DNA of 64,000 nucleotides from Nostoc sp. B(2019). GTDB lineage: Bacteria > Cyanobacteriota > Cyanobacteriia > Cyanobacteriales > Nostocaceae. Location of the stretch: positions 186,001 to 250,000 of the forward strand of contig NZ_WVID01000011.1 in NCBI RefSeq assembly GCF_010091925.1, given 5' to 3'. Of this stretch, positions 1-64,000 are shown in pieces; positions within the stretch are counted from its first letter, which is position 1, and each line of letters opens with the position of its first letter. The notes under the pieces were generated by a model. The model did not search any database, had not been told where the DNA came from, and saw nothing but the letters and a program-made list of their open reading frames with translations. A program made the position numbers and the translations under genes.

Positions 1-1507
1 CTAGCAATTTAAGTTCCAAAAATAATTCTTTTCCTAAATCTGCAACAGTTACTACCAAGTCTGCTTGCACTGTTGGTGATAGGGTTGTACCACCCAAAGA
101 TTGCCGCAACTGCTGGTTAATAGCCGCTGTAAATAAAGGAATATTCTCCACTAACAAACTCAAACCTGCTGCAAAGGGATGTCCACCAAAGCGATGCAAC
201 AAATGTGCTTGGTCTTTTACCAATTGATATAAATCGACGGAATTCACTGAACGGGCGGAACCCCTTGCAAGAGGAGGGGGAGAATTCTCCTTATCTCCTT
301 CAGTCTCTATTCCTTCGGTACTCAACAAAATTGTGGGGCGGCCTGTTTCTTGTGCTACTTGTCCAGCGACTAGACCTAAGACGCCTGCTGGCCATTGGGC
401 ATCTTCTAGGACAATCACGCTAGTGGTTGATAAATCTAACTGAGTAAGTTTTTGTGCTACTTGCTTTTGCACATCTTTCTGTAAAGACTTGCGGCGGGCG
501 TTGGCTAGTTCTGTAACTTCAGCTAGTTGGTTACAAAGTTTGGCATCACGGCTAGTCAGCAATTCGACGCAGAAACTAGCATCGCCTTGGATGCGGCTGA
601 CGGCATTGATTCGCGGGCCCAAACCGAAAGAAATATCTGTGGGGCGATCGCCACTTTTCTGGCATAATTCCAATAATCGTCCTACCCCTGGTCGCCGTCT
701 TGCTGTTGCTGGTTGTTGAAAATCTGCTTGCAATCGTTGAATTCCCAACTGCGCCAAATAACGACAATCTCCACTTAACTGTACTAAGTCGGCAATTAGC
801 CCTACCGCCACTAAATCTAATAAATCCTCTAACGGATTTTGAGGCACATCAGGCAGACTTTGATACAGGGCTTCCACCAACTTATAAGCTACCGCCACCC
901 CAGAAAGATGAAACAGCTGATGTTCACTAGACAAGTAACGAGGGTTGATAATCGCTGAGACTGATGGGCGTTCTGCGGGTAAGGTGTGGTGGTCTGTAAC
1001 TATGACATCTATGCCTAGCTGTTTAGCATAAATAATCTCATTAATATTTGTGCTGCCTGTGTCGCAAGTGACAATTAACTTACAACCTTGTTTTTTTAAG
1101 TTATCAATCCCTTGATTATTGAGTCCGTGAGACTCTGTAAGGCGATTAGGAATGTAGTAAGTTAACTGGGTATTTTGGGCAAAAAACTCTCCCAAGCCAT
1201 CCCATAATACAGCTGTGGCTGTGATGCCATCAGCGTCGAAATCTCCCCAGATAGCAATCTTTTCGTTAGCACTGCGAGCCTGTTTTAATCTTGTCACCGC
1301 TAAATGCATTTCTTGCCCAAATTCAAACGGACTAGCTGGTTGATAAGATTTATGATTGATAAAAGCTGCTAGTTGTTTATCATTTTTAATTCCTCGTTGC
1401 CACAACAATTGTGCCGCATACAATCCATTTGATGCGGGTGTATGTTGTTTCACCGCTTGGATGAACCACTCTGGTGGTTGTTCTGTTGCTGATAAAATCC
1501 ACTGCAT
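1..1507 (-). CDS. recJ: Single-stranded-DNA-specific exonuclease RecJ (3' part cut by window edge)
   Basis: RecJ degrades single-stranded DNA 5' to 3' in recombination and repair. The translation starts MQWILSATEQ at 1507 and runs open to the window edge, about 502 residues. The DHH-family phosphoesterase core is visible: GDFDADGITATA near residues 88-99 and VTDHHTLP near residues 170-177, which bind the catalytic metals. The DHHA1-type motif FGGHPFAAGLSL lies near the truncated end. The C-terminal nucleic-acid-binding part lies outside the window. The gene stands alone, with a divergent AT-rich spacer upstream. The motifs leave little doubt about the family. Confidence 0.95.
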   Translation of the reverse strand, partial: MQWILSATEQPPEWFIQAVKQHTPASNGLYAAQLLWQRGIKNDKQLAAFINHKSYQPASPFEFGQEMHLAVTRLKQARSANEKIAIWGDFDADGITATAVLWDGLGEFFAQNTQLTYYIPNRLTESHGLNNQGIDNLKKQGCKLIVTCDTGSTNINEIIYAKQLGIDVIVTDHHTLPAERPSVSAIINPRYLSSEHQLFHLSGVAVAYKLVEALYQSLPDVPQNPLEDLLDLVAVGLIADLVQLSGDCRYLAQLGIQRLQADFQQPATARRRPGVGRLLELCQKSGDRPTDISFGLGPRINAVSRIQGDASFCVELLTSRDAKLCNQLAEVTELANARRKSLQKDVQKQVAQKLTQLDLSTTSVIVLEDAQWPAGVLGLVAGQVAQETGRPTILLSTEGIETEGDKENSPPPLARGSARSVNSVDLYQLVKDQAHLLHRFGGHPFAAGLSLLVENIPLFTAAINQQLRQSLGGTTLSPTVQADLVVTVADLGKELFLELKLL

Positions 1508-1645
1508 TTAAAATATTTTAAAGTTTAAAAAGTTTCTCATTCTATAGTCTGATTCTAAAATCGTCATCAACTTCGAGCTGACTTGTGAGTTATTTGGGTA
1601 TATACCCAGTACTAGTTGAGCAGGTGTCATACATTTAGCCAGCGC

Positions 1646-2284
1646 TCAAATTGGAGATTCTTCTTCGTTTGTTTGAGATTTAACAAGGGGATTGAGAATG
1701 ATTTCATTAGCAGCACTATCGGGTTTGCGGGCGCGAATTGCTGGACGCGATCGCCTATAACCTGCTCTTTCAGCTTTTTGGTGTTCGTAGTCAATTAGTC
1801 TGCCATAAAGTTCGTGCTTGCTTAAATTCATTGACAAGAAAATATGCTGGCGAACATTACCAAAACCTTTGCGGTTAAAAAACTTTAATGCTGAAGTATT
1901 GGTTGGGTCAGTATCTACTAACATAAACCGTGCCCCATCTTCAATCATGCGGGAAACGACTTTATCAACCAACTTATCTGCTACTCCTCGACGCTGAAAC
2001 TTAGGACTAACTCCTAGCCATAAAATATATCCATAAGTCCAGGATGTTTTGGTGATAATAGTTCCTAAAATGAATCCTGCTAGTTCTCCATCTGTTTCAG
2101 CAACAAGGCAATATTCTGCATCTGTGTTGTAAAGTCCAATTACCTCCCATTCGTCCCAGGTACGGTACAAGTAGGGATATAAATCGCTAGTAAATAGTTC
2201 TTCTCCCAAGTGGTAAATGGGAGCAATGTCATCAATTCCTAATTCACGAACATAAATCGTGTCATTTCCATCATAATTTGTCAT
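1646..2284 (-). CDS. GNAT family N-acetyltransferase (RimI-like)
   Basis: A 212-residue protein with a GNAT fold: a beta-rich N-terminal half and the acetyl-CoA-binding motif A around GVSPKFQRRGVADKL, where the RRGVA pyrophosphate loop is visible. It should transfer an acetyl group from acetyl-CoA to an amine; the substrate cannot be told from sequence. The last 50 residues (from about 165) are charged and lie outside the usual GNAT core. The gene has the same orientation as recJ and the downstream nuclease, but spacing of about 80-140 bp does not prove an operon. Family assignment is firm; RimI-type specificity is only a guess. Confidence 0.85.
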   Translation of the reverse strand: MTNYDGNDTIYVRELGIDDIAPIYHLGEELFTSDLYPYLYRTWDEWEVIGLYNTDAEYCLVAETDGELAGFILGTIITKTSWTYGYILWLGVSPKFQRRGVADKLVDKVVSRMIEDGARFMLVDTDPTNTSALKFFNRKGFGNVRQHIFLSMNLSKHELYGRLIDYEHQKAERAGYRRSRPAIRARKPDSAANEIILNPLVKSQTNEEESPI

Positions 2285-2365
2285 AGCTGTGGAAGTTGGG
2301 ATTTTTTAATATTAAAATCTATTTTCAAGTCAGTATCATCTAATCTAATTCGTTCTGTACTAATA

Positions 2366-3196
2366 TTAAAGTGATATTTCTCGAATATTAGCCAGATTTT
2401 GTAACAAGCTTGCGCCGTTTACGCTTAGCTGGTTATCATTAGAAATCTCTTGATCAGTAGCTTTTTTCCGTTCGCATCGTGTAGCAAACTGACAATAATC
2501 ACAAGTTTTACTATCTTCCATTACTTGTGGAAATTGCTCGTTATTTTGATAAGATTTCAGCCAATTTGTTAACTTGCTTAATAGTTGATTAAGTTTCTTA
2601 GCTGTGTTCCCATGCTGGACAGCATTGTAATTAAATTTAATATTTTGTGGTTTGCCTTCAGACTGGACAAACCAGTAAGTCATCGAAATTTTTTCTGGTA
2701 AGTATTCGCTAGTTTCAGCTAACACGTACATATAAAGACGTGTTTGCCAGTTCTGTGCTAACTTGCTTTTGCTTGGTGGCTTAGGATAAGTTTTCCAATC
2801 AAGAATTTGTGCTTGCTGGTTATCTGCAATTAATAAATCATAGATAACCGTCAGTAAATAATCTTGAACTTGCAAGGTGCGATAGTGTTCACTTTCACGA
2901 AAAGTTTGGTTATTGGTTGCAGGCGTTAAAACTTCTGGTGCTGCATTGCCAAAAGCTGACATCCATTTTTGTAGTTGAGTGTCTACTTGCAGGAAACTAT
3001 CAATTGGCAAACCCATTTCTCGCTGCTGCATCAGCAAGTGAAAACGACTACCCAAAGTCTGTCGTTCCTCATGTTCGGGATCTAAGGGAGAACTGAGTTG
3101 TTCTAAGTAGGTGTGTTGGAATTTGCGCGGACAAGCTTCTAACAAGTTCAGCTGTCCTTGAGACAGTCGCAATAGTTGAGTTGTAGTTGATAGCAT
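2366..3196 (-). CDS. PD-(D/E)XK family nuclease, RecB/AddB/Cas4-like, with probable Fe-S cluster
   Basis: A 276-residue single-domain nuclease of the RecB/AddB/Cas4 type. The motif ILDWKTY near residues 131-137 supplies the D-x-K catalytic pair, preceded by YDLLI near 119-123, which carries the first acidic residue. One cysteine sits in EACPRKFQ near residue 22, and three more form a C-x2-C-x5-C motif in CDYCQFATRC near the C-terminus. That one-plus-three arrangement is known in AddB and Cas4-like nucleases to bind a [4Fe-4S] cluster. No helicase domain or cas genes are adjacent, so its role in repair or recombination is inferred. Confidence 0.85.
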   Translation of the reverse strand: MLSTTTQLLRLSQGQLNLLEACPRKFQHTYLEQLSSPLDPEHEERQTLGSRFHLLMQQREMGLPIDSFLQVDTQLQKWMSAFGNAAPEVLTPATNNQTFRESEHYRTLQVQDYLLTVIYDLLIADNQQAQILDWKTYPKPPSKSKLAQNWQTRLYMYVLAETSEYLPEKISMTYWFVQSEGKPQNIKFNYNAVQHGNTAKKLNQLLSKLTNWLKSYQNNEQFPQVMEDSKTCDYCQFATRCERKKATDQEISNDNQLSVNGASLLQNLANIREISL

Positions 3197-3967
3197 TCTT
3201 ATATTTTAGAAGCGCTATCAAAAATATAGGCAAATTGAGGCACTAAACTAAATAGTTTCTATAGCTCGGTAAGCATTACACTGCTTGTATTCGGAACAAA
3301 GCAGAAGTAATTGGAGTTTAAAAAGCTGAGCCAGTCCTAGGCGAGTGCATTACTCAGTATTGGCGATTTTGCGAGGGTCAGGACTTGTCAAAAGCATTGA
3401 TTATTTGCAGATATTTCAGTGTATTATATGCATTTATTGTTTTAATTTATATCTTGGTTACTTTGTTAGTGCGTAAATCCTAAATGCTAGGCTTTATTGA
3501 AATTTTACACAAACGAAGTGGCTGTAAAAACTATCAGCTTACCGTACTAATTTTTTTTATAAGTAAAAAAATTATTGTGTTTTTCTGATGAAGAACTCGA
3601 ATAGTAGTTGCTTTTTGAGTATCTTACAGGCATATTAATATACTGTGCAACGTAACACAGTCTTTTTATTGAGAATTAACCAGTAGCAGTCAGTAATTAG
3701 AAGGAATTTACGTATACTTAGGTACAAATGTTTTCTATCGATCTACTCATCCCCAGCAGTGCCTTATAGATAAAAAAGAACCCGACTTAGTGGCACAAAG
3801 TTGCAGATCTGTACGTATAAGTTAGTTGTGGCTTAGTTCAGTAACTAGTTTGAGTTTTGATAACTCCAATAAGATATCCAATTATTCCGGCACGTGCATA
3901 GACAAGGTGAGCATGACCTCTGACTTAGCAGAAATCCCCTAAGCAAATCAAAAGATAGTGCAAGACT
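3197..3967. other. Intergenic, 771 bp, no gene seen
   Basis: This AT-rich spacer separates the divergent nuclease and DUF2079 genes. I saw no coding sequence, tRNA, repeat element or clear terminator. It presumably carries the promoters of both flanking genes. Confidence 0.6.
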
Positions 3968-5446
3968 ATGCCTAGCTTAATCCCTCAAGAACTAAAACTC
4001 TCTCAGGAACTACAATCTAAGACTGTGGGTTGGATAATTGGTTTGAGCGCTTTGGTATTGTTCACTTTCAGCAGTTTGAGACATGCGTTTTTTCGTTCCG
4101 GCGCTTGGGACTTAGGAATTTTTGATCAAGCGGTTTACTTAATTAGTCAGGGGCAAACACCTGTTTCATCTTTACTAAATGTTCATATCTTAGGGGATCA
4201 CGCAGCATTAATCCTCTATCCGTTGAGTTTGCTATACAAAATTTTTCCAGATGTTCATTGGTTGTTAGCTGTGCAAGCAGTGGGTTTAGCTTTGGGAGCT
4301 TGGCCAATCTGGGGTTTAGCTCGCCAAGCTGGGTTAAAGCAGGAACAAGCAATAGGTTTAGCAGTAGCCTATCTGATGTATCCGGTAGTTCTGACTAGCA
4401 ATCTGTTTGATTTTCATGCAGAAGTTTTAGCAGTTCCCGCACTTTTAGGAGCAGTTTGGGCTGCGCGTTTGGGTAAGACAGTATGGTTTGGATTAGCTAT
4501 TGTTCTTACTTTAATCTGCAAAAGTGTATTGTCACTGACTGTATTTGCAATGGGTATCTGGCTTTTCTTCTTTGAAAAAAAGCGTTTATACGGCGCGATC
4601 GCATTATTTGCGGGTGTAAGCTGGTATTTAATTGCTACTCAGGTAATCATCCCATTTTTTAGTTCTGATGCAGTAGGGGATGTGACTATAGGTTATCTAA
4701 ATGGATTAAATCGTTATAGATATTTAGGTGAAACTCCTCTAGAATTTGTCCAGAATTTGTTCCTCAGACCTAACATAATCTTGAGCAAAGTTATCTCTCT
4801 GGACACACTCAAATATTTAGCTTTGTTGTTGTTGCCAATAATCTGGGGATTATCACCTCGGCATCTATCTCCGTTAATTGGAGCACTTCCCACACTGGGA
4901 TTAAATATCCTCTCTATCTATTCTTCTCAACGAGCAATAGACAACCAGTATTCTGTACCCATCATCCCCTTTCTATTTTTGGCCATAATCTCTACTCTGG
5001 CTGCTAATAGAGGATGGCTAAAACAGGGGCGGAAAATAATCTTGTTTATGTTAATGATTTTGTTATTAGGTCTTGCAACAAGATTATCCCGGATGGATTT
5101 TAAAAATTCTCCTTTTGATTGGTCAAATTGGCAAGCAACAAATACCGCAATTACACGAATTCATACTCAGGGAGGTATTTTAACAACTCATGAAATTGTT
5201 CCTCATGTAAGCCACCGTGCCTTAGTTAATTATTATGGAGCTTGGGGTGGTGATCCTGATCTTACTAAGGATTTAGATAGTTTTGAGTATGTATTACTCA
5301 ATTTGAATCACTCAAGTTTTAAGAACAATTTTAAAACCGATGATTCTGTAAATAGCTTTATCAATCAATTAAAAGATAATCCACGTTTCAAATTGAACTA
5401 TGAGCAGCACCAGGTTTACTTGTTTGAAAGGAGATCACAGGAGTAA
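3968..5446 (+). CDS. DUF2079 multi-pass membrane protein
   Basis: A 492-residue integral membrane protein with about 10-12 hydrophobic segments. The N-terminal region contains AWDLGIFDQAVY (about residues 46-57) followed by an HILGDHAALIL stretch, both characteristic of DUF2079. The family resembles GT-C membrane glycosyltransferases in layout, and a lipid-linked sugar role is plausible but unproven. The soluble C-terminal region (about residue 385 on) contains a conserved-looking LTTHEIVPHVSHR segment. A GT2-GtrA glycosyltransferase follows 97 bp downstream on the same strand, which supports a shared role in envelope glycan synthesis. Confidence 0.85.
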   Translation: MPSLIPQELKLSQELQSKTVGWIIGLSALVLFTFSSLRHAFFRSGAWDLGIFDQAVYLISQGQTPVSSLLNVHILGDHAALILYPLSLLYKIFPDVHWLLAVQAVGLALGAWPIWGLARQAGLKQEQAIGLAVAYLMYPVVLTSNLFDFHAEVLAVPALLGAVWAARLGKTVWFGLAIVLTLICKSVLSLTVFAMGIWLFFFEKKRLYGAIALFAGVSWYLIATQVIIPFFSSDAVGDVTIGYLNGLNRYRYLGETPLEFVQNLFLRPNIILSKVISLDTLKYLALLLLPIIWGLSPRHLSPLIGALPTLGLNILSIYSSQRAIDNQYSVPIIPFLFLAIISTLAANRGWLKQGRKIILFMLMILLLGLATRLSRMDFKNSPFDWSNWQATNTAITRIHTQGGILTTHEIVPHVSHRALVNYYGAWGGDPDLTKDLDSFEYVLLNLNHSSFKNNFKTDDSVNSFINQLKDNPRFKLNYEQHQVYLFERRSQE

Positions 5447-5543
5447 AACAAAGTATTCAATTTGAGTAAAAATATGTATAAGATTTAACCTATTAAAGCA
5501 ATATTGACAAAAAACTACTCTTTTACAACCTGGATTCTGCTTT

Positions 5544-6785
5544 ATGAGTAACGACCAACTTACTTCATTGTTGCCAGTACCATCTGGCACTTTGCAGATT
5601 TCTGAACTGACTCCTACTAGAGGTGTAGGTAGTAAATTTATCCATCTCTCTCTAGTAATTCCCACTTATAAAGAACGAGACAATATTAAAAATGTTGTCA
5701 GAATATTGAGCCAGTTGTTAGATGAAGCTATTCCAGGAAATTACGAACTGATTATAGTAGACGATGATAGTCCAGACCGCACCTGGGAGGTAGCACAATC
5801 TCTGATGGAAGTGTACCCGCAGTTGCAGGTGATGCGAAGACAACAAGAGCGAGGGCTATCCTCAGCGGTGATTCGTGGGTGGCAAGCGGCCAGAGGACGT
5901 GTGCTAGGGGTGATTGATGGGGATTTGCAGCATCCACCAGAGATATTGACGCAACTATTCAGAGCAATTGAACAGGGAGCAGATTTGGCAGTAGCTAGTC
6001 GTCATGTAGAGGGAGGCGGTGTTAGTAGCTGGAGTGTTGTTAGGCGTTTTTTATCCCGTGGCGCACAAGTGTTGGGATTGACTATTTTACCAGGGGTATT
6101 GGGCAGGGTTTCTGACCCCATGAGTGGTTATTTTATGGTGCGTCGGAGTGCGATCGCAGGTGTAACACTTAATCCAGTAGGATACAAAATCCTTCTTGAG
6201 GTAATTGGACGGGGAAAGGTAGGCGAAATTGCCGAAGTTGGTTATGTGTTCTGTGAGCGTAAAGAAGGCGAAAGCAAAGTGACATGGAAGCAATATGTGG
6301 ATTACATACACCACTTATTGCGGTTGCGGATTTCTACAGGACGACTAGGCAAAATTAGTCAAAAAGTCGATTTTCCTATTGGTCGATTCCTGCGCTTTGG
6401 TTTAGTAGGATTGAGTGGCGTATTTGTGGATATGACAGTACTTTACTTGCTTAGCGATCCGACAACCTTAGCTTGGCCTTTGACACGCAGCAAAATTATT
6501 GCTGGTGAAATTGCGATTTGCAATAATTTCTTATGGAATGACGCTTGGACTTTTGCTGATGTGAGTGTAAACCAGCAGGAATGGCATCATCGCCTGAAGC
6601 GCTTTTTAAAATTCAACATCGTTTGCCTTGCTGGACTTGTGTTAAATGTGCTGGTGTTGAATTTGGTATTCAATTTTTTGATTCCTAATCGCTACATAGC
6701 TAACTTAATTGCGATCGCAGTTGCTACTATTTGGAATTTTTGGGTGAATTTGAAATTAAGCTGGCGAGTCACTGACGTGAAATAG
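5544..6785 (+). CDS. GT2 glycosyltransferase fused to a GtrA-like membrane domain (dolichol-phosphate mannosyltransferase type)
   Basis: A 413-residue two-domain protein. Residues about 35-270 form a GT-A glycosyltransferase of family 2: LSLVIPTYKERDNI opens the nucleotide-binding fold, LIIVDDDSPDRT carries the first acidic motif and GDLQHPPE the metal-binding DxD-like motif. Residues about 280-410 form a four-helix GtrA-like domain. Proteins of this design charge polyprenyl phosphate with a sugar from a nucleotide sugar and help flip it. The preceding DUF2079 gene is a likely user of the product. Sugar and acceptor cannot be named. Confidence 0.88.
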   Translation: MSNDQLTSLLPVPSGTLQISELTPTRGVGSKFIHLSLVIPTYKERDNIKNVVRILSQLLDEAIPGNYELIIVDDDSPDRTWEVAQSLMEVYPQLQVMRRQQERGLSSAVIRGWQAARGRVLGVIDGDLQHPPEILTQLFRAIEQGADLAVASRHVEGGGVSSWSVVRRFLSRGAQVLGLTILPGVLGRVSDPMSGYFMVRRSAIAGVTLNPVGYKILLEVIGRGKVGEIAEVGYVFCERKEGESKVTWKQYVDYIHHLLRLRISTGRLGKISQKVDFPIGRFLRFGLVGLSGVFVDMTVLYLLSDPTTLAWPLTRSKIIAGEIAICNNFLWNDAWTFADVSVNQQEWHHRLKRFLKFNIVCLAGLVLNVLVLNLVFNFLIPNRYIANLIAIAVATIWNFWVNLKLSWRVTDVK

Positions 6786-6875
6786 TCCGTCTTCGCAGGC
6801 TAGGTTTTTGTAGCGGTGACTTCAGGGTAATTTTGCTGAAAGCTCTAGAGGCGATGGAAAATGAAAAGCAAAAAT

Positions 6876-6928
6876 AAAAGGTAATAAGGATGAATTTTGT
6901 ATTTTTAATTCATCCCTTTACCTTTTTT
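6876..6928. terminator. Bidirectional terminator hairpin
   Basis: Near-complementary arms AAAAGGTAATAAGGATGAATT and its counterpart at 6906-6925 flank a short loop and are followed by a T run at 6923-6928. On the other strand an A-rich start gives a matching U-tract. It sits between the convergent glycosyltransferase and 67-residue membrane protein genes. Confidence 0.75.
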
Positions 6929-6941
6929 ATGTACCTGATGC

Positions 6942-7145
6942 TTATTTAATGTTAGCCTTTGCGTCCCTCACTGCGGCAAAGAAAAATAATCCTGTAAGTG
7001 GAATGCTCAATCCCAGGATAATGGCAGTTACTTGGACGCCCAAATCCGGTTGTCCAGAACCGAGTTCAAAAATTGAACCTACAGCCGCGATCGCTGTTAC
7101 ACACGAACCACCTAGAAATAATCCGCTTTTTGGAGTTAAATACAC
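6942..7145 (-). CDS. Small two-helix membrane protein, unrecognised
   Basis: A 67-residue protein with two hydrophobic segments (about residues 8-28 and 38-58), a short glycine- and glutamate-bearing turn between them and a basic C-terminus (RDAKANIK). I do not recognise a named family. It starts 12 bp after the def stop on the same strand, so it is probably co-transcribed with def. The arrangement suggests a small cyanobacterial membrane protein of unknown role. Confidence 0.65.
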   Translation of the reverse strand: MYLTPKSGLFLGGSCVTAIAAVGSIFELGSGQPDLGVQVTAIILGLSIPLTGLFFFAAVRDAKANIK

Positions 7146-7157
7146 TACTAGACCACC

Positions 7158-7721
7158 CTATGCTACTGGTTTCACCGCTTGATACGAGAAGCCATTCTTA
7201 GATAACTCTTGTGCCAAAGTCAAGGAATTTTCTACGCGATCTACAAATACCACCCCGTTGAGGTGATCCATCTCATGTTGAATGCAGCGGCCAAGCAGCT
7301 CATTAGCTTTTAATGTCCGGGGACGCCCATACTCATCTTTGTAGGCAATCTCTACAACTTCAGGACGCTTCACATCCATGTAAACATTGGGAATGCTCAA
7401 ACATCCTTCTTGAGCAACGCCAATATCACGGCTAACCTGTTTAATTGTGGGGTTAATCAGCACCAAGGGCTGATTCGCTGCATTATCTGGTTCTAAGTCG
7501 ATGACAATTAGTTGTTTATGAATTCCCACTTGGGGTGCAGCCAAACCAATGCCATCTTTGCTGTACATAGTTTGCAGCATTTCGCGCACCAGTTGGCGAA
7601 TTTCGTCATCTACTTTCGTAATCCGCTTGGCAGCTTGACGTAGCACGCGATCGCCTAAATAATGAAGCTCCAAAGGCGGATTTTTTAACTTTGTTTTTTC
7701 TACAGCAATTTCCGAGGGCAT
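7158..7721 (-). CDS. def: Peptide deformylase
   Basis: This 187-residue protein removes the formyl group from the N-terminal methionine of new proteins. All three family motifs are present: GIGLAAPQVG (about residues 58-67), EGCLS (about 105-109, metal-ligand Cys) and QHEMDHLNG (about 148-156, with the two His ligands and catalytic Glu). The length is typical of the bacterial enzyme with a short N-terminal extension. A 67-residue membrane protein follows 12 bp downstream. Confidence 0.97.
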   Translation of the reverse strand: MPSEIAVEKTKLKNPPLELHYLGDRVLRQAAKRITKVDDEIRQLVREMLQTMYSKDGIGLAAPQVGIHKQLIVIDLEPDNAANQPLVLINPTIKQVSRDIGVAQEGCLSIPNVYMDVKRPEVVEIAYKDEYGRPRTLKANELLGRCIQHEMDHLNGVVFVDRVENSLTLAQELSKNGFSYQAVKPVA

Positions 7722-7950
7722 GATTCTTGATAGCTAAATTGTGAAAATTCCTACTTTAATTCTATCAATCTCAGTTAGACCCCAGTTGAGATGCAACAAT
7801 CTACCTCATAGCAATTTCTGACTTGCTCCATATACTATGCTTTTAGGTAGTCTAGAGAAGCAACAGACTCTCACTTTAGATACAACATATAATCGTCAAA
7901 ACTTTACACTATCGAGTATAAATAGTGGTGTTATTCCACGCAAAGACGCA

Positions 7951-7988
7951 AACTGTGAACCTAGCGCCTTAGCGTTAAGTTCACAGTT
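7951..7988. repeat. Inverted repeat just upstream of ftsX-like gene
   Basis: Perfect 10-bp arms AACTGTGAAC (7951-7960) and GTTCACAGTT (7979-7988) enclose an 18-nt loop. The inner sequences CTAGCGC and GCGTTAA can extend it partly. The 3' arm ends 12 nt before the GTG start at 8001, so in the mRNA it would lie over or next to the ribosome-binding region. A similar CGCAAAGACGCAAA stretch next to it belongs to a dispersed Nostoc repeat type. Confidence 0.6.
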
Positions 7989-8000
7989 TTAGGGTGATCT

Positions 8001-8903
8001 GTGTTTAAATCTCTTACGAAACTTGATTACTTGCTCAAAGAAACTTTCCTAGGTTTAATGCGGGGAGGTTGGATGAATTGGGCTGCCGTTAGTACTGTGA
8101 CGGTGTTACTATTTTTATTCGGCTTGAGTCTGCAAACCTCTTGGCAAGTAGAAAAACTCCTTAACCAGTTTGGTAGCCAACTGGAAGTATCAGTTTATCT
8201 CGAACCGGGTACGCGGGCCGAAATCATTGAAACACTGGTGGCAAAAATGCCAGAGGTAGCCGCGATACAAACCATTACTAAAGAGCAAGCTTGGGCTAAA
8301 TTAGTTAAAGAAATGGGCATTTCGGATATTGAAGGTGCTACCCAGCAGTTAGAGGAAAATCCTCTGGTTGACGAGATAAAGGTGAAAGCGCGTAATTCTC
8401 AAGTTGTACCAACTTTAGCGACGCATTTGGCCAAGTTACCAGGAGTTGATGCGGTGCAGTATATAGATGAAGCAGTCAAACGCATTGCCCAATTGCACCA
8501 AGGTTTGAACAAGATTACTTTAACAATTACGATTATTTTGACTTTGACTGCGATCGCAGTTACTACCACCACAATACGCCTGATCGTCATGGCGCGACGC
8601 CAGGAAATTGAAATTATGCAATTAGTGGGAGCAACTTCCGTTTGGATTTATCTGCCATTTATTTTACAAGGAATTGCTTTTGGCTTAGTTGGTGGTGCGA
8701 TCGCTTGGAGTTTCATTTCTGTTATTCAACAATTCTTGGGTAAGTTGCTAGCCAAGCAACCTGAGTTTATCCAAGTTATTACCAACGGGGTTCAACTCAC
8801 TCCAGCACAGATTTTACAACTGCCCCTAATTCTTTTAAGCTTTGGTGCAGCGGTAGGATTAATGGGAAGCTTATTTGCTGTCCGGCGTTTTGCTAAAGGT
8901 TAG
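8001..8903 (+). CDS. ftsX: FtsX-like ABC transporter permease
   Basis: A 300-residue inner-membrane protein with the FtsX layout. One N-terminal helix (about residues 28-48) is followed by a periplasmic domain (about 50-165) with VSVYLEPGTRAEI at its start. Three C-terminal helices (about 175, 220 and 270) flank the conserved MARRQEIEIMQLVGAT cytoplasmic segment. FtsX pairs with the ATPase FtsE to regulate septal cell-wall hydrolases; ftsE is not adjacent here, as is usual in cyanobacteria. The start is a GTG, chosen because the reading frame opens there with the expected basic N-terminus. Confidence 0.88.
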   Translation: MFKSLTKLDYLLKETFLGLMRGGWMNWAAVSTVTVLLFLFGLSLQTSWQVEKLLNQFGSQLEVSVYLEPGTRAEIIETLVAKMPEVAAIQTITKEQAWAKLVKEMGISDIEGATQQLEENPLVDEIKVKARNSQVVPTLATHLAKLPGVDAVQYIDEAVKRIAQLHQGLNKITLTITIILTLTAIAVTTTTIRLIVMARRQEIEIMQLVGATSVWIYLPFILQGIAFGLVGGAIAWSFISVIQQFLGKLLAKQPEFIQVITNGVQLTPAQILQLPLILLSFGAAVGLMGSLFAVRRFAKG

Positions 8904-8923
8904 TCATTAGCAAAAGACAAAGC

Positions 8924-8970
8924 GCAAAGTCTGAGCGGAGGAAGCCTCCGCTCAGAACTTTGTAAGAGAG
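8924..8970. repeat. Palindromic dispersed repeat, copy 1 (47 bp)
   Basis: The core CTGAGCGGAGG (8931-8941) pairs perfectly with CCTCCGCTCAG (8945-8955), giving an 11-bp stem with a 3-nt loop. The outer GCAAAGT and ACTTTGT also pair. Related copies lie at about 12897-12931 (other strand, degenerate) and 25930-25976. This copy sits between ftsX and the DUF3598 gene and could also act as a processing hairpin. Confidence 0.7.
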
Positions 8971-9003
8971 GACAAATGACTAATGACCAAGGACAAAATC
9001 ACT

Positions 9004-9813
9004 ATGAAATCCCAATGGGAATGTTTTCTGCAAAATCTCGGTGTGTGGGAAGGTTCATTCACCAATTTTTCTCCCCAAGGTACACTTCTGAAAGATGTCC
9101 CTAGCTGTCTTTCCCTAGAAGGCTTAAACAAAAACCAGACAGTACGCTTAACTCTGTGTCGTTCGGGACGAGATGATTTGGTTCTAGAATATAGCTCTCT
9201 GGGGCGAAGTATCTTGTTTTTTGAAAATGGGGCATTTTCTGAAGGTTTAATTCAGCTAGGCCCATTTTCGGAATTCGGCGCAGAACTAGCTTTGATTCAT
9301 GAAAATCGCCGCTTGCGTTTGGTGCAACTGTTTGATAAAAACGGTCAGTTAAATGAGCTAGTTTTAATTCGAGAACATCTAGCTGGAACCTCAGCAGCAG
9401 AACGTCCACCCTTGCAGATAAATGATTTGTTGGGAGAATGGCAAGGTCAAGCAGTAACAATATATCCAGATTGGCGATCGCCTGATACTTACTCTACAAC
9501 CCTGCAATTACAACTTGATAACGCTGGGCGATTAATTCAAAGTACCTGTTTTGGCGATCGGACAATTACCTCAACTGCTACCATCAAAGACTCCATCATC
9601 CTCTTTGACCAAGATCCGCAAAAGCAAGTACAAGTATTGCTGCTACCTGATGGTGCTTCTGCAACTTCTCCTCTCAAAGTGCAATTACGTCAACCTTTAT
9701 TCTTAGAAGTGGGTTGGCTAATCCAGCCAAACCTGCGCCAGCGGATGATTCGCAGCTACAACGATAAAGGCGAATGGGTTAGCCTGACATTAGTTACTGA
9801 AGAAAGGGTGTAA
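9004..9813 (+). CDS. DUF3598 family protein
   Basis: A 269-residue soluble protein beginning MKSQWECFLQNLGVWEGSF, the typical opening of DUF3598, a family found in cyanobacteria and plastid-bearing organisms. Two similar beta-rich halves are visible (about 5-130 and 135-269), each opening with a WEGSF- or GEWQGQA-like motif, consistent with two lipocalin-like barrels. Function unknown. An in-frame ATG at 8983 lies inside a degenerate heptamer repeat, so the ATG at 9004 is preferred. Confidence 0.75.
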   Translation: MKSQWECFLQNLGVWEGSFTNFSPQGTLLKDVPSCLSLEGLNKNQTVRLTLCRSGRDDLVLEYSSLGRSILFFENGAFSEGLIQLGPFSEFGAELALIHENRRLRLVQLFDKNGQLNELVLIREHLAGTSAAERPPLQINDLLGEWQGQAVTIYPDWRSPDTYSTTLQLQLDNAGRLIQSTCFGDRTITSTATIKDSIILFDQDPQKQVQVLLLPDGASATSPLKVQLRQPLFLEVGWLIQPNLRQRMIRSYNDKGEWVSLTLVTEERV

Positions 9814-9870
9814 AAAATTGGTTAGCCTGCGCCGCTAATCTCCGCTGATTTCGACTAACGCTTTGCTTGC

Positions 9871-10173
9871 TCACAAAAGCTCTAGTGCTTCTAGCAATGT
9901 TGAACTCAAAATCTGTTTCAATCGGTCATTTGACGTATTTCCACACGTCAACCAGTTAACTTGTGGCGGTGCTCCAAAAGGATTAACTAAGTCAGCAAAG
10001 TCACTGTCTTTAGTCATAAAGATGACTCCTCTGGCTCTCGCAGCCTCGAAAATCTCCGGATCTTCGGCATCTCTCAGCCCAACATCACGCAAAGCTAATG
10101 CCGTTATGCCAAATGTGATGGTGATCCAAGTAGCAATTGCAGGTGATAGATGTGCATCTAACCAGATCGTCAT
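9871..10173 (-). CDS. DUF5615 PIN-like toxin
   Basis: A 100-residue protein with the DUF5615 signature: MTIWLDAHLSPAIA at the N-terminus (first acidic residue D6), ALRDVGLRDAEDPEIFEAA in the middle and MTKDSDFADL near residue 53 with two further acidic residues. The family has a PIN-like nuclease fold and occurs with DUF433 antitoxins. The ATG overlaps the stop of the upstream DUF433 frame as ATGA, the classic translational coupling of such pairs. The toxin looks intact even though its partner is interrupted, which raises the question of how it is kept silent. Confidence 0.85.
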   Translation of the reverse strand: MTIWLDAHLSPAIATWITITFGITALALRDVGLRDAEDPEIFEAARARGVIFMTKDSDFADLVNPFGAPPQVNWLTCGNTSNDRLKQILSSTLLEALELL

Positions 10174-10610
10174 GCAATCAAAATCGGATGATTGAGCTTA
10201 CGTGAAGCGTACATAAGTGCTGCTTTAAGATCATCCGCTTCAAGATCGGGCATTTCTTCTAGTATTTGTTCGGCACTCAGTCCAGCTGCAAACAAGTCGA
10301 GTACATCTGATACCCGAATTCTCATGCCCCGGATACAGGCAGGGCTGATTCATTCGATCTCTTAGGGATTTTGTCAAGAGTATGAGTCAGAAATTTGCTT
10401 GAGTGGAAAAAAGAAAAACTACCACCTCAACCAGCAAATTTAAGTGCGTTCACCATTTTCTTGCCCAATCAGATTTTTTAGTCACCTGTTTTTTTTGCTT
10501 GAAACGCTTGTAAATCAGCGCCTTTTAGGGAATGAAACAGCCCTGCGGATACAGGGACGACCACCACATTGTTTGGGATTAACTGTAATTCTTCCAAGTA
10601 AGTCTGACAT
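10170..10610 (-). pseudogene. DUF433 antitoxin gene split by a small mobile element
   Basis: The gene starts at 10610 with MSDLLGRITVNPKQCGG and a good AGGAG ribosome-binding site at 10620-10624. It reads to the conserved RPCIR, where it is broken by the 206-bp element at 10340-10545. It resumes as CIRGMRIRVSDVLDL and ends at 10170. Deleting the element and one copy of the 10-bp duplication restores a continuous DUF433 protein of about 74 residues. As it stands, a 51-residue fragment could start at the internal ATG at 10325, keeping the helical C-terminal part but losing the N-terminus. DUF433 proteins are winged-helix-like antitoxins paired with DUF5615 toxins, and the toxin gene follows with a 4-nt overlap. 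Confidence 0.85.
10340..10545. mobile_element. 206-bp MITE-like element with terminal inverted repeats and 10-bp target duplication
   Basis: The ends are CAGGGCTGATTCATTC at 10340-10355 and, inverted, GAATGAAACAGCCCTG at 10530-10545. These are 16-bp terminal inverted repeats with one mismatch. They are flanked by identical CGGATACAGG direct repeats at 10330-10339 and 10546-10555. The interior holds no long reading frame, so the element is non-autonomous. The 10-bp duplication fits the 10-13 bp typical of several IS4-family transposases; that parentage is an inference. It interrupts a DUF433 antitoxin gene. Confidence 0.88.
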
Positions 10611-10671
10611 ACGGTTTAACTCCTAGATGAATGCTTAACCGAGTATATGTAAGGTGGACAATCCTGACCTC

Positions 10672-10688
10672 ACTTCTTACTAAGAAGT
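10672..10688. repeat. Short hairpin downstream of the reverse transcriptase gene
   Basis: ACTTCTTA (10672-10679) and TAAGAAGT (10681-10688) form an 8-bp perfect inverted repeat around one base. It lies 27 bp after the reverse transcriptase stop and upstream of the DUF433 start on the minus strand. It has no clear T run, so it may be an RNA-processing or operator site rather than a strong terminator. Confidence 0.45.
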
Positions 10689-10714
10689 TGAGCTTAGATT
10701 AACGCCTAGTATTA

Positions 10715-12055
10715 CTAAGTCAATCTTAAAGTTAATTCATCAATACGTTTGATAATTTCTGTCTCTGGAAATCCTGATTTTCGATACCTTTTGTAAAATT
10801 TAAGCAATGTGTAATGAAATGAACTAAATCTAACTTTTGGTATTTGCTCATCTAAAGTATTAAAAATATCTGTTCGATCTGGTAAGCACTGAGCAACTTT
10901 ATTGAGCAACCAATAATCCTGAGCTATTAAAAACTTAGGTTCGTAAAGTGCAGACATCAATCTATACTTTAAATGAGGCTTGACTACAGAAAGACCAACG
11001 CTAACTATCCGACGCAATACAGAGTCATGACGAAAGTAAACTCTGCCATCGAGCCATTTAAAATAAAGTTCTATTCCCTGATTAACTTTATCTACATCTT
11101 TAGGATCATCCAACAATTCAAAAATCTCGAAGGCCCAGTACTTATAGAATTCATCGCGTGAATAGAAAGAACTAACTTTGCTAGAATTAATATTTAGATT
11201 AATTTTGAATAGCTCCTTTGAAGCCTCAAAAAGAATTTCGTAGGCGACTTCTTCACTGGGAGTCATAATAATTTGGTCATCAGAATACCTGAGATAGCAA
11301 GCACCGTACTTGTTACATTCAGCTTTCATAAAAGCGTCATAATCCTGCAAATAGAAGTTAGCTAAAATACGCGAACAGTCACCTACTTCGTCTTGAGGTA
11401 TTCCTACAGATTTTTGTGAATATCTTTCAAATCGGCGATTCCAGTTTCTAAGAAAGTGGAAAAGCAAATCAATTACAAAAGCATCTTTTGAATTAGTAAA
11501 TAGTCTAATTTTATCTTCTAAAAGGCTGAGATTGATTGTGTCGTAAAAGTTAGCAATGTCAAATTTGAGGAAAAAGCAATGATTTGGGTTCTTGCTGTAA
11601 AGATAGGCTCGTTTCTGAAACTCCTTCCAATTTTGTGACCATTTAAACGGATTGTAACTATTTTGGGGTATTGGCGATGGAGGTGTTAGTTCCTCTAATT
11701 CCTCTTCTTCCCTTTTCCGTATTGGATTACCTAAACTCCAACCTCCAAATGTTCCCTCAACCCGATTAACCGCAATGGTCTGTTCCAACTGCTTTATGCA
11801 AAAATAATAAGTACAGTTTTCGCGTGAATCAAAAACTGGCACTATTCTCGAAACGCAATTATGTTTATCAAAAACTACATACTCACGTGGAAGCCCAGGA
11901 TAATAATGCCTGTGAACAATGTCATCATGTAGCTTTTCAAGCGTCTCTATTTTCTTAGGTTTCTTGTTTGAAGGATATGGAACTAATGTCTCATCAATGA
12001 TTTTTTTCCAGAAGCTGCCAGCGAAGAGATTAAGAAATTCAGTCTTACTAATCAT
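10715..12055 (-). CDS. Lone reverse transcriptase, unknown-group/abortive-infection (DRT-like) type
   Basis: A 446-residue protein with a reverse transcriptase palm. LKFDIANFYDTI (about residues 159-170) has the first catalytic Asp, GIPQDEVGDCSRILANFYL (about 217-235) matches the GxPQ...S..LA motif of Abi/unknown-group enzymes, and RYSDDQII (about 255-262) is the YxDD box. About 190 residues follow the palm, mostly predicted helical, as in class 1 unknown-group/Abi enzymes. There is no group II intron maturase, Cas1 or integrase domain, and the LGNLTSQ-like motif of diversity-generating enzymes is absent. Known relatives protect bacteria against phage. An alternative GTG start lies at 12082; the ATG at 12055 gives the N-terminus MISKTEFLNLF. 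It sits next to a toxin-antitoxin pair. Confidence 0.8.
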   Translation of the reverse strand: MISKTEFLNLFAGSFWKKIIDETLVPYPSNKKPKKIETLEKLHDDIVHRHYYPGLPREYVVFDKHNCVSRIVPVFDSRENCTYYFCIKQLEQTIAVNRVEGTFGGWSLGNPIRKREEEELEELTPPSPIPQNSYNPFKWSQNWKEFQKRAYLYSKNPNHCFFLKFDIANFYDTINLSLLEDKIRLFTNSKDAFVIDLLFHFLRNWNRRFERYSQKSVGIPQDEVGDCSRILANFYLQDYDAFMKAECNKYGACYLRYSDDQIIMTPSEEVAYEILFEASKELFKINLNINSSKVSSFYSRDEFYKYWAFEIFELLDDPKDVDKVNQGIELYFKWLDGRVYFRHDSVLRRIVSVGLSVVKPHLKYRLMSALYEPKFLIAQDYWLLNKVAQCLPDRTDIFNTLDEQIPKVRFSSFHYTLLKFYKRYRKSGFPETEIIKRIDELTLRLT

Positions 12056-12204
12056 GTAGTTTTGATAAACTAAGCCTCTCACTCACAGCCTAAGATTGAA
12101 TCAGAGTGTCTTGATTATTTGGCTAGAACCAATATTAATCTCGATCTCGCAATAAGCAACCTTAATGAACTGCTTTAACCAATAATCTAAACACCTGACT
12201 ACTT

Positions 12205-12226
12205 ATTATACAGAATTACTCTGTAT
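12205..12226 (-). promoter_or_regulatory. Possible -10 box and hairpin in the reverse transcriptase leader
   Basis: On the minus strand a TATAAT hexamer occupies 12205-12210, overlapping a 7-bp inverted repeat ATACAGA/TCTGTAT (12208-12226). No good -35 hexamer is at the right spacing. If used, it would give a leader of about 140 nt before the reverse transcriptase start, space enough for a short template RNA. This is weak evidence. Confidence 0.3.
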
Positions 12227-12258
12227 ATACCTTGGTAATATGCAGAAAAATTCAATTT

Positions 12259-12834
12259 CTATACTAAGTAACATTGACGCTGCAACGCTTGGTTGAGTAA
12301 AGCTTGATATTCTTCATCTTTAACGCGATGAGCACCAAATCTTTCCAAATGAGGATTCATCATTTGGGCGTCGAAAAACACAAATCGCCTCTGACGCAAT
12401 CTTTCTACCAATTTTACCATCGCTACCTTCGAGCCTTCAGGAATGCGGTAGAACATCGATTCGCCAATGAAAGCACCGCCAATGACAATCCCTAAAATTC
12501 CCCCAGCGAGTTCGTCACCTTGCCAAGTTTCAAAACTATAAGCATAGCCTGTCTGGTAAAGTAACGAGTAAATCTTTTGTAATTCTGGTGAAATCCAAGT
12601 TGTTTCGCGGTTAGCACACCCAGCTACCACAGCTTCAAAGTCCCGATTAATCGCCACACTAAAACGTTCTTGGTTGAGGACGCGCTGCAAAGACTTGGGG
12701 TAGCGAAATCGTTCATCTAAGGGTATGAAAGTGCGATCGCGGCTTCCATACCAATTCAGGCGATCGCGCTCATCAGCCATGAGAAAATAACCTTGAGCAT
12801 AACCCTCAACAATAGCGGCGGTATCATATTGCAT
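12259..12834 (-). CDS. aat: Leucyl/phenylalanyl-tRNA-protein transferase
   Basis: The 191-residue enzyme moves Leu or Phe from tRNA to proteins with N-terminal Arg or Lys, marking them for N-end-rule degradation by ClpSAP. The family signature is clear: [20 protein letters not shown] near residues 108-127 and [20 protein letters not shown] near 149-168. The N-terminal AQGYFLMAD segment is also typical. The length matches the shorter cyanobacterial version. Confidence 0.93.
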
Positions 12835-12896
12835 AAATATAAAAAATACCAGAGAAACGCAATTTATACTACTTAGCCATTCTCTGCGTTCCCACC

Positions 12897-12931
12897 GAAG
12901 TTCAGATCGGCGGAAGCCGCCGCTCCGACTT
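12897..12931. repeat. Palindromic dispersed repeat, copy 2 (degenerate, minus orientation)
   Basis: CGGCGG and CCGCCG arms around AAG give the hairpin. On the minus strand the flanks AAGTCGGAGCGG and GATCTGAACTT match copies at 8924-8970 and 25930-25976. It lies in the divergent spacer between aat and the 109-residue gene. Confidence 0.6.
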
Positions 12932-12971
12932 CTCTCTGCAATTTCCTTAGCTTTCCTTTGCGTTTAAAAAG

Positions 12972-13301
12972 ATGACTCAACCAATCCCACCCATCACTTT
13001 ACCACCGCCCGAAAATCCCCAACTCGAAGGTCAATGGTTGCAAGAGAGTTTATTGCGGTGGCTAGATACAGAATTCATCCCCGAAGCAGTTAATCAAAAT
13101 ATTGCTCAACGAGCAGCACAGATTTTTGTGCGACAACGGATGGAAGGAGAAAACGACTTAGGTTCTCTGGTGATTGCCATTGTCACAGAGATGCAGTCGT
13201 TTGATTTTTCTAAAAGCTTCTATGGAGAGTTTGCGATCGCCAACGCCGTCAGCGATCTACTCTTAGAAAGTTTGGGAATTGATAAGTGTTGTGGTCAATA
13301 A
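12972..13301 (+). CDS. Conserved cyanobacterial hypothetical protein
   Basis: A 109-residue soluble protein with a proline-rich N-terminus (PIPPITLPPPENPQ) and a helical remainder (LQESLLRWLDTEFIPEAVNQNIAQ). No catalytic motif or membrane segment is visible. I recognise it only as a cyanobacterial hypothetical. The ATG at 12972 is the only sensible start. It stands between aat and rpsN without operon partners. Confidence 0.7.
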   Translation: MTQPIPPITLPPPENPQLEGQWLQESLLRWLDTEFIPEAVNQNIAQRAAQIFVRQRMEGENDLGSLVIAIVTEMQSFDFSKSFYGEFAIANAVSDLLLESLGIDKCCGQ

Positions 13302-13363
13302 TTTTTGTCATTTGTCACTTGTCATTTGTCTAAAACTAATGACTAATGACCAATGACTAATGA
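13302..13363. repeat. Degenerate heptamer repeats forming an inverted structure
   Basis: Copies of GTCATTT/GTCACTT in the left half and GACTAAT/GACCAAT in the right half are complementary, so the spacer between the 109-residue gene and rpsN can fold into a long hairpin. The same heptamer type recurs at about 8971-8995, 15948-16012, 33405-33485, 37810-37850, 38925-38995 and 55903-55946. Confidence 0.65.
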
Positions 13364-13666
13364 CTACCAGCTAGACTTAACCACTCCAGGCAAAAGACCT
13401 TCATGCGCCCATTCTCGTAGCACATTCCGAGACAGCCCAAAGTCGCGGTAAACACCTCTAGAACGACCAGTTACCCAGCAACGGTTACGGCGGCGGGTGG
13501 GCGCACTATTCCGGGGTAGCTGTTGAATTTGTCGGTGGATTTCTAGCTTATCAAGGGGAGATTCTGCACTTTTGAAATCATCCAGCAGAGCTTCTCGCTT
13601 ATCAGCATACTTTTCTACCATTCTGGCGCGTTTTTTCTCGCGCTCAATCATGCTCTTTTTTGCCAT
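13364..13666 (-). CDS. rpsN: 30S ribosomal protein S14
   Basis: A 100-residue basic protein with the S14 core [19 protein letters not shown] and the C-terminus [11 protein letters not shown]. It lacks the paired C-x2-C zinc motifs of the short form, so it is the zinc-independent bacterial/plastid type. It is a single-gene locus away from the main ribosomal operon, as is usual in cyanobacteria. Confidence 0.97.
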
Positions 13667-13742
13667 ACATTTTTTAGTTTATTTAAAGACAGCATTTTCT
13701 ATTCTACAGTCTCCCCATCAATTCTAGGGCGACTTGTGTTCT

Positions 13743-14411
13743 CTACCCTATCACCACTGGCTTATTAGCAGTAGGGCATAAATCTGCTAGTTCACAAGCA
13801 ACACAAGCAGGAGAGCGGGCTTTACAAATAGCACGACCGTGATAAATTAGCCGAATTGACCAATTTTCCCAATCAGTTTGTGGCAATAACTCCATTAAAT
13901 CTTGTTCAATCCGAACGGGGTCTGTATGCTCAGTTAAACCCAAGCGATCGCTCAGACGCTTAACGTGAGTATCTACTGTTACCCCAGCATTAATACCATA
14001 AGCATGAGCCAAAACTACATTTGCTGTCTTCCGCGCTACACCTGGAAGCTGCAACAGTTGCTTCATTTGGTTGGGGACAACAGAGTCAAACTCGGTAACA
14101 ATCATCCGACAAGCGGCTTGAATATTCTTGGCTTTATTGCGATAAAACCCCGTCGAACGTACCAAGTTTTCTAACTCTACCAAATCCGCGATCGCCAAAC
14201 TAGCTGCATCGGGAAACCGACTAAATAAAGCTGGTGTCACTTTATTCACTCGTTCATCAGTACACTGAGCCGAGAGAATTGTTGCTACCAGCAGTTGCAC
14301 TGGCGTTGAGTAGTTCAAAGAACAAGTAGCGTCTGGATAAAGATATTTCAAACGAGCTAAAATTTCTAGCGCCCGTTGCTTTTTAGACAGAGATTTACGG
14401 GTAACGCTCAC
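13743..14411 (-). CDS. nth: Endonuclease III
   Basis: A 222-residue DNA glycosylase/AP lyase that removes oxidised pyrimidines. Visible features are the helix-hairpin-helix LPGVARKTANVVLAHAYG (about residues 118-135), the catalytic Asp in TVDTHVKRLSDRLGL and the C-terminal [4Fe-4S] ligands C-x6-C-x2-C-x5-C in CKARSPACVACELADLC. The start at 14411 gives a short basic N-terminus, normal for the family. Confidence 0.97.
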   Translation of the reverse strand: MSVTRKSLSKKQRALEILARLKYLYPDATCSLNYSTPVQLLVATILSAQCTDERVNKVTPALFSRFPDAASLAIADLVELENLVRSTGFYRNKAKNIQAACRMIVTEFDSVVPNQMKQLLQLPGVARKTANVVLAHAYGINAGVTVDTHVKRLSDRLGLTEHTDPVRIEQDLMELLPQTDWENWSIRLIYHGRAICKARSPACVACELADLCPTANKPVVIG

Positions 14412-14758
14412 TGGATTTTTAGTTAAAATGCCTTAAAACTGAGTCCGTTTCGATAACTTGCACCAATGTCAATCAGCACCCTTACCTACACTGCAATTTA
14501 TTGCAGCGGCTCATAGCTCAACTTCACGCAAGCGTGGATTTAACCGTGACTCAGTCTTCTTTAGAAGATTGCTACTAGCCTAGGAATGATTCCTAGGCGG
14601 TTGTTGAGAGAAGTGCAAGATCTCAGTTTCAAAAGACTTTAGCTATTAGCTTTGGAACTTAATTCCCCAGCGTGATAGCAACGAAGTCAGAGGTTAAAAA
14701 GATGTGGCTAATGATAAGGACTTCAGTCTGATAGCGTGAAGCAAATTTTGCCAGAGGC
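14412..14758. other. Intergenic between rseP and nth, 347 bp, one hairpin
   Basis: CCTAGGAA (14579-14586) and TTCCTAGG (14590-14597) form a perfect 8-bp inverted repeat with a 3-nt loop. It lacks a T run and is not an obvious terminator. No gene or RNA was recognised in the remainder. Confidence 0.5.
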
Positions 14759-15856
14759 TCACTGGAACAATTTTTGCACCCAATCTAACTGGGTAGTTAA
14801 TTGGGTGGTTTCTTTAACTATCAGAAAAATTCCTAGTCCTAACAGTAGCACCAAACCAGTTTGCATGACACCTTCTTGAATGCGATTGGGCAAGGGCTTA
14901 CCACGCAAACCTTCAATCAGCAGAAAAGCAAGTTGTCCCCCATCCAAAGCTGGTAGCGGCAAAATGTTAATAATCGCTAGGTTAATGCTGATCAATGCTG
15001 CAAAAAAGAATAAGCTGCCTGTATCATTTTGGGCAATGTTGGCACCAATTTCCACAATTTTAATGGGCCCAGCTACTTGACTAGCTGTTTCGCCAAAGTT
15101 GGTGATTAATTGTCCAAAACCTTTAAAAGTCGTTGTTACAAGTCGCTGAAATTCCATAGCACCAAAATTCAAAGCTGCTACAGGATTAGTAATACGACGA
15201 CGCACAACTTTTCCATTGGGAGCAAGTCCGATACCGATACTGCCTCCATTGGACTTAGCTTCAGGAATCACATTCACCGACAGCTTTTGGTCGCCACGGG
15301 CAATTTCTAATTGAACGGGCTGATCTGGACTAGTTTTAATGATGTCCCTTAAAGTCTCTATCTCTTGCAGCGATTTGCCAAATTCTCTTTGATTAGCGGC
15401 TAATATGACATCTCCCGGCTGGATTCCGGCTTTAGCTGCAACAGAACTAACATCTGGCGCTAGCTGTTGGATTAATACCCCATTTTGGCTGGCTTCTCCT
15501 ATGCCGATGAAACTAACCTGGGCCACCAGCAACATGTAGGCAAATATTAAATTTGCTATTACTCCGGCACTGATGACGATCGCCCGGTCTAAAATTGGAC
15601 GGTTACGCAGCAAATTCGGGTCATTGGGTGGAACATCGCTATCGGGGTCATCATCGGGAAAGCCCACAAAGCCACCCAAGGGAAATGCACGGACAGCATA
15701 TTCGGTCTGTGATCCTTGGTACTTCCAAAGAACTGGGCCAAAACCCAAAGAAAAGCGGTTAACGTAAATACCTTGAGAACGTGCTGCAACAAAATGTCCC
15801 AACTCGTGAACCAAGATCAAAACAGCCAAGACTGCGATCGCTGCTAAAACTGACAT
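14759..15856 (-). CDS. rseP: RseP/site-2-protease family zinc metalloprotease
   Basis: A 365-residue intramembrane protease. HELGH near residues 17-21 holds the two zinc His ligands and the catalytic Glu. A PDZ domain spans about residues 125-205 (AGIQPGDVILAANQ). The second active-site motif NILPLPALDGGQ near residues 300-311 supplies the Asp ligand. Four hydrophobic segments fit the family. Such enzymes cut membrane-bound anti-sigma factors or remnant signal peptides; the cyanobacterial substrate is not shown by context. Confidence 0.93.
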   Translation of the reverse strand: MSVLAAIAVLAVLILVHELGHFVAARSQGIYVNRFSLGFGPVLWKYQGSQTEYAVRAFPLGGFVGFPDDDPDSDVPPNDPNLLRNRPILDRAIVISAGVIANLIFAYMLLVAQVSFIGIGEASQNGVLIQQLAPDVSSVAAKAGIQPGDVILAANQREFGKSLQEIETLRDIIKTSPDQPVQLEIARGDQKLSVNVIPEAKSNGGSIGIGLAPNGKVVRRRITNPVAALNFGAMEFQRLVTTTFKGFGQLITNFGETASQVAGPIKIVEIGANIAQNDTGSLFFFAALISINLAIINILPLPALDGGQLAFLLIEGLRGKPLPNRIQEGVMQTGLVLLLGLGIFLIVKETTQLTTQLDWVQKLFQ

Positions 15857-15947
15857 AGAGCAAATTAGTGAAGATATTAAGCTATATACTTATCTCCATT
15901 TTAAGATGTGTCACAGAATAGGACTTCTCTCAATGGGATATTTCCAT

Positions 15948-16012
15948 CGTTTAGTGGTCATTAGTTATTGGTCAAGGACAGACAACTGACAAATGACAAA
16001 AGACAACTAGAA
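15948..16012. repeat. Degenerate heptamer repeats between rseP and serS
   Basis: GGTCATTAG, TTATTGGTC and then AACTGACAAATGACAAAAGAC belong to the same complementary heptamer type seen at 13302-13363. They fill the short spacer upstream of rseP and downstream of serS. Confidence 0.5.
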
Positions 16013-17293
16013 TTACAATACCTCACGTCCTAGATAAGGTTGCAGCGCTTCTGGTATCCGCACTGTCCCATCGGGTTGTTGATAGTTCTCTAGAATTGCT
16101 GCCATTGTTCGTCCCACCGCCAAACCAGAACCGTTGAGGGTATGCACAAACTGAGTACCTTTCTTCCCCGCCTCTTTGAAGCGAATATCAGCCCGTCGCG
16201 CCTGGAAGTCCATAGTATTAGAACAGCTGGAAATTTCGCGGTATTTGCCAGAGGATGGCAGCCAAACCTCTAAATCGTAGGTTTTGGTAGAGGAAAATCC
16301 TAAATCCCCACTGCACAAATTTACTACTCGGTAAGGCAGTTGCAACGCCTGTAAAATCGCTTCTGCATTCCCTACCAATCTCTCCAATTCATCAAAGGAA
16401 GTGCTGGGATGGACAAATTTTACTAGTTCCACCTTATTAAATTGATGCAGGCGGATTAATCCTCGCATATCGCGCCCATAACTCCCAGCTTCACGACGAA
16501 AACAGGGAGTATAAGCACAGTGGTAGATAGGCAAGTTTTCAGCGGCGAGAATTTCACCCCGGTAGAGGTTGGTAACAGGCACTTCCGCTGTGGGAATTAA
16601 CCATAAGTCATCATCAGCGCATTTAAAACTTTCCTCAGCAAACTTGGGTAGCTGACCGGTCGCCGTCAGAGACGCGGTATTAACTAACAGCGGTGGACTA
16701 ACTTCCACATACCCAGCTTGAGTCTGGACAGAGAGCATAAATTGAATTAATGCCCTCTCCAGTGCTGCACCAGCACCTATCAGAGTTATAAAGCGACTTT
16801 GAGCAACTTTTACAGCCCGCTCAACATTGAGAATACCCAGCTTTTCGCCAATTTCCCAGTGTGGCAGAATATTCGGGTTTTGGGGAATGTACTCATCACC
16901 CCAACGACGCACTTCGACATTCTCTTCCTCACTCTTACCAATGGGTGTGGAGTCGCTTGGTAAGTTAGGAAGTGCCAGCAAAAGTTGTGCAATTTCAGCT
17001 TTGAGGTCTTTTTCCTGCGGTTCCAGTTCACTCAATTGAGTTTTGATAGAATTGCCTTCATCCCGCAAGGTCTGAATTTCTGAGTCTTGAGAATCGATAC
17101 CAGATTTGATCTTTTGTCCGACTATTTTACCGATTTCGTTGCTGCGAGCTTGGAGTTGGCTACGCGTCACTTCCAGCTCTCGTTGTTGCCGATCTAGCTG
17201 TAATATTGGCTGGATGTCATATTTACCACTGCGACTATCCAACCGTTCCTGAATTAATTGTGGATTTTCCCGTATTTGCTTAATATCCAGCAC
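16013..17293 (-). CDS. serS: Serine--tRNA ligase
   Basis: This 426-residue class II synthetase charges tRNA-Ser. An N-terminal long coiled-coil arm (about residues 25-105) is followed by the catalytic core with [14 protein letters not shown], motif 2 [17 protein letters not shown] and motif 3 near [20 protein letters not shown]. The length is typical and it is a single gene. Confidence 0.97.
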
Positions 17294-17473
17294 AGATTTT
17301 TCTCAGTCTTTCGCCTAGTATCTTCCTGCCAACACATCAGCAGCATATAGTAATTTTGGCTTCTTGTAACTGGAAAAACAAAATTTGTTAGAACAATCAG
17401 TCTTGGTTTACTAAAAAAATTTAGCCCTAGCATTATTACCAAGGCTACGAAAATAGATAATTTGCCAAATCAA

Positions 17474-17773
17474 TCAGTTTTGAGGCTCTGTGGTAACTGT
17501 GGTATTGGTAACTTGAGCAAGACCCTGACCTTTCCCATTACCGTCATTAACAGCTGCAAAGGTCTTTTGATTTACAGTCATTTGTTCTTTCTCATCTCTA
17601 ACTTGTCCAGCAGGTGAAGGTAGCCAGTATGCAAGTACACTTGATAACCCACCCCAGTAAAGTGCAAGATTCTCCTTGTCCCGTACTGAGCCGATTTGGA
17701 AAACACACAGTCCAAGCACAATGGTACTAAAGAAAACCTGTATACCAAATTTCCATGCTTCTTGATTTTTCAT
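17474..17773 (-). CDS. Hypothetical membrane protein
   Basis: A 99-residue protein starting MKNQEAWKFGIQVFFSTIVL with one or two hydrophobic segments (about 8-28 and 38-55). A polar tail is rich in Thr, Asn and Gln and contains a GNGKGQGL stretch. The frame is open upstream to 17875, but the ATG at 17773 is preferred because the hydrophobic segment then falls at the N-terminus. No family recognised; context is uninformative. Confidence 0.5.
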   Translation of the reverse strand: MKNQEAWKFGIQVFFSTIVLGLCVFQIGSVRDKENLALYWGGLSSVLAYWLPSPAGQVRDEKEQMTVNQKTFAAVNDGNGKGQGLAQVTNTTVTTEPQN

Positions 17774-17967
17774 GGTATTAAGACTTCCAATAAAGTTTAA
17801 TCTCGTCCCTGTGCCAAGTGTGGCATTACCTATTAAAAGGATGTTACTCCAGGAACTATTAATAGAAGTCTTCACACCTAGAATTGATTGTTTCGGAAAA
17901 GTTAGGATAAACCTTTTTTATTTATCGGGAATAAGTCAAAATTACTCCCACTTTGCCACTACTCCTG

Positions 17968-18546
17968 CTAAGGTCGGTTGATGCGATTGAGTAGCCAAAG
18001 TGACCCTACAAGACCTGCAAAATGCGCTGAGACAGTATTAGTGTTGGCTTGTACCACAAGCATATCTAGACCACTAATAATTCGGGTAGGGTCAAAAAAT
18101 TGGGTAGTTATGGCTTGGGGAGATATAGATCTTGCTACCAGCGTACCAACGATCGCCTGCGCCCCTAAAAGAGTTACTAACGTTCCTGCCAAATTCACCC
18201 ACAATCCTAAGCGTAATACTTGCACAGTCTCGCTTTTACGAGGTCGGTTACTGGGATTAGAGGATTGTAGTTGCCTGCCGATTCTAGTGTAACGATAAGC
18301 CAAATAAATACCTCCACCCAAAACAATCAATCCACAAACTGCTAAAAAGACACCAAAGCCAGTTCCAGGGTTATTACTAGGACTGCCAGCTCTTTGACTA
18401 AAGATGGCAAACAGCAGCACAATTATGCCAGAAACAACGCCTAGTACTAACTGAATCCAAAAGCTAATCCAACCTATAAGGCGAAAAGTTTGGGCAATTG
18501 CTCGGAGAGTAGAGGAAGAGGATGGAGCGTCGGGGGTTTGTGACAT
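17968..18546 (-). CDS. DUF3611 family membrane protein
   Basis: A 192-residue protein with four hydrophobic segments (about 23-45, 62-85, 117-138 and 165-185) and the opening LRAIAQTFRLIGWISFWIQL, characteristic of DUF3611, a family of cyanobacteria and plants. The loop after helix 2 carries the basic motif YRYTRIGRQL. Function unknown. It is a single gene followed by a repeat-rich spacer upstream. Confidence 0.8.
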   Translation of the reverse strand: MSQTPDAPSSSSTLRAIAQTFRLIGWISFWIQLVLGVVSGIIVLLFAIFSQRAGSPSNNPGTGFGVFLAVCGLIVLGGGIYLAYRYTRIGRQLQSSNPSNRPRKSETVQVLRLGLWVNLAGTLVTLLGAQAIVGTLVARSISPQAITTQFFDPTRIISGLDMLVVQANTNTVSAHFAGLVGSLWLLNRINRP

Positions 18547-18692
18547 AGCTGATCACCAAGATACTAGGCGCTTGATAAGTTTACTATCACACTTACCAGA
18601 TGAAACGAAAGGATCTCAAGTCTAAATTAGAAGTACTGAAGAACGGTTGGGTAGTAAAATCTGCATTGTGATGCTCCACCAACGCCTTTGTT

Positions 18693-18840
18693 TCTCTACG
18701 AGAAGCTGCGCCAACGGAACGCTAGGCGATCGCCTAGCGTTTCGTAGAGAAGGGAAAACGCCCGCCTTAGGATGCCTGTACCCCTACGCAAAAGCCAAGC
18801 TACGGATAGCGTCTGCTTTAAGAGAAGGGCTGTAGGGCGA
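18693..18840. repeat. Nested palindromic repeat cluster with a HIP1 core
   Basis: Positions 18718-18741 are a perfect 24-bp palindrome centred on GGCGATCGCC. It is nested in outer arms TCTCTACGA (18693-18701) and TCGTAGAGA (18742-18750). The following 90 bp carry AAGCTACGGATAGCGTC and similar pieces of the repeat family also seen at 45290-45330 and 54415-54690. Confidence 0.75.
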
Positions 18841-19250
18841 TCGATATAACTCAGCACTGTATCCTTCAGTACTAAATGCTCGCTTGAGTGTGTCCGCTAG
18901 CATAACGGTTATAACCAAGACATCTCGTTTGGCTTAATCTTTTAGAATCTACATTGGGAAAATCACTGTCAAAGAAAGTGTTTATTAAGTTTTACAGACA
19001 AAACGGCATTTTACCTGTAAAATTTCTTCGATAGCATCTTATGCTTAAGCAGTTCTAACCCGCTCGGCATCACTTAACACTAAGACTTTGGCTTCGCCAT
19101 TGTCTAAATTGCTCCTCACAACACCGTATCGAGCTTGGGCAGGGGTGTAATATATTGCACTCCTAAAACTCGCAAATTCTTACCACAACTTTACAGAGGC
19201 GTGGGTAATAATTTGTTGTTTACATTTTGGAAATCTAGCCCAAGTAGCAT

Positions 19251-19286
19251 TATATACTTACTCATTTTGTAGTAAAACTATATACT
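19251..19286 (+). promoter_or_regulatory. Paired TATATACT repeats upstream of padR, possible operator
   Basis: TATATACT occurs at 19251-19258 and 19279-19286, 28 bp apart, with TTACT and AGTAA inverted between them. They lie 57-92 bp before the padR start. PadR proteins commonly bind paired sites in their own promoter, so autoregulation is a reasonable guess from position and symmetry only. Confidence 0.4.
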
Positions 19287-19342
19287 GACTACAAGGATTG
19301 TAGACCTTACCCTAAGGCATTTTTTTTAGCCATTCACCAACC

Positions 19343-19690
19343 ATGAAACTTGAGGATATATATCAATTCTTTGAGAATCCTCCGCCAACTTACCTCTGTC
19401 AGGAACTAGCAGTTTGTTACATACTGTATGTTTTGCTACAAGGTGAATCCTACGGAACCGAGTTGATCCAGCGACTAGAAACTGAATATTCCACATATAG
19501 ACTTTCGGACACCGTGCTTTATAGTGCGATCAAATTTCTTGAAGACCAAAGGGCAATTACTGGATATTGGAAGAAACTCGAAGGGCGAGGACGCCCTAGG
19601 CGGATGTACCAAGTTTCTCCAGAATGGCAAGTTCAAGCACAGGATTTGGCTTTTCTTTGGCAAGATTACATAAACGGAAGGACAAATTAA
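19343..19690 (+). CDS. PadR family transcriptional regulator
   Basis: A 115-residue winged-helix protein. The PadR motif is clear: CYILYVLLQGESYGTELIQRL, followed by SDTVLYSAIKFLEDQRAI for the recognition region and GRGRPRRMYQVSPEW for the wing. It lacks the long C-terminal dimer helices of some PadR groups. The next gene, a b6f cofactor-assembly protein, starts 53 bp downstream, so co-transcription is possible. Effector unknown. Confidence 0.85.
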   Translation: MKLEDIYQFFENPPPTYLCQELAVCYILYVLLQGESYGTELIQRLETEYSTYRLSDTVLYSAIKFLEDQRAITGYWKKLEGRGRPRRMYQVSPEWQVQAQDLAFLWQDYINGRTN

Positions 19691-19743
19691 GGAATATATT
19701 GGTAATGAATAAGTCTCCTCCAGTCGCACAGTAACAAATAGTT

Positions 19744-20274
19744 ATGGATACTGCTATTCTGCCATCTACGTTGCTGCTAACGTTGTTGTTATCGGTTGGG
19801 CTGTTTTTCTTTATTCGTGCTTCGACCAAAGACCGTACACAAACAGTGCAACTGGTATCTGATAAAGACGAAGCTGCTTTAATGTCTCAATTAAAGGAGT
19901 ATTTCCGCTCAAGGTCTTATCGAGTAGCAGCGGTAGACCGAGAACAAAATCAAGTTACTTTTGAAGGGTTTGTTAGACCAAGCTGGTTCTTAGCTATATT
20001 TTTGACTGTGTTGGCATCTACTGGCTTTGTTTGCCTATCACTAGTTCTGTCCTTGCTTTTTCCTGGACTTAGCAAGCTTTCTCTCGCTATAGTGCTAGTG
20101 TCGCCTTTAAGTGGTATATTTTATTGGAAAAAAGCTGGAAGACTTGAGAAGGTGTCTCTCAAGGTGGAATCAACCCAAAGCGAACAACCCTCCCCAAGTA
20201 AGATAACTGTAGTTGCCCATCGAGATGAACTCTTTGAATTGCAGAGGAACCTACAGTTAAAGGCTGGTGAATAA
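19744..20274 (+). CDS. Cofactor assembly of complex C subunit B (CCB2/CCB4-like)
   Basis: A 176-residue thylakoid-type membrane protein with one N-terminal helix (about 5-25) and a helix pair (about 83-125) flanked by soluble parts. RASTKDRTQTVQL, VTFEGFVRPSWFLAIF and FYWKKAGR are the features I associate with the DUF2930/CCB2-CCB4 family. Those proteins attach heme ci covalently to cytochrome b6 during assembly of the b6f complex. petN, another b6f gene, lies 26 kb away. A terminator hairpin follows. Confidence 0.75.
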   Translation: MDTAILPSTLLLTLLLSVGLFFFIRASTKDRTQTVQLVSDKDEAALMSQLKEYFRSRSYRVAAVDREQNQVTFEGFVRPSWFLAIFLTVLASTGFVCLSLVLSLLFPGLSKLSLAIVLVSPLSGIFYWKKAGRLEKVSLKVESTQSEQPSPSKITVVAHRDELFELQRNLQLKAGE

Positions 20275-20380
20275 TTACTGGTTTTATTCACTATCCCCTA
20301 TCTTATGATATGCAAACTTCTGACTTACTCCTTTAGCAATGGACAGTAGGGAAGAGTAAATCACAACTAAATGCTTTGTC

Positions 20381-20415
20381 AATTTTCCCCACGACTTGCG
20401 TTGTGGGGAAAAATT
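20381..20415. terminator. Strong hairpin downstream of the CCB gene
   Basis: AATTTTCCCCAC (20381-20392) pairs with GTGGGGAAAAATT (20403-20415) around a 10-nt loop. The A/T-rich outer arms give U-tracts in both directions. It lies 107 bp after the stop. The rest of the 426-bp spacer holds no recognised gene. Confidence 0.65.
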
Positions 20416-20700
20416 ATTTGTTGACAGAGCGTATTTAACAATCTACCTGGATGCAAACGCAACTTCACTAGCGCTTGATATCCTCACTCCCTTCTGTATC
20501 ATCTGACTAGTAATAATCAATTCATGCAACCAACCTAGTGTGGTTTAAGACGAGTTGATTTCCCAAATACCTGGACTAGCCTCACTGGCAAATTCAGTTA
20601 CAAACTAAAAAAAAAAGAAACTTTTGCATAAACTGAGCAATTTTGCCAGTTAAATGATTATCAGAAGCCACATTTAATGTGTCAGATAAGCATTTATAGC

Positions 20701-21078
20701 TCACCTACTAGCCAAAGCAAGGGGTTCTTGACTAGATGAAGGTTCTAACACCTTCAGGCTAGGAAATAAGAAATGGTTTTCCTCTACGTATTGAGCACCA
20801 AACAGTCCCTTTTCTGCCCAGAAATAACGGTCTGTGGTGTGTTCGTTCCGCTTTACGAGTAGCAACGCCGGTGGCAAAATACCTTCAGCTTGAATGAATT
20901 TTCTCGCTGCTGTCACAGGTTTCTCTTCGCCGCTTTCGATGCTATATTGAGGCACATGTTCCAGAATTCGTCGTCCTTCTTGGCGACGACGACTTTTCCT
21001 TTTGCGTCTCCTTGCCAACCTATTGTCCTCCTCTTTCAAGCTATAGATTGTAGTGATAGCTACAAAATCCGTCGTCAT
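20701..21078 (-). CDS. DUF3155 family protein
   Basis: A 125-residue protein with a very basic segment RLARRRKRKSRRRQEGRRIL (about residues 20-39) followed by EHVPQYSIESGEEKPVTAARKFI, the hallmark of DUF3155, which is restricted to cyanobacteria. The basic patch suggests RNA or ribosome contact, but that is a guess. The Ala/Ser-rich C-terminus is variable. It is divergent from the histidine kinase gene. Confidence 0.8.
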   Translation of the reverse strand: MTTDFVAITTIYSLKEEDNRLARRRKRKSRRRQEGRRILEHVPQYSIESGEEKPVTAARKFIQAEGILPPALLLVKRNEHTTDRYFWAEKGLFGAQYVEENHFLFPSLKVLEPSSSQEPLALASR

Positions 21079-21299
21079 TATATAAGTTCTAGTTCAAAAT
21101 ATCAATAGTTATTAACCTTTTGATACAAGAAAAATAATCTCTTTTGAAGATATATAAATTAAAAGTAGCTAAGGATATAATCCCCTGGTACAAAGCATCA
21201 GTAAAAAGATTTAGTTAAGCTTTATTAAATGAGTGAGGGAAAACTAAGTGTTCTTTTTATCATCCCTCAAAGTCTGTAATTCTGAGCAAATGCTAAAAA

Positions 21300-22649
21300 A
21301 TGTTAATGTCTGCCAGTTCTGATTTTCTTGCTCTGTGCCGAGAGCAAATATCACTGCTCACCCAAGGGTTAGGAGCATCTTTGAGTGTTGTGTACTTAAC
21401 ACAAGAATTGGTAGAGTCGAGTTCAGGTGAGGCGAAACTAGTTCCTGTGATGGTTTACCCGGAGACAGCAGTGTTACGGCAAGGAGAGGAGACTGCTGAG
21501 TCAACAGTACGCAAGCAACTAAAACTAGGAAATGTGTTGGTATTACCCAATCATCAAGGAAGGTTGTTGTTAGCGGGGTCAGATCCCACCTCATCACGGG
21601 AGTATGAGACACCAGATGCTTCTCAACCTCATTTAAGGGAGGAATACTTGCTTGGTGGTAAGCAAATTGTTTTACCTCTGATCTATGAGGGTGTGATGAT
21701 GGGATTACTGGTGACAGGTAGGGAAGACCGCGTATGGAATGAACACGAGCAAAGTGAAATTCAACGGATAGCCCAAACGCTGGCGATCGCCTGTATTTTA
21801 GATCAGCGGCGAGCATGGTTGCAACAGGAGTTGTATGAACAACAAATTTTGCAAGAAAAACAGCGAGATTTGCTGGATAATCTATTACACCAGTTTCGCA
21901 ACCCCTTAACAGCGTTGCGAACTTTTGGCAAACTACTATTAAAGCGACTACGACCAGCAGATGCTAACCGGGATGTGGCAAATAGTATAGTTCGGGAAAG
22001 CGATCGCCTCGAAGAATTGCTGCAACAATTCGATAAAGTAATTGACTTGACAGAAGCAGATTTAGCACCCCTCTCACTTCCTGAACATGAAGTATTTGTA
22101 GAAGCAACTGTCCAAAAAGATGCCAAACCAGCGCTATTATTGCCGGGAACGGGAGACAAAGAAACTGATTGCTCGTTAGCAGAGATATTAAAACCATTAT
22201 TAGTATCAACCAAAGCAATAGCGCAGGAGCGAAATCTCAAACTAATAGCTGAAATTAAGCAAATGCCACTAGTACGCGCCAATGTCAAAGCGTTACAAGA
22301 GGTATTGAGCAATATCATTGATAATGCATTGAAATACACTCCCGCTGGTGGTAAAATTTTGATTCAAGCGGGGCAAAAAAAAGCTAACTTTCAAGGAATT
22401 GTCATCAGTGATAACGGGCCTGGCATTCCACCCGAAGATTTAGAGCATCTTGGAGAACGACATTACCGGGGTGTACAAGCGCAAACAGAAATTCCTGGTA
22501 CAGGTTTAGGGTTAGCGATCGCCAAACAATTAATAGAGCAAATGCAGGGCGAAATTGAAATTTTCAGCCCTGCTATTAACTCAGCAATCACTTCACCCGA
22601 TGCACCAGGAACTACATTTATTATTTGGTTGCCGGAAGTTAAAAGTTAG
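21300..22649 (+). CDS. hik2: GAF-domain sensor histidine kinase, Hik2 / chloroplast sensor kinase type
   Basis: A 449-residue soluble kinase. A GAF domain covers about residues 10-180. The phosphoacceptor helix DNLLHQFRNPLTALRTFGKL lies near 191-210, with the H box HQFRNPL. The ATPase domain has NIIDNALKYTP (N box), ISDNGPGIPPEDL and GTGLGLAIAKQL. The RNPLTALRTFGKLLLKRL wording matches what I recall of Hik2 and the plant chloroplast sensor kinase. In that family a conserved N-terminal cysteine has been linked to an iron-sulfur redox sensor; here the cysteine is in SDFLALCREQ near residue 14. No response regulator is adjacent. The ATG at 21300 and the ATG two codons later are both possible starts. 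Confidence 0.78.
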   Translation: MLMSASSDFLALCREQISLLTQGLGASLSVVYLTQELVESSSGEAKLVPVMVYPETAVLRQGEETAESTVRKQLKLGNVLVLPNHQGRLLLAGSDPTSSREYETPDASQPHLREEYLLGGKQIVLPLIYEGVMMGLLVTGREDRVWNEHEQSEIQRIAQTLAIACILDQRRAWLQQELYEQQILQEKQRDLLDNLLHQFRNPLTALRTFGKLLLKRLRPADANRDVANSIVRESDRLEELLQQFDKVIDLTEADLAPLSLPEHEVFVEATVQKDAKPALLLPGTGDKETDCSLAEILKPLLVSTKAIAQERNLKLIAEIKQMPLVRANVKALQEVLSNIIDNALKYTPAGGKILIQAGQKKANFQGIVISDNGPGIPPEDLEHLGERHYRGVQAQTEIPGTGLGLAIAKQLIEQMQGEIEIFSPAINSAITSPDAPGTTFIIWLPEVKS

Positions 22650-22662
22650 TTATTAGTCTTAA

Positions 22663-23904
22663 CTATCTGGCTGAAACCAGCAAATTTTGATTAATCGTCA
22701 TTTGTAGATCGGTATCTGGGTCAATTGCGATTAAATCAACACTATTTTTACCAAAGAACAGACCAATTAACGCACCTATACCAGCGCCACCCAAAACTTC
22801 TTCTGTGGCGATCGCGCGATCGCCAGTAACAGCAGATACCGCTGCTGCTGCTCCTGCACCCAATACAGTATTCTTCAGAATTGCACCAGTATTAGTACCT
22901 TTTTTGACTGTTTCAGTTTTGGTAATTACTTCGGAAGTAGCGTTAATTTGATACTCTTGACCTGTAGGCAAAACTAGTTTTTCAGCAACGAATTGAGAAC
23001 CGCCTTGAACTGGTTTAAGTTGACCAATCACCTGAGTACCAGCAGGAATCACCACACTTCCTTGTTGAGTAACTACATTTTGGTTTACTGTAAGTGTCAA
23101 AGGCGCTGTTTCATCTTTAGTGACAAGAATTTTTTCAGCCTTATCGTACTTCACAGGAATAGTAGTTCCTTGAGGAATAGTTACAGCTACCGGGGTTGGA
23201 GTAGTAGGCTGAGTAGCCACGATATAGGGTGAATTAATTGCTGAGACTTGATTAGAACTGACCAACGCTTGGTAGATAAAAGCAGCTACCTGTGCTCGCG
23301 TGGCGGTTGTAGTTGGATTTAAAAACTTCACATTAGGATAGTTGACTACAATTTGCTTCTCAGTCGCCGCAGCGATGGGGCGACGGGCATAGTCAGCAAT
23401 GCTAAAGGCATCGTTGAAGTATTGCAGAGTGCTTGCGGTATCACCGTTAGGAGTATATCCCAAACCGTTAGCCAGAGAAACCAAGACCTGCTGACGGGGA
23501 ATAGCCTCGTTAGGTCTGAAGAGATTGCCAGGATAACCTGACAAGAAACCGATGGTATAAGCTTGCCCAATTGCACTGGATGCCCAATAGTTGCTTGGCA
23601 CATCAGCAAAATTGATTCCTTGCCTTTGCTGTGCTTTTTGGAAAGCTTTGTTAACCATAGCGGCAAATTGAGCGCGTGTTACCGCTTGTTCTGGGCGGAA
23701 GCTACCATCAGGAAATCCGGCAATTACACCCCGCCCAGATAATTCTTGAATAAACTGTGCTGCCCAATAGTTAGATGAAACATCATAAAAAGTAGTTTGA
23801 GCCAAAGATGGTGCGGCTGTAATAAAGGGCGCTACAGTACCTACTGTAATGCTCAAAGCCATGAGTGCAGATGTTCCAGATTGCCAATTTTTTAAAGCAA
23901 ACAT
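22663..23904 (-). CDS. S-layer homology domain protein with glycine-rich C-terminal domain
   Basis: A 413-residue exported protein. A signal peptide (about 1-35, ending ...PSLAQ) is followed by three SLH repeats (about 38-95, 100-160 and 163-220), recognisable from YWAAQFIQELSGRGVIAGFP and RAQFAAMVNKAF. SLH domains anchor proteins to cell-wall polysaccharide. The C-terminal half (about 235-413) begins IPQGTTIPVKYDKAEKILV and ends in a glycine-rich segment like a glycine zipper (GAGIGALIGLFFG). The same C-terminal domain forms almost all of the next gene upstream (24294-25031), so the two are paralogues. Confidence 0.82.
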   Translation of the reverse strand: MFALKNWQSGTSALMALSITVGTVAPFITAAPSLAQTTFYDVSSNYWAAQFIQELSGRGVIAGFPDGSFRPEQAVTRAQFAAMVNKAFQKAQQRQGINFADVPSNYWASSAIGQAYTIGFLSGYPGNLFRPNEAIPRQQVLVSLANGLGYTPNGDTASTLQYFNDAFSIADYARRPIAAATEKQIVVNYPNVKFLNPTTTATRAQVAAFIYQALVSSNQVSAINSPYIVATQPTTPTPVAVTIPQGTTIPVKYDKAEKILVTKDETAPLTLTVNQNVVTQQGSVVIPAGTQVIGQLKPVQGGSQFVAEKLVLPTGQEYQINATSEVITKTETVKKGTNTGAILKNTVLGAGAAAAVSAVTGDRAIATEEVLGGAGIGALIGLFFGKNSVDLIAIDPDTDLQMTINQNLLVSAR

Positions 23905-24043
23905 TAGTTTGTTATTTCTCTACAATTATTTGTTCTTCTGTTAATTAACTAGACATTAATAAAAGTATGAAGTTCCTAACAGATTAAGCCTATTATTGGC
24001 TAATTTTAAAATTAAAAACATTGAATATCCTAATTAGACAATT

Positions 24044-24068
24044 AGAGACGTTGTATTGCAACGTCTCT
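24044..24068. repeat. Inverted repeat AGAGACGTTG...CAACGTCTCT
   Basis: Perfect 10-bp arms around a 5-nt loop lie downstream of the 24294-25031 gene on its strand. This sequence type is a common dispersed repeat in Nostoc genomes and could also end transcription. The rest of the 389-bp spacer contains two HIP1 sites and nothing else recognised. Confidence 0.6.
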
Positions 24069-24293
24069 TCAAAGACTATGGGTAACGTAAATTGTTTTAT
24101 TCCAAGCTTATTACTTTATATTTAACCAGACGAGACATTAATAAAATAGTTGCTTGAAAATGAATATGTTTTACTATTAAGTAGCATTTAAAAAGAATAA
24201 TTATTATCTAAAAATGAAGCGATCGCACACTCTAGTTGAAGTGGCGATCGCTATTCAGGGATAATTAAAGTCACGACTTAAAAAGAGTTAAGC

Positions 24294-25031
24294 TTAGTAG
24301 CGGTACGGTACTAAGTTCAAGTTAGAGTTCAGTGTTAGTCTCAAATCTTGTTCAGGTCTGAGGACAAAAACAGTTGCTTCTTTTTTCCGCAACAGCACAC
24401 TTGCGGCTGCACCCGCAGCACCACCAATAATAGGTTCCAATACCTCAATTCTGCGGTTGCCTGTAATTAAGGAAATGACACTAGCAGCACCAGCACCAAT
24501 AGCTGCATCAGTTAATATACTACCAGTATCAGATCCCTTGGAAATTTTTTCAGTTCTGGTATATGTCCTAGAAGTTGCATTAATCTGCTGACGTTGACCA
24601 GAGGAAAATACTAATTCTTGGGCTACAAATCGCACACCTTGTCTATTGTTATTATTGTTATAATCCCTATCTCTGTTGCTATCTCTGTTGTTATAATCCC
24701 TATCTCTGGGATAACTGTCCAGGTTTACAGGTTCTAGCCGTCCCACAACTTCAGTCCCAGCGGGAATTAATACATTTCTGTTCCTATCGATAATGTCATT
24801 TGCTATTTTCAGCGTTAGGGATAAACTTTCCCCAGGAGTAACAACAACTTTATCTTTTTCGTAGGTAACAGGAAAAGACACATTAGCAGGAATAGTAACT
24901 GTTCTAGATTGCCCAATATTGTATTGAGCATTAGCAGGAGCAAAAGCAATCATAGGGATAATAGCACTTGTGGCAATCGCCATTGTCATGAGTGCAGCGG
25001 TTCCAGATTTCCAGCGAAGAAGGTATGTCAT
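24294..25031 (-). CDS. Exported protein, paralogue of the SLH protein C-terminal domain
   Basis: A 245-residue protein with a signal peptide (about 1-36, ...APANAQ). One domain shares the pattern VSFPVTYEKDKVVVTPGESLSLTL ... VLIPAGTEVVGRLEP ... GQRQQINATS with the C-terminal half of the neighbouring SLH protein. A low-complexity insert of Asp, Arg and Asn repeats (YPRDRDYNNRDSNRDRDYNN, about residues 110-130) is present only here. A glycine/alanine-rich segment near residues 190-215 may be membrane-active. No SLH domains; function unknown. Confidence 0.75.
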   Translation of the reverse strand: MTYLLRWKSGTAALMTMAIATSAIIPMIAFAPANAQYNIGQSRTVTIPANVSFPVTYEKDKVVVTPGESLSLTLKIANDIIDRNRNVLIPAGTEVVGRLEPVNLDSYPRDRDYNNRDSNRDRDYNNNNNRQGVRFVAQELVFSSGQRQQINATSRTYTRTEKISKGSDTGSILTDAAIGAGAASVISLITGNRRIEVLEPIIGGAAGAAASVLLRKKEATVFVLRPEQDLRLTLNSNLNLVPYRY

Positions 25032-25118
25032 AAGAGGCTTTCCGTTAGTGCAAGTGATGTATTTAATGACGATGAGTCACTGAGATTGTTTCTGACTACT
25101 TTTGACCCTATCTATAGG

Positions 25119-25159
25119 CATATTCCGCAGGTAAAGGCACTTTGATGACGCGGAATATG
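25119..25159. repeat. Inverted repeat upstream of the 24294-25031 gene
   Basis: CATATTCCGC (25119-25128) and GCGGAATATG (25150-25159) are perfect 10-bp arms around 21 nt. They lie about 90-130 nt before the start at 25031 on the minus strand, so they may fold in the leader or mark an operator. The remaining spacer to 25417 shows nothing else. Confidence 0.45.
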
Positions 25160-25417
25160 TGCAATTGTTCCTTAAGATTTTTATCCTGCTAATGTGTCTA
25201 ACTAAACAGGGAATAAGACACTTGAATGATGCAGAGTTACTGTAATTCTTCCCCAATGTTGTTTCATTACTTACGTTCACATATTTATAGCCACTGAATA
25301 GAGGCGAATGGGCTGACTGTGAACTCTTAGTTATATTCTAGGTTTAATTGCTATGACTTGGGAAATACTTTCGTTTTCCTTTAGAATTGCTAAAGTCAAT
25401 TTATTGAATAACTATTA

Positions 25418-25597
25418 ATGGAACCGAGTGAAACACAATACTTGATTATCAACGCACTTACTACTCTAGATTTACTCGGTAATACATTCTATGATGAAGA
25501 AAGTGGCAATTGGTACATAAATAGCCCTAGCCCAATCTTGCCAATTGCTATGATTTTGCAAAATGGTGATATTGTTCCAACTACTTGGGACTTGTAA
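25418..25597 (+). CDS. Small hypothetical protein (59 aa), first of a coupled pair
   Basis: The frame starts ATG GAA CCG at 25418 and reads MEPSETQYLIINALTTLDLL, ending IVPTTWDL. It is acidic, without a signal or membrane segment. I recognise no family. The next small gene starts 2 bp after its stop, which argues that both are translated together. Confidence 0.5.
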   Translation: MEPSETQYLIINALTTLDLLGNTFYDEESGNWYINSPSPILPIAMILQNGDIVPTTWDL

Positions 25598-25599
25598 TT

Positions 25600-25854
25600 A
25601 TGGCCAATTGGACTGAAGAACAAAAACAAAAGTATGCTAGGTTCCAAGAAATTTTAGAAATTGGTAAACAGCGTTATATAGATGCTGGTGGTAATCCCGG
25701 AGGTTATCGAGCAGGTTTCAAGGGTCAGGATTACTTGACGGATGAAGAGAGGAAAGAAGCAACCAGAATAATGCGACAAATGTTTGGTATTTCTATCACA
25801 AATGGTTATGTCTATTGTCAAGGGCGTTCTTGGCAGTTACCTGATAATTCGTAA
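25600..25854 (+). CDS. Small hypothetical protein (84 aa), second of a coupled pair
   Basis: It starts MANWTEEQKQKYARFQEILE at the ATG at 25600; an upstream TTG at 25585 is less likely because it overlaps the preceding gene. The protein is charged and mostly helical with a GGNPGGYRAGFKGQDYLTDE turn. No family recognised. Tight spacing to the 59-residue gene suggests a two-gene unit that could be tested as a toxin-antitoxin or an immunity pair. Confidence 0.6.
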   Translation: MANWTEEQKQKYARFQEILEIGKQRYIDAGGNPGGYRAGFKGQDYLTDEERKEATRIMRQMFGISITNGYVYCQGRSWQLPDNS

Positions 25855-26386
25855 TGGGCTGCGCTCTAAGCGTAGCTATGCCGGAGGCTTTACGTAATTC
25901 ATAATTAAGTTTTGTAACGGAGATTTAGCGCAAAGTTGGAGCGCCGATTTCCGGCAATCTGAACTTTGTAAGAGAGACTCCGCCAGCGCGGGTTTTAATG
26001 TTTTACGACTATCCACAAAAAGCGATGTCTACTCTTATCAGATAGTCATGGCGAAGAGAATTTCTGGCTACCCCTCTTCTGGAAAGTAGCAGAACCCGCT
26101 AGAAGTCGAGTAAAAATCATCTCTCTCAATCCTGAGAACAACTCTTGTTAGCTTGTTTTATTCTCGCTCAACAAGGATAAATAAGCGGAAGCCTCTAGGT
26201 GAGTTTAATTTTTCTCTGAAGATAGCAAAAATTATTCACGCAACAAGGAAAAAGCAGTCATCTTATTGTTAATTTTTGTAAAATTGAAGTCTTCAACACT
26301 AGAAACCTGATATTTAGATAGCTAAACTAACAAACAGTGCATCTGTACTCTTAATTATTAAAAGTAGATGTGGCGCTATAGCCTGA
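25855..26386. other. Intergenic 532 bp with dispersed repeats
   Basis: The first 130 bp hold repeat pieces (GGGCTGCGCTCTAAGCGTAG and the palindromic 47-bp repeat at 25930-25976). The remaining 400 bp upstream of the sbcC-like gene are AT-rich and contain no recognised feature. Confidence 0.5.
25930..25976. repeat. Palindromic dispersed repeat, copy 3 (47 bp)
   Basis: It matches copy 1 at 8924-8970 in length and outer sequence (GCAAAGT...GAACTTTGTAAGAGAG). The inner stem has drifted to GCCGATTTCCGGC, which still pairs. Confidence 0.65.
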
Positions 26387-29300
26387 ATGATCCCAGTACA
26401 ACTTATTCTCAAAAACTTTCTCAGTTACCGTGATGCAACTTTAGATTTTCGTGGTTTGCATACGGCTTGTATTTGTGGTTCCAATGGTGCGGGTAAATCT
26501 TCCCTTCTGGAAGCTATTACTTGGGCAATTTGGGGCGAAAGCCGCGCCACAACTGAAGACGATGTTATTCATTCTGGCGCGAAAGAAGTTCGGGTTGATT
26601 TTACTTTCCAAAATAACCAGCAAAAATATCGGGTGATTCGTACCCGAATTCGGGGTGGAACTAGCGCTCTTGAATTTCAAATCGAAACAGCCTCCGGGTT
26701 TCGTCCCCTCACTGGCAAAGGGGTAAGGGCGACACAGGATTTGATTCTAGAACACATCAAGCTGGATTATGATACTTTTATTAATTCTGCCTACCTACGT
26801 CAAGGTCGTGCAGATGAATTCATGCTCAAGCGCCCCACGGAACGCAAAGAAATTTTAGCAGAGTTGTTGAAACTCAATCAGTATGATGATTTGGAAGAAC
26901 GGGCCAAAGAATCTTCCCGTCAGTTTAAAGCACGGGCGGAGGAGTTAGAACGTTCTTTAGACTCAATTAAAACTCAACTGCAACAACGTGAAATAACCGA
27001 GACGCAAAGAGCCGAGTTAGAAGCTGAACTTAACCAGCTGCAACAGGTGCAAGCGTTTGACAATATTCAATTACAAAGTTTGCAAGTTGTCCAACACCAG
27101 CGACAAAATTGGGAACAACAACTCAGCTTTGTAAAACAGCAATACCAGAATCTTACACAAGATTGCGATCGCCTCCAACAAGAGCGGTCAACTATTGGCA
27201 GCCAGCTGTCAGATATAGAAAAAATATTAAATCAGCAAGCTGAGATTAAAGCTGGATACGCTCAGTACCAAAGTCTGCAATCTCAAGAAGAAGCCTTTGC
27301 CACCAAATTTGAAGAATACACCCGCGCTCAACAGACTCGCCAACAAAAGCAACAACAGCTTACCAAACAAATTCATGAAATTGAACGGCAACTGCAACAA
27401 GCCCAAGCCCAACTCGAAGCTTTACAGCAACAAGAGCGAGACATTCAGCAAACTCTGACTAAATCAGGTGAAGTAGAAGCAGCTTTGGCACAACTGACAG
27501 CAGCGCGTCACCATGTTGCTCGTCTAGATCAACTGCAAATGCAGGTAACTCCCTTGTTGCAACAACGAGCTACTTTACAAAGCCAACTGGATCGCACTCA
27601 TGCTGGTTTAGTAGCACGACTCGAACAACTGCAAAGTACAGAAAACCAACTCCAACGCTCCTCACAACGTCAACCGCAACTCCAACAAGCGGTGATGGAT
27701 GTAGCAATACAGATTGAGGAGTTGGAGAAAAAGCGGGTTTATCTGCAAAGAGTGCAGGAAAAAGGACAGGAAAGGCGTCATTTTATCGAACGTTTGCAAG
27801 CTCACCAACGTGACTACGAAAAACTACTGGGAGAGCTAGAGCAAAAATTACAAATGCTCCAGAATCCCAATGCTCTTTGTCCTTTGTGCGAACGTCCTCT
27901 GGACGAGCATCACTGGAGCCGCGTGGTGGAAAAAACCCAAGCTGAGTTACAAGATACTCAAGGGCAGTTTTGGGTAGTTCGAGAACAAATGGCTGTATCA
28001 GATCGGGAAATTCAGGTACTTAGGCAAGAATATCGAGAAATATCTCAACAACTGGCAAGCTACGATGGTTTACACGAACAACGGGGACAGTTAGCAGCAC
28101 AGTTGGAAGCTACAACTGATGTGCAACAACAGTTACAACAAATTGCTGCCGAAAAGCAGCATCTAGAGCGATCGCTCCAAGCAGGTGATTACGCTCCCGA
28201 TAAACAAGCCGAACTCCAGCAGCTAGATCAATATCTGCAACAAGTTAATTACAATGAACAAGACCACGCCCTCGCGCGGAGCGAAGTTGAGCGGTGGCGG
28301 TGGGCAGAAATTAAACAAGGGCAGATTAAAGATGCTACTAAGCGACAAGCGCAACTAGCAGCCCGAAAACCAGAACTACAAGCCACTATTGCTCAATTAC
28401 AAACCAGAATTCAACAGGATCAAACTGATTCTGACTGTGCTAAACAAATCGCGGCTCTTGAGCGTCAAATTGTCGAAATTGGCTACAGTTCAGAGCAGCA
28501 CAACAATCTACGCATGGCTGTACGTCAAGCTCAATCTTGGCATTTGCGTTATCAACAACTGTTATCAGCCGAGCAACAGTATCCGCAATTTCAGACGAGA
28601 TTACAAGAGCTAGAAGCATCCAGAAACGCTAGATTGACTGAGCGACAAAACCTCGCTAACCAAATTGAAAGCATTATCCAGCAGTTAGAAGCAACAGCCA
28701 ACCCATCTGCTCAAATTCAAGCTTTAGAGCAGCAGTTAGCAACCCGCAGACGGCAACTTGATGAGCAAATAGCGAAGTTGGGGCGTTTAGAACAGCTGGC
28801 TCACCAACTAGAAACGCTGCAAATTCAGTACGAACAACAGCAGCAGCAATTGCAATCTTGCAAGCAGCAATATCGTGTTTATCAGGAATTAGTGCAAGCA
28901 TTTGGTAAAAATGGCATCCAAGCACTAATGATTGAGAATGTGTTGCCTCAACTGGAAGCCGAAACTAATCAATTACTTTCACGACTGAGTGCTAATCAGT
29001 TACACGTACAATTTATTACTCAAAAAGCTGGACGCAGTGGTAGGTCAACGAAGAAAAATGCCAAGCTGATAGACACCCTAGATATTTTAATCGCTGATGC
29101 TAGAGGAACGCGAGCTTATGAAACTTACTCTGGTGGTGAAGCCTTTAGAATTAACTTTTCCATCCGTTTGGCTTTAGCGAAATTATTGGCGCAGCGGGCG
29201 GGGGCGGCGCTGCAATTGTTGATTGTGGATGAAGGATTTGGCACACAAGATGCAGAAGGATGCGATCGCTTGATTGCGGCGATTAATGCGATCGCAGCTG

Positions 29301-29413
29301 ATTTCGCCTGCATCCTCACCGTCACCCACATGCCCCACCTCAAAGAAGCTTTCCAAGCTCGGATTGAAGTCAGTAAAACTCAGCAAGGTTCGCAATTGCA
29401 TTTGTTAATTTAA
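26387..29413 (+). CDS. sbcC: SbcC/Rad50-like SMC-family ATPase
   Basis: A 1008-residue protein with the Rad50/SbcC plan. The N-terminal ATP-binding half has Walker A GSNGAGKSSLLEAITWAIWG (about residues 33-52). Very long glutamine-rich coiled coils flank a zinc-hook motif CPLCERPL near residue 504. The C-terminal half has the signature YSGGEAFRINFSIRLALA and a Walker B region LLIVDEGFGTQD. With SbcD it would form a double-strand-break nuclease that opens hairpins. sbcD is not in the window. Confidence 0.92.
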   Translation: MIPVQLILKNFLSYRDATLDFRGLHTACICGSNGAGKSSLLEAITWAIWGESRATTEDDVIHSGAKEVRVDFTFQNNQQKYRVIRTRIRGGTSALEFQIETASGFRPLTGKGVRATQDLILEHIKLDYDTFINSAYLRQGRADEFMLKRPTERKEILAELLKLNQYDDLEERAKESSRQFKARAEELERSLDSIKTQLQQREITETQRAELEAELNQLQQVQAFDNIQLQSLQVVQHQRQNWEQQLSFVKQQYQNLTQDCDRLQQERSTIGSQLSDIEKILNQQAEIKAGYAQYQSLQSQEEAFATKFEEYTRAQQTRQQKQQQLTKQIHEIERQLQQAQAQLEALQQQERDIQQTLTKSGEVEAALAQLTAARHHVARLDQLQMQVTPLLQQRATLQSQLDRTHAGLVARLEQLQSTENQLQRSSQRQPQLQQAVMDVAIQIEELEKKRVYLQRVQEKGQERRHFIERLQAHQRDYEKLLGELEQKLQMLQNPNALCPLCERPLDEHHWSRVVEKTQAELQDTQGQFWVVREQMAVSDREIQVLRQEYREISQQLASYDGLHEQRGQLAAQLEATTDVQQQLQQIAAEKQHLERSLQAGDYAPDKQAELQQLDQYLQQVNYNEQDHALARSEVERWRWAEIKQGQIKDATKRQAQLAARKPELQATIAQLQTRIQQDQTDSDCAKQIAALERQIVEIGYSSEQHNNLRMAVRQAQSWHLRYQQLLSAEQQYPQFQTRLQELEASRNARLTERQNLANQIESIIQQLEATANPSAQIQALEQQLATRRRQLDEQIAKLGRLEQLAHQLETLQIQYEQQQQQLQSCKQQYRVYQELVQAFGKNGIQALMIENVLPQLEAETNQLLSRLSANQLHVQFITQKAGRSGRSTKKNAKLIDTLDILIADARGTRAYETYSGGEAFRINFSIRLALAKLLAQRAGAALQLLIVDEGFGTQDAEGCDRLIAAINAIAADFACILTVTHMPHLKEAFQARIEVSKTQQGSQLHLLI

Positions 29414-30358
29414 TCAATTACTGTTCAACACTTAGAATTTGGCACAGCTACCTATTTCTATAGAACTGATTTTTCATGTAGCAAAGGCAATCTGCTGAAT
29501 GGGATAATTTAAAACTATTGTCTGTTCATAGCCCCCGTATATTCAGATAAGCCTTACTACTCTCTTATGGTTCAGGAAAAGGTTAAAGGGTGCATTCAAA
29601 CTTTTTCCTCCTTAACCAAAACCTACTGCGTAGCCCTTAAGCTCTATACAGACAATCTGCCAAAATTGGATGCTATTTACTCAACTTCTAGCCTAGAAAT
29701 TCTTGTGATACCTACTTGAATTTAATAATTAGATACATTTTTTATATATTGATAATTTATTCTTAATTATAAAAATTTCAACATGAGCAGTTTTATCTTT
29801 AAGATAAAACTACATTGAAAAAAGAAAATTTTTTAGACAAGTATAAAATAACTCAACGATACTAATATGGTATCTAGTTACTCCCAAAACTTAAATTTTT
29901 CACCAAATTTTTGATTAGGATTTACTATGAAGCAGAGCATTCAAATACAAAATTTTACAATATATAGTTGCCCAAAAAAAATTTGGTTTCTGGGATTGGG
30001 AATAACTTCCCCTACGCTCAATCACCCTCAGCCAAAAATGTTTTAGGTTATGCACATATCATTATTTATTGTTTTTGACATCTTCCCTAGGGTATAAAAA
30101 CATTTTTTCTTTTAAAGAGTGTGTTATGTATCTGACATACAGAATATTTTAGAAGGATTAGAAAATTTTTAGTAAATTATTATAAAATTCTCATGAGTAA
30201 CCAAAGCTCCACATGTAGATAAACTAATAAAAGTCAAACGAAATACATAACCAAAGAAAAAATTTAAATTACCTATCGCTCAACTAAGTGTTTAATATGA
30301 ATAAAACAACAAACATAGACATACCAACAAGAAACTACTTACTATAGTAGAAACCACC
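29414..30358. other. Intergenic 945 bp, AT-rich, one hairpin
   Basis: AGTTTTATCTT and AAGATAAAACT (29789-29811) form an 11-bp inverted repeat around one base. Otherwise this is the longest featureless spacer in the window. It may hold a long leader or promoter region for the downstream cyclic-di-GMP protein. Confidence 0.5.
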
Positions 30359-32746
30359 ATGATGTTGTTGATGCTTGGTTTATTTACCTGCTTAGGGGCA
30401 AAATTAACCGCCTTAAATATCTTAAAAATACTGTTGCCAAGATTCAGGAATATACAAGCAAATGCTGAAAAAGTTGTTGATTATTTACTAGTAAAAGAAA
30501 TCCCACTGGGAACCGATATTGAACATCGTTGGCTGATGCAAAATAACGAAAAAGTAGTATTCTGTCAGACAGACACTTCTGGTATTTGGACATCTCTCAA
30601 TCCAGTATGGACAGAAATTACTGGATTTACGCCTGCTGAGAGCATTGGTAAAAGTTTTTTGAATTATATTCATCCTGATGATCGCCAATACAACTTAGAT
30701 TTATTTCAAATTCTCAGTCAATGTCAAGCTAAAGATTATTTACATGAAACTCGCTATTTAACCAAAAATGGTGGTTATTGCTGGTTGGAAATGTATTTCC
30801 AAATACTATTGGATAGAGAGGGCAAGATTACTGGAACTTTTGGCACGCTGAGAGAAATTAGCTCTCACAAAGCAGAAAGAAATAATAGGAGGGAGAAGAA
30901 CAGGTCTAGCAAGTATGCAGAAAAAGTGGTTCTTAATTCTAACCGCTACGAACAAGGACTTGTAGAAGTGCAACGCTCTTTATTGCAGAGAGAGATTATC
31001 GAACGCAAACGTATAGAAGCAGAACTAGAAAAGCTCCTTTCTCTACAACAGGCGACGTTAGAATCTACTGCTGATGGAATTTTAGTGGTGGATAATAAAG
31101 GTAATATTGCAAGCTTTAATCAAAAGTTTGTCCAAATGTGGCGTATTCCTGAGTTACTGATAAAGTCAGGCAATTACAGACAAGCACTGAGAGTGGCCCT
31201 AAAACAGCTAGAAAACCCAAGAAAGTATCTTGCCACAGCTAGAGAACTATATCTTCAACCGGACGCACAAATTTATGATTTTAATGATGCTATTTTATTT
31301 AAGGATGGCAGAATATTCGAGCGTTATTCTCAACCGCAAAGGATTAGCGGCAAAATCGTTGGAAGAGTCTGGAGTTTTCGCGATGTCACTGCTCACAACT
31401 TTGCAGAAGCCAAAATTCGTTATCAAGCTTCCCATGACCTTTTGACCAATCTACCTAACCGAGCGTTATTCAATGAGCGGCTTTGTAAGTCGTTGGCACA
31501 AGCGTATCAACGTGGCGGCAAATTAGCTGTGTGTTTTTTGGATTTAGACCGCTTCCAAAGCATTAACGATACACTAGGTCATGCTATTGGAGATCAATTG
31601 TTGCAAAGTGTTGCCCAACGTATTACAAAATGTCTGCGATCGCATGATACTATTGCTCGCTGGGGAGGCGATGAATTCACCCTACTTTTACCTGAAATTA
31701 ACGATGCTCAGGATGCTGCATATATACAAGAGCAAATATTAGAGGCTTTCAAAGCAGCATTTGATATAGAAAATCACCGCTTGCATATCAGCGTTAGTAT
31801 TGGGATTGCTCTCTATCCCATGCATGGAGAAGATATGGAAACCCTGATTAAACATGCTGACGCCGCATTATACCGTGTTAAATTACAGGGACGGAATAGC
31901 TATCAATTTTATCACTCAGCTATAAATTCGCACGCTTCAGAATTGTTAATTTTAGAAAACAGCTTGCACTATGCTTTAGAGCGGCAAGAATTTAAAGTTT
32001 ACTACCAACCTCAGGTTAATATCAGCACAGGTGAGATTTCAAAAATGGAAGCTCTACTGCGTTGGCAACACCCTGAACTAGGTTTAATTCCTGCTGAAAA
32101 ATTTATTCCACTAGCCGAAGAAACTGGACTGATTGTACCCATTGGGGAATGGGTTTTAAGAACTGCATGCGTTCAAAATAAAGCTTGGCAGGAAGCTTTA
32201 GACTTACCATTATTATCAGTAGCAGTTAACCTTTCTGCAAGACAATTTCAGCAACCAAATTTAGTCAATATGGTAACGCAGGTTTTATCAGAAACAAAAT
32301 TAAAACCTCAGTATTTGGAGCTAGAAATTACCGAAAGCGTTGCTATGCAGAATGTTACTTTAACTAAAATTATTTTGAGAGAATTACATAATATGGGTGT
32401 CTCTATCTCCATAGATGACTTTGGCACTGGTTATTGTTCTCTGAGTTATCTAAAACATTTTCCTGTCGATTCCTTAAAAATTGATAGATCTTTTGTACGT
32501 GATTTGGCTAGTGATACTAATGATGCTGCTATAACAACTGCGATAGTCGCTTTGGCGCATGGACTTAATCTTACAGTTGTTGCTGAAGGTGTAGAAACTG
32601 AAGAACAACGCAATTTATTGCGAATTATTAAATGTGAACTAATGCAAGGTCATCTTTTCAGTTATCCTGTATCAGTTGAAGATGCTACAAGATTAATGAG
32701 AAAGTGCGAATCTCGCAGAGTCAGTACCTCTTTTTTAGTTGCATAG
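30359..32746 (+). CDS. PAS-PAS-GGDEF-EAL cyclic-di-GMP signalling protein
   Basis: A 795-residue protein. A short hydrophobic N-terminus (about 1-20) is followed by PAS domain 1 (about 60-175, with PAC-like FGTLREI), a coiled linker and PAS domain 2 (about 235-345). The GGDEF domain has an intact WGGDEF active site and the inhibitory RxxD site (RSHD) five residues upstream. The EAL domain has KMEALLRWQHP, ITESVAMQN and IDDFGTGYCSL. Both the cyclase and phosphodiesterase motifs look complete, so the protein could make or break c-di-GMP. The N-terminal input is unknown. Confidence 0.92.
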   Translation: MMLLMLGLFTCLGAKLTALNILKILLPRFRNIQANAEKVVDYLLVKEIPLGTDIEHRWLMQNNEKVVFCQTDTSGIWTSLNPVWTEITGFTPAESIGKSFLNYIHPDDRQYNLDLFQILSQCQAKDYLHETRYLTKNGGYCWLEMYFQILLDREGKITGTFGTLREISSHKAERNNRREKNRSSKYAEKVVLNSNRYEQGLVEVQRSLLQREIIERKRIEAELEKLLSLQQATLESTADGILVVDNKGNIASFNQKFVQMWRIPELLIKSGNYRQALRVALKQLENPRKYLATARELYLQPDAQIYDFNDAILFKDGRIFERYSQPQRISGKIVGRVWSFRDVTAHNFAEAKIRYQASHDLLTNLPNRALFNERLCKSLAQAYQRGGKLAVCFLDLDRFQSINDTLGHAIGDQLLQSVAQRITKCLRSHDTIARWGGDEFTLLLPEINDAQDAAYIQEQILEAFKAAFDIENHRLHISVSIGIALYPMHGEDMETLIKHADAALYRVKLQGRNSYQFYHSAINSHASELLILENSLHYALERQEFKVYYQPQVNISTGEISKMEALLRWQHPELGLIPAEKFIPLAEETGLIVPIGEWVLRTACVQNKAWQEALDLPLLSVAVNLSARQFQQPNLVNMVTQVLSETKLKPQYLELEITESVAMQNVTLTKIILRELHNMGVSISIDDFGTGYCSLSYLKHFPVDSLKIDRSFVRDLASDTNDAAITTAIVALAHGLNLTVVAEGVETEEQRNLLRIIKCELMQGHLFSYPVSVEDATRLMRKCESRRVSTSFLVA

Positions 32747-32814
32747 CATTAATCTAAATGCAACTTAGAGTGAGGATAAACTGTAAATTTTGTTAATTTT
32801 ATCAAAATAATAAT

Positions 32815-32840
32815 GGCTGCTAACTATTGGCAGCCTATTT
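32815..32840. terminator. Hairpin between convergent genes
   Basis: GGCTGC (32815-32820) and GCAGCC (32830-32835) pair around a 9-nt loop, followed by TATTTT, with A-rich sequence on the other side. It is a plausible two-way terminator for the convergent GGDEF/EAL and SH3 genes. Confidence 0.55.
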
Positions 32841-32850
32841 TACATCTTGA

Positions 32851-33414
32851 TTATTGTTGCTCTGGTTGTTCAGGCTGTTGTTCGTCAACTTTTTCAGTAT
32901 TACCTGCTTTCACCCAACCTTCTTGTTCACTAGCTTCCACGCGAATCTTTTGCCAGGTTTTATCCTCGCTTTCTTCCAAGATGATAATTTTTTGATTAAA
33001 ACCAACCCCACCAATACGTTGGGCTTCCTGATTTGGTTCTGCTCGCAAGCTCAAGCCTTGAGCCCAACTCACACGCCCTCGGTACGTTCCTGGTGGCAAT
33101 GGCTTGGGTGATTGGACAGTCTTAGGTGATTCGGTAGGACTAGGAGTAGTTGAGCTAGGAGAGGATTTAATTGCAGCCCCAGATGTCCTGGTGGGATTGC
33201 TTACTCCCGGCTCTGTCGCTTTTGGAGCTTGGGCCTTCACCTGTGGGCTATCATTGGCAAAAATGGGCTTAGCAGGGGGTATAGCGGTTCGATTAATGAA
33301 ATAGAGAGCAGTAGCAACGCCGCCGCCTATTAACACAGCGATCGCTAAGAAAAACCCAAGGATAAACTTTAGTAAGCCAGATAACATATTTAAAACCTGA
33401 TCACCAATGGTCAA
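32851..33414 (-). CDS. Bacterial SH3-domain membrane-anchored protein
   Basis: A 187-residue protein with one N-terminal membrane helix (about 13-36), a Pro/Ser/Thr-rich linker (about 45-105) and a bacterial SH3 domain (about 107-170: GRVSWAQGLSLRAEPNQEAQRIGG ... WQKIRVEASEQEGWVKAG). The tail is Glu/Gln/Pro-rich. Such domains commonly bind peptidoglycan. It is upstream of nothing obvious, with heptamer repeats on its 5' side. Confidence 0.78.
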   Translation of the reverse strand: MTIGDQVLNMLSGLLKFILGFFLAIAVLIGGGVATALYFINRTAIPPAKPIFANDSPQVKAQAPKATEPGVSNPTRTSGAAIKSSPSSTTPSPTESPKTVQSPKPLPPGTYRGRVSWAQGLSLRAEPNQEAQRIGGVGFNQKIIILEESEDKTWQKIRVEASEQEGWVKAGNTEKVDEQQPEQPEQQ

Positions 33415-33485
33415 TAGTCAACAGTCAAGAGTCAAACGTCAAGGGCAGTTTCTTTAGACTATGGACTATTGACTCTGGACTAACC
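33405..33485. repeat. Degenerate heptamer repeats (GTCAAxA / TTGACTC type)
   Basis: AATAGTCAACAGTCAAGAG and, inverted, GGACTATTGACTCTGGAC lie between the SH3 and AAA genes. The two halves are complementary, as at 13302-13363 and 38925-38995. Confidence 0.55.
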
Positions 33486-33511
33486 CATTATTGTAGCTGC
33501 CGTTGAATGTG

Positions 33512-35026
33512 TTAGCGTAGCTTGCCAAAAGCATCACTTAAAGGACTGTGTTTCGAGGCTAGACGCGCTCTCCCCGCAGCCGCCCATTCTTGGAGTTGCT
33601 GAATTTGCTCTACAGCGGTTCGTGCCAAAGGTATTATTTGACTAGCTGCTTCTAAAATATCATCGGTAGCAAAGTCTCGGTTTTGGCTAAATCCAATATG
33701 CATTGCTTCAATCAAAGTTTGCTCAATCTCTGCCCCGGAAAAATCGGGCGTTTCATAAGCTAACCTGTCGATGTCGTAACTTTTCAAGTTATGAGGACGC
33801 AATCGGGATAAATGAACATTAAAAATTGCTTTTCTCTCTTCTTGGGTGGGTAAACCCACAAAGAAAATTTCATCAAACCGTCCTTTACGCAGCATTTCTG
33901 GCGGTAGGGCTTGGATATCGTTGGCGGTGGCGACAACAAATACGGGTGAGGTTTTTTCAGCTAACCAGGTAATAAAAGTGCCAAAGACACGGCTAGTTGT
34001 GCCGGCATCACCTTTGCTACCAAGTCCAGAGAAAGCTTTATCTATTTCATCAATCCATAAAATGCAGGGAGCGAGGGCTTCAGCTACTTGGATCATTTGA
34101 CGGGTGCGAGATTCGGACTCACCCACCAAACCACCAAATAACCGCCCCACATCCAAACGTAGTAGGGGTAAATGCCAGTGATGAGCGATCGCTTTTGCTG
34201 TTAGAGATTTACCAGTGCCCTGAATACCCACCAACATTAAACCACGGGGGTGCGGTAATCCGTACTGTCGCGCCCTATCAGTAAATGAACCTCCCCGGCG
34301 GATCAGCCAGTCTTTGAGGTTATCCAGTCCACCAATGTCAGAAATTTGCTCAGTGGCAGGGTGAAAGTCCAGGATTTGGGTTTGGCGGATAGTTTGGCGC
34401 TTTTCTTCCAAAACCAGATCCACGTCTTCTGGTTGCAATTCCCCGTGGGTAGCGATCGCTCTTGCCAAAACTCGGCGAATGCGTTCCATAGAAAGTCCTT
34501 GACAAGAGCGCACAAGATCATCTAGGACTTTGGTAGAAAGTGAGGAGTTACCAGTGCTTTGTAGTAAGCGTTCCACCTCCAGTTTAATTTCTGGGGCTGC
34601 GGGTAAGGGAAACTCGACAACTGTCAAAACTTCGGTTAAGTCGTCAGGAATAGCGATGCGCGGTGACAATAATACAATATTTTTCGGTTGAGACTTGAGA
34701 AGTCGCGCGAGGTTGCGGAGTTTGCGAGCGATCGCTACATCATCTAAAAAGCGATGATAATCTCGTAGAATTAATACCGCTGGCGCGGAGGCTGGTAATT
34801 TTTCGATAAATTCCAGAGCTTGCAGGGGATTACGCCGCCCAAATCCGGCATCATTGGGGTTTCCCTGATAACCATCGACAAAATCCCAAGTATATACTGG
34901 GCGAGCGCCTTGATTGGTTGCTTCTTCCCGAATAGCTGCTTCTACCCGTTCTTCCTCATAGGTAGGAATATAAATCAACGGGTAGCGGGCACGTAGCAGC
35001 AGTTTAAACTCGTCACGGAAGTTCAT
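33512..35026 (-). CDS. Ycf46-like AAA+ ATPase
   Basis: A 504-residue ATPase with an inactive-looking N-terminal AAA-like region (about 1-200) and a full AAA module (about 225-480). Walker A is [15 protein letters not shown] (about residue 268), Walker [14 protein letters not shown] and the second region of homology [14 protein letters not shown]. This layout and the [20 protein letters not shown] lead-in match Ycf46, a protein of cyanobacteria and algal plastids that has been tied to carbon-dioxide use in Synechocystis. No partner gene is adjacent. Confidence 0.85.
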
Positions 35027-35331
35027 AAGTAGTTGTTATTTATTTTCTCATTGTTCAGGTTTGTATTGTCTCTAACAATTAAAAACCAATAAATAATGAG
35101 AGTTAATTAGTATCGCTTATTGCTAAAATTTACTCGACAGTGAGAACAATTTGTCGAATACAGACCAATGACGAGACAAAAATTAAGGACTTTTATTTTC
35201 ATAACTCCTTTGCTATTTTTTCCGTCCAGGATTAGTCTATTTCACAAGCGATCGCCTTTCAAACAAAGTTTTATTTAAGAGAATAAATATAAAGTAAGGT
35301 TTTACAATCTGAATTTTGGAGATATTTGTGA

Positions 35332-35381
35332 GGTGCGTTAGACGCTCTAGCCATGTACTACTAATTGCGCTATAACGCACC
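35332..35381. repeat. Inverted repeat GGTGCGTTA...TAACGCACC
   Basis: Perfect 9-bp arms around about 32 nt lie in the 385-bp spacer between the AAA gene and DUF177 gene. GTGCGTTA-type hairpins are a dispersed Nostoc repeat. I see nothing else in this spacer. Confidence 0.6.
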
Positions 35382-35411
35382 AAATGGCACATTAACGAAG
35401 TTTAAAGTTAC

Positions 35412-35927
35412 CTACAATCCCGGAAGTTGCTTTTTCAATGCTTCCAGAGAAGCCCAACGGTTATCAATTGGATTTTTGGAACTATCGCTATCGATAGTAC
35501 CGCTAATGATACCTGGACAATTGCGATCGCACAGTTGGCGCTGAGGCATTGCTAAGCACATCTGCTCATACAACCATTCGCTAGGATAAAAATAACCATC
35601 AGGTGATATGGTTTCTATCAAATCTTCCATAGCCACTTCCCTCTCTAGGGGCAAGTCTTGTGCTTGATTAGCGACTTCATCTAACCAGATAACTTCTTTA
35701 GTATCAATACCCAAACGTCGGTTGTATTGCTGTAAACAGCGGTTACAGGTACAAGTAATAATTGCTTCTGCCTGACCAGACACTTCCAGGTAATTGCCTT
35801 GATGCTGCACACGAACGCGACCGCGAACTGGTGTCAACGTTTCCAGACCAGGCAGAAACTCCTTAACCTGAACTTCCTCTGTCCGCTCCGGGGCTTTAGT
35901 TAGCTGCGGAATATAAATTGCGTCCAT
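35412..35927 (-). CDS. DUF177/YceD family protein
   Basis: A 171-residue protein with the YceD features: EFLPGLETLTPVRGRVRVQHQ, a C-x-C-x2-C cluster in IITCTCNRCLQ near residue 60 and a second pair near CDRNCPG. YceD is a conserved protein with a role in 23S rRNA or large-subunit maturation and is often upstream of rpmF. Here it closes the rpmH-rnpA-yidC-jag cluster. The paired cysteines suggest metal binding. Confidence 0.85.
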   Translation of the reverse strand: MDAIYIPQLTKAPERTEEVQVKEFLPGLETLTPVRGRVRVQHQGNYLEVSGQAEAIITCTCNRCLQQYNRRLGIDTKEVIWLDEVANQAQDLPLEREVAMEDLIETISPDGYFYPSEWLYEQMCLAMPQRQLCDRNCPGIISGTIDSDSSKNPIDNRWASLEALKKQLPGL

Positions 35928-36034
35928 AGGATTTGTGAGACATCCTCACGAAATATGGTGACTATCAGCAATTATGCTGAGACTACATCTTTATTTTATT
36001 AGCGACAGAAGATATTTTGCCCTAAGCTAGCTTC

Positions 36035-36556
36035 TCATGATTCAACCGCTACCGCCGGTCGGACAACTAAATGACGATGCGGCTCTTTACCGCGACTGAA
36101 GGTTTCCAAATCTCCAAAGTCTTTCAAGAAGGTATGGACTTGACGCCGTTCAGCTGAACTAAGGGATTTGATTTCCACTTCTTGACCAGAAAACCGTACT
36201 TCATCGGCTGCTGCTTCAGCTAATGCCCGAATTTCGGCTTGTCTTTTAACGCGGTAGCCATTCAACTCAATGGTGTACGAAGCTTGCTCCTCCTGGGGTT
36301 GGCTCAGATTTAGCACCGAATTAGCTAGATACTGTATCGCATCCAAAACAGAACCATCGACACCAATTAAGAGTTGAATTTGTTCTGGCGTCAAATTAGT
36401 TTTATCAATCGTCAACCAGTAATTATCTGGTTCTGGGGAATCACCGTCTTGAGATTGGGCAGTTTCTAAATCACCCTGAATCTCAGCAGATATCCCAGTG
36501 AGTTCAAGCAGTGATTTTAACCACTGCTGACCTCTTTGCATGGGGTTATTGCTCAT
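36035..36556 (-). CDS. Jag/KhpB-like R3H RNA-binding protein
   Basis: A 173-residue protein. A KH-like domain (about 55-110: [20 protein letters not shown]) precedes an R3H domain with [20 protein letters not shown] and the basic [13 protein letters not shown] tail. It overlaps the yidC stop by 4 nt, showing translational coupling. This matches the yidC-jag order of many bacteria. It lacks the N-terminal Jag domain, as cyanobacterial versions do. Confidence 0.88.
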
Positions 36557-37704
36557 GATCCCCCTGTAGCTTTTTTCTTAGAACTTTTTGGCTCAAACGG
36601 CAATGCCTTCTGTTCTGTGACTGCTGCTTCCTTCTCCTGAGTTGCAACCATTTTTTGCAGTTCCTCTGGTAAGGGTTCGCGGGAGAGAATATAGGTTTGC
36701 AGTGTTTGGAAAATATTACCAATCACCATATACATCAGCACCCCAGCTGGTAGGGGGAAAAACAAAAACATCCCAGAAAAGATAACTGGGGTAATTTTGT
36801 TAACTGTGTCCTGCTGCGGATTACCACCACTGGAATTTTGCCCGGAAAGCAATTGGCTAACGTAAAGGCTGATTCCAAAGAAGACGATCATAGCAACAAT
36901 ATCCCAGTGAATTGTACCATCTGGATCAGTTGCGCCAACCCTGCCTAAAGCATCAATGAATAGAAAGCCTTTTTCTGCTGCTAGTCCAGGAATTGTTCCT
37001 TGAATGGTAACTTCTCCCGGTTGCAAGGCTTCTACATTGCCCTGAGCATCAATTTTTATCCTATCTTCGCCTTTGGTGACTTTCCATTCAGGAATCAGCT
37101 TATTTTCTGGGTGTTCTGCTAAGAGCACCTGAAATGGTTTGCCCTCAACGGTCTGATACTGTATCTTGGTTTGTTCTCCCACCGCTAGCTTGTTTCCGCT
37201 GGGAAGGATTGCAGCTACTTTAACGTGTTCCCCATCCGCAACGTAAATATTTTGAGGAGCGGTGGCAAAGGCTTGCGGTTGAATTTGTTCTATTTGTTCT
37301 GCGGGAAAGATTTGCAGGTTAACGCTGTAGTTTGCACTTGCAAAAGGCGAACCCCGCAAAGTGGCAAACAGCGCTAACAAGACTGGCATTTGTACTAGTA
37401 ATGGAAAACAGCCTGCCAGAGGGTTGCCAAATTCTTTTTGGACATTGACCATTTCCTCCTGCTGCTTTTGCGGATCATCCTTATAGCGCTCTTTGATTTC
37501 TGCCATCCGCTTTTGCATTAGAGGTTGTACAATTCGCATTTTCCGCATATTGCGAATTGAGCCAGCACTCAGGGGATAGAGCGCAAAGCGGACTATCAGT
37601 GTCAAAGCAACGATCGCCAATCCATAGCTAGGCACAATGCCATAGAAAAAATCTATGATTGGCAACATTACGTTGTTCGAGAGAAACCCGATACCAAAAT
37701 CCAT
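36553..37704 (-). CDS. yidC: Membrane protein insertase YidC/Oxa1
   Basis: A 383-residue YidC of the short Oxa1-like cyanobacterial type without the large N-terminal E. coli domain. Five to six hydrophobic segments are seen, with the conserved [21 protein letters not shown] near 90-110. A hydrophilic insert of about 120 residues (about 135-260) lies between membrane segments and is characteristic of cyanobacterial YidC. It inserts thylakoid and plasma-membrane proteins. It is next to jag and downstream of the PH-domain gene and rnpA. Confidence 0.95.
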
Positions 37705-37877
37705 TATTCTGAATTCAACCTGAGGTACTGTAAACTGACTGAATCTAATTTATCTAAATCGTAGTTTGTCGGCGACTATCTTTTGCTACGGATAGCCGCA
37801 CATTTAAAGTGCTGAGTCAGGAGTCAAGGGTTAAGGGTCAAAAATTCTTCCTCTGCTCCCCCTGTCCCTACTATTCA

Positions 37878-38270
37878 TTACTTGTTGGCAGTAGCACTAT
37901 ATTGGGGATTTTTAGCAGCTACTTTTTCGTTGATGTAGTCATAGACTTCACGAAACTTGGGAACTGCCCGCAATTCTAGACGACTACCATTTCTGAGGGT
38001 TAGCACCATATCTCCCCAAAAGCCGATGCCACGAGGGACTTTGACGATTTTGACAATTTCTGAGTAAATTACATCAGTGCGATCGCGCCCTTTCCAACCT
38101 CCCGTCACAGTAATCCGGCGATCTGTAATGCGGAAACGTAGCCACAATGCCCTGACAATTGCTCCGACTGTCAATGGTATCCCAACTACAGTTAGCCCAA
38201 TCAGCAGGTTTAGAATTAAATCTCCAATATGAGGGCCACCCTCATAATAAATATCTTCACGAATGCCCAT
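37878..38270 (-). CDS. PH-domain (YdbS-like) membrane protein
   Basis: A 130-residue protein with one hydrophobic segment pair (about 16-45) and a bacterial PH-like domain (WLRFRITDRRITVTGGWKGR ... DVIYSEIVKIVKVP). It begins inside the 3' end of rnpA with a 14-nt overlap, so translation is coupled. Proteins of this kind are regularly found between rnpA and yidC in cyanobacteria. Role unknown. Confidence 0.82.
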   Translation of the reverse strand: MGIREDIYYEGGPHIGDLILNLLIGLTVVGIPLTVGAIVRALWLRFRITDRRITVTGGWKGRDRTDVIYSEIVKIVKVPRGIGFWGDMVLTLRNGSRLELRAVPKFREVYDYINEKVAAKNPQYSATANK

Positions 38271-38679
38271 CGAACACCTCGGCTTGTGCCAACAACTGCT
38301 CTAATTCTTGCAGAAATTGTGGGCTTACGCACTTAGATTCTGCTGCTGTGGGTTTCACAACGACCACTAGCCGCCATCCTGGTGATAATTTAGGCAGCAA
38401 ATTATGCAAAGCAGCGGTGATCTGCCGTTTGATCCGGTTGCGAACTACTGCCCTCTTGCTAACTTTTGTACTAATCGAAATGCCAATTCGCGTGCTGGCA
38501 AGATTTACTGAGTCCGTTGCTTGTGTATTATTGGCGGCAGTATCCAAAGAAGGCTGTTTTGTATGTAGCGGCTTTAAGGCTCTCAATGTTAAATAAAAGC
38601 CATGACGCCGAGTTCCTTCCCGGAAAACTGCCTGGAAATCTTTTCGAGATTTTAATCTATTTGCTTTGGGCAAAGCCAC
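38257..38679 (-). CDS. rnpA: Ribonuclease P protein component
   Basis: A 140-residue basic protein starting MALPKANRLKSRKDFQAVFR. The conserved RNR motif is present as VSKRAVVRNRIKRQITAALH (about residues 92-111). It binds the M1 RNA and helps mature the 5' ends of tRNAs. The region around 50-70 is longer than in E. coli RnpA. It follows rpmH, the classic order. Confidence 0.95.
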   Translation of the reverse strand: MALPKANRLKSRKDFQAVFREGTRRHGFYLTLRALKPLHTKQPSLDTAANNTQATDSVNLASTRIGISISTKVSKRAVVRNRIKRQITAALHNLLPKLSPGWRLVVVVKPTAAESKCVSPQFLQELEQLLAQAEVFDGHS

Positions 38680-38704
38680 AGTTGCTCTTTTAGCTTCAAG
38701 TGCC

Positions 38705-38839
38705 CTAAACGCTCAGACGATGACGTCCCTTCTTTCTCCTAGCGCTAATCACGTTTCTTCCGTCTGGTGTCCGCATTCTAGCGCGAAAACCAGAAGTTCT
38801 TTTTCTCTTACGGCAAGTGCCGCCCAAGGTTCTTTGCAT
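38705..38839 (-). CDS. rpmH: 50S ribosomal protein L34
   Basis: A 44-residue, very basic protein: [20 protein letters not shown] ... [11 protein letters not shown]. It matches L34 over its whole length, including [18 protein letters not shown]. It lies 25 bp upstream of rnpA on the minus strand. Easily missed because of its size, but certain. Confidence 0.97.
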
Positions 38840-38924
38840 ACTGTTCTCCTGTTAGGTGATTTTTATAAAAAGCCACAATCTATTATTGTATCACTATACT
38901 TATGAAAAAGTAGAGATTATGTCA

Positions 38925-38995
38925 AATAAGTCAAGAGTCTCAAGTCAAACTTAAAATATCTCATAACCCTTGACCTTTGACTCTTGACCTTTAAC
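38925..38995. repeat. Degenerate heptamer repeats downstream of DUF2808
   Basis: GTCAAGAGTCTCAAGTCAAA and, inverted, CCTTGACCTTTGACTCTTGA form a foldable pair just after the DUF2808 stop on the minus strand. The position suits a transcription end. Confidence 0.5.
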
Positions 38996-39508
38996 TTAAC
39001 TAATGCTCAAAATCCAGGTTCCTAGGTAACGCAGAAGTGGCACATCACCAGGTGAAAGAATCTGACAGTTAAAATAATAAACTCCGCCAAAGGCTGGGTT
39101 CCGCACGTTAGATAAAACTAACTCAACTTTGCTACCTGCTGGCACTGGCTCTTGGGGATAGATGTTGATCAGTTTACCTTCTTTGTCCCACTTCACTTCT
39201 GAAAGCGGAACTTTTTTACCTTTGACGCGTACCTCAATTTTTTGGGGATCAAAATTTCCTTTGTAATAATCAGGGTAGGTAATGGCAAATTGAGCCACTG
39301 CCAACTTCATCTTTTGTTCTGGAATTCTTAGTATGTAACGATCTGTGCTATTGGTTTGCCCACCAAAATCTAACCGGAAGGGGAGCTGATTTTCGCTTTT
39401 GATGCCGCTAAACAGCGTAAATCCAGGTAAGCTTTGTGCCCAGCTGATTACGGGAAATCCAGTTAGCAAACAGCTAGTCACAGCTAAAGTTGAAAGTAAA
39501 CGTCGCAT
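38996..39508 (-). CDS. DUF2808 exported protein
   Basis: A 170-residue protein with a cleaved-type signal peptide (about 1-24, ...ISWAQS). The DUF2808 body contains RYILRIPEQKMKLAVAQFAI, YPDYYKGNFDP and NVRNPAFGGVYYFNCQIL. The family is common in cyanobacteria and predicted periplasmic. Function unknown. A 790-bp spacer lies upstream. Confidence 0.82.
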   Translation of the reverse strand: MRRLLSTLAVTSCLLTGFPVISWAQSLPGFTLFSGIKSENQLPFRLDFGGQTNSTDRYILRIPEQKMKLAVAQFAITYPDYYKGNFDPQKIEVRVKGKKVPLSEVKWDKEGKLINIYPQEPVPAGSKVELVLSNVRNPAFGGVYYFNCQILSPGDVPLLRYLGTWILSIS

Positions 39509-40300
39509 TGTTAGGCTCCTCTACCAAGATATAAATCTGTTATCTAAATAATTGTGTGTTAGTATTCGTAACTAAACTTTACTACTGACTTCCTGACAAT
39601 GGACGCTGAATGGCAATAAAAAGTGCCACCTGTCTTAGAGGCTTGGGGATAGAAAAATTACTTAGTAATTTATTTTACTTAAATAATATTGACCGCATTC
39701 CCCTTGTGGAGTGCTGATTGTATTAGCAGCTTGGTCAAATTTGAACTAGATAGAAACACGGTTGGGATTCGATTGTGTTTCTGAATATGTATAAGTGTAT
39801 CTAAATTTGAGATTTTTGTGATAAAACTTGATCCATGCCATCAGCGATCGCCAGTTAAATCGGGATAAATTGATTAAAATAAGCTTTGAATCGAAAGTAG
39901 TAATCATTAAAATTTAGTTTGGAAATTATCAAGCTTAAAAAATTTGATGAATATTGCACCATATCAAGAAAGGAATACCAAAATTTTTCAATCCCTAAAA
40001 TAAGCTGAAGACAAAGATGCAAAATTTGGGAATCACTTAGGATGTGCAATATATAATCCTGTTTGCAACTATCTGAAACTGTGACATCTGCAAGCGGCAA
40101 GCAGAAAGTTCCAAGAGGGGAAACCTTCAATCAGAAGTAAGGCTTTGCCTAAAGTGCTAAGAGTGGGAGAGGAAATGTTCATTCAATCTACTAGTAATCA
40201 TGGCTGATAGTTCCTGCCTAGGCACTATGGAAGGTATGGGACGTCCTTCATCTGGACGATCGCTTACTTGGCAATTAGGTATTTATCTTCAGGAGATTTC
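39509..40300. other. Intergenic 792 bp between divergent DUF2808 and pntA
   Basis: No gene is convincing here. The longest minus-strand frame (39855-40130) has an amino-acid make-up typical of chance translation. The region must hold the promoter of the transhydrogenase operon, whose AGGAGA ribosome-binding site is at 40291-40296. Confidence 0.5.
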
Positions 40301-41467
40301 ATGAGAATAGCAGTTGCTAAAGAAATTGAAGTTTGTGAACGTCGTGTGGCATTGATTCCTGACACCGTTGCCCGATTGGTAAAACAAGGTTTGGAAGTGT
40401 GGGTAGAGACGGGTGCAGGAGAGCGAGCATTTTTTAGTGATGCTGCTTATGAAGCAGCAGGGGCCAAAATTATTGGTGATTCTGTCACATTATGGGGCGA
40501 AGCAGATATTTTGCTGAAAGTTAGCCCCCCGCAAGAGCGAGAAGATGGACGCTCAGAAATTGATTTTCTCAAAGAAGGATCTGTTTTAGTCAGCTTCCTC
40601 AATCCTTTGGGAAATCCCCTGGTGGCGCAGCAACTAGCAAATCGCCAAGTCACAGCCTTGAGTATGGAAATGATTCCCCGCACTACCAGGGCGCAAAGTA
40701 TGGATGCTTTGTCCTCGCAAGCTTCATTGGCAGGTTACAAAGCAGTATTGATTGCCGCAGCGGCATTACCGAAATATTTCCCAATGTTGACTACAGCCGC
40801 AGGGACGATCGCCCCAGCGAAAGTATTTATTATGGGTGCTGGTGTGGCAGGATTGCAAGCGATCGCCACCGCCAGACGCTTGGGAGCAGTGGTAGAAGCC
40901 TTTGACATCCGTCCCGCCGTCAAAGAAGAAGTACAAAGCTTAGGGGCTAAATTTGTTGAAGTCAAATTAGAAGAAGAAACCGTCGCAGCTGGCGGTTACG
41001 CTAAAGAAATTTCTGAAGCTAGTAAACAACGTACCCAAGAAGTTGTCGCCGAACACATCAAAAATTCTGACGTAGTAATTACCACCGCTCAAGTACCTGG
41101 CAGACAAGCACCACGGCTCGTTACAGAAGAAATGGTAGCACAAATGAAACCAGGCTCAGTAATTGTGGATTTGGCTGCTGAACAAGGTGGTAACTGCGCC
41201 TGCACCGAACCCGGCAAAGACATTGTGTGGAATGGCGTAACAATTATTGGCCCGATCAATCTTCCATCATCGATGCCAATCCATGCCAGCCAACTATATT
41301 CCAAAAACGTAACATCGTTGATCCAACTACTGATTAAAGACAAAGCTTTGCAGGTGAACTTTGCCGACGACATCGTTGATGCGGCTTGCGTTACCCATGC
41401 TGGTGAAATTCGCAATCAACGAGTGCGCGATGCGCTACAAGCTTTGAGTAGTGTAGGCGCAGGTTAG
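40301..41467 (+). CDS. pntA: NAD(P) transhydrogenase subunit alpha part 1
   Basis: A 388-residue NAD(H)-binding subunit starting MRIAVAKEIEVCERRVALIP. The ATG at 40301 is preferred over 40268 because of the AGGAGA 4 nt upstream. The Rossmann motif GAGVAGLQAIATARRLGA and the RDQDN-loop region near EMIPRTTRAQSMDALSSQAS are visible. It transfers hydride between NADH and NADP+ across a proton gradient with the other two subunits. The subunit is split from its membrane part, as in cyanobacteria and Rhodospirillum. Confidence 0.95.
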   Translation: MRIAVAKEIEVCERRVALIPDTVARLVKQGLEVWVETGAGERAFFSDAAYEAAGAKIIGDSVTLWGEADILLKVSPPQEREDGRSEIDFLKEGSVLVSFLNPLGNPLVAQQLANRQVTALSMEMIPRTTRAQSMDALSSQASLAGYKAVLIAAAALPKYFPMLTTAAGTIAPAKVFIMGAGVAGLQAIATARRLGAVVEAFDIRPAVKEEVQSLGAKFVEVKLEEETVAAGGYAKEISEASKQRTQEVVAEHIKNSDVVITTAQVPGRQAPRLVTEEMVAQMKPGSVIVDLAAEQGGNCACTEPGKDIVWNGVTIIGPINLPSSMPIHASQLYSKNVTSLIQLLIKDKALQVNFADDIVDAACVTHAGEIRNQRVRDALQALSSVGAG

Positions 41468-41524
41468 TAGTTAGCCCTTAAGCGCTGACTACCAGCCGAA
41501 TTAATAATTAGGAGTTTTTCAAGC

Positions 41525-41818
41525 ATGACAGAAGCATTACTTGCTGCTTTGTTTGTATTCGTTTTGGCATCTTTTATTGGCTTTGAAGTCATCAACAAAA
41601 TACCACCGACTCTGCACACACCCTTAATGTCAGGCTCAAACGCGATTTCTGGCATTGCGGTACTTGGGGCAATAGTAGCCGCTGGGGCGAAAGACACAAG
41701 TGTTTCGGTAATTCTCGGTTTGATTGCTGTGGTATTGGCAACAGTCAACGTCGTGGGTGGTTTTTTAGTCACAGATAGAATGTTGCAAATGTTCAAGAAA
41801 AAGGAGATTAAGGCGTGA
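41525..41818 (+). CDS. pntA2: NAD(P) transhydrogenase subunit alpha part 2 (membrane)
   Basis: A 97-residue protein with three hydrophobic segments (about 3-24, 38-55 and 60-82) containing FIGFEVINKIPPTLHTPLMS, the conserved first part of the proton channel. A TAGGAG-like site precedes it. It overlaps pntB by 4 nt (GTGA), so the two are translationally coupled. Confidence 0.95.
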   Translation: MTEALLAALFVFVLASFIGFEVINKIPPTLHTPLMSGSNAISGIAVLGAIVAAGAKDTSVSVILGLIAVVLATVNVVGGFLVTDRMLQMFKKKEIKA

Positions 41819-43221
41819 GCGACTTTTTACCAACTGGCATTCAGCTGACGTACTTAGTCGCTGCATCCTTATTCATCTTGGGTTTGAAAAAGCTAGGATC
41901 ACCTGCTACAGCGCGGAATGGAAATGTCATCGCGGCTGTGGGGATGCTGTTGGCGATCGCAGCTACAATGCTGGATCAACATGTGTTGAATTACGAGATG
42001 ATATTGTTGGGCTTGGCGATTGGTTCGGCGATTGGTGCGATCGTTGCCTACAAAGTCCAAATGACCGAAATGCCCCAAATGGTGGGTTTACTCAACGGTT
42101 TGGGCGGTGCTGCTTCGGCTTTAGTAGCCGTTGCGGAATTCTGGCGGTTACTGGATAGTTCTCAACCAATACCGCTAGATGTCAACATTTCCATGCTGTT
42201 GGACGTGTTAATCGGTGGTGTTACCTTCACAGGTAGTTTTCTCGCCTTTGCCAAATTGCAAGGTTTAATCAGCGGTTCTCCGATTACATTTCCTTTCCAG
42301 CAACCATTTAACTTGTTGCTTTTGGGTGCTTATGTGGTGGGTAGTGCCTACTTAATCATCACACCCGATAGCTTACCTATATTCTTGGGAGTAGTTGGCG
42401 TTTCCTTAGTGCTGGGTGTGATGTTCGTCATCCCCATTGGTGGCGGCGATATGCCAGTGGTAATTTCGCTGTTGAACTCGTTGTCAGGTGTGGCGGCGGC
42501 GGCGGCTGGGTTCGTGGTGATGAACAATATGTTGATCATCGCTGGTGCTTTGGTAGGAGCATCTGGATTAATCCTTACCGAAATTATGTGTAAGGCGATG
42601 AACCGCTCTCTATTTAGTGTGTTATTCAGCGCTTTTGGCACGGGATCTGGTGGTGGTGCTGCTGCTAGTAGTGGTGGTGCAACCGATCAAACCGTCCGCA
42701 GCATCGATCCTGAAGAAGGGGCGATGATGTTGGGTTATGCCCGTTCTGTAGTAATCGTACCTGGTTATGGGATGGCAGTTGCCCAAGCGCAACATAGCGT
42801 GCGGGAATTGTCAGATCAACTAGAACGGATGGGTGTTGATGTCAAGTACGCCATTCACCCCGTTGCTGGAAGAATGCCGGGACACATGAATGTGTTGCTG
42901 GCTGAGGCGAATGTGCCTTATACGCAGTTGTATGATATGGATGATATTAATCCCCAGTTTGAGCAAGCTGATGTAGCTTTAGTCATTGGGGCAAATGATG
43001 TAGTAAATCCTGCGGCGCGTAGCGATACCAATAGCCCAATTTATGGTATGCCAATTTTGGAAGTAGATCGGGCAAAGCAGACGATTGTGATTAAGCGCGG
43101 GATGAGTACAGGTTTTGCCGGTGTAGATAATGAGTTGTTCTACAAGGATAAAACTACGATGCTTTTTGGTAGCGCTAAGGATATGGTGTCGAAGTTGGTT
43201 TCTGAGGTGAAACAGCTTTAA
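41815..43221 (+). CDS. pntB: NAD(P) transhydrogenase subunit beta
   Basis: A 468-residue subunit starting with GTG at 41815 behind AAGGAGATT. Eight or nine membrane helices (about 5-260) form the proton channel, and the C-terminal NADP(H)-binding domain (about 290-468) contains GYGMAVAQAQHSVREL and VALVIGANDVVNPAAR. It completes the three-gene operon. A good terminator follows at 43275. Confidence 0.96.
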   Translation: MSDFLPTGIQLTYLVAASLFILGLKKLGSPATARNGNVIAAVGMLLAIAATMLDQHVLNYEMILLGLAIGSAIGAIVAYKVQMTEMPQMVGLLNGLGGAASALVAVAEFWRLLDSSQPIPLDVNISMLLDVLIGGVTFTGSFLAFAKLQGLISGSPITFPFQQPFNLLLLGAYVVGSAYLIITPDSLPIFLGVVGVSLVLGVMFVIPIGGGDMPVVISLLNSLSGVAAAAAGFVVMNNMLIIAGALVGASGLILTEIMCKAMNRSLFSVLFSAFGTGSGGGAAASSGGATDQTVRSIDPEEGAMMLGYARSVVIVPGYGMAVAQAQHSVRELSDQLERMGVDVKYAIHPVAGRMPGHMNVLLAEANVPYTQLYDMDDINPQFEQADVALVIGANDVVNPAARSDTNSPIYGMPILEVDRAKQTIVIKRGMSTGFAGVDNELFYKDKTTMLFGSAKDMVSKLVSEVKQL

Positions 43222-43250
43222 CGAACCGCAGAGGCGCAGAGGGCGCGGAG
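43220..43250. repeat. Dispersed repeat AACGAACCGCAGAGG..., left copy of an inverted pair
   Basis: The sequence overlaps the pntB stop. Its reverse complement, with a few changes, lies at 44104-44138, so the two copies flank the 43564-44052 gene in inverted orientation. The unit is a well-spread Nostoc repeat type. Confidence 0.6.
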
Positions 43251-43274
43251 TAAATAAAGAATGTAGAGAGTTAG

Positions 43275-43314
43275 CTTGCCTTGGGGGTGTGATATTCCCA
43301 GGGCAAGTTTTTTT
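43275..43314 (+). terminator. Rho-independent terminator after pntB
   Basis: CTTGCCTTGGG (43275-43285) pairs with CCCAGGGCAAG (43297-43307), one G-U pair, followed by seven T. It closes the transhydrogenase operon. Confidence 0.85.
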
Positions 43315-43563
43315 GTTGAGGAATTACCTCATGCAAAAAAAACAAAGTGTTTTATTATATAGGACTTACGCATTGATATAAAAGTCAAAATAGAAGATAT
43401 GATTTTCAGCGCTTCTAACTGGATTTTTTTATTCCTCACCAAGTGATCGCAACCAACAAAAGGGTTTTATAAAACCCTGAAACAACGTCTTTACGTTGAT
43501 ACATCAGATGACTTGTTTGTACAGTGCATAATTCCTATTATAAATGAACTATTAAGATATTAA

Positions 43564-44052
43564 ATGAGTTTAATGACATTAGACGATTGGCGAAATATAG
43601 CTATCATCATAGGAACATTTGTTGCTCTAGTCACCTTGATGAAAGGTATTTACGAATACACGCGTCAACTAGCCCAAAAACGAAGCGAACAGTACGCCGA
43701 AATGCGGAAGCGTTTTAGGGAAAGTGAAGTCATATCCAAACTAATTGGTATGCTTGAGACAAATGACTCAAATTTAGCAGAAGTTTCATGGTCGCAAAAA
43801 GTTGAATTACTGGGGTTTTATGAGGATATTGCCTTAATGGTAAATTCCGGCATTATAAAACGTAATGTTGCTTTCTATATGTTTGGGTATTATGCTCTCC
43901 GTTGTTGGGAAAGCGAGTATTTTTGGGATGATGTCAATCGAGATAGCCCATACTGGTCTCTCTTCCGCAATTTTGTCAACGAAATGAAGGCTATCGAAGA
44001 ACTATTTGTTGAAGACTCGTTTCTCTTTGATCCCAAAAAGTACCGTTTTTAG
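43564..44052 (+). CDS. Hypothetical membrane-anchored protein
   Basis: A 162-residue protein with one N-terminal membrane helix (about 10-30), a charged helical body and an aromatic-rich segment (FYMFGYYALRCWESEYFWDD, about 105-124). It resembles the membrane-anchored DUF4760 type in layout, but I cannot be sure. It is enclosed by inverted copies of a dispersed repeat, which hints at acquisition or rearrangement. Confidence 0.6.
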   Translation: MSLMTLDDWRNIAIIIGTFVALVTLMKGIYEYTRQLAQKRSEQYAEMRKRFRESEVISKLIGMLETNDSNLAEVSWSQKVELLGFYEDIALMVNSGIIKRNVAFYMFGYYALRCWESEYFWDDVNRDSPYWSLFRNFVNEMKAIEELFVEDSFLFDPKKYRF

Positions 44053-44103
44053 TATTTTTTAGTCTGTTACTGAAAATGAAGAGTATTTTAAAAATCCCAT
44101 CTC

Positions 44104-44138
44104 CTTCCTCTGTGTCCTCTGCGGCTCTGTGGTTCGTT
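44104..44138. repeat. Dispersed repeat, right copy of the inverted pair
   Basis: Its reverse complement begins AACGAACCACAGAGCCGCAG and matches 43220-43250. It follows the 43564-44052 gene. Confidence 0.6.
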
Positions 44139-44191
44139 AAAAAGAGCGATCGCCTGCAAAATCTCCACAGTGCGATCGCTCGGTTTCTTTT

Positions 44192-44641
44192 CTAAATTTC
44201 TTGCCATTCTCTAGCATCAATAAAAATAGATAGATGTTTTTTATTGCTTGTGGCAATAATAACCTCATGCCCATAATTAGCAACTAAAACAGATTGAGAT
44301 GCCAAAATTACATCACCATCTAAAGCTTTATTATCTGCTGTAGATTTTCCTTGATTTCTTACTTGGTCCCATAACTCTGCTGCTTTCAACATCACTTCTG
44401 TTGTAATAGGAAGATAGATAATTTCTGACTTGAGTTGATTAAGTTTTCTAATTCCTGATAATTTATTTGCCCTTAATAATTCTCGTCTAATTTCATAATC
44501 TATAATTTCTGGTAAAATTACTTAATATCCTCTCTCAAAAAGCGTATAAAACCATTCTTGACACTGCACAGCTAGAGGCGTTGCTCTTGGATTAGTAATT
44601 AATCCCACAGGTGCAGAATCTAAGATAATAACCTTACTCAT
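44192..44641 (-). pseudogene. PIN-domain toxin gene with an in-frame stop
   Basis: Read from ATG at 44641 the frame gives MSKVIILDSAPVGLITNPRA, a PIN opening with the first acidic residue, then WFYTLFERGY followed by TAA at 44522-44524. Beyond the stop the same frame continues without break (VILPEIIDYEIRRELLRANK, ... NKALDGDVILASQS, ... IATSNKKHLSIF) to 44192. A single base change explains the stop. The downstream 67-codon piece could only start internally. The partner antitoxin (44648-44974) is 6 bp upstream and intact. Confidence 0.85.
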
Positions 44642-44647
44642 CCTATT

Positions 44648-44974
44648 TTAAATAGAAATACCTTTCATAGATTCAATAATCTCTAAGATTTTTTGTTGTT
44701 CTTGTTCTTCATCTAACTCATTCCATGACTCGAATAATTTTCTAATGTTTGTTTCCCTTTCTTTTTGTTTGACGACATCACTATGATTAATTTCATTAAG
44801 AGCATTTTCCCAGTTATTTAATGATGTCTGTTTCATCGTCACACTTTGACGAAATAGGCGTACAATTTTTAGCAATTCTGGTACATATTCTTCTGGAGTT
44901 TGTTGAATTTCTAATAATAGTTCAGCGCGGGGTGTCGTTGATGATTGTGCTGTAAGCGGTTGATTATTGTTCAT
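44648..44974 (-). CDS. Probable antitoxin of the broken PIN toxin
   Basis: A 108-residue acidic, helical protein (MNNNQPLTAQSSTTPRAELL, ... TPEEYVPELLKIVRLFRQS). It ends 6 bp before the PIN toxin start, the position of an antitoxin gene. I do not recognise its family by name, so the call rests on context. Confidence 0.6.
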   Translation of the reverse strand: MNNNQPLTAQSSTTPRAELLLEIQQTPEEYVPELLKIVRLFRQSVTMKQTSLNNWENALNEINHSDVVKQKERETNIRKLFESWNELDEEQEQQKILEIIESMKGISI

Positions 44975-45194
44975 AAATACCTTGCAAGTAGATAATTTAA
45001 AAACACGAGTACATATTAATCAGTTTTAGCACTGGTAGTTATATTATATTTTAGCGTGAATGGCTATTTTAGTTTCCTGATAAAGTTCCGACGCTGACAT
45101 GGTATCTAATGGATCAAGAATCGGTTAGCGATCAAGCTAGGTATTATCAATTAAGCGATCGCCTCGCCTCTTCTGTTCTTCCTCCGTGTCTTTG

Positions 45195-45258
45195 CGCCTT
45201 TGCGACGCCAGTTGCTTCAACGGGGGGAACCCCCGCAACGCACTGGCTCGCCTTTGCG
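45195..45258. mobile_element. 44-bp palindrome inserted in a tandem repeat, flanked by 10-bp direct repeats
   Basis: CGCCTTTGCG is found at 45195-45204 and 45249-45258. Between them lies 45205-45248, a palindrome with outer arms GCCAGT/ACTGGC and inner arms CGGGGG/CCCCCG. Removing it and one direct repeat leaves CTTTGCGCCTTTGCGTGAGA, the common repeat form in Nostoc. Similar palindrome pieces occur at about 54430-54490. The surrounding 339-bp spacer has two HIP1 sites and no gene. Confidence 0.7.
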
Positions 45259-45323
45259 TGAGACAAAAAAGCGATCGCATACAAAACTCCACCATGCGAT
45301 ACCTACGGTAAGCTACGCTAACG

Positions 45324-45696
45324 CTAAAGTGTTATGTGAGAAATATTTAAGACAACAGCTAATGCTTGAGAAACAAGTTGCATTTCTGAGTCGGAGAGTT
45401 GACCTAGTTTTCTAACTAATCTTATTTCTGAAACTGAACGTATTTGAAAAGTATCTACACCAGAAACTTTGTCTAAACTGTTCTTTGTGCTTGGTTCCAG
45501 CCGCACCATTCAAGGTTTAACAGCATTTCCAATCTGTAACTGGGACAATAATCTTCAAAGGCAAAATCCCAATAGCATCATCATTGACTATGATACAAGG
45601 ACGCTTTTTGCTAATTTCTGTCCCTATTGTTGGATCTAAATTAACTAACCAGACTTCACCTTTGTACATAAGTCCCTGAGTTGTAGAAGTCTTCAT
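45324..45696 (-). pseudogene. MazF/PemK-type toxin gene, frameshifted
   Basis: From ATG at 45696 the frame reads MKTSTTQGLMYKGEVWLVNL ... KKRPCIIVNDD ... KIIVPVTDWKCC and stops at 45517-45519. The second half is in another frame: MVRLEPSTKNSLDKVSGVDT, QIRSVSEIRLVRKLGQLSDS, ending at 45324. The junction lacks the residues normally between the DWK and MVRLEPS motifs, and a TGA at 45510-45512 stands where a Trp is expected, so a small deletion plus a nonsense change is likely. The start overlaps the antitoxin stop (ATGA). Confidence 0.88.
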
Positions 45697-45929
45697 CTGA
45701 AATCATCGCAAAAGTCTTCTCCCTCTAAATCTGAGAATATATTTAATTCACTACCAGGTGTATAATCTGCAATAGCTGTCATTGCGGCTAGTATTAATTG
45801 GCGTTTTTGCTCATCTTTAGTAAGTGAGTCTTTTTCTTGAATAACCAATTGCAGGGCTGATTCAGCTATCTTTAGGCGATCGCTTATGCTCAAACTTGGA
45901 AGTGCTTGGAGAATTTTTTTGATTTGCAT
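45693..45929 (-). CDS. Antitoxin of the broken MazF-type toxin
   Basis: A 78-residue protein (MQIKKILQALPSLSISDRLK ... SELNIFSDLEGEDFCDDFR) with a helical start and an acidic C-terminal tail suited to wrap a toxin. It overlaps the MazF-like frame by 4 nt. The gene is intact. Confidence 0.7.
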   Translation of the reverse strand: MQIKKILQALPSLSISDRLKIAESALQLVIQEKDSLTKDEQKRQLILAAMTAIADYTPGSELNIFSDLEGEDFCDDFR

Positions 45930-45960
45930 ATTAGTTTATAGAGTCGATCTATTATTAATC

Positions 45961-46122
45961 CTAGCTAGTTAAAGTGTTTTTAATCAGAGATGCCAGATGA
46001 GTTTCTACCGATAAACCTTGTATGGCAGCTTCAGCAATGAGACGAGCCTCTATCTCTGGTTTCAGTTGTAGCTGTATGGTTATTTGTTGTCTCCTAAAGT
46101 AGGCATGAAAATCACCTGCTTT
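45961..46122 (-). pseudogene. Remnant of a small antitoxin-like gene
   Basis: The minus strand reads RQQITIQLQLKPEIEARLIA followed by AAIQGLSVETHLASLIKN to a stop at 45961. This looks like a ribbon-helix-helix-type antitoxin, but the open frame has no ATG, GTG or TTG in a suitable place before an in-frame stop at 46123. It is either truncated or uses an unusual start. Confidence 0.45.
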
Positions 46123-46196
46123 TTAGTAGTAAATAAAACAGTGTAGGGACACGATAATATCATGTCCCTACAAAAGATTGTGTAACCGCGGGCGAA

Positions 46197-46358
46197 TTAT
46201 CGCCGCTTAGGAGTGCTGCGGGTGATTCGTTTTTCTTCATCTCGACGCCTGCGATCGCGCCAATCTGCCAGTGTCAAATAACCAATACCACCAGTAACTA
46301 CTACCAGCAGCACTACGGCAACTAAAGCCAAAATACTCAGGAATGGACTTTCCACCAT
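46197..46358 (-). CDS. Small membrane protein (53 aa) downstream of petN
   Basis: MVESPFLSILALVAVVLLVV opens a single membrane helix (about 6-28), followed by a strongly basic tail (DWRDRRRRDEEKRITRS). It starts 4 bp after the petN stop on the same strand, so it is probably in one transcript with petN. No family recognised. Confidence 0.65.
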   Translation of the reverse strand: MVESPFLSILALVAVVLLVVVTGGIGYLTLADWRDRRRRDEEKRITRSTPKRR

Positions 46359-46362
46359 ACCT

Positions 46363-46452
46363 CTACAATCCGTTACGTCCCCAAACTACCATTGCAATTG
46401 ACCAAGTGAACACAACTAACAGTGATACCCAACCCAGTGTCAATATTGCCAT
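46363..46452 (-). CDS. petN: Cytochrome b6f complex subunit 8
   Basis: A 29-residue single-helix protein, [20 protein letters not shown] then MVVWGRNGL. It matches PetN over its full length, including the LGWVS start and the VVWGRNG end. It is an essential small subunit of the b6f complex in the thylakoid membrane. Confidence 0.95.
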
Positions 46453-46575
46453 AGTCCCACTTTTGAATTCATTTACAAAACGTCTCTAATATTTATCATA
46501 CTGGGGATTGGGTACTGGGCAATTTTTCTAAACTCTAATCCTCAATTGCCATTGTTTATAAATGCGAGATGTCAA

Positions 46576-47034
46576 GTGAACGGAAATTCAGATATTCAAC
46601 TAATTGCAGAACGCCTCGAATCCCTCAAAGCTGGAATTCTCGGGGGTTTATCTCTATGTTTCGCCTTCCTCATTACCAGTTTGGTGAATGATTTAGTACT
46701 GGCGAAGTATTTTCAGACACTCGCAAATCTGCAAACTGGCGTTAATTGGCACTGGTGGGTAAGTGGTGTAGTTGCTTGTTTCTCTGGTTTGCTGTTTGGT
46801 GTCACCTACCGCTATGTCATCCGCTCAGACAAAAATCCCCAACTCAAAGCTGGTGGTGTGCTAGCTTTTGGCTTGGTGCGGGGATTAACCCAGATAGAAC
46901 TTGGCTGGAATGCCGACACAATATTGCCTTGTTTGGTGCTGGCTCTTGAAAGTGTATTGTGGTTTGTAGTAGGGGCGATCGCTCTCGATACTGCTATGCA
47001 ACTTGGCTGGCTCAAACCTTTTCCATCAGCCTAA
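46576..47034 (+). CDS. Hypothetical multi-pass membrane protein
   Basis: A 152-residue protein with four hydrophobic segments (about 20-42, 62-82, 95-115 and 122-145). The N-terminal segment LIAERLESLKAGILGGLSL is typical of cyanobacterial hypothetical proteins. I choose the GTG at 46576; an upstream TTG at 46546 would add ten residues. Function unknown. Confidence 0.6.
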   Translation: MNGNSDIQLIAERLESLKAGILGGLSLCFAFLITSLVNDLVLAKYFQTLANLQTGVNWHWWVSGVVACFSGLLFGVTYRYVIRSDKNPQLKAGGVLAFGLVRGLTQIELGWNADTILPCLVLALESVLWFVVGAIALDTAMQLGWLKPFPSA

Positions 47035-47067
47035 ATTATTTATATTTAAGCAATCCAACTTTTTAAT

Positions 47068-47634
47068 ATGGAAACTAAAAGATCTCACTATTATCTAATA
47101 GTCGATCTGGAAGCTACTTGCTGTAACAATGGGACTATTCCCAGGCACGAAATGGAAATCATCGAAATTGGTGCGGTAATGCTCAATCGAGCCACATGGG
47201 AAATTTATTCAGAGTTTCAACAATTTATCCAACCTGTAAGACACCCGCAACTAACAGCTTTTTGCACCGAATTAACTAGTATTCAGCAACAAGACGTTGA
47301 CCAAGCATCACGATTTCCAGAAGTAATTTCTGATTTCAAAGAATGGATTGACTCATCATTTATTGATCATGTTTTCTGTTCTTGGGGTAACTACGATAAA
47401 AAGCAATTTATTCAAGATTGTGCATTTCATCATGTACCTTATCCTTTTGCCTCAGAACACATCAATATCAAAGAAGAATTTTCAAAATATCTTGGTGTAT
47501 CTAAAAGATATGGTATGGCGCAGGCTCTCCAGGAATTAGGAATAGAATTAAAAGGCACACATCATCGCGGTATTGATGATGCTCGCAATATAGCAGCTAT
47601 TTACCGCCAAATGAAAACTAAAAAACCAAGCTGA
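47068..47634 (+). CDS. DEDDh 3'-5' exonuclease (KapD/ERI-1 like)
   Basis: A 188-residue exonuclease. The DEDDh residues are visible: YLIVDLEATC (D and E), WGNYDKKQF (second D) and HHRGIDDARNIA (H and D). The EIIEIGAVMLNRATWEIYSE lead is typical of the ERI-1/KapD group, which trims RNA or DNA 3' ends. It stands alone. Confidence 0.88.
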   Translation: METKRSHYYLIVDLEATCCNNGTIPRHEMEIIEIGAVMLNRATWEIYSEFQQFIQPVRHPQLTAFCTELTSIQQQDVDQASRFPEVISDFKEWIDSSFIDHVFCSWGNYDKKQFIQDCAFHHVPYPFASEHINIKEEFSKYLGVSKRYGMAQALQELGIELKGTHHRGIDDARNIAAIYRQMKTKKPS

Positions 47635-47720
47635 GTCAAAGGAATGATGAAGCTTGCAAGCCTGATAGCTACACTGCATAGTTAGCCTGTATTGATAATA
47701 ATTTCGGAACTAAAAATCAA

Positions 47721-49103
47721 ATGCAAGCAGTCAATCCTCTTAAAACCCCCTCTCTTCTTCAAAAAATCCAATGGGTTGCTGACCCTGTAAAATATATGGA
47801 GAGTGCAGCCCAAGAATATCCTGATATTTTCACCGCTAATATTATTGGTTTTGGAAACACCTTGGTATTCGTCAACCATCCCCAAGGACAGCAAGAAATT
47901 TTAACCAATGACCGCAAGAAATTTGCTGCCCTTGGTAAAGAAAATAGAATATTGCAACCCTTAATCGGAGACTATTCAGTTATTATGCTGGAAGGCGATC
48001 GCCATAGACGGCGGCGACAGCTAGTAATGCCTTCTTTTCATGGCGATCGAATGCGAGGCTACGGTGAGTTAATTTGTAATATTACAAAAAAAGTCTTCAA
48101 TCAGTTACCCACAGATAAACCCTTTTCTGCACGTAGCGCCACACAAGATATTTCCTTACAAGTCATCTTACAGACGGTTTTTGGTGTGCATGAGGGAGAA
48201 AAAAGCCAACAACTCAAGCAACGACTGGCAATCATGGCGGATCTGTTTCGCTCACCTTTCACTTCTAGTTTCCTATTTTTTCCCTTCTTGCAAAAAGATT
48301 TAGGAGCTTGGAGTCCCTGGGGCAAGTTTTTGCGGGATCGGCAACAACTTGATGAATTGCTCTACGCTGAAATTGCTGAACGCCGAAGGAACAATGATGC
48401 ACAGCGGATCGATATCCTCTCTTTGTTGATGTCAGCTCACGATGAAGCTGGGAACTCAATGACAGATCAGGAGTTGCGCGATGAGTTGATGACTTTATTG
48501 TTTGCTGGATATGAAACCACAGCAACAGCAATGGCTTGGTCATTGTATTGGGTTCATCAAAAACCCGAAGTCCGCGAAAAACTCATCAAAGAACTGGATA
48601 CCCTTGGTGATTCACCAGACCCCATGAGCATTTTCCGGTTGCCTTATCTTACCGCTGTCTGCAATGAAACTTTGCGGATTCACCCGGTTGCTATGTTGAC
48701 ATTTCCGAGGATGGTACAGGAACCTGTGGAATTACTGGGATATTCTTTAGAGCCTGGTACAATCGTAGTCGGCTGTATGTATCTCACTCATCAGCGCGAA
48801 GATTTATATCCACAACCAAAGCAGTTCAAGCCAGAACGTTTTTTAGAGCGGCAATTTTCTCCTTATGAATTCATCCCTTTTGGTGGCGGTGTCCGTCGCT
48901 GTTTGGGTGAGGCTTTAGCTGTGTTTGAAATGAAGTTAGTATTGGCAACCATCCTGTCACGATATCAACTTGCACGGGCTGATAATCAACCAGAAGTACC
49001 CCGTCGTCGAGGTGTTACCCTCGCACCTGCTCGCGGCGTCCAGATGGTAATTACAGGAAAACGGGCGCGTCAAGAGTCTCTTCCGAGTTTAGCAACTATG
49101 TAG
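47721..49103 (+). CDS. Cytochrome P450, CYP110-like
   Basis: A 460-residue P450. The I-helix motif is AGYETTATAMAW (about residue 265), the K-helix ETLR (about 315) and the heme-binding loop FGGGVRRCLGEALA (about 388-401, with the Cys ligand). Length and wording fit the CYP110 family of heterocystous cyanobacteria, which hydroxylate fatty acids or terpenes. No terpene synthase or redox partner is adjacent. Confidence 0.9.
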   Translation: MQAVNPLKTPSLLQKIQWVADPVKYMESAAQEYPDIFTANIIGFGNTLVFVNHPQGQQEILTNDRKKFAALGKENRILQPLIGDYSVIMLEGDRHRRRRQLVMPSFHGDRMRGYGELICNITKKVFNQLPTDKPFSARSATQDISLQVILQTVFGVHEGEKSQQLKQRLAIMADLFRSPFTSSFLFFPFLQKDLGAWSPWGKFLRDRQQLDELLYAEIAERRRNNDAQRIDILSLLMSAHDEAGNSMTDQELRDELMTLLFAGYETTATAMAWSLYWVHQKPEVREKLIKELDTLGDSPDPMSIFRLPYLTAVCNETLRIHPVAMLTFPRMVQEPVELLGYSLEPGTIVVGCMYLTHQREDLYPQPKQFKPERFLERQFSPYEFIPFGGGVRRCLGEALAVFEMKLVLATILSRYQLARADNQPEVPRRRGVTLAPARGVQMVITGKRARQESLPSLATM

Positions 49104-49327
49104 TTAAAGAGCGATCGCGCTAACAGGGAATATGGAATAAGCTTGAAAGTCTCTACCTTGGGGTTTGATGATCAACTTCTGTTCTAAACTACCTGGCCAC
49201 AGCCATACAAAGTTTGACTAGTTATTACATGGATTCCTGTCTGCAACAACAGAAGAAGGGCTTCGTGTAGGATACTGCCATGCTATCCTGAAACCAGGAC
49301 TATCCTGCTGCATAGCCAAGTATCAAC

Positions 49328-49621
49328 ATGACAAAAGTGGAAGCAACTCAAGCACAAGAAAAGTTTTCAGAGATCCTTGCACTTGTGGAAAACAGACAGG
49401 AACGTATTGTCATTGAATCAGAAGGACAGGTGATTGCAGCAGTCATCAGCTATGCTGACTTAAAGCGTTTGGAAGCATTGGAAGATGCAAGAGATGTTGC
49501 AGATGTTCAACGTGCAATAGCTGAGAGCAATAGTGAGTTTTATTCAGTAGAAGAAGTGATCACTAGCTACAACGAACTTCATGGCACTGATTTCACAGTA
49601 GAAAATATTTTGAATGACTGA
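49328..49621 (+). CDS. Phd/YefM family antitoxin
   Basis: A 97-residue protein beginning MTKVEATQAQEKFSEILALV and carrying the Phd motif RIVIESEGQVIAAVISYADL. The C-terminal part binds the toxin. The gene overlaps the toxin gene by 8 nt, showing coupling. Confidence 0.88.
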   Translation: MTKVEATQAQEKFSEILALVENRQERIVIESEGQVIAAVISYADLKRLEALEDARDVADVQRAIAESNSEFYSVEEVITSYNELHGTDFTVENILND

Positions 49622-49889
49622 ATTTCAGCCGCTTGCTCTACGTATTATGAAATCGGCTCGGAAGGATTTAGTTAATTTGCAGCCAAAGTTTTTTAAGCAG
49701 GTGATGACTAAAATTTTGCTGCTAGCAGAAGATCCTAGACCTCAAGATTATAAGCAACTCAAGGGATATTCAGGTGTATATCGAGTTGATCAAGGCGAGT
49801 ATCGGATTCTTTATACGATTTTAGAGGATGCAATCGAAGTTTTCCGAGTTGGTAAGCGCAATGATGATGAGGTCTATGAGAATCTCTAG
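49614..49889 (+). CDS. RelE/ParE family toxin
   Basis: A 91-residue basic protein with the RelE core LRIMKSARKDLVNL, RPQDYKQLKGYSGVYRVDQG and YRILYTI. It probably cuts mRNA at the ribosome. Unlike the other toxin genes in the window (PIN and MazF) it is intact with an intact partner. Confidence 0.88.
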   Translation: MTEFQPLALRIMKSARKDLVNLQPKFFKQVMTKILLLAEDPRPQDYKQLKGYSGVYRVDQGEYRILYTILEDAIEVFRVGKRNDDEVYENL

Positions 49890-49964
49890 TGACTGTAGAT
49901 TGATCAACACCATCACAATCTCGAAACAGACTTTTTTTAAATCTACCTCAAGTATCACGATCGC

Positions 49965-51134
49965 ATGGAATCTCTAACCTCTCGTATGCAAACGGTACAG
50001 TCGCCGATCATTCCTGTGGTTGGGGAACTGATTAAAAACTCTCCCGGAACCATCTCTCTAGGACAAGGTGTGGTTTCTTACAGTCCACCACAGTCAGCAA
50101 TTGAGTTTTTAACCAAATTCCTTGCTGAACCCGCTAATAATCTTTACCAAGCAGTTGAGGGAATTCCTCCTTTATTGGTAGCACTGACAGGAAAATTGTC
50201 AGCCTTCAATGGCATTGAAATCAATGAGGAAAACTGCATTGTTGTCACGGCGGGAAGCAACATGGCGTTTATGAATGCCATTCTGGCGATTACTTCCCCA
50301 GGTGATGAAATTATTCTAAATACGCCTTATTATTTCAATCACGAAATGGCGATCGCAATGGCGGGTTGTCGTGCGGTGTTAGTAGAAACAGACGAAAATT
50401 ATCAGCTGCGTCCAGAGGCGATCGCTCAAGCAATTACCCCGAAAACACGGGCAATAGTGACAATTTCACCGAATAATCCTACAGGAGTCGTGTATTCAGA
50501 AACAGCATTACACCAAGTAAATCAAATTTGTCGTACTCATGGCGTTTACCATATTAGCGATGAAGCCTACGAATATTTTACCTATAACGGGGTAAAACAC
50601 GTTTCTCCTGGCGCATTTGCTGGCAGCAGCGAATACACTATTTCCCTCTATAGCCTTTCCAAAGCTTACGGTTTTGCCAGTTGGCGTATCGGCTATATGG
50701 TAATTCCCAAACACCTGCTTGTAGCCATCAAAAAAGTCCAGGATACGATTTTGATTTGTCCGCCAGTAGTTTCTCAGTATGCAGCTTTAGGAGCATTGCA
50801 AGCAAAAGATGACTATTTGCACAGTAACATAGGAGCGATCGCTCAAGTGCGAAAACTAGTACTCGAATCCCTTAACCGCTTACAAAGCTTGTGTACTATT
50901 ACCCCTGCCAATGGTGCTTTCTATTTTTTTCTCAAAGTTCATACCCAGATGGATGCTTTTGAATTAGTTAAAAGACTGATCCAAGAACATAAAATAGCAG
51001 TTATCCCAGGTTCAACCTTTGGCATGAATAACGGATGCTACTTACGCGTTGCCTATGGCGCACTGCAAAAAGAGACAGCAAAAGAAGGTATAGATAGGTT
51101 AGTACAAGGTCTACAAATTATAATCAGAAGTTAG
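49965..51134 (+). CDS. Pyridoxal-phosphate aminotransferase, class I/II
   Basis: A 389-residue fold-type I enzyme. The PLP lysine is in SLSKAYGFASWRIGY (about residue 233), the substrate-binding ISPNNPTGVVY near 168 and the C-terminal Arg in LRVAYG. It transfers an amino group between an amino acid and a 2-oxo acid; the exact substrate is not clear. It is a single gene. Confidence 0.88.
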   Translation: MESLTSRMQTVQSPIIPVVGELIKNSPGTISLGQGVVSYSPPQSAIEFLTKFLAEPANNLYQAVEGIPPLLVALTGKLSAFNGIEINEENCIVVTAGSNMAFMNAILAITSPGDEIILNTPYYFNHEMAIAMAGCRAVLVETDENYQLRPEAIAQAITPKTRAIVTISPNNPTGVVYSETALHQVNQICRTHGVYHISDEAYEYFTYNGVKHVSPGAFAGSSEYTISLYSLSKAYGFASWRIGYMVIPKHLLVAIKKVQDTILICPPVVSQYAALGALQAKDDYLHSNIGAIAQVRKLVLESLNRLQSLCTITPANGAFYFFLKVHTQMDAFELVKRLIQEHKIAVIPGSTFGMNNGCYLRVAYGALQKETAKEGIDRLVQGLQIIIRS

Positions 51135-51223
51135 CATTTATGAGTAAATATTAAATATATATGATTATTATACAGCGTTAATATAGTTGTTTTTTACAAT
51201 ATTTACAACCTAAATTTAAATAA

Positions 51224-51661
51224 ATGCCAATTATTAATAAGTTGCTCACAATCGAAACTGACCAGGGAATTAATATTTATAACATAACACCACAAATCAA
51301 AGATTTTATTGCCTCGACATCGATTAAAAATGGGCAAGTTTTAGTATTCTCTCGACATACCACAACAGCCTTAACTGTCAACGAGAATGAAGCCAGATTA
51401 TTAGAGGACGTGAAGGTATTCTTACATAAATTAGCGCCTGATTCAGAGCGATACTTGCATAATGACCTGCATTTAAGGGATGTCCCAGAAGATGAACCCA
51501 TGAATGCTCACTCTCACTTGATGGCAATGATGCTAAGTACAAGTGAAGTAATTCCCCTTGTGGATGGAACATTAGCTTTGGGTACTTGGCAATCTGTATT
51601 ATTTTTTGAGTTGGATGGGCCTCGCAAACGAACCGTATTTTTGCAAATTTCTGGAGAGTAA
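51224..51661 (+). CDS. yjbQ: YjbQ family (secondary thiamine-phosphate synthase) protein
   Basis: A 145-residue protein with the family motif SRHTTTALTVNENEARLLED (about 46-65), DLHLRDVPEDEPMNAHSHLM and LGTWQSVLFFELDGPRKRTV. YjbQ proteins can replace ThiE under some conditions; their main role is open. No thi genes nearby. Confidence 0.9.
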   Translation: MPIINKLLTIETDQGINIYNITPQIKDFIASTSIKNGQVLVFSRHTTTALTVNENEARLLEDVKVFLHKLAPDSERYLHNDLHLRDVPEDEPMNAHSHLMAMMLSTSEVIPLVDGTLALGTWQSVLFFELDGPRKRTVFLQISGE

Positions 51662-51895
51662 TATTTAGCTCCAGAAACAGTCCTAAATCATTCGCAATAA
51701 ACCACAAATGACAAATGACTAATAACAGCCTTTAGAAAACCTTACAACTCAAGTAGGATTGCTGTGGCGAAAAATAACTTGGTATTTATAATCACAAAAA
51801 ATAAATAACATAGCAATTATACTTAACCCAATTGTAGGAAGTATTTTTGTCATAAGTTGTGCCAATCTAGGAAATAACTCCTCAAACATAAATTT

Positions 51896-52270
51896 ATGGC
51901 TAAACAATCGCAAGATATCAGGTTAGCTGCTACCACAAGAATCTGGGGACTTACAGTTGGCATTTTAACAATTTGTATTCCACTTTCTGCTGTTACTAGA
52001 AGTGGTTCTATTCTTCCTTTAGCTGCTATTGGTGGTGCAGCCGTTGCGACGATTGCTGTTTGGCGTTCTGATGAAAAAAGATTACAAACTAAATATTTGC
52101 AACAGCAGCAGGTAGAACTGCTAGAACAAAGAATAGCGAATTTAGAAACAATTGTTAGTACTGATGACCATGAAGTGCGGATGAAACTTCAACAACTAAA
52201 TGCAAGTGATGCTTATAGAAACTCCTCTGTTATCAGTACTACACCCAAGCAATCAAAACGTAAAGCTTAA
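51896..52270 (+). CDS. Hypothetical protein with a membrane segment and coiled coil
   Basis: A 124-residue protein with two short hydrophobic segments (about 15-33 and 38-55) and a coiled-coil region (LQQQQVELLEQRIANLETIV, about 70-90), then a polar tail. No family recognised. Confidence 0.6.
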   Translation: MAKQSQDIRLAATTRIWGLTVGILTICIPLSAVTRSGSILPLAAIGGAAVATIAVWRSDEKRLQTKYLQQQQVELLEQRIANLETIVSTDDHEVRMKLQQLNASDAYRNSSVISTTPKQSKRKA

Positions 52271-52423
52271 AATCCAATATGGTTGGCTCTAACACCAACC
52301 GTATTGCTTGATGAGTGAAATTGGCAAACTTAACTCTAGTTCAATATTTGAACCCTGTCCCTTTAATTAGGTAAGGATATCCTAACTCCTGTTTCCTGAC
52401 TCCTTTCATTCACACCGGAAAAA

Positions 52424-53086
52424 TTATTCAGACTGCGATTCGACTAATTCCATATCAAACACTTCTGCAAAAGACTTAGCTACATAAGAACGTACTTCTT
52501 GGCAAGTGATACCCGGAATCCATTCGGATAAACTGCCTACAGGTTTATCAGAAATGCCACACGGTACAATTTGCTCAAAGCCTTTCATGTCTGGACACAC
52601 ATTTAATGCAAAGCCGTGCATGGTAATCCAACGGCTGACTTTAATACCAATAGCAGCAACTTTACGCCCTTGTAACCAAACACCAGTAAAAGCCGGAATT
52701 CTTTCTCCCTGTAACCCGTAAATTGCCAGTACGCGAATTAATACTTCTTCGAGTTGTCGTAAGTACCAGTGGAGGTCTTTACGATAACGTTGCAGATTTA
52801 AAATCGGATACCCCACGAGTTGACCAGGACAATGGTAAGTGACTTCGCCGCCTCTTTCGACTCGATGGACATCATACTTACTATTGTTAATTTCAAATTT
52901 AAGAAATTCTGGGCTTGCTCCCTGTCCTAAAGTGTAGACAGGTGAATGCTCTAGCAAGATTAACACGTCATCTAAACTGGGGTCATGAATGCGCTCGGCG
53001 AGAAGCGATCGCTGCCATGCGTGAGCATCTAAGTAAGGCATTAGTCCTTGGTTATATAACAAACAACGGTTTTGGTGCGTTTTCAT
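52424..53086 (-). CDS. lipB: Octanoyltransferase
   Basis: A 220-residue enzyme that moves octanoyl groups from acyl carrier protein to lipoyl domains. The motif [19 protein letters not shown] (about 78-96) and the catalytic Lys/Cys region [19 protein letters not shown] (about 141-159) with a later IVPCGI are typical. The ATG at 53086 ([14 protein letters not shown]) is preferred to 53110 because the family starts here. Confidence 0.95.
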
Positions 53087-53110
53087 ACTACGGATAATGC
53101 CAAAAATCAA

Positions 53111-53724
53111 CTAGTATCGGGAGGAAATTTATTTCAACTCACAAGGCTGAAGTCAACAAATGTCAAGCTATGCAAAGGATTTTAAAGGAAAGTCAAGGGA
53201 ACCAGCATTAGAAAACACAAAGTGCTAGCTTGAATATATAACCTCAATAGGTGTTGGGAGGAATTCTCTGCAATCATCATCACGCCAAGACAATAAGAAT
53301 GAATGCACTGGCTGATGACTCTAATATTATTGTTTGCATCTTACAGGATCAAACATTCCACAAAGACTTGTGTTCTTTATCAACAGCGAGCGGAGTTCTT
53401 GGAACACAGAATCAACCACCAACATTTGTTTAAGCGTTACTTAGCGAAGAAAGTAGTCACGGGAGCTACTGCTCAGACTACCTCATCTTAAATTTTTGCG
53501 TAGGTATCCAATTGCTTTGCAACCAGTTGGAAAGCAGCGCAGAGATCAGAAGATAAATCGAAGTATACTTAACAAAAACACAGATGCAGCAAGCCTTAGA
53601 GACAGCGTACCAGCAGTACATAAAAATAATTCACAATTTGTTTTGGCGGCATTGATAGACCTTACCGCAACTTCTTTTCATACAAAGCAAATTCACACAT
53701 CAAATATTCAGCGGGAGAGTTTAC
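53111..53724 (+). promoter_or_regulatory. Long upstream region of hpf/lrtA
   Basis: A 614-bp stretch without a convincing gene precedes hpf. The lrtA transcript is known in Synechococcus to have a long leader that affects light/dark mRNA stability; whether the same holds here is an inference. A GGGAGAG ribosome site is at 53711-53717. Confidence 0.45.
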
Positions 53725-54375
53725 ATGAAGCTTGTCATCCACGGCAAAAATATAGAAATTACCGATGCGATTCGGGAGTATGTGCATCAAAAAATTGAAA
53801 AAGCAGTTAATCACTTTCAAAACATCACGAATGAAGTGGATGTGCATCTTAGCGTAGCCCGCAATCCTCGAATTAATCCTAGACAAGCGGCTGAAGTAAC
53901 GATTTATGCCAATGGTAGCGTCATCCGTGCCGAGGAAAGCAGCGAAAACTTATACGCCAGCATTGATTTGGTTGCAGATAAAATTGCCCGTCAACTGCGT
54001 AAATATAAAGAACGGCGTCAAGATCAGAAAACTCATGCCCAACCAACGAATGAAGTCGTGGTTGTGGAGTCGATGGTAACAGATTTAATTGGCGATCGCA
54101 CCCCCGAACTGCCCAACGAGGTCGTCCGCACCAAATATTTTTCCATGCCTCCAATGACCGTTGCAGAAGCCTTGGAGCAGTTGCAACTGGTAGGACACGA
54201 CTTTTATATGTTCCACAATTCTGAAACTGGGGAGATTAATGTAATCTACGAACGCAACCACGGCGGTTATGGTGTGATTCAACCCCGCAATGCTAACGGT
54301 CATACCAACGGCAAGAATGGCAAATCAGCCCAAGCCAATATTGTCATGCCGGAAAAATCGCACTCGAATAAATAG
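53725..54375 (+). CDS. hpf: Ribosome hibernation promotion factor, long form (LrtA)
   Basis: A 216-residue protein. The N-terminal ribosome-binding domain (about 1-100: [20 protein letters not shown]) is joined by a linker to the C-terminal dimerisation domain (about 145-190: [20 protein letters not shown] ... [20 protein letters not shown]). The long form pairs ribosomes into 100S dimers in darkness or starvation. The last 20 residues, Asn/Gly-rich, are extra. Confidence 0.93.
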
Positions 54376-54414
54376 GGACTGGGGGCTGAGGACAAGAGGG
54401 ACAAAGAGAATAAC

Positions 54415-54700
54415 CCATGCCCAATGCCCCATGACGCCAGTTCGACGCCACTTGCTTTAAGTCGGGGAACCCGCCCAACGCAGTGGCTCCTCAAGTCGGG
54501 AAACCCTTGACGCTCCTACGGACGCTCGTTCCTCGCTACCGCTTCGCTAACGCTACCGCTGCGCTAACGGCAGTTCCTCCTGGGGGAAACCCCCTTGGCG
54601 CAGCCTCTCGTAGAGAAGACCGGACTGCCGACGCTCCTACGTCGCTACCGCTACGCTAACACCACGGCGCTGGCTCCCTCATGCCCAATGCCCAATCCCC
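54415..54700. repeat. Composite cluster of dispersed repeats
   Basis: Within about 285 bp are CCCATGCCCAATGCCC-type repeats at both edges, two palindromic GACGCCAGTT...AACGCAGTGGCTC units, repeated GCTACGCTAACG/GCTTCGCTAACG pieces and CTCTCGTAGAGAAGAC. Inverted pieces suggest nested insertions. Nothing is coding. The rest of the spacer to 55020 shows only the AGGAGA ribosome site of htpX. Confidence 0.75.
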
Positions 54701-55020
54701 TACTTCGCAAAAGTGTAGATTAACTAATTATTTGTCACTGTGGCATTCACTAGATGCTCAAAAATATCAAGCAACAAATTCACACTTTAGGTATAGATCT
54801 GGCTACTCAATTAACAGCCATAGAGAGATTTTCTTAAAAAGAAACTTATGTATTACTAGATAGTATTTCCAAAAGTTAAGTAGGAAAACCGTACTCAGCA
54901 TACAGGTTTTCTGCACTATATATCTGAGTTGAGCTAGATACAATCAAGGTGTAGCTTGAGTAATGCTGTTGTTGAGAAAAGTTTAAAAAATCTAGACAGC
55001 ATTAGTAGGAGAGCGAAAAT

Positions 55021-55890
55021 ATGACAAATCAATTGAAAACTGTAGCTTTGCTAGCTGCGCTCAGTGGCTTATTGATTGCAATTAGTTATTGGGTAATTGG
55101 CGGCACTGGAGGCTTGATTGTAGGAATTGGTTTAGCAGCAGTAACAAACCTATTTTCCTGGTATCAATCAGATAAGATTGCATTATCAGTTTACCGCGCC
55201 CAGCCTGTAAGTGAAAGCCAAGCGCCAGGACTATATCGAATGGTGCAAAGATTGTCTCAGCGTGCCAATATTCCCATGCCAGGAGTTTACATTGTTCCTA
55301 GTCAAACTGCCAACGCCTTTGCCACGGGGCGCGATCCAGAGCACGCTGCTGTAGCTGTCACCGAAGGCATTTTGAATATACTACCAGAGGACGAACTCGA
55401 AGGTGTTATTGCCCACGAACTTACCCACATTATTAATCGTGATACGCTGACGCAAGCTGTTGCTGCTACTGTCGCTGGTGCTATTTCATTCTTAGCCCAA
55501 ATGGTTAGCTACAGCTTATGGTTTGGCGGTGGCTCACGAAATGATAATAGAGGCGGAAATCCTTTAGGTATTTTATTAACGGTAATACTTGCGCCATTGG
55601 CCGCCACAATTATTCAGCTAGCAATCTCCCGCACACGAGAATTCTCCGCTGATGCTGGTTCTGCTAGATTAACTGGTAATCCCCGCGCTTTAGCTCAGGC
55701 ATTGCAACGCCTAGAAGCTACGGCAAAGCAGTTACCTCTAAATACCAACCCAGCATTTGAACCGTTATTAATTATCAATCCCATATCTGGGCAATTTTTG
55801 GGTAACTTATTTTCCAGTCATCCTGCCACTGAAGCACGAGTTGCAGCATTGTTAAAATTAGAGCAACAACTGCCAACCACAGCTTATTAA
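55021..55890 (+). CDS. htpX: M48 family zinc metalloprotease HtpX
   Basis: A 289-residue membrane protease. Two N-terminal helices (about 8-45) precede the active site HELTHIINRD (about 137-146, two His and the Glu), then two more helices (about 148-205) and the third ligand region REFSADAGSARL (about 212-223). It degrades misfolded membrane proteins. GTAGGAGAGCG upstream is a good ribosome-binding site. Confidence 0.93.
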   Translation: MTNQLKTVALLAALSGLLIAISYWVIGGTGGLIVGIGLAAVTNLFSWYQSDKIALSVYRAQPVSESQAPGLYRMVQRLSQRANIPMPGVYIVPSQTANAFATGRDPEHAAVAVTEGILNILPEDELEGVIAHELTHIINRDTLTQAVAATVAGAISFLAQMVSYSLWFGGGSRNDNRGGNPLGILLTVILAPLAATIIQLAISRTREFSADAGSARLTGNPRALAQALQRLEATAKQLPLNTNPAFEPLLIINPISGQFLGNLFSSHPATEARVAALLKLEQQLPTTAY

Positions 55891-56007
55891 GAAAAGTCTC
55901 AGGTCAAAAGTAATTGATTTTGGCTCTTGACTCTTGATTCTTAACTAATCAATTCAGGGTGCAGTTTTCATTCGATAGTCAGCTTTGTAATAAGGATATT
56001 TCAACTT

Positions 56008-56442
56008 ATGAATGCTAACAACATCGAACCCATTGAAACCACAATAATCGAATCCACCGAATCCATAGTAATTGTAGAAGTCAGTTCTCAGACTGACGAA
56101 ATGGTAGAAACCGAAATGGCAGGTGAGACGGATGAAGTTAAGCGCGAAACAAAAGCGCTCATTGAAGCACTCAAAAGACGCGCTCAAGCTGAGGCAAAAT
56201 CAGCAGGTACTCTTACCCGTGAAACATATTTGAAAGCTGTGCGTCAAGCACGGGAAGCAATTGAAGGGAGGAAACTTATTGAACGAGATCATCGCCTGGA
56301 ATATGCTTGGGCGGTAATGCAGGATGAAGCTGAGAAAAACTGGTACTTGCTGATGAAAGAAGTAGTAGACTTCAGCCTTCGTCTTCAAAATGCTACTAAA
56401 GCCGCTTGGGAAGCCTTTAATGCTCCTCGCTCTCAACTTTAA
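56008..56442 (+). CDS. Conserved cyanobacterial hypothetical protein
   Basis: A 144-residue protein with an acidic Thr/Glu-rich N-terminal third (IEPIETTIIESTESIVIVEV) and a helical C-terminal part (LTRETYLKAVRQAREAIEGR, EAEKNWYLLMKEVVDFSLRL). No catalytic motif or membrane segment. Unknown function. Confidence 0.6.
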   Translation: MNANNIEPIETTIIESTESIVIVEVSSQTDEMVETEMAGETDEVKRETKALIEALKRRAQAEAKSAGTLTRETYLKAVRQAREAIEGRKLIERDHRLEYAWAVMQDEAEKNWYLLMKEVVDFSLRLQNATKAAWEAFNAPRSQL

Positions 56443-56600
56443 AGAGGGTGGTCATTACCTCTTTTCGTACTTTGTTCTCAGTCTCCAAGGGGCATAAGGC
56501 TAAGTTATCTACTTACTCTTCCCTATGCCCCATGCCCAAAAACTCCATCCCCTGTCTTGAAAAGCTTCCTACAGAACTTTTCGCTTGTTGGTGGAGTTTT

Positions 56601-57041
56601 TTATCTTGCTCTTTGCCGTGCATATCGTCCATCAAGTCCTTGCTTAATCCAACTTAGGCATTCGTATTCGGATGTGAATAATTTGGGTGCAGCAATATTA
56701 TTCAATAAATCTGGTGGATAATGGTCGTAAAAATATTTACCTGCTTCTTGGAAGACGATAATCAAATTATTGCGGTAAATATATCGTGACTTAAAATTAT
56801 CTCTTTGGCTACTAAATTCTAAATTTTTGTCAATATGTTCTTTGGCGATATCAACGATATTGCTAATACTGCTGCCATAGATTCCTGCTGGATTTTCTGC
56901 TTTGTGAAATTGGCTTTTTTGCCCAATTTCTGCTAGCAATCTATACGAATAAATTTCGTAATTATCTGCTTTGCCAAAAATAAATGGAATGATGAGATAT
57001 CCTTTATATGAGACTGATTTTTCATGAAGAAGACGGCTCAT
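56601..57041 (-). CDS. Hypothetical protein
   Basis: A 146-residue protein starting MSRLLHEKSVSYKGYLIIPF. The ATG at 57041 is chosen because AGGAGG lies 5 nt before it. The frame is open further to 57095. The body is rich in aromatic residues (FYDHYPPDLLNNIAAPKLFT). I recognise no family. Confidence 0.6.
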   Translation of the reverse strand: MSRLLHEKSVSYKGYLIIPFIFGKADNYEIYSYRLLAEIGQKSQFHKAENPAGIYGSSISNIVDIAKEHIDKNLEFSSQRDNFKSRYIYRNNLIIVFQEAGKYFYDHYPPDLLNNIAAPKLFTSEYECLSWIKQGLDGRYARQRAR

Positions 57042-57744
57042 CTCAACCTCCTTTTGTGTAACTGCTCTCAAAGAAATTGTTTGAATCACACACACTAAAA
57101 ATTAATACATTTCTGTTAGTTACTCTCACAGCTTACCTACACTCCACGACACTTTTGTAAAGAAGGCTATATCCCCCTGTGCAAAAGAGCAGATAGGCTA
57201 ATCTCGGTTTATCAGAAAAGTATTGCAATAACAATTATCGCTCTTTTTGAAATCAGTAAGCATTAAACTTGTTACTCAATCAGGGCAATTGGTACGATTT
57301 GCTGTCTTACTTAAGTAAGTTATTCATATTTGTTGACAAAATTTTTACTTATGCTACTGAGCCTTTTACTTTAATATGATTACTGAATTAGTGTTTTAGG
57401 CGATCGCATAAAATTCAAAGCCACTGGGAGTGTATGCTTGCTCAGTAAACTGGCTTGAAAATGTCGAGGGGCTGGGGATGATTCTGGAGTGAGCCAAACG
57501 AGCAAATTGCTCAAAGAGTCACGAATGAGATTGATACCCAATAAGAGCGTATGATTAACAGAGCCAATAGAAAATTTACCCATCACATTTGTTTACAGGG
57601 TAACTGTTGTGTCAAAGTTGCCAAACCAATTAAAGTGTTAATAAGCAGCGTTAAACCTATAGAGCAAGCGTTTGTCTGCGGTCACTGAACCGGAAAATCA
57701 AACTGGGGTCGGACAAAACCATAGCTATTTAGGGGTATGAGTAT
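57042..57744. other. Intergenic 703 bp, no convincing gene
   Basis: A minus-strand frame of 68 codons (57380-57586) has no clear ribosome site or family; upstream of it the same strand reads LINTLIGLATLTQQLPCKQM before a stop, so it might be part of a decayed gene. Nothing else seen. Confidence 0.4.
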
Positions 57745-57930
57745 ATGAGCGAATCTAATTTTACAGATGCTTTGCAATGGACATCTGAAGCTAAAACAAA
57801 GTTGAAAAGTATTCCCTTTTTTGTTCGTTCTCAAGCTAAAGCTAGAATTGAGCAGCTTGCTCGTCAAGCAGAGCAAGAAATTGTGACAGCCGATTTAGTG
57901 GAACAGGCTAGGCTTGAGTTTGGACAGTGA
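57745..57930 (+). CDS. Stand-alone PCP-reductase domain protein
   Basis: A 61-residue protein matching the PCP_red domain, found at the C-terminus of the ChlB subunit of dark protochlorophyllide reductase: [20 protein letters not shown], then [20 protein letters not shown] and ARLEFGQ. As a separate gene its role is open; it may bind other proteins or a tetrapyrrole. Confidence 0.82.
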
Positions 57931-58067
57931 GGTATTTCGGATAGTTACTCAGATTACTCGGTTGGCTCTATTGGACTTTTTAGATATTTTTACATAAGTA
58001 TGGTATTTATATCTAAACACAAATGACTAATCCGCCGAGATTATAGGCAAGGTGCTTTAGTGAGCAG

Positions 58068-58367
58068 CTAGTGGCCCCATTCTAAGGTAATCTCCAGATT
58101 GGCAGTGGAAGTACCTTTGACTAGTAAAGGTATGAGCTTACCCGATTCAATACAAATTTCTATACCAAATTTTACACTTGCTTTATCTGGCTTAGCTTTG
58201 TGTACTATCTCTGCAATTTCCTTGGTAAGAGATTCTATAGCAACGGTTACTTCGTTAAAAGGTTGGGTTTGAAAATTTATTTTGCGTTCGCCGATTAGTG
58301 TAGCTTCAACTCGGACATGTGTACCATCAGCAAGTTCTACCGAAATAATTCTAGTTTGGAGTTCCAT
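58068..58367 (-). CDS. Trypsin-co-occurring domain protein (CU044_2847-like)
   Basis: A 99-residue beta-rich protein (VELADGTHVRVEATLIGERK ... VKFGIEICIESGKLIPLLVK ... EITLEWGH). This matches the small Trypco1-type domain that often sits next to trypsin-like proteases or defence-type genes. No protease gene is adjacent. Confidence 0.75.
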   Translation of the reverse strand: MELQTRIISVELADGTHVRVEATLIGERKINFQTQPFNEVTVAIESLTKEIAEIVHKAKPDKASVKFGIEICIESGKLIPLLVKGTSTANLEITLEWGH

Positions 58368-58523
58368 GTTGATTTGACTGGATTACTCTGCTTTTATAAC
58401 ATTCAATCACTAGTAATAAATACAACTTTAAATTTTAAGGCAGTCTCCGCTTCCTGTTGTACGTAAGCATCCCATGCTTGATGTTAAGCAGGGATAACCA
58501 GAAAATTAGCTGAATTTACCTAG

Positions 58524-59360
58524 TCAACTCCCTCCCACGTTCATGGCTGCCAAAAAAGCCTTCTGACTAACATCTTTGTAAACTACATCCAAATAGTTCA
58601 TTACCACATCGGCAGAATTTATATTTACAGTATTTTCTACTTCCTTCGCCAATGGAATCGCTCCCAATACGTCTAATATCGTCTCGCTACTCGATGGTGC
58701 AATCACTACCAAAGATGACTCTAGTGGCTCGTTATATTGCCAGAAAGCGTCAATTTTTACTGAGTATTGGTTATCGGGAATTAACTGTTGAACATCAGAT
58801 GTTTCAATGGTGTGAGCTTCAACCTTGGCACTACGTAAATTTCGTAAATCGCTAATAATTTGCTCTTTCGTGCGTCCGCGCAATTGAAATAGTACAAACG
58901 GGTCTTCACTGAAGCGATCGCCTAACTGATAGTAAATAGCACCAACATGTTTGCAAGGATTTACCTTATCAGGACAAGAGCATTTACTGTGGATATCAGA
59001 GAGGGTAAAAGGAAATAGCGAAAGACCATTCGCTGTAAACACTTCTTCTATATTTTGTGGCATTTCTCCTGCTAGCAACTTGGCAGCAAAAGTTACTTTA
59101 TGGGACATTGTTTCAATTACATAACCCCATTGTTCATCACTAAATGGGTCAAGAGAAAGGGAAACTTTATAAGGTTCTGCTTCACTACCTTGCACTCTAG
59201 CTAAAACTTTTGCACCTTTAAACTCGATACTCAAAACATTTCCTTGACGTGCATAGTTTCTAGCACGTTCCAAACGCTTTTTAAACCGATAAGAATCAAG
59301 TAAATCAAGCCATCGTTGTGACCACCATTCTCTACTTGCCTGAAGGGTGTAATTAGTCAT
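58524..59360 (-). CDS. SWIM zinc-finger protein
   Basis: A 278-residue protein with a SWIM motif CSCPDKVNPCKHVGAIYY near residues 127-144 (C-x-C...C-x-H), which binds zinc and nucleic acid or protein. It starts 192 bp after the SNF2 gene on the same strand. The pair is a standard two-gene unit in cyanobacteria and other bacteria, suggesting joint work on DNA or RNA. Confidence 0.88.
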   Translation of the reverse strand: MTNYTLQASREWWSQRWLDLLDSYRFKKRLERARNYARQGNVLSIEFKGAKVLARVQGSEAEPYKVSLSLDPFSDEQWGYVIETMSHKVTFAAKLLAGEMPQNIEEVFTANGLSLFPFTLSDIHSKCSCPDKVNPCKHVGAIYYQLGDRFSEDPFVLFQLRGRTKEQIISDLRNLRSAKVEAHTIETSDVQQLIPDNQYSVKIDAFWQYNEPLESSLVVIAPSSSETILDVLGAIPLAKEVENTVNINSADVVMNYLDVVYKDVSQKAFLAAMNVGGS

Positions 59361-59444
59361 GATTTTTTCTCTTTTATTGATTAAGTATTAAGGGGTAAAT
59401 GTATAGGGTAGCCCTGTCAAGGTGTAACTTCAACATTCAGTTTT

Positions 59445-59497
59445 CTTTGTGTCTTTGTGATGACAGAAATTAATTTATTAACCACAAAGACACAAAG
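59445..59497. repeat. Perfect 15-bp inverted repeat between SNF2 and SWIM genes
   Basis: CTTTGTGTCTTTGTG (59445-59459) and CACAAAGACACAAAG (59483-59497) flank 23 nt. Being a dispersed Nostoc repeat type, it may form an mRNA hairpin inside the two-gene transcript. Confidence 0.65.
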
Positions 59498-59552
59498 ACA
59501 CTAAGTAAGACGATCTAGTAATCATAGGGATGAAAGCAGATTTTGATCCGCC

Positions 59553-62500
59553 TTATTCTGCATCTTCATCAATTACTGCATTGCGGTCAAGTAGTAATAA
59601 GTTACGGAGTTGATCTGTATCCAATTCAGTCAGCCATTCTTCACCTGCACCTACAACTTGTTCAGCCAGTTGTTTTTTACTTTCAATCATGTCATGAATT
59701 TTCTCTTCTAAAGTGCCAGTACAGACAAATTTATGTACTTGTACATTGCGGGTTTGACCAATACGAAATACTCGGTCTGTGGCTTGATTTTCTACGGCTG
59801 GATTCCACCATCTATCAAAGTGAAATACATGATTTGCTCGTGTTAAATTTAGTCCTACACCACCTGCTTTTAGTGAAAGAATCATAATTGGTGGCCCTTG
59901 AGGATCGTGTTGGAAACGGTCAATCATTTCCTCCCGTTGTTTTTTACTGGTGCTGCCATATAAAAAGAAGATTTCTCGCCCCAGTTGTTTTTCTAGATGA
60001 GGTTTGAGTAATTTACCCCACTCAGCAAATTGAGTGAATATTAAAGCGCGGTCGCCTTCTGCTAAAACCTCTTCTAGCATTTCTTCTAGCCGCAGAAGTT
60101 TGGCTGAATTATGTTGCTCTAATGTAGCTTGTTTCAAATACTGGGCTGGATGATTGCAGATTTGTTTGAGCTTGATTAATAAAGCTAAAATCATTCCCCG
60201 CCGTTGCAATCCTTCAGACGATTCAATCTCTGCTAAAGACTCTTCTACGACTTTTTGATAAAGTGCCGCTTGTTCAGCAGTCAATCCACAAAATACTGTC
60301 ATTTCTTGCTTATCTGGCAAGTCTTGAATGATTTCGCGATCGCTTTTCAGACGGCGTAGAATAAACGGTTGAACTAATGCACGTAACTGACTCAAAGAAG
60401 CCGTATCACCATACTTTTCAATTGGCATGGCAAATCGCCGCTGGAAAAACTGTCGCTTGCCCAAATATCCAGGATTGAGAAAATCTAAAATCGACCACAA
60501 TTCTTGTAATCTATTTTCTACTGGTGTACCTGTCAAGGCAACGCGAAATCCAGCTTCTAATTGTCGTACTGCTTGTGACTGCTTCGCATCGGGATTCTTG
60601 ACATTCTGCGCTTCGTCTAAAACAATTGCTTGCCAAGAAAGGCTCTGTAATGACTTGATATCTCGATGAATTAATGAGTAACTAGTAATGACTAAATCAT
60701 GCTTTTTAGCTGCTTCGACAAAAGCTTTACCTTTGGGTCGTTTATCACCGTGATATTGCAAAACCTTCAACGTTGGGGCGAATTTCTTAACTTCCCTTTC
60801 CCAATTTCCTAAAACAGAAGTTGGACAAACCAGTAAAGTTGGATTTTCTAGCGCACCTTGTTCTTTCAAGTGCAGAAGAAAGGCGATAAACTGAATGGTC
60901 TTACCCAATCCCATATCGTCGGCGAGACATGCACCCAAGCCCCAACGTTCCAAGAAGGCCAGCCAAGCAGCACCTCGTTCTTGATACGGTCGCAACTGTC
61001 CTTGAAAGCCAGTAGGTGTGGGCAAAGGTGCGATCGCCTGATTATTTGTTAGCGCCCCAATTAACTCTTGTAATGCTCCAGACGCCTCAAAGCTGACCAC
61101 TGGTAACTTTTCAATAACTTGGGTATCCCCAGTACTGAGGCGTAAAGCATCTTCCAAGGAAAGCGCCATTTGGTCTTTGCGAGAGGCGAAAAAGGCTTGG
61201 GCTGTCTTGATGTCTTGGGGGCGCAACTCCACCCACTCGCCGTTAATTTCTACAAGTGGGCTATTCAATGCCACAAGTCTATCAAACTCGGCTTTAGAAA
61301 TAGTTTGTCCGCCAATTCCCAATTGCCATTGAAAATTTAACAAACTCTGTAACCCCAAGCTTTCTTGCTTTTTCTTTGGAGTTTCAGCAGTAATTTTCAA
61401 ACCCAAACGGTTCGCCCATCCTTCACGGTTTGCTAAACTGGGGGGCAAAATCACGCCCAAACCACTATCTTCTAGTCTCCAAGCTACAGATTTAATAAAT
61501 TCATACGCCTGTAGGGGACTGAGACGACAAGATTGGGGATATTCAGCTTCTAAGCTGGGTGCGAGCGCGGGATACAATCTTGAAGCTAATCCTAAACCAC
61601 CCAAAAATGTTTCTTGAGGTTGGTCAATTGTCCGATTTTCATAAACCAACCGCTCAACTGGATTGTTCCAAATAGTTGCTGCATCCACCAAAAACTCTGG
61701 ATTATCAGCCGCTTGAAGGAAATACGCCAATATCCAATCTACTTCTCCAGGCTCCGGGGAACGCAGTTGAAAACAGGTGCGAAATAGAGTTTTCAGAGCT
61801 AGTTGATATTGTAGCGGCATAGTCCAAGCTTTTAGCGCCGCTTCCAGTCGTTCGACTCCAACTGCATCTGTATTGATTGTATTAGATTCACTAGTTAAAG
61901 ATTGCAACCACTGTCGCACCGCAGACGGTAGAGATGCGATCGCCTTTGTTTCAACGATGGGTTGGGAACCTACCATTTCTCGTACTTGAGCATCTATCGT
62001 ACTATTGAGAAATCCCAGCAATAATTCTTGAGGTTCGGTAGGGAAGTCCACCGCTAGGTGAGAAGATGAGGAAGATATTGCTCCCCCCTCTGCTTGATAG
62101 GTGCGACAAGCTAATGGCATCTTCGCCGAAAATTTTTCTAAGCGGGTTCCATCTACAGCACTATCTAAAAGTACTTGCCACTTCGCAACGATAGAATCAT
62201 CAGATTGGCGTTGGATAGTCGGTAAAAACTTACAACGCGAGATTAAATCTAAGCTCCAGCGGGCGACTTGCGACCAAAAACGTAAATCTCCTCCTAAAAA
62301 GGCATCCTCCCCATTAGCAGCATTTAGAGGAACAGAAGTGAGCAATTTCATTGCTGCGGTGGGATTGAGACAAAACCCCTCAACTCGCCACGGTTGTAAG
62401 TATTGTGGGGATTGTGTTTCCAAGTCTACTGTGGCAGAGGCAGAATGTACTGGAGAAATTATTAGTGTTTCCCCGTTACTCTCTGGAATATAAGTTGGTA

Positions 62501-62837
62501 GAGAAATTATTTGGGAGTGCGTTGGCCAACTGATCTCAGTAGTATTTGTACCTTTACGGGTTCGCCCAGTATTAGCTAAAGCAACTTGCGGTTCCTGCGT
62601 TTTAGCAATTGTGATGTTATGCGAATCGCCAAAGGCGACGTTTCGCGTAGCTTGCTGAAGAGTAGGGGTACGCAACCACTCGCTTAATTCAACTGGTGTC
62701 ATTGCTAATGGATGTAGTGGTACATCTGGCGATGAACTAAACTCAAAATTTACCCGCGAGGATCGCCATGTTTCGCCCCAAACAAATAAACAACCATTTT
62801 GATTTTTTCCTAACCAACTACCGTGTAAAATCGCCAT
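59553..62837 (-). CDS. SNF2-family DEAD/DEAH-box helicase
   Basis: A 1094-residue protein with an N-terminal SNF2-associated region (about 1-600). The ATPase has DDMGLGKTIQFIAF (Walker A), LDEAQNVKN (DEAQ box) and ALTGTPVENRLQELW. The C-terminal helicase lobe has LSLKAGGVGLNLTRANHVFH and DRVFRIGQ. It likely moves proteins on DNA rather than unwinding it. The SWIM protein follows. Confidence 0.93.
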   Translation of the reverse strand: MAILHGSWLGKNQNGCLFVWGETWRSSRVNFEFSSSPDVPLHPLAMTPVELSEWLRTPTLQQATRNVAFGDSHNITIAKTQEPQVALANTGRTRKGTNTTEISWPTHSQIISLPTYIPESNGETLIISPVHSASATVDLETQSPQYLQPWRVEGFCLNPTAAMKLLTSVPLNAANGEDAFLGGDLRFWSQVARWSLDLISRCKFLPTIQRQSDDSIVAKWQVLLDSAVDGTRLEKFSAKMPLACRTYQAEGGAISSSSSHLAVDFPTEPQELLLGFLNSTIDAQVREMVGSQPIVETKAIASLPSAVRQWLQSLTSESNTINTDAVGVERLEAALKAWTMPLQYQLALKTLFRTCFQLRSPEPGEVDWILAYFLQAADNPEFLVDAATIWNNPVERLVYENRTIDQPQETFLGGLGLASRLYPALAPSLEAEYPQSCRLSPLQAYEFIKSVAWRLEDSGLGVILPPSLANREGWANRLGLKITAETPKKKQESLGLQSLLNFQWQLGIGGQTISKAEFDRLVALNSPLVEINGEWVELRPQDIKTAQAFFASRKDQMALSLEDALRLSTGDTQVIEKLPVVSFEASGALQELIGALTNNQAIAPLPTPTGFQGQLRPYQERGAAWLAFLERWGLGACLADDMGLGKTIQFIAFLLHLKEQGALENPTLLVCPTSVLGNWEREVKKFAPTLKVLQYHGDKRPKGKAFVEAAKKHDLVITSYSLIHRDIKSLQSLSWQAIVLDEAQNVKNPDAKQSQAVRQLEAGFRVALTGTPVENRLQELWSILDFLNPGYLGKRQFFQRRFAMPIEKYGDTASLSQLRALVQPFILRRLKSDREIIQDLPDKQEMTVFCGLTAEQAALYQKVVEESLAEIESSEGLQRRGMILALLIKLKQICNHPAQYLKQATLEQHNSAKLLRLEEMLEEVLAEGDRALIFTQFAEWGKLLKPHLEKQLGREIFFLYGSTSKKQREEMIDRFQHDPQGPPIMILSLKAGGVGLNLTRANHVFHFDRWWNPAVENQATDRVFRIGQTRNVQVHKFVCTGTLEEKIHDMIESKKQLAEQVVGAGEEWLTELDTDQLRNLLLLDRNAVIDEDAE

Positions 62838-63107
62838 TTGCTAACTACTCAGATTTTCACCCAACTTCAGCATTAACTAATTATTGCTGTTTTAAAAAGA
62901 ATTTATTGAATTACAAATTGAATTTAATCAATACATTAAATTAATGAGGCATCCTAAACATTAAAGAGAATAAAAATTCCGATTTATAAAATTTTAAATA
63001 ATCAGACGGCACTAGAACTAGATTATATGCATTCTCCAGAGCGGAATACCGTAAGAGCATTACTAAATGTTGTAATTATTGAAGGTAAAATATATTCCAA
63101 TAACCCT

Positions 63108-63507
63108 TCTTTGAGGCAAAATTTACGGCTTATTGTTCGAGTCAGGACATCTTGATTATCAGGATATCTGTTCAGGACGTTACACACAAGCTAAAAGGAA
63201 TATTGGGGGCGTTTTATTTAAAACCAAACTTTCCTAGTCAGTGCAGCTATATTTGCAACGCTGGTTTGATTGTACAACCTAGGCTACGGGGTCAGGTATA
63301 GGACGGTTTATGGGAGCAACGCTCTTGACAGCAGCTAGCTTTGGCTACGAAGCAGTGATATTTGATTTTGCCTTTGAAACTAATATACCTTCAATTACAC
63401 TTTGACTGGCATTAGGATTTAATATTATTGGGTGTATTCGGCGTTTAGCAAAGCTAAGCGATGGGCAGGTAGATAGATACCTGATCTTGTATCGCGCTTT
63501 GCATTGA
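63108..63507 (+). pseudogene. Degraded GNAT acetyltransferase gene
   Basis: Three pieces can be joined by eye: VTHKLKGILG, then AFYLKPNFPS...CNAGLIVQPRLRGQ after a frame change, then GRFMGATLLTAASFGYEAVI and FETNIPSITL after a second one-base shift. The Trp codon of the family pattern is TGA, after which LALGFNIIGCIRRLAKLSDG runs to a stop at 63505-63507. This is the GNAT order of motif A and B. It lies just before pnp and is clearly dead. Confidence 0.75.
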
Positions 63508-63608
63508 AAGACTTGTTTATCTTTGTGTGTAACGGAAGTCAGCCATAGGGCATAAATGTTAGGATTGCCACAGAGAGCGAATAGCGAAAGAGAAGGAAAA
63601 AAAACTGA

Positions 63609-64000
63609 ATGGCAGAAGTTGATAAGTCAATATCCTTTGATGGACGGGATATTCGACTGAAAGTAGGCCTATTAGCTCCCCAAGCTGGTGGGTCAGTTTT
63701 AATACAATCGGGGGACACAGCTGTATTAGTGACGGCTACGCGATCGCAAGCCAGAGAAGGCATTGATTTTCTTCCCCTCACAGTAGATTACGAAGAAAGG
63801 CTATATGCCGCTGGTAGGATTCCCGGAGGGATAATGCGACGGGAAGGCCGTCCACCAGAAAAAACAATTCTCACCAGCCGTCTCATAGATCGTCCCCTGC
63901 GTCCTCTATTCCCTTCATGGTTACGGGATGACCTGCAAATTATTGCGTTAACACTATCGATGGATGAGCTAGTACCACCCGATGTGCTAGCAGTTACAGG
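63609..64000 (+). CDS. pnp: Polyribonucleotide nucleotidyltransferase (5' part)
   Basis: The window ends inside the gene; 130 residues are present, starting [60 protein letters not shown] and [12 protein letters not shown] are the first RNase PH-type domain of PNPase, which degrades RNA 3' to 5' and can add tails. AGAAGGA lies about 11 nt before the ATG. Confidence 0.96.

Follow-up and report, generated by a model that had tools for sequence, protein, structure and literature searches.

Does an intact toxin gene stand beside an antitoxin gene that a mobile element has broken, and if so, how is such a state tolerated? The question was raised by one locus in a 64,000-nt stretch of DNA (the window) from Nostoc sp. 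B(2019), for which an initial annotation, made from the sequence alone, had described a MITE-like element that splits a DUF433 antitoxin gene and leaves its DUF5615 toxin intact. The features on which the argument rests are as follows.

9871..10173, minus strand: DUF5615 (PIN-like) toxin gene, truncated, 100 aa (PF18480, E 7.8e-21)
10170..10339, minus strand: DUF433 C-terminal piece (PF04255 positions 17-56, E 2.8e-14)
10330..10339, no strand: target site duplication CGGATACAGG, copy 1 (single copy in the related genome G002)
10340..10545, no strand: non-autonomous MITE with ISAs1-like ends, 206 bp (genome copies; family-profile match to ISAs1 ends)
10340..10355, plus strand: terminal inverted repeat, arm 1, 16 bp
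10530..10545, minus strand: terminal inverted repeat, arm 2, one mismatch (matches the transposase-start end of the IS)
10546..10555, no strand: target site duplication CGGATACAGG, copy 2
10546..10610, minus strand: DUF433 N-terminal piece (PF04255 positions 1-15, E 2.2e-4)

A MITE splits the DUF433 gene

The described anatomy was confirmed on inspection. Both the inverted repeats and the 10-bp direct repeat are present, and the reading frames that touch the 206-bp element are all of 60 aa or less and only short chance frames, in agreement with the claimed absence of coding capacity. Short, non-coding and bordered by 16-bp inverted repeats with one mismatch, the element has the make-up of a MITE. 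The split of the DUF433 gene was also borne out, as the two pieces match PF04255 at positions 1-15 and 17-56. The N-terminal piece scored 21.4 bits, just under the curated cut-off of 23.6 bits, and its frame continues into the element and stops soon after (31 aa in total). In the C-terminal piece, an in-frame ATG at 10325 would give a 51-aa DUF433 fragment covering positions 17-56. Because the element and one duplication together amount to 216 bp, the DUF433 reading frame is kept across the insertion. A solved structure, 2ga1, was matched by DUF433 (E 3.5e-4).

The region at 10150-10760 was scanned for regulatory signals. No promoter-like site was found, with 1.3 expected; an outward promoter inside the element, considered after a TTGACA-like hexamer had been seen by eye, was therefore rejected. 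The same region holds two terminator-like sites on the minus strand (0.5 expected), one of which lies at 10556-10541 (-), where the duplication meets the inverted repeat, on the strand of the antitoxin gene.

The MITE has been active recently

The initial annotation had named, as counter-evidence, a lack of other copies together with the lack of an empty site in any related genome; neither applies. The MITE sequence was found 15 times in the 7.43-Mb genome (G000): ten of these are full-length and identical, an eleventh full copy carries a single mismatch, a twelfth stands at 78%, and the other three are pieces at contig ends. The window copy differs from the nine other identical copies at 0 of 206 positions. 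Duplications of 10-12 bp flank 10 of the 11 near-identical full copies, with lengths of 10 bp in eight, 12 bp in one and 11 bp in one (L011, read by eye from the flanks), and none in the eleventh (L003). The eight 10-bp target sites tend to have C-rich left and G-rich right borders, to which the DUF433 site conforms. L003 (G000:C98:188955-189160) is identical to the window MITE, and its flanks resemble the halves of a CCCCCTTAAAAAGG-like palindrome, perhaps as a result of later recombination or an unusual insertion.

We also searched 100 genomes, the own genome included, and obtained a match in 25, many of them to the terminal 23-56 bases only; copy counts per relative are lower bounds, as at most 8-9 candidates were scored in each genome. 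G019, which is placed in another genus, carries at least eight full copies at 98-99%, and the two that were read show 3 mismatches in 206. This suggests that the MITE has spread horizontally, since the region that we take to be ftsX matches between G019 and the own genome at only 85%. In the same-genus genome G002 (ftsX 91%), one 51-bp piece at 88% was present among the candidates scored. Moreover, Nostoc foliaceum FACHB-393 has the exact 30-base end within a 207-bp copy flanked by an 11-bp duplication, and one Nostoc plasmid record holds a partial copy (43% of the element at 91%). A mobile vehicle was sought among viral contigs, from which the exact 20-base end pattern was absent.

G002 also supplied the empty site. 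There, the two flanks of the element are contiguous around a single copy of the target, within an uninterrupted DUF433 frame of 74 aa. All 519 nt of the left piece aligned (94%), as did 101 of the 205 nt of the right piece (95%), and in a longer comparison of the window with G002 the two alignments overlapped by exactly the 10 duplicated bases. A multi-copy insertion with an empty site in a relative is far beyond chance. Thus, the identical copies, the 10-12 bp duplications and the uninterrupted G002 gene establish the 206-bp element as a recently active MITE, and the recent insertion claimed in the initial annotation stands. Together with a likely source IS (see below), the filled site, the empty site and the many identical copies make this a clean case of recent MITE activity.

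The adjoining toxin gene is itself damaged

The claim that the toxin was left intact did not survive. Adjacent DUF433 and DUF5615 genes are found in the expected order at the window locus, and neither is complete. DUF5615 matches occurred in 43 of 60 genomes. Among 20 related loci that were read (L113-L132), 18 give a protein of 110-117 aa, compared with 100 aa in the window; of the remaining two, L120 is interrupted at 65, and L132 has an internal stop and gives 109 aa from an incomplete start. The C-terminal tail that is absent from the window toxin is kept in 19 of the 20, and an in-frame remnant of it is still readable after the early end of the window gene. In a model of the G002 orthologue (mean pLDDT 86.6 from 9 sequences, 73 in the last block), the residues missing from the window toxin include the last predicted strand, E106-109.

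The window toxin was further compared within an alignment of 13 close sequences, from which L120, L131 and L132 were left out. It has four private residues, a total that is not high (1-10 in the other close relatives); three of the four, however, at 65, 73 and 87, fall at otherwise invariant columns, one of the three being found also in more distant relatives. By the same count, L125 has six private residues at otherwise invariant columns and the remaining 11 relatives 0-1 each. Values of dN/dS were not decisive (window-G002 0.041/0.141; G002-L117 0.104/0.336), and no match was found among the solved structures compared with the toxin. Acidic residues of the kind expected in a PIN-like site remain in the window protein. 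From the lost tail and the odd residues at three conserved columns, we infer that the truncated DUF5615 toxin is inactive. The apparent paradox is thereby removed, for the damage extends to the toxin as well as to its antitoxin. The combination had been called unexpected on the premise of an intact toxin; this premise fails, and a rescuing antitoxin is not required.

The toxin was most likely damaged before the insertion

Which of the two genes decayed first? Substitutions were polarised with three outgroups, whose agreement was required. In the 339-nt toxin region, nine changes fell on the window branch and four on that of G002, with eight ambiguous; the 170-nt antitoxin piece had one change on the window branch, two on that of G002 and three ambiguous. 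Had all nine toxin changes followed the insertion, a neutral stretch of 206 bases should by our arithmetic have gathered about 5.5 of its own, and the MITE shows none, although this ordering uses few substitutions, with eight ambiguous, and assumes no gene conversion among MITE copies. The unmutated MITE may in this way serve as a rough clock for the order of decay of a chromosomal toxin-antitoxin pair. Set against it, the nine window-branch changes in the toxin indicate that the pair most likely decayed toxin-first, an order in which no hidden antitoxin would be needed.

The state of 25 related loci (L113-L137) was classed by our own reading. Both DUF433 and DUF5615 frames are full in 17; in five (L120, L132, L133, L134 and L137), the toxin is broken and the antitoxin is full or almost so. 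As for the others, L125 (G018) has a DUF5615 frame of full length, and no DUF433 was found within the locus; L135 has a toxin tail only, and L136 is ambiguous.

The reverse order, with the MITE insertion coming first and the decay of the toxin following upon loss of the antitoxin, appears unlikely. It finds a parallel in L125, where a toxin without an antitoxin has its six private residues at invariant columns, as would be expected of decay after antitoxin loss; yet the roughly 5.5 changes expected in the neutral MITE sequence are not there, and in the commoner broken state among the relatives (5 of 25) it is the toxin that is broken, beside an antitoxin that is full or nearly so.

We regard as improbable that the toxin retains its activity and that the 51-aa DUF433 fragment, or a DUF433 protein encoded elsewhere in the genome, restrains it. 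Partners of both kinds could be supplied: the ATG at 10325 opens the fragment, and of the 18 DUF433 matches in the genome, the one in the window among them, at least three others adjoin a DUF5615 match by coordinates; the single window-branch change in the 170-nt antitoxin piece and the retained acidic residues would also fit. Against this, the toxin is missing its tail, including the last predicted strand, and carries unusual residues at three columns that are invariant among close relatives, the 51-aa fragment lacks the conserved N-terminal part of DUF433, and the scan of 10150-10760 gave no promoter-like site and two minus-strand terminator-like sites, one of them at the element junction. 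Another of the genome's DUF433 genes (L188/L194, G000:C98:80273-80444) is likewise represented by two neighbouring matches, each in a different frame.

A bolder version, to which we give very little credence, makes the 51-aa remnant a working regulator created by the MITE that would bind its own truncated partner or other DUF5615-type toxins; if so, the insertion would have rewired the module instead of killing it.

The MITE most likely derives from an ISAs1-family IS

In relatives, the same ends (CAGGGCTG...) flank full ISs, of which five, of 1159-1206 bp, were read. A family profile built from 20 MITE sequences, divergent members of 173-230 bp among them, matched both ends of the full ISs in collinear order in all five, over 58-82 bp on the left (27-38 bits) and 115-199 bp on the right (41-50 bits). 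The opposite orientation, which measures the end repeats alone, gave 6-11 bits, and the best reversed-sequence control had an E of 0.87. Taken singly, the interior of the window MITE gave a less clear result than the family profile, with a modest likeness to single ISs and 4-65 of 200 shuffles reaching the score on the left and 0-7 of 200 on the right. The transposase of one of the five, L087, the one covered by the NCBIfam comparison, matched NF033564 (ISAs1 family) in two frames (E 2.7e-35 and 1.5e-42); in Pfam, it matched DDE_Tnp_1_assoc (PF13808) and DDE_Tnp_1 (PF01609). Taken together, the profile matches beyond the end repeats and the L087 transposase make an ISAs1-family IS, rather than the IS4 family invoked in the initial annotation, the most likely source of the MITE. 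The two share their ends and are similar in subterminal sequence on both sides; they also share duplications of 10-11 bp in two of the five full ISs and at contigs C60 and C82; they differ in that the MITE, at 206 bp, has no transposase. Duplications in the ISAs1 family are 8-10 bp long; among the five full ISs, exact ones were found in two (11 and 10 bp) and none in three.

The own genome may hold a helper. An IS of this kind is cut by the ends of contigs C60 and C82: the start of the transposase lies on one side and its last codons on the other, CCCTATCGGG stands on both, and the middle lies outside the assembly. A protein search of this one assembly with a piece of the L087 transposase returned no ISAs1 transposase of this group. 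A helper IS in the genome, perhaps complete, is plausible, and so is mobilisation of the MITE in trans. At 0-1 mismatches, the 16-bp end was found in the MITE copies and their pieces, at the ends of the IS on C60 and C82, and at a lone site on C15.

IS4 was tried as the source family and rejected: in NCBIfam, L087 matched NF033564 only, and its Pfam matches were PF13808 and PF01609 (E up to 0.01). That an IS4-type transposase moves the element hardly merits belief, for although duplications of 10-12 bp are compatible with it and the genome has 15 DDE_Tnp_1 (PF01609) matches, an ISAs1-family transposase is encoded by the one IS tested among those that have the same ends and resemble the MITE in subterminal sequence, and the 16-bp end is shared by the MITEs, the C60/C82 IS ends and the C15 site.

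We therefore return to ISAs1 as the source and propose the following course of events. Internal deletion of an ISAs1-family IS would have produced the 206-bp MITE, which would keep about 60-80 bp of the left end of the IS and take the rest from its right end. The MITE would then have been inserted in trans by an ISAs1 transposase; at the target, a CCC...GGG-like site, 10 bp were duplicated and the DUF433 gene was split. The adjoining DUF5615 toxin gene had most likely been damaged beforehand, so that the loss of the antitoxin would have cost little. As a whole, this explanation (an ISAs1-derived MITE, insertion in trans into the DUF433 gene, a toxin most likely damaged earlier) is in our judgement probable.

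In the ISAs1 elements of relatives (L147-L176; L085, L086, L087, L106 and L111 as well), a run of eight A (TGYCAAAAAAAAC) divides the transposase into two frames. Across 30 loci, the run was readable by pattern in 23, with A8 in 22 and A7 in one; the loci reach down to 58-60% protein identity, and some of them repeat the five full ISs. This arrangement suggests programmed -1 frameshifting or transcriptional slippage. DDE_Tnp_1 transposases made by frameshifting have been described (PMC3711429), and Nostoc ISs with A8-A10 runs are likewise on record (PMC1088944).

Relation to known systems

MITEs are familiar in cyanobacteria. Nezha (Zhou et al. 2008) is reportedly, by the title, an active MITE in cyanobacteria, and we take it to belong to a different family from the window MITE. 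Cyanobacterial MITEs are treated in a review (PMC10969869). Anabaena sp. 90 has multi-copy MITEs of 77-541 bp, 15 of them in disrupted genes, and for these type II elements no IS whose inverted repeats match was identified (PMC3542288). The elements of that strain and of the window are alike in being short, multi-copy and gene-disrupting; they differ in that the window MITE has a likely source IS. As for the disrupted pair, VapBC10 (ssr2962/slr1767) of Synechocystis PCC 6803 combines a DUF433 (COG2442) antitoxin with a PIN toxin in one functional operon (PMC3834315). The window locus likewise pairs a DUF433 gene with a PIN-like toxin gene; both genes work in Synechocystis, whereas both are damaged in the window. 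In the open-licence literature, no paper on DUF433 and DUF5615 together was found, nor was the 15-base end string; an earlier description of the MITE family elsewhere is possible. With gene-disrupting cyanobacterial MITEs and DUF433-PIN pairs both already known, the window element is ordinary mobile-DNA biology.

A neighbouring reverse transcriptase

The split DUF433 gene is adjoined by a reverse transcriptase of 455 aa at 10715-12082 (-), which matches the PADLOC model RT_UG13b (E 7.6e-156). It is absent from the corresponding G002 stretch, and four other same-genus genomes gave only one weak match, at 27%. On these grounds, the gene is likely to be an acquired, defence-type reverse transcriptase.
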